From: Kiritimatiellota bacterium
GTDB taxonomy: Bacteria; Verrucomicrobiota; Kiritimatiellia; Kiritimatiellales; Tichowtungiaceae
Assembly (NCBI GenBank): GCA_014381785.1
Contig: JACNKZ010000061.1
Coordinates: 1 to 33,745 of the forward strand
Direction: 5' to 3'
DNA: 33,745 nucleotides
In this document: positions 1 to 33,745 of the stretch, piece by piece
How positions within the stretch are numbered: position 1 is the stretch's first letter
Layout of the letters: each line of letters opens with the position of its first letter
Notes under the pieces: generated by a model
Seen by the model: the letters and a program-made list of their open reading frames with translations, nothing else
Told to the model about the DNA's origin: nothing
Databases searched by the model: none
Position numbers and translations under genes: made by a program

Positions 1-104
1 TGAACCCGCGTCAATCCACTCAAAGACCTCTCGATCTTCGCATAGATGTGCTCCCGGATTCCGTCAGTGATTTCAATATGCCGTCCTGTAATATGCAGCT
101 GCAT
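1..104 (-). CDS. hpf: Ribosome hibernation promoting factor (HPF/RaiA family), N-terminal part
   Basis: Partial gene cut by the left window edge; only the first 34 codons are present. The peptide begins MQLHITGRHIEITDGI and continues with a helix (REHIYAKIERSL), which matches the first beta strand and helix of the HPF/YfiA fold that binds the small ribosomal subunit and silences ribosomes in stationary phase. The start at 104 is set by a GGGAG Shine-Dalgarno six bases upstream. It follows lptB by 17 bp and is probably the last or next-to-last gene of the LPS operon; lptB and hpf also lie close together in Enterobacteria (there with rpoN between them, absent here). Whether it is a short or long-form HPF cannot be seen. 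Confidence 0.85.
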   Translation of the reverse strand, partial: MQLHITGRHIEITDGIREHIYAKIERSLSGLTRV

Positions 105-121
105 GAGTGTCTCCCTTTCTA

Positions 122-853
122 TTACATACTGAACCGCGGACCCAAATAGAGCTCCCGGCTCACCTCATCGTTTACGAGGAAAGAGCTGGCTCCTTCGCGC
201 AGCACTTTCCCTTCGCACATGAGATAGGCCCGATCCACCACCGCCAGCGTCTCGCGGACGTTATGGTCGGTAATCAGGACTCCGAGGCCTTTCTCGCGAA
301 GCTCTTTGATAATCTCCTGCACCTCATAAACCGCGAGGGGGTCGACCCCGCTGAACGGCTCATCGAGCAGAATGAGTGACGGGTTGGTGACCAGCGCACG
401 GGTAATCTCGAGCCGGCGGCGTTCACCGCCGGAGAGTGTATACGCTCGTTGCTTGGCCAGATGGGAAATTTTCAATTCATTGAGCAGAAACTCCAGCCGT
501 TCGCGACGCTCGCGGCGGGAAATCGGCAGGGTTTCCAGAATGGCCATCACGTTTTCCTGCACCGTGAGTTTTCGGAAAATGGAAGGCTCCTGCGAAAGGT
601 AGCCCATCCCCATGCGGGCGCGCTGATACATCGGCACCTTGGACACATTGCGATCCTTAAAATAGACCTGTCCGGCCGTCGGATGAATCAGACCGGTTAC
701 CATATAAAATGTGGTGGTTTTTCCAGCACCGTTGGGACCGAGCAGTCCCACAATCTCGCCGGGACGCACGTTCACATCCACTTCGTTAACCACTTTTTTG
801 CCGCGATAGCTCTTCACGAGTTTTTCAGTGCGAACCAAATATTTTTCGTCCAT
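122..853 (-). CDS. lptB: LPS export ABC transporter ATP-binding protein LptB
   Basis: Cytoplasmic ATPase of the LptB2FGC complex that extracts LPS from the inner membrane. From the start at 853 it has 243 residues, close to E. coli LptB (241). Visible motifs are Walker A GPNGAGKT (about residues 39-46), a Q-loop around SQEPSIFRKL, the LSGGERRR signature, Walker B LILLDEP followed by FSGVDP, and the H-loop ITDHNVRETL, the last being very typical of LptB. An upstream in-frame ATG at 889 would overlap the previous gene by 35 bp; the ATG at 853 lies one base after that gene's stop with a GAG-type ribosome site, so I prefer it. Part of the Kdo/Lpt operon. Confidence 0.96.
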   Translation of the reverse strand: MDEKYLVRTEKLVKSYRGKKVVNEVDVNVRPGEIVGLLGPNGAGKTTTFYMVTGLIHPTAGQVYFKDRNVSKVPMYQRARMGMGYLSQEPSIFRKLTVQENVMAILETLPISRRERRERLEFLLNELKISHLAKQRAYTLSGGERRRLEITRALVTNPSLILLDEPFSGVDPLAVYEVQEIIKELREKGLGVLITDHNVRETLAVVDRAYLMCEGKVLREGASSFLVNDEVSRELYLGPRFSM

Positions 854-854
854 G

Positions 855-1718
855 TTAATTCTCAAAAATGTCGGTTTTAAATTTCTCATCGGGATAAATC
901 ACCACTCTGGCTGCGGGCTCGCAGATCATCCGTCCTGTCTCCCGCCAGAACCGGATTTTTTCGCCAAACAGCATATTCTTTCCTTGCACCAGTTTGGGGT
1001 GATCTTCGAGCAGAAATTCATCGGTTGTCACATCATAAACGGCCTTGCCGGCATACGCTTCCCGTCCTTCATGCAGGATTCTAACGTCGCTCAGCGCCTC
1101 TATCCAGTCAATTTCATTGTTTTCACTGAACCGCAGTTCCAGCGAACCGGAATCCAGTTGCATCTCAGAGTCCTCAACGTGCACCGAGTCAACAAAGCGG
1201 GCGCTTTTCCCGTCGTAGTTTAGAAAAAGCTGTTTCGAGGTAATCTCCGTAACATTGGTAACGGCGGAGTTCGCCGCCTCCGCATTCAGACCGGTCTGCT
1301 GCATGATATCTTCAATCACCACACAGCTCTCATCCAGCACATGAACGGTGCGCTCGCGCGCATCCATCACATAGCCGATGCCGGTCAGATGAACCCCCTC
1401 CATATCCGCGCGGATCGGCGCATCCGAATGAGCCACACGTTTTTTCTGATCATAAAAAGAGTATGGGGAAGCCACCTCCATAAACGTTTCGCCGTCACGG
1501 TAGAATTCAACGCGTACGCCATTCAGCCTCACCATGCCGTCCGAGCCCAGCTCTGCATAATCGCCAAAAAGCTGCGAGGTCATCTGCCCCTGGTCGTCAT
1601 ACTCCGGCACACGGAAACCGGAGATTTCCATACCCGGTTCCTGCGCATTCGCACAGAACGCCGTTAACATCGCCAGCACGGCCACCCCGAATCCCAAATC
1701 CTGAATCCCGAATCTCAT
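855..1718 (-). CDS. LptC-LptA fusion: periplasmic LPS transport protein
   Basis: A 287-residue exported protein. Residues 1-25 look like a signal peptide with an ANA|Q cleavage site. Residues about 30-135 resemble LptC (GFRVPEYDDQGQMTSQLFGDYAEL, then VRLNGVRVEFY), and about 158-278 resemble the LptA/OstA beta-jellyroll (SKQLFLNYDGKSARF, AYAGKAVYDVTTDEF). The gene sits directly upstream of lptB, where E. coli has separate lptC and lptA, so it likely supplies both the membrane-side and bridge modules. The ATG at 1718 has a GAGGTG ribosome site inside the end of kdsA. The first codons are made of a 7-bp repeat (GATTCGG type) that also occurs elsewhere in the window; see findings. The two-domain reading rests on my recall of the families, not on a search. 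Confidence 0.8.
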   Translation of the reverse strand: MRFGIQDLGFGVAVLAMLTAFCANAQEPGMEISGFRVPEYDDQGQMTSQLFGDYAELGSDGMVRLNGVRVEFYRDGETFMEVASPYSFYDQKKRVAHSDAPIRADMEGVHLTGIGYVMDARERTVHVLDESCVVIEDIMQQTGLNAEAANSAVTNVTEITSKQLFLNYDGKSARFVDSVHVEDSEMQLDSGSLELRFSENNEIDWIEALSDVRILHEGREAYAGKAVYDVTTDEFLLEDHPKLVQGKNMLFGEKIRFWRETGRMICEPAARVVIYPDEKFKTDIFEN

Positions 1719-1720
1719 GC

Positions 1721-2536
1721 TTATTTCACCTCATCAATCGCGTTTAGTTTTTTCCAAAGGCTGGAAAGATCCTTCAGCGGAATCATATTCGGACCATCGG
1801 AGAGCGCCGTCGACGGATCGGGGTGCGTTTCAATGAACATGCCATCCACGCCGACCGCCGCGGCGGCCTTCGCCAGATACGGCGCAAAGCGTCCGTCGCC
1901 GCCGGAGGTGTCGCCCTGCCCGCCGGGCGACTGCACAGAATGCGTCGCATCAAAAATGACCGGATAGCCCATCTCGCGCATGATGATCAGGCTGCGCATA
2001 TCCGCCACCAGTGTGTTGTAGCCGAAGCTCGCGCCGCGCTCGGTGAGCAGTATCTTCGTGTTGCCGGTCGATTCGATTTTTTTGACCACGTTCGCCATGT
2101 CCCACGGCGCGGCAAACTGCGCCTTCTTCACATTCACCACGGCGCCGCTTTCGCCGGCGGCCACCACAAAATCTGTCTGACGAATCATAAAGGCGGGCAG
2201 CTGGATGATGTCGACCACTTTGGAGGCAATGTGAATCTCTTCCACGCTGTGCACATCGGTCAACACCGGCACATTATATTTCTCTTTAATCTCCGCCAGA
2301 ATTTCGAGCCCCTTGGCAATGCCCGGCCCGCGGTAGGAATTGATGGAGGTACGGTTGGCTTTGTCGTACGACGCCTTGAACACCAACGGGATGCCTTGGC
2401 GTTTCGCCAGCTTCACCAGCTTGTCGGCAATCGCCATGCAGCCCTCACGGCTTTCAATCACACACGGCCCGGCAATCAGCGCCAGCGGATTCTTCCCGCC
2501 AAACTTCACACCTTTTACATTGATCGTCTTAGTCAT
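1721..2536 (-). CDS. kdsA: 3-deoxy-8-phosphooctulonate synthase (KdsA)
   Basis: Condenses phosphoenolpyruvate with arabinose 5-phosphate to Kdo 8-phosphate, the first committed step towards the LPS inner-core sugar Kdo. The 271-residue product has the family's full length and hallmark stretches: LIAGPCVIES near the N-terminus, FKASYDKANRTS, the RGPG loop, TDVHSVEE, QLPAFMIRQTD, KKAQFAAPWDM, LTERGASFGYN, FDATHSVQSPGG and FIETHPDPS. The start codon overlaps the stop of kdsB by 8 bp (ATGACTAA), so the two are probably translationally coupled. Followed after 2 bp by the LptC-LptA fusion. Confidence 0.97.
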   Translation of the reverse strand: MTKTINVKGVKFGGKNPLALIAGPCVIESREGCMAIADKLVKLAKRQGIPLVFKASYDKANRTSINSYRGPGIAKGLEILAEIKEKYNVPVLTDVHSVEEIHIASKVVDIIQLPAFMIRQTDFVVAAGESGAVVNVKKAQFAAPWDMANVVKKIESTGNTKILLTERGASFGYNTLVADMRSLIIMREMGYPVIFDATHSVQSPGGQGDTSGGDGRFAPYLAKAAAAVGVDGMFIETHPDPSTALSDGPNMIPLKDLSSLWKKLNAIDEVK

Positions 2537-3296
2537 CGCCCAGCTCCTTTAAAATTCGCTCCACTTTTTCAACATCATCCGGCGTGTCGACGCCGATGCC
2601 GACGTCGTCGACCTCCAAAACATTCATGCGGCAGCCGATATGCAGTGCGCGCAGCTGCTCGAGCTTTTCGAGAGTTTCGAGCCGGCACGGCGGCTCGGCC
2701 ACCAGTTTCAAAAGATAGTCGCGCGCGTAGGCGTAAATGCCGAGATGGCGGAAGTGCGCGCCGGCGGCATCGGTGCCTGCGTCGCGCACAAAGGGAATCG
2801 GGGCGCGGGAAAAATAGAGCGCCTGCCCGTCGCGGCCGAAAACGGCTTTCACCACATCGGGACTCTTTAAGTCGGCCTCACTTTTAATCGGGGTGGCGGC
2901 GGTGGCCATATCCCAGTCGCCGGAGAGCATCACCTGCCCCAGCCGATCGATCAGTTCCGGATCCATCAGCGGCTCGTCGCCCTGAATATTAATGATCACA
3001 TCGCACGCTTCGTCTGCAATCGCCTCAGCGATACGGTCGGTACCGGACGGATGATCCGCGCGGGTCATCACCGCTTTGACTTCCGGAATATTAAAAGAGG
3101 CCACTGCATCGACAATGCGCTGATCATCGGTCGCGACAATGACGGCAGAGAGTGTTTCGGCCTGCACCACGCGTTCCACCACACGCTGAATCATCGGCTT
3201 GCCCGCGATCATTGCCAGCGGCTTGCCCGGCAGACGCGTCGAGGCCCAGCGTGAGGGAATCACCCCGATTACTCGACTGGTTTCACTTTTCGTCAT
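2529..3296 (-). CDS. kdsB: CMP-Kdo synthetase (3-deoxy-manno-octulosonate cytidylyltransferase)
   Basis: Activates Kdo with CTP to CMP-Kdo for transfer to lipid A. With the start at 3296 the protein has 255 residues, as in the family. The N-terminus carries the nucleotide-binding signature VIGVIPSRWASTRLPGKPL; further in are GTDRIAEA and NIQGDEPLMD, which bind cytidine phosphate and metal. Upstream in-frame ATGs at 3302 and 3329 exist, but the family normally begins a few residues before VIGVIP, and the ATG at 3296 has AAGGATGAGG just upstream. It overlaps the 3' end of the DUF3108 gene by 14 bp and kdsA by 8 bp, consistent with a compact operon. Confidence 0.96.
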   Translation of the reverse strand: MTKSETSRVIGVIPSRWASTRLPGKPLAMIAGKPMIQRVVERVVQAETLSAVIVATDDQRIVDAVASFNIPEVKAVMTRADHPSGTDRIAEAIADEACDVIINIQGDEPLMDPELIDRLGQVMLSGDWDMATAATPIKSEADLKSPDVVKAVFGRDGQALYFSRAPIPFVRDAGTDAAGAHFRHLGIYAYARDYLLKLVAEPPCRLETLEKLEQLRALHIGCRMNVLEVDDVGIGVDTPDDVEKVERILKELGDD

Positions 3297-4071
3297 CCTC
3301 ATCCTTTTTCTCTGTAATCCAAAAATCATCCCCCGGGCCGGTTACCTCCCGAAGTTTAATGCGCGCCCGTCCGAACGGCACCTTCACTTTACAAAAGGTC
3401 AGTAGCCGGCGCGGATCACGCGAAACCCACAGCGTAGCTTTTCCTTTACGCACAAACAAGCCGTCAAGCATCGTCTCCGGCACCATTCTCAGGCTGGGTA
3501 TTTTTTTCTCATAGCCCGGCAGATCAATCTTCTCCACTTCATCTGTATGCAAAATCAGATCGTAGATTTTCTCATCCGACATCACGCGGTAATTCAGCGT
3601 ACTTTCCGGCTCCAGCAGCTCGGATCGCATGAAATACATAAAACTGAGAATGTCACGGGTATCGGCATCAATCGCGTACTCCTTTTTTGTGCCGTTGGTC
3701 TGATGCTCATAATGCGCCATCTTCGCATCAAAATCGAAGCGGGTGATCTCGTGGCAGCGATAGCCGCCCTCTTTCATATTTTTCGTGAACTGGATCGGCA
3801 GGAATGTTTCAGGGTCAATCAGGCTTTCAATATGATCGTCCACCTTGAAAATGTGGTTGAAAAACGCAGCCGTCTCAGTGCGAACGCGAAGAGCCAGCAC
3901 CTCCCGCCCCTCAAACAAATCCACGGAGGTTGTTACGGTGGAGTGCGCCACAGGAATCCCGTTCCAGCTGACCGAATACACCAGTTCCTCGCCAATCGGA
4001 AACGGGAGATCCGCCACGGCTGAAAAAGCCGCCAGAAGCGCGATTAGAAAAACACAACAATACTGTTTCAC
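3283..4071 (-). CDS. DUF3108 exported protein
   Basis: A 262-residue protein with a signal peptide (MKQYCCVFLIALLAAFSAVA) and then FPIGEELVYSVSWNGIPVA, the typical opening of the DUF3108 family, predicted periplasmic beta-rich proteins without a firm function. The C-terminus is a charged tail (EKKDEDDEK). The start is GTG at 4071 with a GAGGTG ribosome site that overlaps the stop codon of the dCMP deaminase gene; the gap is 4 bp. Its place between nucleotide and Kdo genes in an LPS operon suggests an envelope role, but that is inference. Confidence 0.82.
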   Translation of the reverse strand: MKQYCCVFLIALLAAFSAVADLPFPIGEELVYSVSWNGIPVAHSTVTTSVDLFEGREVLALRVRTETAAFFNHIFKVDDHIESLIDPETFLPIQFTKNMKEGGYRCHEITRFDFDAKMAHYEHQTNGTKKEYAIDADTRDILSFMYFMRSELLEPESTLNYRVMSDEKIYDLILHTDEVEKIDLPGYEKKIPSLRMVPETMLDGLFVRKGKATLWVSRDPRRLLTFCKVKVPFGRARIKLREVTGPGDDFWITEKKDEDDEK

Positions 4072-4075
4072 GAGG

Positions 4076-4534
4076 TCACCTCATAAATTGACGACACGTT
4101 ACATCGGCTTCTTTGAAAAGCGCGCGCGCCTGCTCATTGAAGTGATATTCCTTCTCATAGATCACCTCCGCGATTCCCGCGTTGATGATCATCTTTGTGC
4201 ACATCAAACAGGGACTGATCGTGCAGTAGAGCACCCCGTCTTTCACGGAGATTCCGTGATAGGCCGCCTGCACAATCGCATTCTCCTCGGCATGACAGCA
4301 GACGCAGTCGCCCAGCCCTTCGCCTGAAGGCGCATCCGACGCGCATCGTGCGCAGCCCCCTTCGTGACAGTTGGCAATTCCTCTCGGCGTTCCGTTGTAG
4401 CCCGTCGAAACAATTCGCCGGTCACGCACAATCACTGCCGCCACCTGACGGCGACAACAATTACCCCGCCGCGCCACCACATGGGCGATATCCATAAAAT
4501 ATTCATCCCAGCCGGGACGCTGTTTTTCATTCAT
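4076..4534 (-). CDS. dCMP deaminase (ComEB type)
   Basis: Zinc-dependent deaminase converting dCMP to dUMP for dTMP supply. 152 residues. The N-terminus RPGWDEYFMDIAHVVARR is the family start; the zinc site is visible as HAEENA (His ligand and catalytic Glu) and PCLMC (two Cys ligands). An extra cysteine-rich stretch (NCHEGGCARC and DCVCCHAEE) matches the second-metal/allosteric region of these deaminases. It is the first gene of the seven-gene minus-strand operon. There is no Shine-Dalgarno before the ATG; a TAGAAT hexamer ends 6 bp upstream, suggesting a leaderless mRNA. Confidence 0.93.
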   Translation of the reverse strand: MNEKQRPGWDEYFMDIAHVVARRGNCCRRQVAAVIVRDRRIVSTGYNGTPRGIANCHEGGCARCASDAPSGEGLGDCVCCHAEENAIVQAAYHGISVKDGVLYCTISPCLMCTKMIINAGIAEVIYEKEYHFNEQARALFKEADVTCRQFMR

Positions 4535-4540
4535 GCGGGT

Positions 4541-4546
4541 ATTCTA
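4541..4546 (-). promoter_or_regulatory. Candidate -10 box for a leaderless transcript of the LPS operon
   Basis: On the minus strand TAGAAT lies six bases before the ATG at 4534, so transcription would begin at or very near the start codon. No ribosome binding site is visible, which fits a leaderless message. The -35 region is only a T-rich run. The palindrome at 4571-4585 lies just upstream of the expected -35. Confidence 0.45.
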
Positions 4547-4570
4547 TGGGTGAAGGAGCGGTAAAAAAAG

Positions 4571-4585
4571 TTCCAAGGTTTGGAA
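4571..4585. repeat. Iterated palindrome TTCCAA-GGT-TTGGAA
   Basis: Perfect 6-bp arms around a 3-bp spacer, 37 bp upstream of the dCMP deaminase start. One of ten perfect copies in the window (see findings). Confidence 0.85.
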
Positions 4586-4624
4586 AAACCGGCTTCGCAG
4601 GTTCTCATCCGTTGCTTGGACACA

Positions 4625-4647
4625 AAAAAACCGCCTTGCGGCGGCTT
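4625..4647 (-). terminator. Rho-independent terminator of the tRNA-Pro transcript
   Basis: On the minus strand, directly after the tRNA, a GCCGCC stem, GCAA tetraloop and GGCGGT stem are followed by a run of seven T. The plus strand has a weaker T tail, so it may work both ways. Confidence 0.8.
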
Positions 4648-4651
4648 TTAC

Positions 4652-4728
4652 TGGTCGGGGCGACAGGATTCGAACCTGCGACTTCTACACCCCCAGCGTA
4701 GCGCTCTACCAGGCTGAGCTACGCCCCG
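4652..4728 (-). tRNA. tRNA-Pro (GGG)
   Basis: A 77-nt cloverleaf: 7-bp acceptor stem CGGGGCG/CGCCCCG, D-arm GCTC..GAGC, anticodon stem CTACG/TGTAG with loop CTGGGGG (anticodon GGG), T-arm GCAGG-TTCGAAT-CCTGT and an encoded CCA end. It has its own promoter and terminator. Confidence 0.96.
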
Positions 4729-4747
4729 ACATTTCTTAAAGCGCAAG

Positions 4748-4776
4748 AAGCTATCACGCACCCTGAGAGGGGTCAA
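4748..4776 (-). promoter_or_regulatory. Promoter of tRNA-Pro
   Basis: TTGACC (-35), 17-bp spacer, TAGCTT (-10) on the minus strand, with the expected transcription start about 13 bp before the mature tRNA 5' end. Spacing and position fit a sigma-70-type promoter. Confidence 0.6.
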
Positions 4777-4800
4777 TGTGAGATTGAAAGAAAGGTTAAA

Positions 4801-5790
4801 GTGGAACTTGAAACGAACGCCCATCCAACCTTAACTGCTCATGTTATGCAAAAAAACTCCACGAAACGAATCGCACAGGATCTGGCGAAACTCTATTCCA
4901 CAGAACATGCGGATCATCCGGAAAATGTTCTATGGAACTATCCGGCCGCCGATCAGGTAGTCAAAGCGCTTAAAATTCTCATCCGGGTGATGTTCCCCGG
5001 CATGGCTCCGAGTAAGGACGAAGAACTGGCTCCGCATTTTGAAAAGCAGCTCGACGAAGTTGCCGCGCTGCTCGGCCCGGAGCTGGAGCGCGCCATTCCC
5101 TTCCGCTGGCAGGGCGCCTCCGCCCGCGGCACCGGGGAGCAGCCGCTGGATGATGTTCCGGCGGAAGCGGCACGGATTCTAAACCAGTTTATGGAACAGC
5201 TGCCCGCCATTCGCGAAATGCTGATTGATGATGTCAAAGCGGCCTATAACGGTGACCCGGCAGCGCTGAGTTATGCCGAGGTGAAACTGGCCTACCCCGG
5301 CGTGCTGGCGATCACCTCGCACCGCATCGCCCATGAACTGTACAACCTTGATGTGCCGATCATCCCGCGCATTATGAATGAGTGGACGCACGCCAAGGCC
5401 GGAATCGATATCCACCCCGGCGCCACCATCGGCCGCGGCTTCTTCATCGACCACGGAACCGGCGTGGTGATCGGCGAAACCGCCAAAATCGGCCAAGGCG
5501 TAAAAATCTACCAGGGTGTCACCCTGGGAGCAAAAAGCTTCCCGCTCGATGAGCACGGCAACCCGATTAAACACATCCAGCGCCACCCGACGGTGGAGGA
5601 CAATGTGGTCATTTACGCCAATACCACCGTGCTGGGTGGCGAAACCGTCCTCGGGCACAACTCGGTTATCGGCGGCAATGTTTTCCTGATGGAGACCGTT
5701 CCGCCGCACAGTTTTGTCACGAAAACAGGCGACGGGGTGACCGTTCGGACCAAGGACACATCCAGCCTTTTATTTGGATCCGGCATTTAG
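4801..5790 (+). CDS. Serine O-acetyltransferase (CysE/EpsC-like, long N-terminal domain)
   Basis: Makes O-acetylserine from serine and acetyl-CoA for cysteine synthesis. The C-terminal third (about residues 195-320) is a left-handed beta helix of hexapeptide repeats: GIDIHPGATIGRGFFIDHG, then GVVIGETAKIGQGVKIYQG and TLGAKSF, with the DHGTG histidine expected to be catalytic. At 329 residues it is longer than E. coli CysE (273), the difference being in the helical N-terminal region, as in other EpsC-like enzymes. The start is GTG at 4801, preceded by AAAGG; an ATG at 4846 is possible but has no ribosome site. It stands alone between tRNA-Pro and rpmI. Confidence 0.92.
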   Translation: MELETNAHPTLTAHVMQKNSTKRIAQDLAKLYSTEHADHPENVLWNYPAADQVVKALKILIRVMFPGMAPSKDEELAPHFEKQLDEVAALLGPELERAIPFRWQGASARGTGEQPLDDVPAEAARILNQFMEQLPAIREMLIDDVKAAYNGDPAALSYAEVKLAYPGVLAITSHRIAHELYNLDVPIIPRIMNEWTHAKAGIDIHPGATIGRGFFIDHGTGVVIGETAKIGQGVKIYQGVTLGAKSFPLDEHGNPIKHIQRHPTVEDNVVIYANTTVLGGETVLGHNSVIGGNVFLMETVPPHSFVTKTGDGVTVRTKDTSSLLFGSGI

Positions 5791-5812
5791 CCTAAAAAAG
5801 CCGTGAAAAGAC

Positions 5813-5841
5813 TGGACTCGCTTGAGCCACAACCCTATATT
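5813..5841 (+). promoter_or_regulatory. Candidate promoter of rpmI-rplT
   Basis: TGGACT, 17-bp spacer, TATATT, ending 34 bp before the rpmI ATG. The -10 is good and the -35 is four of six. A weak call based on spacing only. Confidence 0.4.
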
Positions 5842-5875
5842 GCTCCGCTTTTAAGACTATTTCGAGGAGTGCACT

Positions 5876-6073
5876 ATGCCAAAAATGAAAACCAAAAAGA
5901 CTGCGGCCAAACGTTTTAAGAAAACGGCCACCGGAAAACTCAAGTTTTCCCACATGGGTGGAAGCCACATTCTGACCAACAAGAACCGCAAACAGAAACG
6001 CCGTCTCGGCAGCCAGACGATTGTCGATTCCGCTGACCATAAGCGGATCGCAAAAACAATCCCCTACGCTTAA
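5876..6073 (+). CDS. rpmI: 50S ribosomal protein L35
   Basis: A 65-residue, strongly basic protein of the large ribosomal subunit, starting [20 protein letters not shown] and ending in the [12 protein letters not shown] region, both characteristic of bL35. The ribosome site GAGGAG lies 7 bp upstream. It is followed by rplT after 23 bp. infC, which commonly precedes rpmI-rplT in bacteria, is not here. Confidence 0.97.
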
Positions 6074-6096
6074 TTTTTTTACAGGAGTAACAGACC

Positions 6097-6453
6097 ATGC
6101 CAAGAGCAACCAATGCACCGGCGTCCAAACGTCGTCACAAAAGCCGATTGAAACTCGCCAGCGGGTTCCGCGGTTCACGCAGTAAACTTTTCCGTCAGGC
6201 CACTGAGGCTGTAGACCGCGCCCAGGCGATGGCTTATGTTCATCGCAAACATAAAAAGCGCGACTTCCGCCGCCTCTGGACTGTCCGCATCAATGCGGCC
6301 TGCCGCGCCAACGGAATCTGCTACAGCCGCTTCATTGAAGGACTGAGCAAAGCCAACGTCACCATCAACCGCAAAATGCTCTCTGAGATTGCGATTTTTG
6401 ATGAGCCCGGCTTCGCCAAACTCGTTGAAACCGCTAAAGCGGCAATTGCTTAA
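6097..6453 (+). CDS. rplT: 50S ribosomal protein L20
   Basis: A 118-residue rRNA-binding assembly protein of the large subunit. The sequence has the full bL20 layout: a basic N-terminal tail (PRATNAPASKRRHKSRLKLA), GFRGSRSKLFRQATEAV, the helix AYVHRKHKKRDFRRLW, TVRINAACRANG and a C-terminal domain ending in ETAKAAIA. AGGAG precedes the ATG. Co-transcribed with rpmI and closed by a strong terminator at 6476-6505. In well-studied bacteria L20 represses its own operon through the leader RNA; no such structure can be judged here by eye. Confidence 0.97.
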   Translation: MPRATNAPASKRRHKSRLKLASGFRGSRSKLFRQATEAVDRAQAMAYVHRKHKKRDFRRLWTVRINAACRANGICYSRFIEGLSKANVTINRKMLSEIAIFDEPGFAKLVETAKAAIA

Positions 6454-6475
6454 CCAGCATTTCGCGAATCAGAAA

Positions 6476-6505
6476 AACCCGACGCACCTGCGTTGGGTTT
6501 TTTTT
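6476..6505 (+). terminator. Terminator after rplT
   Basis: AACCC-GACGC, ACCT loop, GCGT-T-GGGTT stem followed by eight T, 22 bp after the rplT stop codon. Confidence 0.85.
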
Positions 6506-6581
6506 GTACTTTTCCAGCGGAAGCTTCTAGAGTCGCTTCCCTCTTATTTTGAAATCGTCGCGAAGGATGGTAAGGTTTGGA

Positions 6582-8084
6582 ATGAACGACACAACCGATC
6601 AACAATGGGGACGCAGAGCCCTTATTTTACTGGGCGGCATTTTGCTGTTCCGCCTGATTTACGCATGGCTCTATCCCTTCAGTCTCTCAGGGGACGAAGC
6701 GTATTACTGGGACTGGGGTCGTCACCCCGCTTGGGGGTATTATAGTAAACCGCCGATGATCGGCTGGATTATGGCGCTGCTGCGGCTTCTGCACGCCGAC
6801 CACGGAATCGGAATCCGCATGGCCTCCACACTGATCGGAACCGGCACTCTGAGCCTGATCTACGCATTAACCGCCCGACTCTTCTCACCGCGGGCGGGCT
6901 TCTGGGCGCTGTGCGTCATGATCGCCACACTGGCCAACGCCGCGCTCAACATCTGCATGACCACCGATGCCCCGCTGAGCCTCTTCTGGTGCGGCGCGCT
7001 CTACTGCTTCTGGCGGCTGATCGAAACCCCGACCCGCCGTTGGAGTGTCTGGCTGATTCTATGCATCGGCCTCGGAGCTCTCTCCAAACAGATGATGCTG
7101 GTCTTCTTTCCGATCGCACTGATCGCGCTCTCACTCATGCCGGAAAAACGGCAGCTTCTCCGGCGTCCGATCCTCTGGATTTCCGGTTTGGTTCCGCTTC
7201 TATTTCTGATTCCGCCATTTCTCTGGAACGCCCAACACGACTGGATCACATTCCAGCACACCGCTCACCACATGGAGAGCGAACCCTTTTCGATCCTGAA
7301 GTCGCTCGCTCAAACCGGCGAATTTCTGGCCACCCAACTTGGGCTGGCCACCCCGGTCATCTTCGTGTTGCTGATTGTCATCTTCGTTCTGCTAGTCAAA
7401 CGCTGGAACACCCTGCGTTCCGCCGAACGCTACCTGCTATTGCTCAGCGCCCCACCGCTACTGCTCTTCCTGCTGCTGTCCTTTAAACAGGAAATCAACC
7501 CCAACTGGCCGCTGGTGTACTACCTGCCCGGAACCATACTCATGACCGGGGTTTGCTGTGAACGGAACGGACGGCTCTTCAGCTGGCTTAAACGGGGCGT
7601 CGTCGTCGGTGCCGTTCTGACTGTGGCATTCTATTCTTCACTACTGATTCTTCCGGCAACCGGCATGGACATCACCCGGGTCGGGCCCTTCCGGCAAATC
7701 AGCGGATGGGCCGAATACGGCGAGGCTGTCGCCCGCGTGCAGCGGCAGCTGCCCGATCCCGAAAACACAATGCTGATTGTTACCGGACACCGCACCAGCA
7801 CCGCTGCACTGGCGTTTTACCATCCCGATCGGCCCACCGTGTACCGTTGGGACTCAAACCCCAATCTCATCAACAACCAATACGATATCTGGCCTGGTCC
7901 TTCCGGCAAAAAATCCAGTGCGCTGCTGATTGCCTACCGTGATGACCAGGTGCCCGCCGATCTGGCCGCCCGCTTTGAACATATTACGGCACTGGAAACA
8001 CTGGAAATCCCGCCGAACACCCACAAACCGAAACGCTACAGTCTGTATTACGCAACCGGTTGGAAAAATGATGAAACAAAATAA
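6582..8084 (+). CDS. Glycosyltransferase family 39 (ArnT/PMT-like) membrane protein
   Basis: A 500-residue polytopic protein. After a short N-terminal tail it enters a first membrane segment (ALILLGGILLFRLIYAWLY) and then the GT-C periplasmic loop with the acidic motif SGDEAYYWDW and YYSKPPMIGWIMALL, the hallmark of ArnT-type enzymes that use polyprenyl-phosphate sugars. About nine or ten more hydrophobic segments follow. A TTG at 6549 is in frame, but the ATG at 6582 is preceded by AAGG and fits the family. First gene of a four-gene cassette with PAP2, GT2 and LAB_N proteins, so it probably transfers a sugar made on the lipid carrier by the GT2 enzyme to lipid A or another envelope acceptor (inference). 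Confidence 0.88.
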   Translation: MNDTTDQQWGRRALILLGGILLFRLIYAWLYPFSLSGDEAYYWDWGRHPAWGYYSKPPMIGWIMALLRLLHADHGIGIRMASTLIGTGTLSLIYALTARLFSPRAGFWALCVMIATLANAALNICMTTDAPLSLFWCGALYCFWRLIETPTRRWSVWLILCIGLGALSKQMMLVFFPIALIALSLMPEKRQLLRRPILWISGLVPLLFLIPPFLWNAQHDWITFQHTAHHMESEPFSILKSLAQTGEFLATQLGLATPVIFVLLIVIFVLLVKRWNTLRSAERYLLLLSAPPLLLFLLLSFKQEINPNWPLVYYLPGTILMTGVCCERNGRLFSWLKRGVVVGAVLTVAFYSSLLILPATGMDITRVGPFRQISGWAEYGEAVARVQRQLPDPENTMLIVTGHRTSTAALAFYHPDRPTVYRWDSNPNLINNQYDIWPGPSGKKSSALLIAYRDDQVPADLAARFEHITALETLEIPPNTHKPKRYSLYYATGWKNDETK

Positions 8085-8772
8085 ACCTCAGCCGCCTCGC
8101 CCGCCCATTGTTCTGCCGCTACTTATTGCGTTGGTGCTAACCGTCATCGCCTGGCTGACCCGCATTGACTTCGCCTTAGCCGATCTGTTTTTTAACGAAC
8201 AGACCGGTAAGTGGTTCTTAAAAAACGACACGCTCGTAAAACTGATTTATGAGATCTCCCCCATCCCCGCCTTCATTCTGTTTGCCACTGGAGTGGTAAT
8301 TACACTCGGCAGCATTTGGAAAAAAACATGGCGGCGCTGGAACCGTATGGCGATCTGCTGGATGCTGGTGATGGCACTGGGGCCGGGTCTGGTCGTCAAT
8401 GCGCTCTTCAAGGACTGGTACGGCCGTTCACGCCCAAAAAATGTGATGGAATACGGCGGCGAAAAACAATTCTGCCCCGTCTGGGTGGTCGGGGAACCGG
8501 GCGTTGAAAAATCGTTCCCCTGCGGACACGCTTCGATTGGTTTCTATTTCATGGCCGGCTATTTCTGCTGGTGGCGGCGCAACCGCCGGACCGCCCGGCA
8601 CTGGCTCGCCAGCGGGCTGATTGCCGGCGGCGTCGTCGGCCTCGTCCGCATGGCCAGCGGAGCGCACTGGTTCAGTGATGTGGTCTGGGCCGGAGTCTTC
8701 ATCTATTTCATCAGCTATCTGAGCGCCTGGGCCTGCGGCCTGCTCAGGGATCAACCGGAGCAAACCGTATGA
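8068..8772 (+). CDS. PAP2-family phosphatase (LpxE-like membrane phosphatase)
   Basis: A 234-residue integral membrane phosphatase with about six hydrophobic helices. The three PAP2 motifs are visible: [11 protein letters not shown] (motif 1), [12 protein letters not shown] (motif 2, with Cys in place of the usual Ser of PSGH) and [10 protein letters not shown] (motif 3 with catalytic His). Likely substrates are lipid A phosphate or undecaprenyl pyrophosphate on the periplasmic side. Start at 8068 (ATGATG); it overlaps the end of the GT39 gene by 17 bp, and its own stop overlaps the GT2 start by 4 bp, so the cassette is translationally coupled. Confidence 0.88.
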
Positions 8773-9464
8773 GCACATCAATCATCATCCCGTTTTACAA
8801 CGAAGAGGAGAGCGTCCGCTTTGTTCTCGAAGAGGTTCTTGCCTGCCAGCCCCATGCTGAAATTATTGCAGTAGATGACGGAAGCGCCGACCGGACCTGG
8901 GACATCATCTGCACCCTGCCCGTACACGGCCTGCGGCTGACCGAAAACCGCGGGCAAAGCGCGGCGATGTATGCCGGCATGCGCGCCGCCTCCGGCGACG
9001 TGATTGTGCTGATGGACGGAGACGGCCAGAACGATCCGGCCGACATTCAAAAGCTGGTTGCACTTCTTCAGCAGGAAAATCTGGATGTGGTCTGCGGGCA
9101 GCGGGTCAACCGCCGCGACACGCGCAGCCGCCGGGTCGCCTCCAAAGCGGCCAACGCCATCCGCCGCAGTATCCTCAACGACGGCATCAGCGACACCGGC
9201 TGTTCGTTAAAGGCGTTCCGCCGCGAACACGTCGAGCTGCTGGTTCCGTTCAACGGACTGCACCGCTACCTGCCAGCCATTTTCAAACAGGCCAATCTGC
9301 GCATTGCCGAAACGCCGGTTAACCACCGTGAACGCGCGCAGGGAACGTCCAAATACACCAACTGGGAACGGGCGCTGCGCGGAATCTACGATCTGTTCGG
9401 AGTCCGCTGGCTACTGAAGCGTAAAATTGTTTATCCAAAACTGGAGACACATGATGAATCATGA
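8769..9464 (+). CDS. Glycosyltransferase family 2, dolichol-phosphate-mannose-synthase-like
   Basis: A 231-residue cytoplasmic GT-A enzyme with no obvious C-terminal membrane segments. Motifs: [13 protein letters not shown] at the N-terminus, [14 protein letters not shown] (nucleotide-sugar binding), [19 protein letters not shown] and the DGDGQNDP metal-binding stretch. This profile matches enzymes that load a sugar onto a polyprenyl phosphate (DPM1/ArnC group). The product would be the donor for the neighbouring GT39 enzyme. Start overlaps the PAP2 stop (ATGA); its 3' end overlaps the LAB_N gene by 14 bp. Confidence 0.9.
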
Positions 9465-9762
9465 GCTGTTTACAATCGGAGCACTCTCCGTCACTGCGTG
9501 GAAGCTGATTGGATATACCGGGGTGCTGCTGTTCGGCGGACGCTGGTTTGTCCAGCTCATCGCCTCGCACATGAAAAAGAAACCAACCTTCCCGCGGGCA
9601 TTCTGGTATATGAGTCTGTCCGGAAGCCTCTGCCTGCTCTCCTACTTCATCTTCGGAAAAAACGACTCGGTCGGCATTTTATCCAACCTGTTTCCGGCCT
9701 GCGTCTCGTCCTACAACCTGTTTCTGGACATCACTCACCGCCGCCGAGAAGAAAAAATTTAA
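9451..9762 (+). CDS. Lipid-A-disaccharide synthase N-terminal-domain (LAB_N) small membrane protein
   Basis: A 103-residue protein with about three membrane segments and the LAB_N core: [19 protein letters not shown], then [20 protein letters not shown] and [20 protein letters not shown]. This domain is fused to LpxB in some bacteria but also occurs alone beside ArnT/GT2 genes, where its role is unknown, perhaps a lipid flippase-like subunit. Start at 9451 with GGAG 6 bp upstream. Its TAA overlaps the stop of the convergent GT39 gene by 4 bp. Confidence 0.85.
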
Positions 9763-11336
9763 GGCGCGGAATGTGAGAACTGCCACAGCAGAACATTTTT
9801 CCCGCGAAACTCCTGCGCAAAACAGACGGTTGCCCCGGCAGGAAGTTTGTCCTCGCCCTCCTTCTGGTAACTGATGAAGAGGGTTCCGGGGTGTTCTGCG
9901 TCGAACTGCTCAAAATCTGTTTGTCCGTCCAGCTCGATCAGGGGATTTGTCAAACGCCCGAGGAACTGATATTGGCCATGATACTGCCCCACATTCGCCA
10001 CAGGACATCCCTCCGCCATTTTCTGTCCGATGCGCACAGACACGGCCTTGATGTCGTAATTATCCAGAAAACTCTGTTTGTTATGAAATAATGCGCAGAA
10101 CAGAAACAGGATCATTGTCAGCGCAACCCGGCGAACCGTATGACTGTTTTTTTGAAGCGGATAAAGAAACAACAAACCGCAAATCAATAATCCGGCGAAG
10201 ATAAACCTTGTGTCACCGGGATCCAGCGGGCCCAGATCCCCGCCCGGCTGACTGAACGGCGGGAAAATAACAGAAGCCAGACTCAGCAATAAAAACAACA
10301 CACCCGGAATCCGGCTGTCCACTCTCCCGTCGTTCCGGGAAAGATTGCGGCCCATCAGCAAAGCCCCTGCCGGAATAAAGGGAATCAGATAATGAATCTG
10401 TTTCCCGCTGATCATAGAAAAAATCAGTAAAGGCAATCCAAGCCAGGTGAGGCAAAACCGGACGCCGCAATCCGTTGTTTTAAAATCAGGTTTTTCAAAA
10501 ACGGAACGGAAAAGAATCCACGGAAAGAAAAACAGCGGAAGAATCGGGAGATACCACCAGACCGGCCGATGATGCGCGGCGGAGGACGTGACACGCCCGA
10601 CCGTCTGGCCCCATAAAATATCATTCCCGTACACTTCGCCGCCCAGAATCGCGGCAGGAACCGCCCAACACAAAGCCAGAGCAAATCCGGCCAGTCCCGC
10701 CCCTAGAACCGACCAATACCACGCCGCGCCCACCGGTTTCTCCCGACGGGTATCCCACCACGCCCGGAAAAGAGGAACTGAAAGAAGGCAAACCAAAATC
10801 GCAGGGCCCTTGGTCAACAACCCGCCGGCCACACCCGCAATCAGCAAAAACCACCCATCGCGCCGCTGCGCTGCACAGCGGAGAGTTCCCAAAAGCCCCA
10901 ACAAAATCCAGAATGCCAGAATCATGTCGAACATGATCGAAAAAGACCAAACCGACCAGATCAGGGTCGATGCAAGAATCAGAGCGGAATAGACTGCGGC
11001 TTTACGTTCCTCAGGCCACAGTCGCAAAGAAATTCTGTAAACCAGCATCAGATTCAGCATGCTGAAAAAACAGGGAATCAAACGGGGTGTAAAGTCATTC
11101 ACTCCAAACAGCTTCCAGCCGGCCTGAATGAGCCAGAACAGCATGGGTGGTTTTTGGGAATACGGCACCCCGTTCAAATGCGGAACCAGAAACGAATGAC
11201 GGTTCCACATATCCCAAGCCACAGAAACATACCGCGTCTCATCAATAGGAAGAATCGGCACGGACAGCATGGCATACAGGCCGAGCACTGCAATAAGCAG
11301 CAACGGCCATTTTAAATCTGAAAACATCTGCCTCAT
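9759..11336 (-). CDS. Second GT39 (ArnT-like) glycosyltransferase
   Basis: A 525-residue polytopic membrane protein. After FSDLKWPLLLIAVLGLYAML comes the first periplasmic loop LPIDETRYVSVAWDMWNR with the DE pair, then VPHLNGVPYSQKPPMLFWLI, the typical ArnT/PMT2 pattern. About ten hydrophobic segments follow and then a soluble periplasmic C-terminal domain. The ATG at 11336 has AAGGGG 9 bp upstream; earlier in-frame codons up to 11408 would put a palindrome (11372-11386) in the coding region. It is transcribed against the plus-strand cassette and overlaps it by 4 bp, so two ArnT-like enzymes meet tail to tail. Confidence 0.86.
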   Translation of the reverse strand: MRQMFSDLKWPLLLIAVLGLYAMLSVPILPIDETRYVSVAWDMWNRHSFLVPHLNGVPYSQKPPMLFWLIQAGWKLFGVNDFTPRLIPCFFSMLNLMLVYRISLRLWPEERKAAVYSALILASTLIWSVWSFSIMFDMILAFWILLGLLGTLRCAAQRRDGWFLLIAGVAGGLLTKGPAILVCLLSVPLFRAWWDTRREKPVGAAWYWSVLGAGLAGFALALCWAVPAAILGGEVYGNDILWGQTVGRVTSSAAHHRPVWWYLPILPLFFFPWILFRSVFEKPDFKTTDCGVRFCLTWLGLPLLIFSMISGKQIHYLIPFIPAGALLMGRNLSRNDGRVDSRIPGVLFLLLSLASVIFPPFSQPGGDLGPLDPGDTRFIFAGLLICGLLFLYPLQKNSHTVRRVALTMILFLFCALFHNKQSFLDNYDIKAVSVRIGQKMAEGCPVANVGQYHGQYQFLGRLTNPLIELDGQTDFEQFDAEHPGTLFISYQKEGEDKLPAGATVCFAQEFRGKNVLLWQFSHSAP

Positions 11337-11371
11337 GCCACAACACCCCTTATCTCCCATCCATCGTAGCG

Positions 11372-11386
11372 TTCCAATGTTTGGAA
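11372..11386. repeat. Iterated palindrome TTCCAA-TGT-TTGGAA
   Basis: Perfect copy, 36 bp upstream of the minus-strand GT39 start, nearly the same distance as the copy ahead of the LPS operon. Confidence 0.85.
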
Positions 11387-11424
11387 AATTTATGCTATTT
11401 ATTTCCAACCAATGAAACGCCCGA

Positions 11425-12552
11425 TCAGCTGGCGCGGCGGATCAGGATCAGGCCGAGAACCTGCGTGCCGACCAGCGGCAGCCAAAGAATCAGATTCGGG
11501 TGCAGGCCGGGGTAGTCGGCCAGCGCCTCAGCAATCACGATAAAAATATAGTAGGCGAACACAATCGCCAGACTCATCACCATGCCGGTCGACGTTTCCT
11601 TGCGGTGCGATTTCACCCCGAGCGGTATCCCGATCAGTAAGAAACTAAAGCAGGCAATCGCCACGGAAACACGACGGTTGGCCTCAAAGACCAACCGCGA
11701 ACGCTGAATGGCCTGATTTTCCGCCGTGAGCATCGGAAAGTCGCGCTCCACATTGCGAATGTGATCCAACAGGAGTGCCATATTCATATAGCTGGGCTTG
11801 CGGCGGAGATTGGAACCGCTTTTGAGCAGCTCATCGAAATCGAGTTTGATCGGATAGTACTCCGCATTCACATAGGTGGTTTTGGACACATCATGGGGAT
11901 CTTCTGCGTCGGGCATTTCCATGCGCACGTCGTAGAGCTTTACAGTAACCAGCCGATTGGCATTATCCGTTTCAATGTCCCCCTGCTGGGCGCGCACGCT
12001 GCGTTTGATCTGCCCGTCATCGGCCAGCTCATACGCCACGACGTCTTTGACCACATTGCCGTTCTTGCGGCCGACATAAATCATCAATCCCGGGAAATCT
12101 TTGATGAACCGTCCCTCTTCGAGCAGATTGATCGGCTCTTCGACACCGGCCGAATGGAGTAGCTTCTTGTTGGCATACTTGGCGTTCGGTGCCACCTCGC
12201 AGTTGATATACATACAAATGCCGGTCAGAAAAACAGAAAGCACAATCAACGGCGCCACCAACCGCCACAGACTCAGTCCGCAGGCCTTCATGGCACTGAT
12301 CTCGTTATCCATCGAAAGCCGGCCGAACAGCAGCAACGCGGCGAACAGCACGCTGATCGGCATGGAAAATGAAAGGATGTAGGGAATGTTCTGAAAAAAG
12401 AACTGCGCAATCAGCATCGGGGAAATTCCGCGCGACATCAGATCAACCGCCTTGATCATCGCACCGACGGTCATCACAAACGTGATCAGTCCAAGCGCCG
12501 TCAGAAAGAGAATCAAATAATCAAACAGGATGTAGCGATTGAGGATGCGCAT
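11425..12552 (-). CDS. LptF/LptG-family LPS export permease
   Basis: A 375-residue inner-membrane protein of the YjgP/YjgQ family, which pairs with LptB to move LPS onto the LptC/A bridge. Visible features: N-terminal RILNRYILFDYLILFLTALG and three early membrane helices, the SFSMPISVLFAALLLFGRLSMDNEI region with the conserved coupling stretch ISAMKACGLSLWRL, a periplasmic jellyroll (about 110-270), then three C-terminal helices (SVAIACFSFLLIGIPLGV and following). Only one of the LptF/G pair is in this window. The start lies 3 bp after the folD stop with GGAG upstream, so the two genes are co-transcribed. Confidence 0.92.
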   Translation of the reverse strand: MRILNRYILFDYLILFLTALGLITFVMTVGAMIKAVDLMSRGISPMLIAQFFFQNIPYILSFSMPISVLFAALLLFGRLSMDNEISAMKACGLSLWRLVAPLIVLSVFLTGICMYINCEVAPNAKYANKKLLHSAGVEEPINLLEEGRFIKDFPGLMIYVGRKNGNVVKDVVAYELADDGQIKRSVRAQQGDIETDNANRLVTVKLYDVRMEMPDAEDPHDVSKTTYVNAEYYPIKLDFDELLKSGSNLRRKPSYMNMALLLDHIRNVERDFPMLTAENQAIQRSRLVFEANRRVSVAIACFSFLLIGIPLGVKSHRKETSTGMVMSLAIVFAYYIFIVIAEALADYPGLHPNLILWLPLVGTQVLGLILIRRAS

Positions 12553-12555
12553 GAT

Positions 12556-13440
12556 TTACTCCGCCTTGTGACTGCGAACGGCGGACTCCACCGTATTCGC
12601 CAGAAGCATCGTGATCGTCATGGGGCCGACCCCGCCGGGAACCGGCGTAATGGCCGACGCTTTCGCGGCGACTGGCTCAAAATCAACGTCGCCGACCAGA
12701 CGGAATCCGCTTTTCTTCGAATCGTCCGGGATGCGGTTGACGCCGACGTCGATAACCACCGCGCCCTCTTTAATCATATCGGCGGTCACGGTGCCGGGCC
12801 ATCCGGTAGCGGCCACGACAATATCGGCCTGACGGGTCAATTCGGCCATGTTTTTGGTGCGGGTGTGGCACATCGTCACCGTGGCGTTACCCAACTCGCT
12901 CTTCTGGCTGAGCAGGTTGACCAGCGGGCGGCCGACAATATTACTGCGCCCGATCACCACCACATGCGCGCCGGCGGTTTCAATACCGGAACGCTTTAGA
13001 ATCTGCAGCACACCGTGCGGGGTGCAGGGCAGAAAGGCGGGCAAACCCAGCATCATACGGCCGACATTCACCGGATGAAATCCATCGACATCTTTTTCGG
13101 GCAGAATTTTTTCAATCACCGATTGCTCCATCGAGGAGTCGGGAAGCGGAAGTTGAACGAGAATCCCGTTGATCTGAGGATCAATATTAAAATCCTCAAC
13201 CACCTGTAAAATCTCTGTGTGAGAAGCCGTGACCGGCAGCATGACCTCTTTCGAGTAAATGCCGGCCTCTTCGCAGGCGCGTTCCTTGGCGGTCACATAG
13301 GAGCGGGATGCAGGATCATCGCCCACCAGCAAAACCCCGAGGCCCGGCACAATTCCTTTTTCTTTCAACTCATTCACGCGAGTTTTAATTTCCGCGCGAA
13401 TTTCGGCCGAAATTGCTTTGCCATCTAAAATTTTTGCCAT
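12556..13440 (-). CDS. folD: Bifunctional methylene-THF dehydrogenase/cyclohydrolase FolD
   Basis: Interconverts methylene-, methenyl- and formyl-tetrahydrofolate with NADP. 294 residues. Motifs: SRSYVTAKERACEEAG with the catalytic Tyr and Lys, GILVQLPLPD, PEKDVDGFHPVNVGRM, PCTPHGVLQIL, the cofactor-binding GRSNIVGRPLVNLL, and ITPVPGGVGPMTI near the end. The ATG at 13440 has AGGAG 8-12 bp upstream. It is divergent from the DUF167 gene with a 64-bp gap. The downstream gene is the LptF/G permease. Confidence 0.97.
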   Translation of the reverse strand: MAKILDGKAISAEIRAEIKTRVNELKEKGIVPGLGVLLVGDDPASRSYVTAKERACEEAGIYSKEVMLPVTASHTEILQVVEDFNIDPQINGILVQLPLPDSSMEQSVIEKILPEKDVDGFHPVNVGRMMLGLPAFLPCTPHGVLQILKRSGIETAGAHVVVIGRSNIVGRPLVNLLSQKSELGNATVTMCHTRTKNMAELTRQADIVVAATGWPGTVTADMIKEGAVVIDVGVNRIPDDSKKSGFRLVGDVDFEPVAAKASAITPVPGGVGPMTITMLLANTVESAVRSHKAE

Positions 13441-13504
13441 GATGTTTTCTCCTGTTCGATTTAAAGACTCTGCTTTCTAACCTAATGAGAATACGGTTTC
13501 AATT

Positions 13505-13792
13505 ATGGAATGGATGAATGAAGCACCGGGTGGTCTGGACGTACGCATCAAGGCGGTTCCGCGCGCCGCGAAAAACGAAATTCAGGGCGTGCACGACGGC
13601 GCACTGAAAATCCGGCTCACCACCCCGCCGGTCGACGGAAAAGCCAACCAGGCGCTGATTAAATTTCTGAGCAAAACGCTTAACATATCCAAAGCGCAGA
13701 TCGAGCTCGCTCAGGGCGAAACCAGCCGGCACAAAACAGTCCGTATCAGCGGGCTCACAAAACAGCAATTGATCGAAAGGATCGGCGTATGA
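13505..13792 (+). CDS. DUF167 (YggU-family) protein
   Basis: A 95-residue conserved small protein. The family core is clear: LDVRIKAVPRAAKNEIQGV, LKIRLTTPPVDGKANQALI and a C-terminal SRHKTVRISGL. The function of the family is not established. No good ribosome site precedes the ATG at 13505; a second ATG at 13514 is possible. The stop overlaps the start of the DUF456 gene (ATGA), so the pair is coupled. Confidence 0.9.
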   Translation: MEWMNEAPGGLDVRIKAVPRAAKNEIQGVHDGALKIRLTTPPVDGKANQALIKFLSKTLNISKAQIELAQGETSRHKTVRISGLTKQQLIERIGV

Positions 13793-14289
13793 TTGAAGGA
13801 CTTCTGCTTGCTCTCGCAACCCTGCTCTGCGGCATCGGCGTGTTCATCTCCACTCTGGCCTTTTCGGGCACCTGGTTAGTGCTGGCCGCCGCGCTCATCA
13901 CCTTCTTTGCCGCGGGTGTTCCAACCCTTGGAACATTGATCGTCTTCACCCTGCTCTGCATTACCGCGGAAGTCATCGAAGCCCTCGCCGGTTACTTTGG
14001 CGTGCAAAAACGCGGCGGCTCGAAACGGGCGGGGCTGGCCGCGCTGGCCGGCGGACTGATCGGCGCCGTGATCGGTTCGGGAATTCTTCCAATCATCGGA
14101 ACGGTTCTGGGACTGCTCGCCGGATCGTTCGCTCTGGCGTTTCTGGTTGAGTGGAATCGGCTGAAACACCATGAACAGGCGGCCCATATTGCATGGGGAA
14201 CCGTATGGGCTCGGCTTGGAGTGATGTTTCTAAAAACAGCACTCACCATCGGAATGGGAATCTGGCTACTGGCGGGCCTCATAAAATGA
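13789..14289 (+). CDS. DUF456 membrane protein
   Basis: A 166-residue, very hydrophobic protein with about four to five membrane segments and the glycine-rich stretch GLAALAGGLIGAVIGSGIL followed by LAGSFALAFLVEW, typical of DUF456. Function unknown. The codons at 13919-13933 contain a perfect TTCCAA-CCC-TTGGAA palindrome read as V-P-T-L-G-T. The 3' end overlaps the convergent LOG gene by 24 bp. Confidence 0.85.
   Translation: MIEGLLLALATLLCGIGVFISTLAFSGTWLVLAAALITFFAAGVPTLGTLIVFTLLCITAEVIEALAGYFGVQKRGGSKRAGLAALAGGLIGAVIGSGILPIIGTVLGLLAGSFALAFLVEWNRLKHHEQAAHIAWGTVWARLGVMFLKTALTIGMGIWLLAGLIK
13919..13933. repeat. Iterated palindrome TTCCAA-CCC-TTGGAA (inside DUF456 gene)
   Basis: Perfect copy in coding DNA. 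Confidence 0.85.
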
Positions 14290-14991
14290 TGTGATCGCTC
14301 CCCAAGCATCCTCGGCGGTGTCGCAGAAGGTGATTAGATCGAGATCGTGATAACTGATGAGTCCGTATTCGGCGAGATAGTCCCAATCCATCACCCGTTT
14401 CCAATGTTTGGATCCAAACAGGATGATCGGCATCGGTTCTATTTTTCCGGTTTGAATCAGAGTGAGAGCTTCGAAGAGCTCATCAAATGTTCCGAAGCCG
14501 CCGGGAAACGCAACATACGCTTTCGCGCGCTGCATGAAATGCATTTTGCGCATGCTGAAGTAGTGAAACCGGAAACAAAGATCTTCGGTGACGTACGCAT
14601 TGGGTTTCTGCTCATGCGGCAGCGAGATGTTGAGCGCAATCGACTTGCACCCCGCATCATATGCTCCACGATTGCCCGCCTCCATAATGCCGCCGCCCCC
14701 CCCCGTGATAATTACATACTCACATTCTGTATTCGTCTGGCCGGCATCGCTGACAATACGGGCTAGGTTGCGCGCCTCATCATAAAACGGACTCAATTCA
14801 TCAATCTTGGTTCCGGTCGGAAAATTGGTCTCTGGAATGCGGGCGCTCCCGAACAAAACAATGGTGGATTTGATTTTTTCTTTCTGCATCATCACTTCCG
14901 GATGCAGGTGCTCCAACTGCAGCCGCACTTCGCGGCAGGCATCGGTTTTCAGGAAGTCGACATTTTCATATGCAAGTAGCGGATTATTCAT
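14266..14991 (-). CDS. LOG-family protein (TIGR00730-type nucleotide phosphoribohydrolase)
   Basis: A 241-residue Rossmann-like protein. It has VLFGSARIPE-type N-terminal strand-loop (IVLFGSARIPETN), the glycine-rich GGGGGIMEAGNRGAYDAG and the defining FPGGFGTFDELFEAL (PGGxGTxxE) of LOG proteins that release the base from nucleoside monophosphates. The longer N-terminus fits the larger bacterial subgroup. The ATG at 14991 has AAGGAG 7 bp upstream; a TTG at 14997 is in frame but less likely. At 14399-14413 the gene carries a near-copy of the window's palindrome (TTCCAATGTTTGGAT). Confidence 0.9.
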   Translation of the reverse strand: MNNPLLAYENVDFLKTDACREVRLQLEHLHPEVMMQKEKIKSTIVLFGSARIPETNFPTGTKIDELSPFYDEARNLARIVSDAGQTNTECEYVIITGGGGGIMEAGNRGAYDAGCKSIALNISLPHEQKPNAYVTEDLCFRFHYFSMRKMHFMQRAKAYVAFPGGFGTFDELFEALTLIQTGKIEPMPIILFGSKHWKRVMDWDYLAEYGLISYHDLDLITFCDTAEDAWGAITSFYEARQ

Positions 14992-15006
14992 ATTCAAGCT
15001 CCTTCA

Positions 15007-15119
15007 CCGCGAATGTACGCAAATATACACAAATGGGAAATGGAAAATCTTTTTTGAACCATAAATATTGACTACTCTGCACGAATCACGACTCCGGACA
15101 ATCAGTGTCAATTAGTGGT
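15007..15119. repeat. Degenerate inverted repeat region (CGAAT-nn-ACGC type)
   Basis: The gap 14992-15144 holds a left part with repeated words (GCGAATGTACGC, AATATACAC) and a right part (CAATCAGTGTCAATTAGTGG) whose reverse complement has the same style of CACTAAT/ACAC words. It resembles a decayed intergenic repeat family. No gene is visible. Confidence 0.4.
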
Positions 15120-15144
15120 GAAAATTCTGTAGAAATGCCAGCTC

Positions 15145-16248
15145 ATGAAAGCAATTGCTTATTACATTACCGCCCACGGATACGGCCACGGAACGCGCTC
15201 GTGCGATGTGCTTCGTGCGCTCGAGCGTCTCGCGCCGCAGCAGCCCGTCATCGTCACCACCGACCTGCCGCGCGACTTTCTCGACAGCCGGCTCAAGGGT
15301 TGCAAGAACATCACCTTCCGCACCGGCGCGTTTGATGTCGGCCTCGTCCAGAAAGATTCCATTCATGCCGACCTTTTCCAAACCTTGGAAAAACTGGAGG
15401 AACTCTACGCCCGTGAAGAACAGCTGATTGCCCAGGAACGGCTCTTCATTCAGCACGAAGACATCGGACTGGTTGTCGCCGACATTCCGGCCATCCCGCT
15501 CGCCGCCGCGCAGCGCAGCGGCATCCCCAACGTCGCCATCGGTAACTTTTCGTGGGACTGGATCTATGCCGCCTACGCCAAAACCGATCTGCACTGGGAA
15601 TACTTCGTCGAAAAATTCCGCGCGGTTTATGAACAGACCGACCTGCTGCTGCGCCTGCCCTTCGCCCCGCCGATGGAACAGTTCCCAAAACGAAAGGATG
15701 TTCCGCTTCTGGCAAGCCCCGGCACGCCGTGCCGGGAAAAGATTCGGGATTTGGGATTCGAGATTCGTGATTCAGCACCTGCCAGCAATAAACCGTGGGT
15801 CTTGTTGTCGTTCACCTCTCTCGGTCTAAATTACAAAGCATTGGAAAATATCCGCAAACTGAGTGATGACTATGAATTCTTCTGCGTCGATCCGTTGGAG
15901 TTTCCCATGTCATGCATCCATTCGATAAGTCGAGACAATGTCTCGTTTGCGGACGTCATCGCTTCGTGCGACATTGTCATCAGCAAACCGGGCTTTGGAC
16001 TGGTTTCGGAGTGCATTGTGAACAACAAGCCGCTGATTTACTCCGACCGCAGCGACTTCGCCGAATATCCCTTCCTCGTCGACGGCATCAAGAACTATCT
16101 CAAAAACGTCCACCTGCCTTCCGAACAGCTCTACGCCGGAGACTTGTCCCAGGCATTGGAAAAAATAAAAACCGCGCCGCAACCCGACGGCTTCATCAGG
16201 CGCAGCGGCGCGGAAATGATCGCCGAAGAACTGCTGGCTCTCAGATAA
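15145..16248 (+). CDS. GT-B-fold glycosyltransferase-like protein with an in-frame repeat
   Basis: A 367-residue cytoplasmic protein. The N-terminus AYYITAHGYGHGTRSCDVL is like the donor/acceptor loop of MurG-type GT-B enzymes, and the C-terminal domain has SKPGFGLVSECIVNNKPLIY and the RSDFAEYPFLVDG segment seen in GT28-like C-terminal domains. The substrate is unknown. Residues about 199-210 (KIRDLGFEIRDS) are encoded by five copies of a 7-bp repeat preceded by a CCCGGCAC/GTGCCGGG hairpin, placed between the two lobes, where homologs would have a variable linker. A perfect palindrome (15376-15390) is read as F-Q-T-L-E. The gene is isolated, with repeat elements on both sides. No clear ribosome site. 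Confidence 0.75.
   Translation: MKAIAYYITAHGYGHGTRSCDVLRALERLAPQQPVIVTTDLPRDFLDSRLKGCKNITFRTGAFDVGLVQKDSIHADLFQTLEKLEELYAREEQLIAQERLFIQHEDIGLVVADIPAIPLAAAQRSGIPNVAIGNFSWDWIYAAYAKTDLHWEYFVEKFRAVYEQTDLLLRLPFAPPMEQFPKRKDVPLLASPGTPCREKIRDLGFEIRDSAPASNKPWVLLSFTSLGLNYKALENIRKLSDDYEFFCVDPLEFPMSCIHSISRDNVSFADVIASCDIVISKPGFGLVSECIVNNKPLIYSDRSDFAEYPFLVDGIKNYLKNVHLPSEQLYAGDLSQALEKIKTAPQPDGFIRRSGAEMIAEELLALR
15376..15390. repeat. Iterated palindrome TTCCAA-ACC-TTGGAA (inside glycosyltransferase gene)
   Basis: Perfect copy in coding DNA, read as F-Q-T-L-E. Confidence 0.85.
15718..15774 (+). repeat. Hairpin plus 7-bp tandem repeat inside a reading frame
   Basis: CCCGGCAC-GCC-GTGCCGGG at 15718-15736 is followed by five 7-bp units at 15740-15774: AGATTCG, GGATTTG, GGATTCG, AGATTCG, TGATTCA. 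The same unit occurs at about 1688-1716 and 32148-32224. Confidence 0.8.
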
Positions 16249-16272
16249 ATACATTCCAGCGTCTGATTTTCT

Positions 16273-16363
16273 GACAGGATAACAGGTCCGAAGTTTCGGA
16301 CTCCGAGCGTTCGGAGATGAACAGGATTCCATTCCCCCATCCAGTCGATCCTGTAATCCCGTC
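16273..16363. repeat. Inverted element bounded by GACAGGATAACAGG / CCTGTAATCCCGTC (copy 1)
   Basis: Left end GACAGGATAACAG, right end ATCCTGTAATCCCGTC in inverse orientation. Inside the left end, GTCCGAA-GT-TTCGGAC and TCCGA-GCGT-TCGGA (16286-16315) interrupt what would otherwise read AACAGGATGAACAGG. Two more elements with these ends lie at 30566-30749 and 31337-31512. No gene is present here. Confidence 0.7.
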
Positions 16364-16373
16364 CAAAACTCTT

Positions 16374-16388
16374 TTCCAATGCTTGGAA
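16374..16388. repeat. Iterated palindrome TTCCAA-TGC-TTGGAA
   Basis: Perfect copy between the inverted element and the htpG terminator. Confidence 0.85.
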
Positions 16389-16390
16389 AA

Positions 16391-16419
16391 GAAAAAGCCG
16401 CCCCGGACGGGACGGCTTT
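16391..16419 (-). terminator. Terminator of htpG
   Basis: On the minus strand AAAGCCG-TCCCG, GTCC-like loop and GGGG-CGGCTTT pair, followed by TTTCTTTTCC. It lies past the 56-bp inverted repeat that follows the htpG stop. Confidence 0.65.
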
Positions 16420-16422
16420 GAG

Positions 16423-16478
16423 AAAGTAGAGCAAGCGTCTCGCTTGCTCATAAACGAGCGGGACGCTCGTTCTACTTT
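16423..16478. repeat. Double-hairpin inverted repeat (AAAGTAGA...TCTACTTT)
   Basis: Outer arms AAAGTAGA and TCTACTTT enclose two perfect 7-3-7 hairpins: GCAAGCG-TCT-CGCTTGC (16431-16447) and ACGAGCG-GGA-CGCTCGT (16454-16470). It starts 3 bp after the htpG stop codon. Confidence 0.85.
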
Positions 16479-16480
16479 AG

Positions 16481-18370
16481 CTATTGCAGGTCGCGGGCCA
16501 TGAGGGCCGCGATGCGGGCGGCGAAGGCGGTGGGGTTCTCCACTTTGGAGCCTTCGGCGACGTGAGCGAGATCGCGCAGCAGCTCAACACTTTCGCCGAG
16601 CTTGGCGTCGTCCTTGTCCGCTTCGTACATGGCCTGCACAGCCTGCACAGCGGGATGCGTCGGGTTGAGTTCGAGCACGCGATCCATTTCCGGAACCGGC
16701 TGACCCGCGCGGCGCATCATCGCTTCGATGTGCGGGCTCATGGAATATTCATCGCCGACCAGACAGGCCGGGCTTTCCTTGAGACGGGTGGAGAGTCGAA
16801 CTTCTTTGACGCCGGAGAGCTTTTCTTTCACAAAGCCAAGGAAGCCTTCGAACTTTTCCTTTTCATCCTTGAGGGATTCGTCGTCGCCGGCATCGCCTTT
16901 GTTGGCGGCTTTGAACTTTTTGCCTTTGTAGTCGTAGAGCTGCGGCATCACAAATTCGTCAATCGGATCGAGGAATAAGACCACCTCTTTGCCGTCGGCT
17001 TTGAAGCCTTCGAGGAAGGGTGAGTTATCGGCCAGCCCGCGGTGCTCGGCGGCGAGATAGATGATTTCTTCCTGTTTTTCGTCCATGGCTTCAACCACCT
17101 CCGACAGAGCGCGCAGTTTGCCGGGCTCGGTCGCGGTGGTTTCGAACAGAAGCAGGTCGGCGATTTTCTCACGGTTCTCGAAGTCCACCTGCAGGCCTTC
17201 TTTAAGGATCGCGCCAAACTCGCTGAAGAAGGTGAGGTATTTGTCGCCTTCCTTTTCCTTCATGTCGGCGAGCGTTTTGAGAATGCGCGAAACGAGATTT
17301 TTGCGGATGCGGTCGAGCTGCGGGTTTTCCTGCAGGATTTCGCGCGAGACGTTGAGCGGCAGGTCGGCGGCATCGACCACCCCTTTGACAAAGCGCAGGT
17401 ACGGCGGCAACAGGTTTTCGAAGTCGCTGGAAATAAAAACGCGCTGGATGTAGAGGCTGATGTGCGCTTTATGATCGCCGCCGCCCATCATCATATCGAA
17501 CGGTTTTTTCTCCGGAATAAAAAGCAGCGCTTTAAACTCCATCGCACCTTCAGCGCGGTAGTGGATCACGCCGGCCGGATCGGCGAAGTCGTGGGAGATG
17601 TGTTTGTAGAACTCGCTGTATTCCTCGCCGGTGATTTCGGTTTTAGCGCGCAGCCAGATGGCTTTTTGCGAGTTGAGAGTTTCCTCTTCGGTCACCTCAA
17701 CCTCTTTGGCGTCGTCGCCCTCACCTTCTTTTTTCGTGCGGGTGACCATCATGGTGACCGGGTGCTCAATGAAGTCAGAGAATTTTTTGACGAGCATGCG
17801 CAGAGAATACTCTTCGAGATATTCAGAGGCTTCGTCTTTGAGGTGCAGGGTGACGGAGGTGCCGCGGGTTTCGCGGGTTCCTTCACCGAGTGTAAAGGAG
17901 CCGGTGCCTTCGGATTCCCATTTGACGGCTTCTTTGCCGTGCATGCGGGTGTCGACGGTGACGCGGTCGGCGACCATGAAGGAGGAATAGAAGCCGACCC
18001 CGAACTGACCGATCAGGTCGGGGTTGTCTTTCACACCCTCTTCCTGAAGGCGGGCCAAAAAGCTTTTGGTGCCGGAGTGGGCGATGGTGCCGAGGTTTTC
18101 GACCAACGACTCTTCATCCATCCCAATGCCGTTGTCGCTGATGGTGAGGGTTTTGGCCTCGTTGTCGACGCTCAGATGAATCTTCCAGTCGCTGTCGCCG
18201 TCGAGCAGATCGGTGTCGGTCAGCGCGGCGAAGCGGATTTTATCGATGGCGTCGCAGGCGTTGCTGATGAGCTCGCGCAGAAAGATTTCACGGTGCGAGT
18301 AGAGCGAATGGGTGATGAGGTGCAGCAGCTGGGATAGCTCGGTCTTAAATTTCATGGTTTTTTTAGCCAT
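16481..18370 (-). CDS. htpG: Molecular chaperone HtpG (Hsp90)
   Basis: ATP-dependent dimeric chaperone, 629 residues (E. coli 624). The N-terminal GHKL ATPase domain shows FLRELISNACDAIDKIRF, SDNGIGMDEESLVENLGTIA, SGTKSF, GQFGVGFYSSFMVAD and GTSVTLHL; the middle domain has the conserved LRFVKGVVDAADLPLNVSRE and the arginine stretch after it; the C-terminal dimerisation domain ends in ARDLQ. The internal linker (EGEGDDAKEVEVTEEE) is charged and short, as in bacterial proteins. AAGGAG lies 9 bp before the ATG. A palindrome TTGAAC-GG-GTTCAA sits immediately upstream of the ribosome site. Confidence 0.97.
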   Translation of the reverse strand: MAKKTMKFKTELSQLLHLITHSLYSHREIFLRELISNACDAIDKIRFAALTDTDLLDGDSDWKIHLSVDNEAKTLTISDNGIGMDEESLVENLGTIAHSGTKSFLARLQEEGVKDNPDLIGQFGVGFYSSFMVADRVTVDTRMHGKEAVKWESEGTGSFTLGEGTRETRGTSVTLHLKDEASEYLEEYSLRMLVKKFSDFIEHPVTMMVTRTKKEGEGDDAKEVEVTEEETLNSQKAIWLRAKTEITGEEYSEFYKHISHDFADPAGVIHYRAEGAMEFKALLFIPEKKPFDMMMGGGDHKAHISLYIQRVFISSDFENLLPPYLRFVKGVVDAADLPLNVSREILQENPQLDRIRKNLVSRILKTLADMKEKEGDKYLTFFSEFGAILKEGLQVDFENREKIADLLLFETTATEPGKLRALSEVVEAMDEKQEEIIYLAAEHRGLADNSPFLEGFKADGKEVVLFLDPIDEFVMPQLYDYKGKKFKAANKGDAGDDESLKDEKEKFEGFLGFVKEKLSGVKEVRLSTRLKESPACLVGDEYSMSPHIEAMMRRAGQPVPEMDRVLELNPTHPAVQAVQAMYEADKDDAKLGESVELLRDLAHVAEGSKVENPTAFAARIAALMARDLQ

Positions 18371-18676
18371 TAAAACAACTCCTTGTTGAACGGGTTCAAT
18401 GAATCAGCCGCACAGGATAGTCAAATGCGCCACGGTTGAAAGTGAAAAACGTTACCTCCCTTCGACTCTGGAGTTTACAGGTGAGGCGACGGCTGCGGCA
18501 AAACCAGAGTTGATGGCCGGATACGGCGCGGAACTGGTCTCAAGAACGCTTATAGATGACCATTCTATCCAGAAAAATCCTTGTGCCTACCGATGATGCG
18601 GGAGTAGCATTCCCCGCCGGAAAAGATAATATTGTTGATCATCGACTAACTTTTAGATCATAAAAAGGAATAAATC
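18371..18676. other. 306-bp intergenic region between htpG and the surface-protein gene
   Basis: Holds the htpG ribosome site, the palindrome TTGAAC-GG-GTTCAA (18386-18399), and towards the other gene an inverted repeat GCGGG-N10-CCCGC around 18598-18618 and an AT-rich stretch ending in AAAAAGGA before the ATG at 18677. No convincing promoter boxes or gene are visible. A 65-codon plus-strand frame at 18399-18596 lacks a ribosome site and any recognisable family. Confidence 0.5.
18386..18399 (-). promoter_or_regulatory. Palindrome next to the htpG ribosome site
   Basis: TTGAAC-GG-GTTCAA, 6-bp arms. In the transcript it would form a hairpin ending 2 bases before AAGGAG, or it could be an operator for a dimeric regulator. 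Confidence 0.5.
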
Positions 18677-20869
18677 ATGAAGCATTTCCGAAACGTCAAA
18701 GAACCGCGAAATGAATCTGCTACATCACAACCCCGCCGCTCATTCCGCTGGTTAATCTTCGGATTGCTGGCCGCGATAGCGGCCCCCGCGATGTCCGCTG
18801 ATGTCGACTTCATCGCCGTGCTAAAAGGTCAGCGTTTTGAGCAAACAGGGCCGACTCTGGTCATACTGCGAGAAGAAGATGATTCGGATGATGACGAAGC
18901 TCTGGCACTCGAAGCGTTCGCCATCGGTGCGTCGTCGAATTCTCTGGTGTCCGGCACCTTGCAGATACCTGGCGGCACCACGGTGCCCTTAGAGCGCTGG
19001 GACACGGGAGACTCGGAGATTCTGCATGAGTATCAAACGGATACCTTACTGGATCTCAATACCACCCGGTCGAATGGGACGTACACGCTCGATCTCATTA
19101 CCCAAAATGACGGAACCCAACAGATCCCCCTCAACCTGCTGGGAGATGCCTATCCCAATGTACCGGTGGTTACGAACTTCAACGCCCTCCAGACAATCAC
19201 CCACACGAATGCCACGGTCGTTCACTGGGCCACCCTGACAGGCGGTACCACCAATGACTTCATCCAGTTTGTCGTGTATGACAATGAGACCGACCAGACC
19301 GTCTATGAAAGCGACGGCCCCGGCGCTCCCGGCTCGCTCAACGGCACTTCGGTACAAACCACGATTCCGGCAGATCTTCTGGATCCCGGACGGACCTACG
19401 AGGCGGAGGTGTTGTTTGTAAAAGTCGTCGACATCAACTTCACCTCCTATCCGGGTGTTTTGGCCATCGCCGGCTATTACAAACAGACGGGGTTACTGAT
19501 CCAAACCGTCGCCCTACCCGGGCAGGAGTTAGGGGCTCAGTTTGAGTACTCGATACCCCAATCCTGGGGTGGCGACGTGCCGAGAGATTCTGCAATTTCG
19601 TTCCGTTTTTCCCAGCCGATGACCACTAATTATACATTGGTGAGTTGGACAAACGTTAGCTCTGCCAACTTTACCTACGAATGGCTCGACGGGAATACCG
19701 TGCTACTGTGCCGCTATAACACAGCCCTGCCTGCCGATACCGAGGTTGGCTGGTCTCTGGATCTATCCGGCTTCCGCGATGCCGCCAACTTCCCGCTGAC
19801 AGGCTCAGTTGAGGGATCATTCCACACGTCTTCAGATGATCCCCAAAGCCCACCGGATGTGACCTGGTTTTCTGTGCTTAAAATGCGCGGCTACCAGCAA
19901 ACCGGAATAACCCCCGTAAGCTCGGGCATGTATGGCTGTGAGGCAGAGATTGAAATGGCGGCTTACAACCGGGTGAAACAAGGCACGCTGACCATCGATA
20001 CCAACGGGCGTAGCGGATTTCTGATGGCGGACGAGAACGATCCTGAGATGTGGATTGAGGCAACCTATGCGTCGGAGACCGACATCGAGCGGTTTTTTGC
20101 CAACGGCGATTTCACGTTCGATCTAACGACCTTGGCGGACGGTGCGAAAACCCTCACCCTGAGCCTGGGCGCGACGAATGACTACCCTGCCGCGCCGACG
20201 GCGACCAATCTGGAGGCGTTGCAGACCATTGATCCCGACACACCGGTGACTGTCCAGTGGACGGCACCGGCCAACTGGAGCGCTACCCCCGGCATTGGGA
20301 ACTGCGTGGTTGAATTGGAAATTGACAACTCACAGGGAGATGAAGTGTTGTGGGTCGACAACGAAGAGATCACCAGCGGTTCACAATATACCATTCCTGC
20401 GAACACGCTCTGGCCGGGTCGCACCTATGATGTGTCCATATACTTCATCAAAATAAAGGATGTGGATGACACCTCGTATTTGGATGCCATAGGCGTGGCC
20501 GGATTTTCATCCACCACCGAATTCACCCTCCAGACCACCGGGACCGTGATTATGCCCACCGCGGCCATTGAGCCAGACGAAAACGATAATATGAATCTAA
20601 GCATCACCGGGGGTGAGCCGCAACGAGGTTATGTTGGCGAAACCTCGCCGGACTTAACACGCTGGCGGCAACGCGGTCAAACGCCTTCTCGTCGTCGCTG
20701 TGGAGCATGGCGATTTTTTTTCCGGCCAGTTCAATCTCGCCGAAGCGCCCCAGAATTTTCACGCCGATATCTTCCGGATAGAAGTCCCAGTCCCAAGGGG
20801 CGTCGCAGTTGCCGAGCACCGCGTAGACCGGAATTTCCAATGTTTGGAAAATGGAGGCCATTTCGGTAA
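18677..20869 (+). pseudogene. Exported beta-domain surface protein, 3' end replaced (chimeric tail)
   Basis: The frame has 730 codons, but only about the first 663 look genuine. A signal peptide (RWLIFGLLAAIAAPAMSA) is followed by a module of about 230 residues (DVDFIAVLKGQRFEQTG to LIQTVALP), an Ig-like Big_5-type domain (RDSAISFRFSQPMTTNYT), a second copy of the first module (DVTWFSVLKMRGYQQTG to FTLQTTG) and the beginning of a third domain (RGYVGETSPDLTRW), a pattern common at C-termini of Verrucomicrobiota-type surface proteins. After W663 the frame turns into an arginine-rich tail that is simply the antisense of the opposing yfcE-like gene. No sorting signal remains. Function unknown, probably cell-surface or secreted binding. 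Confidence 0.7.
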
Positions 20870-20996
20870 GAACCATCTCGGAGCCGATATCACCGCAATG
20901 CAGAACGACATCAATGTCGCGAAAAATAAACTCGCGGGCCGCGCTGAGCGCCAGATCAACCTGCCCGTGTGTATCAGATAGAATACCGACTTTCAT
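20604..20996 (-). pseudogene. YfcE-type metallophosphoesterase, C-terminus lost
   Basis: From the ATG at 20996 the product starts MKVGILSDTHGQVDLALSAA with the DxH metal motif, then LHCGDIGSE and VYAVLGNCDAP, all standard for YfcE/MJ0936 phosphodiesterases. After residue about 112 (DRVAAS) the similarity stops and 18 unrelated residues, antisense to the surface-protein gene, lead to a stop at 20604. The family needs a further 40-60 residues including GHTH, which supplies metal ligands; it is absent, so the 130-residue product is probably inactive. A perfect palindrome (20835-20849) is read as F-Q-T-L-E. Divergent from argC. Confidence 0.8.
20835..20849. repeat. Iterated palindrome TTCCAA-TGT-TTGGAA (inside yfcE-like gene)
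   Basis: Perfect copy in coding DNA. Confidence 0.85.
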
Positions 20997-21007
20997 ATTG
21001 TCTCTTC

Positions 21008-21035
21008 TTGGAACCTTGCTTGAACCCGTTATAGT
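21008..21035 (+). promoter_or_regulatory. Candidate argC promoter
   Basis: TTGGAA, 16-bp spacer, TATAGT, ending 39 bp before the argC ATG. Good -10 and fair -35. Confidence 0.5.
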
Positions 21036-21074
21036 ACTCCGATTTAAATGCATTGCCAGTGGAGATTTATACGA

Positions 21075-22127
21075 ATGAAAAAAGTGAAAGTTATTGGAGC
21101 CGGAGGATACGGTGGAGTCGGCATTGTCGAGCTGCTATTGAATCATCCTGAATTCGAAATTGAATGCCTGGTTGCCAAGACTGAAACCGGCATGAAAATG
21201 AGTGAGCTCTACCCGCATCTCACCGGTTTCTGCGATCTGCCGATCCTCACGCCCGATGCTCCGGAGGCGCAGGGCGCGTTCGACGCGGTCTTCTGTTCCA
21301 CCCCGGACCGGGTCGGTATGAATCTGGCGCAGGCCGAGTTAGACAAGGGCGCGCATGTGGTGGACTACAGCGGCGACTTCCGGTTCACCACCGCAGAAAA
21401 GTACAGCGCCTACGCCAACTTTATCGGACTCGATCCGCACCACGCCGCGCCGGAACTGCTGCCGCAAACGGTATACGGTCTGGCAGAACTGCACGACATC
21501 GGGCCGGATCAGAAACTGGCCGGCAACCCCGGCTGTTTCGCTGTCAGCTGTATTCTCGGCCTCGCCCCTGCCGCGGCCAACAAACTGATCGACCCGAAAA
21601 GCGTCATCTGCGACTGCAAAACCGGGGTCTCGGGCGCGGGCAAAAAGCCGGCGCCGACCTTCCACTACCCCGCGCGGTACGAGCAGGTGAATGCCTACAA
21701 ACTGGGCGGCCACCAGCACCTGGTGGAAATTGAACAGGAACTGAGCGAGCTGGCGGGCGAACTCATCCAGATCACCATGACCACCCAGGTGGTGCCGACC
21801 TGCCGGGGCATTCTCTCCTGCCTCTACGGCAACCTCAACGAAATCCTAAGCGCCGCCGACGTGCTCGACGTCTACAAAGCCTTCTACGCCGACAAGCCGT
21901 TCGTACGGGTGTTCGACAACACTGCCGCCATCGGCACCGCGCAGGTCAGCGGAACCAACTTCTGCAACCTGATTGTGGACGTCGACGAGCGGAACAACCG
22001 GTTGCGGGTGATCTCCCACATCGACAATCTGATGAAAGGTCAGGCGGGCAACGCGCTGCAGAACATGAACCTCATGTTCGGACTCGACCCGATGACCGGC
22101 CTCAACTTTGCCGGCAGATGCCCGTAA
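21075..22127 (+). CDS. argC: N-acetyl-gamma-glutamyl-phosphate reductase
   Basis: NADPH-dependent third step of arginine synthesis. 350 residues from the ATG at 21075, which begins KKVKVIGAGGYGGVGIVEL, the dinucleotide-binding loop. The catalytic cysteine is in GNPGCFAVSCIL; KTGVSGAGKKP and the histidine-containing GGHQHLVEIEQEL are also typical, as is the C-terminal NLMKGQAGNALQNMNLMFG. An upstream in-frame ATG at 21048 would precede the promoter-like -10 by little and adds residues not found in the family. No other arg genes are in the window. Confidence 0.95.
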   Translation: MKKVKVIGAGGYGGVGIVELLLNHPEFEIECLVAKTETGMKMSELYPHLTGFCDLPILTPDAPEAQGAFDAVFCSTPDRVGMNLAQAELDKGAHVVDYSGDFRFTTAEKYSAYANFIGLDPHHAAPELLPQTVYGLAELHDIGPDQKLAGNPGCFAVSCILGLAPAAANKLIDPKSVICDCKTGVSGAGKKPAPTFHYPARYEQVNAYKLGGHQHLVEIEQELSELAGELIQITMTTQVVPTCRGILSCLYGNLNEILSAADVLDVYKAFYADKPFVRVFDNTAAIGTAQVSGTNFCNLIVDVDERNNRLRVISHIDNLMKGQAGNALQNMNLMFGLDPMTGLNFAGRCP

Positions 22128-22170
22128 GAAGAGTGGAATGATGGAAGCCACAGCGTGACGGCACCTTTTT

Positions 22171-22185
22171 TTCCAATGCTTGGAA
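22171..22185. repeat. Iterated palindrome TTCCAA-TGC-TTGGAA
   Basis: Perfect copy in the 164-bp gap between argC and the DUF454 gene; same spacer as the 16374 copy. Confidence 0.85.
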
Positions 22186-22237
22186 GTCACTATTCGGCGG
22201 CACATATTTCTTCTCTAATAAACCGGTATTGTCGGTT

Positions 22238-22252
22238 TTCCAAACCTTGGAA
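22238..22252. repeat. Iterated palindrome TTCCAA-ACC-TTGGAA
   Basis: Second perfect copy in the same gap, 67 bp from the previous one; same spacer as the 15376 copy. Confidence 0.85.
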
Positions 22253-22277
22253 CCGGCGTAGACTTCTTTTGGGTCCT

Positions 22278-22287
22278 GGGGGGGGGG
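22278..22287 (+). promoter_or_regulatory. G10 homopolymer in the ribosome-binding position
   Basis: Ten consecutive G end four bases before the DUF454 start codon, where the Shine-Dalgarno should be. Runs of this length are prone to slippage. Confidence 0.6.
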
Positions 22288-22291
22288 AATC

Positions 22292-22552
22292 ATGTTTTTT
22301 AAAACACTCCATAAAACGGCGTGGCTGACGGCCGGGGTGCTCTTTCTGGTGCTGGCGGTGATCGGTCTGCTGTTGCCGATTATTCCGCAGATGCCCTTCT
22401 TCCTGGCGGCGATCTTCTGCTTGGTGCGCTGTTCGCCGCGTTTTAACGCATGGCTGGGTCGGCAACGCCTGTATATTCGCTTCCATGAATGGGCCGAAAA
22501 GAAGCACTGGTTCGAACGCATCAGAAAGCACATTCCACATCGGCAAAAGTGA
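22292..22552 (+). CDS. DUF454 (YbaN-family) small membrane protein
   Basis: An 86-residue inner-membrane protein. The pattern is typical of DUF454: an N-terminal segment TAGVLFLVLAVIGLLLPIIP, then QMPFFLAAIFCLVRCSPRFNAWL and a basic, aromatic C-terminus (FHEWAEKKHWFERIRKHIP). Function unknown; some members sit near haem or respiratory genes. Upstream is a G10 run and two copies of the iterated palindrome, so its expression control is unusual. The next gene starts 48 bp downstream. Confidence 0.85.
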   Translation: MFFKTLHKTAWLTAGVLFLVLAVIGLLLPIIPQMPFFLAAIFCLVRCSPRFNAWLGRQRLYIRFHEWAEKKHWFERIRKHIPHRQK

Positions 22553-22600
22553 ATATGCCGTTGTCGGCAAATTTTTCTTCCGCTAGAGTGAGCGCACTTT

Positions 22601-24031
22601 ATGGATTTAAAAGTTCTCATCGTCAGCGGAGCATTCCTGATCGGGGTTCCAGTCGCCGTTATCGCGGGACTGGCCTGGCGGCCTTTTCAGAAACTCCTGA
22701 TGGCGCTCATGTGCTTTTCGCTGTGCTATCCGGACGCGCTGACCGTCAACCTGATCTCGCGCGAAAGCTATCGCATGAGTACCCGCGGCATTGAGCTGGG
22801 CCTGTTTGATGTCTGCTCAATCGCTCTGCTCATCATCCTGATGATTAAACCGCACAGCGGTCGCTTCCGCTGGTTCCCGCCGCTCACCATTTCCTACGGC
22901 ATTTATGTGCTGTTCGTTCTCTTATCGTGGACGCTGACCCCGGGCGATCTTCCGGTACCCAACCTTGCGACTCAGACCTACGCGAAGCAGGGATATGAGT
23001 TTTATCACTTTTTCGAAACCAGCCTCTATCCCCTGTTCGAAGTGACCAAACTGCTTCGCGGCGGCATTGTCTACCTGATGATCGTCAATTATATCCGCGA
23101 TGAGGAGAACCTGAAAACCGTGATTCACTCCCTGGTTCTGGTCGTGGCGGTCATGACGTTTGAGGCCCTGCTCGACCGCTATTTCTATGGCAAGCACCGG
23201 GTTTCCGGCACGCTGGGCCACCCCAACAGTCTGGGAACCTTCATGGGAATGCTCGGCACGCTGATGTTCGGCTTCACGCTGTTCCGTAAAACGTTTATAT
23301 CCAGTGCACTCTTCGGTATTGCAACCGCCTCCTGTCTGGTCAGCGTTTTGCTGACCATTTCACGCGGCGCACTTTCCGCCATGGTGATGGGAATCTGGAC
23401 GGTGGTTTCCGCCCTCTTCCACCGCTACCTGAATCTCAAAAACTTCACGATCCTTTTCCTCGGATCGCTTCTGGCGCTCGGCCTGTTTTTTGTGGCGGCG
23501 GACACCATCACCACACGCTTTCTCGGCGAACAGGATGCGGTCAGCGATATTCAATACCGCGGGCTGTACAACGAAGAAGCCCGCATGATGGCGGCCGACC
23601 ACCCGCTAGGCGTCGGCATGGGCAATTTTTCAACCTACTCCTGGCTGAAGTATGGCCGTGCGGTCAGTCTGAATGAATACGGAACACAGGCCCACAATCT
23701 GTGGTACCTGACGCTGGGTGAGCTGGGCTACCCCGGTCTGATCGCGTTCATCTTCTACTGGCTGCGATGCGCATCCATCGGCGTACCCTTCCTGTTCCGG
23801 CGAAACAAGGGAATGATTTACGCCGCGGCCGCGGCCGCCACGGCGGCCATTCTGATCGGGCATATCCAATTTATGCTGCAGCTCAGTTACCGCCAAACCT
23901 CCATCTTTATGCTGAATAAAATTCTGCTGGGTATGATTGTTGCCTGCTGGTACATCGACCGCGACACCCGCCGCGAGGAACGGGCTCTCCGTGCCGCCCA
24001 GCGCAATCCGAACGCTTTAGGACGCCTATGA
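22601..24031 (+). CDS. O-antigen ligase/polymerase-like membrane protein (Wzy_C)
   Basis: A 476-residue protein with about eleven membrane segments. Between them is the large periplasmic loop with the Wzy_C/WaaL hallmarks: GTLGHPNSLGTFMGMLG, LTISRGALSAMVMG, ADHPLGVGMGNFSTYSW and the AHNLWYLTLGELGYPGL stretch, where the histidine is the candidate catalytic residue. Such proteins join O-antigen or related glycans to a lipid core, or polymerise exopolysaccharide. It overlaps the following GT4 gene by 4 bp (ATGA), which supports a role in surface glycan assembly. Confidence 0.86.
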   Translation: MDLKVLIVSGAFLIGVPVAVIAGLAWRPFQKLLMALMCFSLCYPDALTVNLISRESYRMSTRGIELGLFDVCSIALLIILMIKPHSGRFRWFPPLTISYGIYVLFVLLSWTLTPGDLPVPNLATQTYAKQGYEFYHFFETSLYPLFEVTKLLRGGIVYLMIVNYIRDEENLKTVIHSLVLVVAVMTFEALLDRYFYGKHRVSGTLGHPNSLGTFMGMLGTLMFGFTLFRKTFISSALFGIATASCLVSVLLTISRGALSAMVMGIWTVVSALFHRYLNLKNFTILFLGSLLALGLFFVAADTITTRFLGEQDAVSDIQYRGLYNEEARMMAADHPLGVGMGNFSTYSWLKYGRAVSLNEYGTQAHNLWYLTLGELGYPGLIAFIFYWLRCASIGVPFLFRRNKGMIYAAAAAATAAILIGHIQFMLQLSYRQTSIFMLNKILLGMIVACWYIDRDTRREERALRAAQRNPNALGRL

Positions 24032-25167
24032 AAACAATCGTCTGTTACGATGACAATCCCGATTACGGCGGACATCAGGTGATGGCCTGTCTGGCTGTCG
24101 AATCCCTCTCCAAAGCCAAAGACATCCGGCTGGTTTTTTTCTACAGCCCGCAGAACGACCGCCTCCGGCGGCGGTTGGAAAAGATTCAAGCGGGCAGCAC
24201 GTCGATGGAACTGCGCATCACGCCGTACCGCACCCGCAAATTGCAGGGACTTCGCAACCGGTTTGCCAAAAAGGCGATCCACAAACTTCGTCACCTGATA
24301 GAAAGGGAAAGCCCGGATCTGGTGCTCTGTATCCAGGGAGAAATCGAACACGCCTCGCTCGCACTGTGCGCCGGACAACGGATGAGAGCGCCCTGCATCA
24401 GCTACATTCCGATTCCCCACCGCATGGCGCTGATGGGTGCCAAGTTCGGCAGGCTGCGCGACGGCCTCAATGCCTACCTCTTCCGCCGGCCCAACGGATG
24501 GATCACCATCAGTGAGTCGATGAAAACCCTGCTCCAAAAACGCGGAACCAAACGGCCGATTCAGGTTGTCCACAACGGCATCGACACCTCCCGGTTCGCC
24601 CCGCTGGCCAAACAGGCCGCCCGCACCGCGCTCGGTCTGCCGGAACACAAAACGTTGATCGGCAACATCGGACGTGTGGAGTTCAATCAGAAGCAGCAGG
24701 ACTTCCTCGCCCGCACATTTTCCACCCATTGGAAAAACCAGGATGAAATGCATCTGGTTCTGGTGGGCGACGGCCCCGACAGCGGCCGCCTGCACACACT
24801 GATTAACGATCTGGAAATTCAAAGTCAGGTCTCGTTCCTGCCGTGGCAGGAGGAAAGCGCACTGGTGTATTCCGCACTCGACATGCTCATCATTCCATCG
24901 CGCTTCGAAGGCGTTCCGCTGGTCATGCTCGAAGCCCTCGCCTGCGGCACGCCCGTCATTGCCAGCGCGCGCGACGGCATGAAGGATCTGCTGCCGGTCG
25001 CCTGGACCTTCGAAACGGAAAACGGCGATGCGCTCGCCGCCACCTACGAGTATGTTTCCAACCATTGGAAAAATGAGATCACCACCCTGCAGACGAAAAT
25101 CAAAACCGAATACACCATTGAGGTGTTCCAGCAGAATTTCGAAGACGCCGTCCGCCGGTTTATCTAG
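24028..25167 (+). CDS. Glycosyltransferase family 4
   Basis: A 379-residue cytoplasmic GT-B enzyme. N-terminal YDDNPDYGGHQVMACLAVES gives the glycine-rich acceptor loop; the C-terminal lobe has QVVHNGIDTSRF, IGNIGRVEFNQKQQDF, LVLVGDGPDSGRL and the E-x7-E donor motif SRFEGVPLVMLEALACGTP. Translationally coupled to the O-antigen-ligase-like gene, so it probably adds a sugar to the same surface glycan. Codons 25056-25070 hold a perfect palindrome read as S-N-H-W-K, and 24719-24733 a one-mismatch copy. Ends just before a strong inverted repeat. Confidence 0.92.
   Translation: MKTIVCYDDNPDYGGHQVMACLAVESLSKAKDIRLVFFYSPQNDRLRRRLEKIQAGSTSMELRITPYRTRKLQGLRNRFAKKAIHKLRHLIERESPDLVLCIQGEIEHASLALCAGQRMRAPCISYIPIPHRMALMGAKFGRLRDGLNAYLFRRPNGWITISESMKTLLQKRGTKRPIQVVHNGIDTSRFAPLAKQAARTALGLPEHKTLIGNIGRVEFNQKQQDFLARTFSTHWKNQDEMHLVLVGDGPDSGRLHTLINDLEIQSQVSFLPWQEESALVYSALDMLIIPSRFEGVPLVMLEALACGTPVIASARDGMKDLLPVAWTFETENGDALAATYEYVSNHWKNEITTLQTKIKTEYTIEVFQQNFEDAVRRFI
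25056..25070. repeat. Iterated palindrome TTCCAA-CCA-TTGGAA (inside GT4 gene)
   Basis: Perfect copy in coding DNA. Confidence 0.85.
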
Positions 25168-25177
25168 AGCACACCGT

Positions 25178-25266
25178 AACCCACCCCGGCCTGCGGCCAC
25201 CCCTCCAAAGGAGGGGAGCGTTTGAAATCCCCTCCACCGGAGGGGTGCCGGAACGGCGGGGTGGTT
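25178..25266. repeat. Multi-stem inverted repeat (AACCCACCCCG ... CGGGGTGGTT)
   Basis: Outer arms ACCCACCCCG and CGGGGTGGTT enclose two further stems, CCCCTCC-AAA-GGAGGGG and CCCCTCC-ACC-GGAGGGG. It lies 10 bp after the GT4 stop and 61 bp from the GH9 stop, so it may also end transcription from both sides. Confidence 0.85.
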
Positions 25267-25327
25267 ATCTCTGAAACGACATTTCAATCGTTAGATGATC
25301 TAGATGAAACGGTTATAACTCTTCGGT

Positions 25328-28300
25328 TTACGGAGAATTTGCAGTAGAAAAATAGGCGAAGACCATGGCGGTGCGGGCCAGGTCGTCGATGACAAACTCT
25401 CCGTGAAGAACCGACTCCCACGTATCCACATATTTCCGGGCAACCGGATAGACCGGTTCACCGGGCGCGGCCCAGTCGTCGCGGTAAACCGGACAGGAGT
25501 GATCCAGAATCTGGCTGTAATAGTCGCGGTCCACAATATCCTCTGCCAGTCCGTAGATGTTGTAGCCGGGAATCGGCTCATCGATGCCATCGCCGTGGTC
25601 AAATTTGTTGTGCGGATGCATGGGATACTTATCCCCGATGCCGGTGATGTAGGTCGTGCTCAGCGGGTTGGCCCCGAGCGACCAGTCCAGATTGATCCGG
25701 GCGCGTTCGAGCCAGTCGCTGTCGCCGGTCAGTTCATACGCCAGAATATAGCCGTAGGGGCGGCGGATTTCGGCGCCTTCGCCCCACTTCAGGGAGGAAT
25801 AGCTTTTGACTTCAAAATCATAGGGCAGATCCGTTTCCAGCCAGCAGCCGTCGATCTGCGCGACGATTTCGTCGGCGATGATCGAGCGGATATCCTCAAA
25901 CACGGGAAGTCCGTTGGTGAGCGTGGCGTAATCGTAGAGCATGACGTAGCCCTGTGTGGCTCCGCTGTAGCCGGCCTTGTCGTAGATGATGTCGCCGAGG
26001 GTGTCCTTCAGCGTGCGGTTTCCTTTGACGCGATAAATGATGTTGCTGAATTCATTGTGAATTTCCGGGCTTTGGGTGAGTCGGTACATTTCGATTGCGG
26101 CCCAGACCCGATAGGTGGTGTCGTTGGTTGAGAAATAGTTCCCCGTGTTGATATCCGGGATTTCGCCACTGCCGATCGGATTGTGATACACGTCCAGATT
26201 GCTATCCGGCGGAAGCGGATAGGAGTCCGGGAAATTGGTGAGACATTGCCAGGCGAGCGCGGCTTTGCTGCTGTACAGAGCGGCCGCGGCCGGATCAACC
26301 GATTTATAAATGCGGGCGGCTTTGGCCAGAATGGCGCAGGCGGCGGCGGTGTCGCGCGTCGTCTTGAGCGTCACCCATACCTTGCCGGTCTGTTCGCTCG
26401 GCATGTCGTCCGACCAATGCGGATAGCTGACTTTATTAAAAGCCGCTCCGTTCGCACTCACCATTTTGCAGATCCAGTCCAGCTCCCACTTGGCTTCATC
26501 GAGCACATCGGGAATGCCGTTGCCGCTTTCGGGAATATTGAGCTGATTGTCCGCAAAGCGGTCCGGCACCGTTTCGTACATCGTCAGCAGCAGATTAACG
26601 GCATCGGCGGCGGACTTGGTGTATTTGTTATAATCCGCCGCGTCATACCACCCACCACTGAAATCAGAAAACTCTCCGATCGGCTCGTCGGCATACAGTA
26701 GCGGCGACAGGTCGGCAATCGAGTTGTGGTAATAGGCGGTGTTGGTGTTCTGATGGGCGTCGCCAATGCGCGTCCACTGCCCGCATGTTGCCGGGTTGGT
26801 CATCGCAAGTCCGCTACGCTGATACCACAGGCTGCGCATACAGTCTGTGAAGGTGTCGACGTAAACGTCGTCGGCGATCTCGAAATCATAACTGCAGCCG
26901 ATGCCGGGCACAAAGATCCGGTATTCACCCGGTGTGCGCAGGGATGAGAAATCAGCGCGCCAGACCTCTTCGCCGCTGAACGGCATGTCCGGATTGCCAA
27001 AATGATCGGGGTTTTCAGACCGGGTGAGCTGTGAGGTGTACACATTAAGGCCAGTCTGCACATCCTGCACATAAGCGGTGTGCGACACGTTGGTATCCAG
27101 CGGCATCGCCCCCAGATCACCCAGATAGTTGCCGACATAGGCGATCTTCGTCGCTTCCGGCAGCCAACCGACCTGATTGACTTTAATGGACGAGCTGACA
27201 TCGGTTTCGCTGTAAATAAAGGCAATCGTGCTGTTATCCGGATAATTGCCGGACACATCCTGAACATGGTTGGAATACACATACGCCTGCCCCGGAGTCA
27301 GCCCCTCGGCCAGCTCAACATACACATAGTACTTCACAATCGGACTGTCTGCCGACCCGTTGAAACCCTCAACCCACGAACGCAACCCGATATCGCTCAC
27401 CTCAACCGGTGTCCCGTCGTCTGCCTTGAAAACCGCGTGATTGCTCAGATCCTTCAGAGAAATCGGGTCGAGCTGGTCGCTGCAGGTAACCTCTAAAACG
27501 GTATGGCTTAATACCTCAATCTGCTCACAACTGATGCCGATCCGGTCCTGCAGCGAAATACAATCGACGTAAAAATTCTGCGGGAACGAAACGTCGCCAA
27601 TCTCACTATTGAGAACTTCGAGACGCATATGCCGGATCGCCCCCACCTCGTTACTGCCGCCCTGGAGCAGATCCACCCACGGGATCACAACCTGTTTGTA
27701 CTCTTCGGTGATGCCGGCAGACAACTGGCCGTTCAGGTCACACAGGTACGGACGGATATCCACCGGAAAGCTCATCTGATCCGGGGAAAACTGATACACG
27801 CGTAATCGCAGAATATCGTTATAGGTGCCGGATGCGGAACGAATATAGAATTCCAACGCATCCGCGTTGCCGAACGACACCGCCTCAAAATCGATGGCGG
27901 GATAATAGTGCCACTCATTCTTCAGCGAAAATTGAATGCTGTTGTTGCCCTGATAGGCCAGCGCGGCATCACTGACCACAACCGCATCGGAACTTCCCGT
28001 AATGGCTTCAGGCTCTTCATCAAAAATGAGCAGCTCCACCGCCGAGAAACTACTCTGCGGATCGGTACCCAGCAGATATTCGTGCGAAGAGATAAACAGG
28101 TCGCCGTCAGGATCTTCATTCCCATCCGCCAGCAACGGATTCAGCAGATTCGTCACTTCCCAGCCATCCGGCAGGCCGTCGTTGTCTGTATCCTCATCCA
28201 GCGGATCCATGCCGCCCTCTATCTCCGCTCCATCGTTTATTAGATCACCGTCACTGTCGGGGTTATCCGGCAGTGTTTTATAAACAATCCGTTCCCGCGC

Positions 28301-28639
28301 GTCCGGCAATCCGTCCGCGTCACTATCGATGTCCATATTGCCCACGCGAAAAAACACGCCGGTTGACGACGCGGAATTCCATGTAAGCGAACGGGCCCCG
28401 GCAGTCGGCACCAGATTTTGCGCCTCGATTTTCCAAACATTGGAACCCAGATTATTCGAAGAATAGACTTCCACCTGATTAGTGAAGCCTTCCGGCACAT
28501 AGACGATGACATCCGCACCGCTCATGCCCATCCACAACTCGTTGCTGTATGCTGCCGGAACAGGATCGCTCTGCGCGCAACACGCGCTAAGCAAGCCAAA
28601 CACCCCGAAAAACCAAATTATCCCCCGTTTTTTGCTCAT
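25328..28639 (-). CDS. Glycoside hydrolase family 9 (endoglucanase-like), multidomain lipoprotein
   Basis: An 1103-residue exported enzyme. Residues 1-20 are a signal with lipobox LSAC, suggesting a lipid anchor. About 102-195: calcium-binding thrombospondin-3-like repeats (DIDSDADGLPD, DNPDSDGDLINDG, DEDTDNDGLPDG). About 200-365: a beta domain of carbohydrate-binding type. About 370-480: an Ig-like domain. About 484-590: the CelD_N/E-set domain (SIKVNQVGWLPEATKIAYV). From about 590: the GH9 (alpha/alpha)6 domain with GGWYDAADYNKY (D666 and D669, the catalytic base pair), MHPHNKF in the PHHR position and a C-terminal HGEFVIDDLA with the likely acid Glu1081. It should cut beta-1,4-glucan or a related glycan at the cell surface. 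Its upstream region is duplicated (see findings). Confidence 0.88.
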   Translation of the reverse strand: MSKKRGIIWFFGVFGLLSACCAQSDPVPAAYSNELWMGMSGADVIVYVPEGFTNQVEVYSSNNLGSNVWKIEAQNLVPTAGARSLTWNSASSTGVFFRVGNMDIDSDADGLPDARERIVYKTLPDNPDSDGDLINDGAEIEGGMDPLDEDTDNDGLPDGWEVTNLLNPLLADGNEDPDGDLFISSHEYLLGTDPQSSFSAVELLIFDEEPEAITGSSDAVVVSDAALAYQGNNSIQFSLKNEWHYYPAIDFEAVSFGNADALEFYIRSASGTYNDILRLRVYQFSPDQMSFPVDIRPYLCDLNGQLSAGITEEYKQVVIPWVDLLQGGSNEVGAIRHMRLEVLNSEIGDVSFPQNFYVDCISLQDRIGISCEQIEVLSHTVLEVTCSDQLDPISLKDLSNHAVFKADDGTPVEVSDIGLRSWVEGFNGSADSPIVKYYVYVELAEGLTPGQAYVYSNHVQDVSGNYPDNSTIAFIYSETDVSSSIKVNQVGWLPEATKIAYVGNYLGDLGAMPLDTNVSHTAYVQDVQTGLNVYTSQLTRSENPDHFGNPDMPFSGEEVWRADFSSLRTPGEYRIFVPGIGCSYDFEIADDVYVDTFTDCMRSLWYQRSGLAMTNPATCGQWTRIGDAHQNTNTAYYHNSIADLSPLLYADEPIGEFSDFSGGWYDAADYNKYTKSAADAVNLLLTMYETVPDRFADNQLNIPESGNGIPDVLDEAKWELDWICKMVSANGAAFNKVSYPHWSDDMPSEQTGKVWVTLKTTRDTAAACAILAKAARIYKSVDPAAAALYSSKAALAWQCLTNFPDSYPLPPDSNLDVYHNPIGSGEIPDINTGNYFSTNDTTYRVWAAIEMYRLTQSPEIHNEFSNIIYRVKGNRTLKDTLGDIIYDKAGYSGATQGYVMLYDYATLTNGLPVFEDIRSIIADEIVAQIDGCWLETDLPYDFEVKSYSSLKWGEGAEIRRPYGYILAYELTGDSDWLERARINLDWSLGANPLSTTYITGIGDKYPMHPHNKFDHGDGIDEPIPGYNIYGLAEDIVDRDYYSQILDHSCPVYRDDWAAPGEPVYPVARKYVDTWESVLHGEFVIDDLARTAMVFAYFSTANSP
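28431..28445. repeat. Iterated palindrome TTCCAA-ACA-TTGGAA (inside GH9 gene)
   Basis: Perfect copy in coding DNA, read as S-N-V-W-K on the minus strand. Confidence 0.85.
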
Positions 28640-28726
28640 TTCCTGCTCGCTCTACCCTGTCTCTATGCAAAATCAGTCGCATGACCCCACCGCCGCAACC
28701 ATTGCGTATCCGGCGACGGCGTTAGA
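28629..28726 (-). repeat. Direct repeat A: upstream region and start of the GH9 gene
   Basis: About 98 bp, copied at 28773-28869 with an offset of 143-144 bp. The best-conserved part begins GTCTCTATGCAAAATCAGTC (plus strand, 28659). It contains CGCAA-CCA-TTGCG (28694-28706) and includes the GH9 start codon. Confidence 0.85.
28694..28706. promoter_or_regulatory. Candidate operator CGCAA-CCA-TTGCG upstream of GH9
   Basis: A 5-bp-arm palindrome 55 bp upstream of the GH9 start. It is conserved, with longer arms, in the second copy (28836-28850, CCGCAACCGTTGCGG). The form is like operators of dimeric regulators such as the LacI family; that is inference. Confidence 0.45.
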
Positions 28727-28772
28727 CCAACGAATCAGTGCTGTGTTCAATTTTAATCCCTAAAAAAACCCG

Positions 28773-28869
28773 CTGTTTTCTCATTCTCTGCGTTCTGCCC
28801 AGTCTCTATGCAAAATCAGTCGCATGACTCCACCGCCGCAACCGTTGCGGATCCGGTAAACGCGGTAGA
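28773..28869 (-). repeat. Direct repeat B: duplicated upstream region with vestigial start
   Basis: Second copy of the GH9 upstream region. On the minus strand it also ends in an ATG-initiated frame (MRKQRVFLGI, compare MSKKRGIIWF of GH9) that stops after 20 codons, so it looks like the 5' remnant of a deleted paralog or a partial duplication. The rest of the gap up to 29076 shows no gene. Confidence 0.75.
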
Positions 28870-29076
28870 AAGAAGCAGGAAGGATGCCCGCAATAAAAAA
28901 ACGGGTTTTGAAAAACAGGCGGGCAACTCACCATTACCTCTGCGCCTGAAACGCCGCCACCGACCTCACATCTGATGCTCAATGCGCCTTTCGTGGGGAA
29001 TACGCCCAAACACAGCGCAGAGACGGTTTGATCTGCCCGCTTAATCAGCGTATAAACAACCAATTAGAAGCAGGCT

Positions 29077-29901
29077 ATGTACTTAGAATTTTTCCAGCTG
29101 AAAGAATTTCCGTTCAACGTAACGCCCGACCCGCGGTTCCTCTACTTTTCGGAACGCCACCGCGAGGCCTACGACTCGTTGCTGTACGGTATTGAACACC
29201 GCAAAGGGTTTGTTGTGCTGACCGGCGAGGTCGGTTGCGGCAAAACCACGATCTGCCGTTCCGTGCTCAACCGCCTGCCAACCAACACCCATTCCGCGCT
29301 GATCCTCAACCCGTCCCTGACGCCATCGCAGCTCATCCGCTCGATCCTGCTCGATCTCGGAATGGATCCCAAAGGGCGCGACAAACTCGTCCACATCGCC
29401 CAGCTCAACCGCTTCCTGCTCAAATGCCTCGAAGTCGGCGAAAACGTCTGCATTATCATCGATGAATCACAGAACCTGGACTCCCGGCTGATAGAGCAGG
29501 TGCGCATGCTCTCCAATCTGGAAACCGATCAGCACAAGCTGATGCAGATTATTCTCTCCGGCCAGCCCGAGCTCAAAGAGCGGCTGGCGCAACCGGAGCT
29601 GCGGCAGCTCCGCCAGCGGGTGATGGTACACTGCGACCTCGAGCCGCTCTCCATCATTGAAACCGCGCTCTACATTCAGCACCGCCTCAACGTGGCAGGC
29701 GCCAGCGGACGCATCCACTTCGACCGCACAGCGGTTGAACAGATTCACCGGCAGGCCGCAGGCATTCCGCGCCAGATCAACACCATCTGCGACCGCTCCC
29801 TGCTCGCCGCCTATGTCCGCCGGGATTTTCAAGTGACTGCCTTTGATGTGCAAAATGCACTCAAAGAGCTCAAGTCGGTGATTCACGGGAGTGCCCAATG
29901 A
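29077..29901 (+). CDS. ExeA/GspA-like AAA ATPase
   Basis: A 274-residue ATPase of the type II secretion / MSHA accessory family. It starts MYLEFFQLKEFPFNVTPDPRF followed by SERHREAYDSLLYGIEHRKG, the typical ExeA opening. Walker A is GEVGCGKTT (about residues 50-58), Walker B IIIDESQNLD; the sensor region is ILSGQPELKERL and the arginine region QLRQRVMVHCDLEPL. ExeA lacks here the peptidoglycan-binding C-terminal domain found in Aeromonas, so only the ATPase module is present. Overlaps the next gene by 4 bp (ATGA). Confidence 0.9.
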   Translation: MYLEFFQLKEFPFNVTPDPRFLYFSERHREAYDSLLYGIEHRKGFVVLTGEVGCGKTTICRSVLNRLPTNTHSALILNPSLTPSQLIRSILLDLGMDPKGRDKLVHIAQLNRFLLKCLEVGENVCIIIDESQNLDSRLIEQVRMLSNLETDQHKLMQIILSGQPELKERLAQPELRQLRQRVMVHCDLEPLSIIETALYIQHRLNVAGASGRIHFDRTAVEQIHRQAAGIPRQINTICDRSLLAAYVRRDFQVTAFDVQNALKELKSVIHGSAQ

Positions 29902-30530
29902 GTTTAATTCAAGACGCCTTGAAACGGAAAACAGAAGAGCAGAACCCCCTGCCCGCCGCCCCGCCGCCTGAACAGCCAGCGGCATCAAAAGAAGCGGCTC
30001 CGCCGCCCACACAACCGGCGGCACCGAAAGAACCCGCGACATCGAAAAAAACGCCTCCGCCCCCTGCACCGGAGCCGATACCTGAAACGTTGCAGGACAA
30101 CTCATCCACCCGAAAACTTTTCATCATCCTCTCGGCATCGATTGTCCTGATTCTGCTGATCATCGGCAGCAGCATCTACCTCGTTATAAACCAGTCGGCA
30201 ACCGATGAAACGCTGAAAGAAATCGAAGCAACGGAACCGCCCGTCGTGCAAGCGGCACTGACTCCAGCGGTTGCCCCCGCCCCGGCTCCGAAACCGGCTC
30301 CGGAGCCTGCTCCAAAACCGGCTCCCAAAAAGGTCACAAAAGACAAATGGCCCGAACTCACCTTCTCCGGCTCCGCAGTGGGCGGGAATGAGATTCTGGC
30401 AATCATCAACGGACGCATGCTCTCCGTCGGCAGCCAGCTCAGAGGCGTCAAAGTGCTTCAAATCGGCAAAAACGAAGTGCTGGTTGAATTCGAAGGCGAA
30501 AAACGCATCCTGCGTGTCGACGACCAGTAA
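29898..30530 (+). CDS. GspB/ExeB-like single-span periplasmic protein
   Basis: A 210-residue protein. The N-terminus SLIQDALKRK is the short cytoplasmic motif of GspB/ExeB-type partners. Residues 17-65 are Pro/Ala-rich, a membrane helix follows (about 72-97, KLFIILSASIVLILLIIGSS), then a second Pro/Ala-rich linker with (AP)KPAP repeats and a small C-terminal domain (AIINGRMLSVGSQLRGVKVL, EVLVEFEGEKRILRV) like the GspB/PilP-type periplasmic fold. Coupled to the ExeA-like ATPase, so the two probably form an inner-membrane complex helping a secretion or pilus machine. GGGAG precedes the ATG. No other secretion genes are in the window. Confidence 0.85.
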   Translation: MSLIQDALKRKTEEQNPLPAAPPPEQPAASKEAAPPPTQPAAPKEPATSKKTPPPPAPEPIPETLQDNSSTRKLFIILSASIVLILLIIGSSIYLVINQSATDETLKEIEATEPPVVQAALTPAVAPAPAPKPAPEPAPKPAPKKVTKDKWPELTFSGSAVGGNEILAIINGRMLSVGSQLRGVKVLQIGKNEVLVEFEGEKRILRVDDQ

Positions 30531-30565
30531 CCGCATGCCGCCCTCACAGGAGCGGAGAAATTTTA

Positions 30566-30749
30566 GACAGGATTTACAAGATCAACAGGATTGAGATCTG
30601 GTAAATCAGGATGCTGTTTTCTTCCGTGAAATCCATCAATCCCAACCAACAAAACTCCGCAAGCAAAGGCTTCTGACGGAACAGGTCTTTAGATTGACCG
30701 GGTTCTTTCTCACCCCTTCAAGAGATCTTGCAAATCCTGTTATCCTGTC
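30566..30749. repeat. Inverted element bounded by GACAGGAT / ATCCTGTC (copy 2)
   Basis: Left end GACAGGATTTACAAGATC with AACAGGATT after it; right end AAATCCTGTTATCCTGTC in inverse orientation. It begins 35 bp after the GspB-like stop. No gene inside. Confidence 0.7.
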
Positions 30750-30880
30750 AGAAAACAGCCCTGGCTCGCCCAATTCAGAATTTCGGCTTGAACCACTCCC
30801 TGCGGTCATTATTTCCTTCGGAAATTATGTTTCGCGCTTCATCACTCCTTCCGTCATTGGGTGTTTCGCGTTTCAGTAAT

Positions 30881-30952
30881 GTGGGACAGGCTTCCAGCCT
30901 GTCTGCACCTGCCTTGCCGAGCTACAGCAGACAGGCTGGAAGCCTGTCCCAC
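30881..30952. repeat. 25-bp perfect inverted repeat with nested hairpins
   Basis: Arms at 30881-30905 and 30928-30952 are exact reverse complements. Each contains a 7-3-7 hairpin: ACAGGCT-TCC-AGCCTGT and ACAGGCT-GGA-AGCCTGT, flanked by GTGGG and CCCAC. The whole 30531-31041 gap has no gene, only these repeats. Confidence 0.92.
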
Positions 30953-31041
30953 TTTGAAAACACATAGAGTCAGATTCATAGGCATTCGCTTTAAAAACTC
31001 CTTAACTTAGTGCTTCCTTCATTTCCTGTGGGAAATGAGGG

Positions 31042-31302
31042 TCAGGGATGAGCAAACACCATCTGTTGAACTTCAACGCCGTCAATGGCTTTGAGCGTTG
31101 CGGTCAGCTCAGCCGCCACGGCATCGTCGTCGACCATTTCCAGCAGAATCAGTCCATTCGGTGAACAGAGATTTGTATCCGCCTCATGCAGCCCCAGCCG
31201 GGTCCGGATGGAACATCCGAATTGGGTAAAGGCCTCCTGCACCTGCCCCGCGTGCTGCACCCGTTCGGTAATATGAACCCCGATGATAATATGTTTATCC
31301 AT
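31042..31302 (-). CDS. Small ferredoxin-like (ACT/NikR-C-type) protein, possibly hydrogenase-associated (TM1266-like)
   Basis: An 86-residue soluble protein from the ATG at 31302, which has AAGGAG 6 bp upstream (an in-frame ATG at 31329 lacks one). The sequence DKHIIIGVHITERVQHAGQV, then FGCSIRTRLGLHEAD, CSPNGLILLEM and GVEVQQMVFAHP gives a beta-alpha-beta, beta-alpha-beta pattern. It resembles the small putative regulators found next to iron-only hydrogenases (TM1266 family), and a hydrogenase maturation protease gene is its neighbour. The family assignment is from memory of the pattern and is only moderately secure. Confidence 0.6.
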   Translation of the reverse strand: MDKHIIIGVHITERVQHAGQVQEAFTQFGCSIRTRLGLHEADTNLCSPNGLILLEMVDDDAVAAELTATLKAIDGVEVQQMVFAHP

Positions 31303-31336
31303 ATCTGCTCCTTTCTGTCGCAATGACATATCTCTT

Positions 31337-31512
31337 GACCGGATAACAGGATCCCAAGGATGTCCTTAAACTGCCCCCGTCCCGTTGATCAGAATCTCTC
31401 TTTTTATAAAGCCTGTCTCTATATTGTTTTCCCAGAAAATATACTCCATTCACAGTCGGCGCTACGCTTCTGATTATCTGGACTTAAATCCTATACATCC
31501 TGTTATCCCGTC
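31337..31512. repeat. Inverted element bounded by GACCGGATAACAGGAT / ATCCTGTTATCCCGTC (copy 3)
   Basis: Ends match those at 16273-16363 and 30566-30749. It fills the gap between the two hydrogenase-associated genes. No gene inside. Confidence 0.75.
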
Positions 31513-31519
31513 CAAAAAA

Positions 31520-32074
31520 TTATTTCTCACCGGTCATGACCAGCAACTGGGTTTTTAAAAAATCAACGGCCCGATCCAGATTCTCTTTTGCCTTTTCAGA
31601 GAGCATTTCACCAAACTCATTAAACTCGTACCCCCGAATGGCGAGCATATAAGCCTTCGGTTCGGCATGGAAGAGATCTCTCACCATTCCCATCAGCTGC
31701 GGAGCGCTGACGCTGTGCGAAGAAAACGACAGCCCGCCCTCCTCCGCAATCACGGGCGAAAACGTGAACGGCGGCTCCGCATCCGTCGACGCATCCGCAA
31801 AAATCACCACATCCACCTCCGCGATCTGCGCGGCATCCTCCACATTCAGCTGATAGTTCGTCTCAATCGTCAAGGCAGGCGGGACGCTCCGAAGTGTCGC
31901 GAGTTTCCGACCTGTGGTACGCCTGTCCGCCATAGCCTTGGCGACGGCGGAAGCTCCGGCGAAGGGGAACTTTTCGGGTGCGGGCTCAGCCTGCTGGAAA
32001 CGTTCGGCCAACGCGGGGCCGAGGCCGTCATCGAGCCGCCCGGGATTACCGTATCCAATCAGTAGAATTTTCAT
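31520..32074 (-). CDS. Hydrogenase maturation protease with a repeat-derived insertion
   Basis: A 184-residue protein of the HyaD/HycI endopeptidase family, which trims the C-terminus of a [NiFe]-hydrogenase large subunit. The N-terminus KILLIGYGNPGRLDDGLGP has the family's nickel-sensing Asp/Glu region; after it come ETNYQLNVEDAAQIAEVDVV and SHSVSAPQLMGM. Members are usually 150-160 residues. The excess is residues about 33-66 (from EKFPFAGASAVAKAM to RKLATLRSVPPA), encoded by 31872-31975, which contains the hairpin TCCGCC-N14-GGCGGA and looks like intergenic repeat DNA kept in frame. AAGGA precedes the ATG. No hydrogenase structural gene is in the window. Confidence 0.85.
   Translation of the reverse strand: MKILLIGYGNPGRLDDGLGPALAERFQQAEPAPEKFPFAGASAVAKAMADRRTTGRKLATLRSVPPALTIETNYQLNVEDAAQIAEVDVVIFADASTDAEPPFTFSPVIAEEGGLSFSSHSVSAPQLMGMVRDLFHAEPKAYMLAIRGYEFNEFGEMLSEKAKENLDRAVDFLKTQLLVMTGEK
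31872..31975. repeat. Palindromic repeat inside the hydrogenase protease gene
   Basis: About 104 bp that the protein family does not explain. It contains GCGGGACGCTCCGAAGTG and the inverted repeat TCCGCC (31926-31931) / GGCGGA (31946-31951) around GCC-TT-GGC. The word TCCGAAGT is shared with the hairpin element at 16287-16294. Confidence 0.6.
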
Positions 32075-32147
32075 TATTTCAATCCTTCACCAACCCCGCA
32101 TCCCGACACGAAGTGAGGCTGGCGCAAAACAACAGCAGCAAAGCGGC

Positions 32148-32224
32148 AATCCCGCACCTCGCATCCCGAATCTCATATCCCGCACCCCGCATCCCGAATC
32201 TCGCATCCTGCATCTCGTATCCCC
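32148..32224. repeat. Intergenic 7-bp tandem array (NAYCYCG units)
   Basis: Eleven 7-bp units in a row: AATCCCG, CACCTCG, CATCCCG, AATCTCA, TATCCCG, CACCCCG, CATCCCG, AATCTCG, CATCCTG, CATCTCG, TATCCCC. It ends at the stop codon of the integrase gene. The reverse complement is the unit found inside the genes at 855-1718 and 15145-16248. Confidence 0.88.
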
Positions 32225-33487
32225 CTATAACGTATCAAGAGGGCTTTGAGGCCGTGCGCTCATGGTGCGCACCACATGGGTGTAGATCATCGTCGTGTCG
32301 ACACTTTTGTGGCCGAGCAACTCCTGTACCTCGCGGATGTTCACCCCCTGCATCAGCAGATGAGTCGCGAAACTGTGGCGCAACGTATGAATCGTCACGT
32401 GCTTGGCAATATCCGCAACAGAAACCGCATTTCTAATCGCAGTCTGCATGATGGTCTCGCTTACGTGATGACGGCGGGTTTTCCCGCTCTCCGGGTCTAC
32501 CGACAGATTTTTCGCCGGAAAGACATACTGCCAGCCCCACTCCTTCGGGGCTTTGGGATACTTTCTGGCAAGCGCATTCGGCAGCCACACCGCGCCAGCC
32601 CCCTTTTCGAGATCCGCCGCGTGCAAGGCGCGCACGCGCTCCAAATGGGCTTTCAAATCCGGCATCAAACTGGCGGGAAGAATGGTCGACCGGTCCTTGT
32701 CTCCCTTACCGGAACGAACCGAAAGAACCCCACTGTCAAAATCCAGATCCTTCACGCGAAGGCGGATTGTCTCAGACACACGGAGGCCTGCACCGTAGGT
32801 CAGTCGCAGCATCAGGCCGGCCGTTCCTTCTGCGGCGGACAGCAACCGTCCCGTCTCTTCAACCGAAAGGACAACCGGCAACTTCGGCCCGCGCTTTGCC
32901 CGCACCGAGTTAATCTCGGGCAAATCCACTCTTAATGTTTCACGAAACAGGAATAGGACAGAATTAAAGGCCTGATTCTGCGTCGAAGATGCCACATTTC
33001 GCTGGGTTGCCAGATAAGAGAGGTAGGCCCGCACCGTATCTGGCGAGTTCCATTCCAGCTTATGGCCTTTGGCATACCGAAAATAACGATCCACCCACCC
33101 TGTATACGTTTCCAGAGTTTTAGGCGAATAATGGCGCAGCTTTAACAGTTCCTTCATCTGTCGCATGGCTTGTTGACTATCCGACAGCAAAAGCTCCCGT
33201 TTTGGATTTTCCGGCTCAGCAATTCCCTGCTTTGCGGGCAAATAAACATTCAGGTAAAGCTCCACCGCCTTCATGGCCTGCCGCAATTGCCAGTCTTGTA
33301 CTGAATCATCGCGGGCTAATTGATCGGAGAAGCACTGTAGCAAATCACTTTCAGACAAGTGCGCCCGGTCGAATTCTGAACGCAGAAAGCGTAAAATCCA
33401 GTTGATGTAATACGGAAGGTGCTCATTATTCACCAGATTCCGACTGCGCACAAAATCCTCAAACGGTTCCAAATCAATATATTGCAC
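32225..33487 (-). CDS. Integron integrase (IntI-type tyrosine recombinase) with N-terminal extension
   Basis: A 420-residue recombinase. Catalytic residues: R236 in YGAGLRVSE, H367 and R370 in HTLRHSFATHLL, H393 in LGHKSVDTT and the nucleophile Y402 in IYTHV. The IntI-specific extra domain is clear at about 287-340 (ALHAADLEKGAGAV, LPNALARKYPKAPKEWGWQYVFPA region, then SGKTRRHHV). IntI1 has 337 residues; the extra length here is an N-terminal helical region (about 1-100) that looks like another core-binding-like unit before the usual one (LRHYSPKTLETYTGWVDRYF). The start is GTG at 33487 with an excellent GGGGAGG 6 bp upstream. In integrons cassettes lie on the upstream side, here beyond the right window edge. 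Confidence 0.9.
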   Translation of the reverse strand: MQYIDLEPFEDFVRSRNLVNNEHLPYYINWILRFLRSEFDRAHLSESDLLQCFSDQLARDDSVQDWQLRQAMKAVELYLNVYLPAKQGIAEPENPKRELLLSDSQQAMRQMKELLKLRHYSPKTLETYTGWVDRYFRYAKGHKLEWNSPDTVRAYLSYLATQRNVASSTQNQAFNSVLFLFRETLRVDLPEINSVRAKRGPKLPVVLSVEETGRLLSAAEGTAGLMLRLTYGAGLRVSETIRLRVKDLDFDSGVLSVRSGKGDKDRSTILPASLMPDLKAHLERVRALHAADLEKGAGAVWLPNALARKYPKAPKEWGWQYVFPAKNLSVDPESGKTRRHHVSETIMQTAIRNAVSVADIAKHVTIHTLRHSFATHLLMQGVNIREVQELLGHKSVDTTMIYTHVVRTMSARPQSPLDTL

Positions 33488-33745
33488 AACAAACCTCCCC
33501 TAATATCGAAATATCAGACTGTCATATATCATCATATTGAAGGGGTAAAAAGGCAGAAATTAGGGCGAAACCAGTCAAATTCACCATTGGGGAACCCGAA
33601 TATATGGTTGTCAGATATCAAGGGAAAGTTGATATCAAAATTATAAAACAAAGGGTTTAAAGGGTCGCAATGCTTGACAATCACCTATAAGCTATACGGC
33701 AATTCAAGTTGACCGGAAATAAAGACAGCTCACTCATTAAACGTT
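33488..33745. other. Integrase upstream region, possible attI/Pc zone
   Basis: 258 bp of AT-rich DNA with no gene. It has repeated ATATCA words, a perfect palindrome TTGATATCAA (33629-33638), an isolated TTGACA (33674-33679) without a well-spaced -10, and ends in CATTAAACGTT. An attI site would be expected here; the terminal GTT could be the start of a GTTRRRY core but the rest lies outside the window. Confidence 0.4.

Follow-up and report, generated by a model that had tools for sequence, protein, structure and literature searches.

Degenerate 7-bp tandem repeats at the starts of lptC-lptA and other exported-protein genes in a Kiritimatiellota genus

How does a tandem repeat whose unit is not a multiple of three come to encode the first residues of a lipopolysaccharide (LPS) transport protein? 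The question is raised by the window analyzed here, a stretch of 33,745 nt from a Kiritimatiellota bacterium (contig JACNKZ010000061.1). A preliminary description of this DNA had noted a four-unit 7-bp repeat directly after the ATG of lptC-lptA. The features of the window that bear on the question are as follows.

122..889, minus strand: lptB-type ABC ATPase gene, downstream in the lptC-lptA operon
855..1718, minus strand: lptC-lptA fusion gene, with ATG at 1718-1716, n-region from the array, h-region VAVLAMLTAFC and a likely SPase I site between ANA and Q
1686..1715, minus strand: heptad array of four units (AGATTCG GGATTCA GGATTTG GGATTCG) plus 2 nt, encoding RFGIQDLGFG
1721..2536, minus strand: kdsA, whose stop codon lies 2 nt ahead of the lptC-lptA start
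1726..1732, minus strand: Shine-Dalgarno sequence GAGGTGA, within the end of kdsA
15741..15773, plus strand: GGATTCG-type heptad array, in frame within a glycosyltransferase gene (15145-16248)
32149..32223, minus strand: intergenic heptad array of 75 bp, adjoining the 3' end of a tyrosine integrase gene (32225-33487, minus strand)

The four-unit repeat is exact as described, its bases matching the minus strand at 1715-1688. Behind the ATG (1718-1716) come AGATTCG (1715-1709), GGATTCA (1708-1702), GGATTTG (1701-1695) and GGATTCG (1694-1688), and TRF reports the array at 1686-1714 with a period of 7, 4.1 copies and 81% matches. The lag-7 score in the 240 nt around the lptC start is 14, which none of 1000 dinucleotide shuffles reaches, and the other lags from 3 to 12 score at most 8 in the same 240 nt. 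The window as a whole has three lag-7 arrays with a score of at least 14, against a shuffle mean of 0.015 and a maximum of 1 in 200 shuffles. The shuffles and the control lags rule out chance or codon bias as the source of the array. The single heptamer GGATTCG is not over-represented in the window (5 found versus 9 expected), and the signal of the lptC array is one of tandem order, not of heptamer abundance. Since 7 is 1 modulo 3, any forward frame of a heptad array gives the same cyclic peptide; with a unit length that three does not divide, the array cannot owe its existence to selection for amino-acid repeats and is a feature of the DNA level. The preliminary description had also likened RFGIQDLGF to a peptide of the glycosyltransferase by way of the repeat, and KIRDLGFEIRD is indeed read in frame at 15741-15773. 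Adjacent units of the lptC array in the window genome (G000) are never identical, and a search near the array for an inverted heptad partner found none.

The gene carries the Pfam domains LptC (PF06835) and LptD_N (PF03968, OstA-like), both above cut-off, and stands in an operon with lptB, as expected of an LptC/LptA gene; the order kdsA-lptCA-lptB is common to the genus. Its product begins MRFGIQDLGFG-VAVLAMLTAFCANA-QEPG, in which the array-coded n-region is followed by a hydrophobic core and then by A-x-A ahead of Q, and in relatives a comparable site of small residues precedes Q or E. On the strength of its hydrophobic core and A-x-A motif the protein is predicted to have a signal peptide, and signal peptidase probably cleaves off the array-coded n-region together with the rest of the leader. 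The proposal that the repeat supplies the n-region of this predicted signal sequence is supported, MRFGIQDLGFG lying before the hydrophobic core. The array is read in frame, and no stop codon arises in it. The ribosome site placed just upstream by the preliminary description is found as GAGGTGA at 1732-1726, 7 nt complementary to what we take to be the 16S tail. It is retained in nearly all orthologs with a visible kdsA end, and reads GAGGTAA in G008.

We compared the window genome with 13 relatives of the same genus, one genome per species. All 14 genomes have lptC-lptA, and the 5' end is visible in 12, G004 and G006 being left out for lack of it. A heptad array lies directly behind the lptC start in 5 of these 12 (G000, G002, G007, G008 and, in the kdsA-proximal copy, G012; lag-7 p ≤ 0.003 each), none is found there in 6 (G001, G003, G005, G009, G010 and G013), and that of G011 is weak. 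The lag-7 values of G009 (p = 0.02) and G003 (p = 0.05) arise from a stretch of the conserved mature part and not from the bases behind the lptC start. The units are GGATTCG in G000, RGTGTCG in G002 and G007, and of the GGATGCG/GGATACG types in G008 and G012, so that the comparison of sister species suggested in the preliminary description yields recurring arrays of differing units. The first bases of the array are common to G002 and G007, and these two arrays therefore probably go back to one event. In a protein tree of kdsA, lptCA and lptB, G000 pairs with the array-free G001, and the two n-regions (M-RFGIQDLGFG-VAV versus M-NSFAFSNVWK-VAV) have an equal length of 10 residues and unrelated sequence. 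The array-free n-regions of G001, G005, G010 and G013 look alike (F..WK-like), a shared look which suggests that they are the older form. Conservation of the G000 N-terminus in species lacking the repeat, an observation that the preliminary description had named as speaking against its reading, was not seen: most relatives align from about residue 11-20 on. G012 has two tandem lptC-lptA copies (loci L045 and L042), with the heptad start only in the copy adjoining kdsA. At the same junction of kdsA and lptC, G009 (locus L028) carries an extra stretch of some 100 nt that is unrelated.

Other leaders show the same arrangement. The DUF1573 protein of G000 (locus L066, 5793-6194) starts MKLETRNLKLG-TTALLLLLFP, and its n-region is coded by TGAAACT heptads. 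DUF1573 orthologs occur in 13 of the 14 genomes, G005 having no match; with G006 also left out, 12 were examined, and 3 of them have arrays, with different units at the same place: TGAAACT in G000, GATATTC in G003 and ATTACGC in G012. The array of G001 is weak, and the remaining eight genomes show none that exceeds the threshold. Two type II/IV pilin-like proteins of G003, one of which matches T2SSG, have a heptad-coded leader before GFTLIE, and further genes with leader arrays encode an iron-sulfur membrane protein, a BatD-like protein, TPR proteins and a collagen-repeat protein. In two of the cases, a lipoprotein-like one of G001 and the BatD-like one of G013, array and hydrophobic core overlap, and masking the array-coded residues takes these two out of the leader class. 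The DNA polymerase III alpha gene (locus L068, 10032-10065) also seems to begin with C-rich heptads, with a GTG start possible behind them.

We surveyed gene starts in stretches of six genomes (1704 genes, 2.30 Mb), leaving out genes shorter than 240 nt and genes cut off by a contig edge. Starts were taken from a home-made Markov caller and leaders from a hydrophobicity rule, not a trained signal-peptide predictor. Arrays lie within the first 75 nt of 10/434 signal-peptide/TM-like genes versus 2/1270 others (Fisher p = 4e-5); the cases are few and not independent, with lptC counted in two species, and both the 75-nt length and the hydrophobicity cut-off were set with lptC and DUF1573 already known. 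The excess persists without lptC (8/432 versus 2/1270, p = 4e-4), with array-coded residues masked for the leader classing (8/432 versus 4/1272, p = 0.003) and with each of five genomes left out in turn (p = 1e-4 to 1.6e-3). The first half of the survey gives 8/274 versus 1/846; the second half alone is not significant (2/146 versus 1/408, p = 0.17). The G000 contigs came mostly from an earlier array search, which may raise array density and should not favor one gene class. Control lags 5, 8, 10 and 11 show no excess in the starts of signal-peptide/TM-like genes, and the upstream 75 nt show no bias (8/434 signal-peptide/TM-like versus 31/1270 others), 4 of the 31 upstream arrays of the latter class being possible in-frame extensions. 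By midpoint, signal-peptide genes have 9 arrays upstream and 9 inside, versus 35 upstream and 2 inside for the others (p = 3e-4).

Heptads are the dominant short period in the G000 sample: its 702 kb contain 73 lag-7 arrays, versus 25, 16, 9, 4, 4 and 0 arrays for lags 8, 6, 10, 5, 13 and 11. By place, 20 of the 73 are intergenic, 19 lie at gene ends, 6 at gene starts and 28 within called genes. Some of the mid-gene cases of G000 were compared with Pfam domains, and the following lie between domains.

Locus L067, 17785-17931, in frame: MutL linker array, residues 353-402; the flanking domains end at 321 and start at 402
Locus L073, 16547-16713, in frame: linker array of a UvrD/PD-(D/E)XK helicase-nuclease, residues 834-890; the flanking domains end at 800 and start at 885
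Locus L078, 16552-16709, in frame: linker array of a 2-oxoacid dehydrogenase E2 acyltransferase, residues 73-126; the flanking domains end at 74 and start at 137

Against linker placement stand an array of RecO inside the matched domain and one of a glycosyltransferase inside the matched stretch. On balance, the mid-gene arrays support a sieve by which arrays persist where the protein sequence is free. Beyond the genus, 16 of the 116 genomes scanned across the class for one unit family contain exact four-unit arrays, a patchy distribution. Two further features of the arrays were observed. Sixteen of the 73 G000 arrays have, at most 100 nt away, a heptad partner in inverted orientation with which they could form hairpins, for example:

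Locus L072, 7943-8029: array with inverted partner
Locus L075, 8546-8648: array with inverted partner
Locus L078, 16552-16709: array with inverted partner (the E2 linker array above)
Locus L093, 15833-15967: array with inverted partner

In addition, the long heptad arrays at loci L093 (14373-14461) and L102 (12164-12217) are nearly perfect, the rest being degenerate.

Heptameric bacterial repeats are already known. G-rich heptads have been described in Xanthomonas (GGGAATC) and Nostoc (GGGGA(C/T)T), and the same report places them mainly between genes, found no role for them and cites slippage or local duplication as a hypothesis for their origin (Rehm et al., 2015; PMC4692102). The arrays studied here share with them the 7-bp tandem unit, the short and degenerate form with about four units per array, the genome-wide spread and a constant gene context in which length and sequence vary among related species; unlike them, the units here are far more varied and arrays also occur in coding DNA, namely at export leaders and linkers. 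The lptC array contains no GGGAATC, the Xanthomonas definition, its unit GGGATTC fitting just the looser GGGANTN, and with G-tracts of GGG, GG, GGG and GGGG it lacks the four intact ones of a quadruplex-capable array. Genes of Rickettsia carry in-frame palindromic elements, and these are alike in being repeat DNA tolerated in frame within coding genes; the heptads differ in having no fixed palindrome, an inverted partner being confined to 16 of 73 arrays and absent at lptC. In Neisseria opa genes, CTCTT repeats in the leader switch expression by slippage (PMC3960869). At lptC, too, a non-triplet tandem repeat is translated within the leader peptide, but here the units are degenerate, the unit type differs among species and the genes are mostly housekeeping genes; the lptC array does not consist of identical, slippage-prone units. 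The literature searched yielded no paper on heptads at export leaders or on heptads of Kiritimatiellota, nor one that describes this coding niche.

We think it probable that fast-changing genome-wide heptads are excluded from most coding DNA and tolerated where sequence is free, as in cleaved leaders and inter-domain linkers. The genus would carry a large, fast-changing stock of tandem 7-bp repeats with many unit types, born and reshaped by local events, most likely replication slippage and duplication, and selection would keep the bulk of coding DNA clear of them. Where kdsA and lptC closely adjoin, one such array may have replaced the older n-region directly behind the lptC start codon; translated in frame, it would form a short n-region ahead of the conserved hydrophobic core and would probably be lost with the leader via signal peptidase. 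Arrays could survive neutrally in this way since n-regions, prepilin leaders and flexible inter-domain linkers would accept almost any sequence. The single case of the preliminary description has thus become a pattern repeated across genes and species, for which tolerance, with no special role of the repeat, is the simplest reading. The 5 of 12 at lptC exceed the overall rate of about 2% for such genes, and tolerance by itself may therefore fall short as an explanation. Shared descent of the G002 and G007 arrays accounts for part of the recurrence at lptC; what tolerance does not fully explain at lptC and DUF1573 may come from arrays that last long and have their sequence rewritten, or from a preference for the site behind the start codon.

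A rival reading is targeted placement, in which some process favors the stretch behind exported-protein starts or selection favors repeat-coded n-regions. Of the 12 N-terminal arrays, 10 have their first base at most 6 nt from that of the start codon, and the lptC and DUF1573 sites are used repeatedly in sister species with differing units. We nevertheless judge targeting improbable: the equal shares of upstream and leader arrays in signal-peptide genes (9 versus 9 by midpoint) fit tolerance, and arrays also lie in linkers and intergenic DNA. The G-runs on the sense strand (GGG, GG, GGG, GGGG) invite another reading, namely a quadruplex or hairpin in mRNA or DNA that tunes lptC expression, and related G3N4 heptads form quadruplexes in vitro (PMC4692102). 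It is very unlikely here, as just three runs reach 3 G or more, arrays at other leaders are A/T- or C-rich, and ordinary RNA folding over the lptC start, a model outside which quadruplexes fall, is no better than that of shuffles (z = -0.54 and 0.74).

Two rivals concern how the array is read. Translation could begin downstream of it, at GTG codon 12 or 14 or at ATG codon 17, which would make the array a 5' leader only, and homology to most relatives does begin near residue 11 or later. This start is highly unlikely. By a simple score, ATG 1718 is alone among the candidate starts up to codon 17 in having a Shine-Dalgarno match, and a strong one, whereas TTG, GTG, GTG and ATG at codons 8, 12, 14 and 17 score zero; a start after the repeat, the other observation that the preliminary description had set against its reading, thus finds no such match. 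Moreover, no charged n-region would remain, and relatives carry an n-region behind the same ribosome site. The least probable reading, and a barely credible one, is a phase-variation switch in which a gain or loss of units alters the reading frame, switching lptC-lptA between on and off; the non-triplet unit in a leader-coding stretch resembles opa (PMC3960869). The lptC array of G000 has no identical neighboring units, however, which should make slippage slow. LPS transport, the function of the gene, is usually indispensable, and the leaders involved belong to type II pseudopilins, DUF1573 and TPR proteins, not to surface antigens as a class.

Tolerance of heptads in free protein sequence would make these arrays a natural test of the freedom of signal-peptide n-regions and linkers, with unrelated heptads having taken their place in housekeeping genes. 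It would also mean that bacterial repeats of a class that has drawn little study shape proteins, and peptides such as IxDLGF that are common to unrelated proteins can stem from DNA repeats, not from homology. It is conceivable, though doubtful, that heptads act as a standing generator of export leaders, arising again and again behind start codons and overwriting n-regions and prepilin leaders with new sequence, in which case a repeat process, not point mutation, would drive leader evolution in this lineage.

Follow-up and report, generated by a model that had tools for sequence, protein, structure and literature searches.

The window analyzed in this study is a stretch of 33,745 nucleotides from a Kiritimatiellota genome (contig JACNKZ010000061.1), near the end of which a gene for a 184-residue hydrogenase maturation protease of the HycI/HybD family, bearing an insert, occupies an open reading frame on the reverse strand (positions 31520–32074). 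The assignment is made by profile and by fold. In the NCBIfam profile search the protein scores 62.7 bits against TIGR00072, for which the cut-off is 47.45, and the top matches of its structural model in the PDB are HycI (5zby; E = 4e-9) and HybD (1cfz; TM 0.65/0.74). Pfam gave no match to the protein at E ≤ 1. By these measures the frame encodes a hydrogenase maturation protease, the cleavage activity of which is predicted from its sequence.

The host portion of the gene lies in two segments, both on the reverse strand. The N-terminal segment (31985–32074, residues 1–30) contains the GNPGRLDDG motif and the first acidic residue of the nickel site, Asp16, in invariant alignment columns, and the C-terminal segment (31523–31870) contains the family-invariant Asp94 and His120. 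These three residues, the acidic residue, Asp and His expected at the nickel site, are invariant in all 17 aligned sequences, and we take them to correspond to Glu16, Asp62 and His93 of HybD. The fold, the membership of TIGR00072 and the nickel-site residues are thus common to the HycI/HybD proteases and the window protein, whereas the window protein differs in having 34 additional residues after helix 1 and before strand 2.

Extent of the insert

The insert amounts to a net 102 bp (34 codons) at positions 31883–31984 on the reverse strand, corresponding to residues ∼31–64, with edges that are accurate to about ±5 codons. It was delimited with a MAFFT alignment of 17 sequences, consisting of the window protein and 16 homologs, of which two are congeneric orthologs (G009 and G011, obtained from a search of 14 genomes in its family) and 14 are more distant. 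A further 43 loci were available from named genomes, the nearest of which were labelled Verrucomicrobiota and Pontiellaceae, and part of these entered the alignment. Each of the 16 homologs has a gap of 34 residues, bounded by ALAER(xxxxx) on one side and by the LPGVTVESNYQLN linker on the other. The empty site is seen directly in the congeners G011 and G009, which align only to residues 2–26/27 and 66–181/182, with 12–15 bp between the two parts. The linker native to this position (LPGVTVESNYQLN in the relatives) is itself variable, so that the ends of the insert can be placed only to within a few codons. No target-site duplication was definable at the insert.

An earlier note on this DNA had described an otherwise ordinary HyaD/HycI-family protein interrupted at 31872–31975, which is near the measured span, and the gap in every homolog aligned bears this description out. 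Orthologs from elsewhere with a similar insert, which the note had named as evidence to the contrary, were sought, and none of the 16 homologs carries one.

Repeats within the insert

The middle of the insert is a dispersed palindrome of 34 nt, GCTTCCGCCGTCGCCAAGGCTATGGCGGACAGGC (31921–31954, reverse strand), which is read in the protease as ASAVAKAMADR. The hairpin TCCGCC-N14-GGCGGA reported in the earlier note is present within this core, as an inverted repeat at 31926–31951. With up to three mismatches allowed, the 26-mer has seven copies in the genome, including that in the window, compared with none for a reversed-pattern control. A search with the core gave 14 further matches in the genome (E = 2e-8 to 5e-4), and the unit of 30–34 nt recurs at several loci at up to 93–94% identity. 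Of 43 genomes of the order, 13 contain the repeat, while the control was matched in one; control matches numbered 0–1 per genome. The flanks of the copies are mutually unrelated, and the repeat unit is therefore the ∼34 nt itself; in the protease, ∼30 nt to either side of the core matched no repeat. Hairpin stability was considered as support and dropped, since the DNA fold is unexceptional for both the core (z = −1.3) and the whole insert (z = −0.85), and it is the copy number that provides the real evidence.

Copies of the core also lie within other genes, including those for glutamate-tRNA ligase (gltX; L007), PdxA (L008), an integron integrase (L010), a GT2 glycosyltransferase (L006), an RND-type transporter (L091) and a histidine kinase (L093). 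All six are in frame, in several reading frames and orientations, and the core is free of stop codons in five of its six frames. The resulting peptides vary, which argues against a common peptide function. Exact copies of the consensus core were also seen in only three contigs of a viral collection (L221:3982–4007, L222:6691–6716 and L223:3021–3046), which are apparently from unrelated organisms.

The second component is a 17-nt arm, GCGTCCCGCCTGCCTTG (31871–31887, reverse strand), of which 5 nt fall within the insert, at its 3′ edge, and the other 12 nt within aligned host sequence. This 17-mer has 13 further exact copies in the genome, mostly as inverted pairs, and belongs to a second palindrome, GGCAGGCGGGACGCCTGC ... 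GCAGGCGTCCCGCCTGCC, the DNA fold of which (z = −10.8) is far stronger than that of the core. The second palindrome is a REP that flanks a transposase. Y1/HUH transposases of the RAYT type occur in all 14 genomes searched, and in the genome under study one is located in hypF (G000:C74; L134:49–2973, forward strand), a frame of 974 residues in which Pfam places HypF domains on either side of Y1_Tnp. Three copies of the palindrome lie on each side of this RAYT, translated in frame as GRRDACDT...VPQASRLP, and the palindrome is also found near RAYTs in two other genomes (L176 and L178). The association of REP and RAYT is support, short of proof, for mobilization by a RAYT of the arm now seen in the protease. 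One copy of the core repeat was also observed near the N-terminus of hypF.

Judged from these matches, the insert is a worn composite of mobile-type repeats, namely the core palindrome and the arm of the second palindrome. The insert, the open frame and the repeat copies together support the proposal of the earlier note that a repeat-derived peptide is accepted in frame in the protease, and we regard the repeat-derived insert as real and confirmed.

Two further statements of that note fared less well. The short words that the insert was said to share with other intergenic repeats, TCCGAAGT and GGGACGCTC, have a single other occurrence apiece in the window (16287 and 16460), which is about the chance level for 8–9-mers; the pieces that it really shares with other repeats are the 34-nt core and the 17-nt arm. 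The claim that three genes here carry repeat-derived peptides holds loosely, but they do not involve one repeat family, as the glycosyltransferase and LptC-like genes carry a 7-bp ATTCGGG repeat. Units of this type were seen at 15742–15775 and ∼1685–1714, coding in the glycosyltransferase and in the LptC-like N-terminus. The glycosyltransferase exceeds those of two congeners in length by ∼6–8 residues, and a comparable stretch is present in G006. Elsewhere in the window, 16285–16475 is an intergenic run of different short palindromes (TCCGAAGTTTCGGA, CTCCGAGCGTTCGGAG, TTCCAATGCTTGGAA and ACGAGCGGGACGCTCGT), and the end of a long frame at 18677–20869 (forward strand) overlaps a phosphodiesterase-like frame at 20604–21053 (reverse strand); the C-terminus of the former is probably spurious or truncated.

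Origin of the insert and state of the protease

The structure was modelled with AlphaFold2, as the earlier note had suggested. Most residues outside the insert have pLDDT values of 86–98 and those of the insert (31–66) have values of ∼48–64, so that the insert appears as a low-confidence, probable surface loop on a confident fold, between the helix 18–29 and the strand 67–73. In comparison with the locus L028, dN is ∼0.21 and dS, which is near saturation, is ∼1.3; there are 14 lineage-specific changes here and nine in L028, an excess that is not significant. The insertion may also have happened so recently that decay would not yet appear in the substitution rates. The gene is the only TIGR00072 member found in a genome that is 98% complete. 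A hydrogenase large subunit with a C-terminal tail needs a maturation protease, and the sole NiFe large subunit found in this genome keeps a tail of 24 residues after DPCLSCATH. Because the nickel site is intact, the loop lies on a confident fold, the protease is the only one and the large subunit keeps its cleavable tail, the enzyme is judged from sequence and model to be probably still active.

The reading that we favor, and hold to be probable, is that two or more non-autonomous families resembling REPs or RPEs contributed to the insert, which is a degraded composite of them, was probably moved by a RAYT and now forms a neutral loop in a protease that is likely to be active. Palindromic repeats would have entered the protease in the loop that leads from helix 1 to strand 2. 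Their mobility is likely to have come from single-strand transposition of a REP, driven by a RAYT and followed by partial deletion, because part of the insert is the arm of a REP tied to a RAYT-type HUH transposase of the same genome; both the mobilization and the order of events are what we infer. The gene stayed open because the length of the insert is divisible by three and five of the six frames of the core have no stops. The outcome would be a probably flexible surface loop of 34 residues without a specific function.

A rival idea is that the insert inactivated the protease, the frame being open only by chance after a recent insertion into a gene that is being lost. The insert is confined to the window genome among those examined, and so may be recent, and the loop that received it follows the segment with the first nickel-site residue. 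Against this, the frame is open with its active-site residues retained, the rate of change shows no significant rise (14 versus 9), and the only protease found in a nearly complete genome faces an intact large subunit that still has its tail; we consider inactivation unlikely. That the insert instead gained a function, for example in regulating or retargeting the protease, might be read from the helix that the model places at residues 41–52, but the confidence of the model is low there, other proteins read this DNA in different frames, leaving no common peptide function, and no homolog aligned has the insert. Such a gain appears very improbable.

Two further explanations were weighed. Were the similarity to repeats due to chance, with the loop having grown by ordinary local duplication or slippage, the unremarkable folding energy would be accounted for, as would the parts of the insert that match nothing else; however, the exact identity over 17 nt to a repeat with 13 further copies, and the 93–94% identity over 30–34 nt at several loci, make this unlikely given the copy counts, to the point that we give it hardly any weight. 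An assembly artefact would be conceivable in a genome of 88 contigs, since repeats can create chimeras, but with so short a repeat, a gene that resumes correctly to either side and a frame that is preserved, this explanation is scarcely credible. A neutral loop derived from mobile repeats in a probably active protease is thus the reading that we retain. With the empty sites of the congeners for comparison, the insert provides a clear before-and-after case in which mobile repeat DNA has become protein sequence, and the enzyme concerned is single-copy, with an activity that can be assayed.

Transposases embedded in housekeeping genes

A more important and more surprising lead than the insert in the protease is the occurrence of in-frame transposase genes within conserved housekeeping proteins of the order. 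With the RAYT from priA of the window genome as the query, 43 genomes were searched, and many of the best matches were found to sit in open frames of 545–1198 residues. Pfam places host domains on both sides of Y1 in PriA, tRNA nucleotidyltransferase (L122, L143, L169, L170 and L174), the large subunit of exonuclease VII (XseA; L162, L166 and L171) and HypF, and on one side in diphosphomevalonate decarboxylase (L156), a B12-radical SAM protein (L173 and L176) and TatD (L180). In the XseA case L162 the RAYT was recognized by its motif, the Pfam model having given no match.

Judged from the priA loci of the order (L151–L168 and L181–L200), PriA is interrupted in seven genomes of the genus and ∼11 of the other family, and is uninterrupted in at least 11. 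The site is identical in the eight interrupted genomes that were aligned, namely the linker after QLTVSL or its equivalent. In G012 the RAYT is absent from priA and an apparent RAYT right end (EAAGMPLP) is left, which is likely to be an in-frame scar, and in G030 a REP alone occupies the RAYT site, in frame. In a tree the RAYTs group by host gene and not by genome: those of tRNA nucleotidyltransferase, XseA and the radical SAM protein each form one strongly supported clade, and those of PriA form two lineages, each of which extends across two families. This pattern may have arisen either by vertical inheritance followed by losses or by site-specific reinsertion.

Tentatively, and with more doubt than confidence, we suggest that this RAYT/REP system has become adapted to coding sequence. 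Its autonomous members, the RAYTs, would reside in frame and free of stop codons in the inter-domain linkers of PriA, tRNA nucleotidyltransferase, XseA and HypF, would come and go leaving in-frame scars, and would shed non-autonomous REPs such as that in the protease. Embedded RAYTs could make the gain of inserted protein segments directly testable.

Comparison with known systems

For the Kiritimatiellota lineage no earlier description of such a repeat was found; a search of the literature, with most subscription papers outside its scope, gave nothing relevant on Kiritimatiellota repeats or on transposases in frame in primosomal genes. In the scheme suggested above, the embedded RAYTs would resemble inteins in occupying fixed sites in proteins, and would differ from them in that splicing is not involved. 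Frame-keeping insertions of REPs inside RAYT genes are known in TnpA-REP subclass 2.4 (Quentin 2018, PMC6006769). The NH[IFV]H, WQ and YIxNNP-like motifs of this subclass (RAYT group 4) were seen by eye in the embedded RAYTs. Proteins of greater than expected length were put aside in the same study, being regarded as fusions or errors of annotation, and embedding in housekeeping genes was not found there.

For the insert itself, the closest parallels are repeats that lie within genes. In-frame GTAG/CGTC REPs inside open reading frames are known, notably in Opitutus terrae of the Verrucomicrobia (Di Nocera 2013, PMC3733652); like the repeats described here, they are dispersed palindromes of 20–40 bp within frames, often grouped, that contribute tens of residues in a genome with RAYTs. 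The core differs from them in having no terminal GTAG or CGTC: among the aligned copies, GTAG is internal in the consensus (on the reverse strand) and is ATAG in the window copy. That the core is a canonical GTAG REP with a RAYT of its own next to it is not supported, as it was not seen immediately beside a RAYT in any of the RAYT loci scanned; for the second palindrome an association with RAYTs is present (L134, L176 and L178). The host, a hydrogenase maturation protease, and the joining of two families are further differences.

The Rickettsia RPEs, as they are summarized in PMC3733652, are in-frame palindromic insertions in genes that are likely to encode functional proteins. The likeness is that a palindromic repeat adds a peptide in frame to a protein that is likely to function; it is a likeness of description, and the lineages are unrelated. 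The CGTC repeats, including RPE-4/6, apparently lack a dedicated transposase in that summary, whereas here one part of the insert matches a REP that flanks a RAYT. The insert in the protease, a short multicopy palindrome that is in frame within an open reading frame and absent from orthologs, belongs to this already described kind of intragenic REP or RPE.
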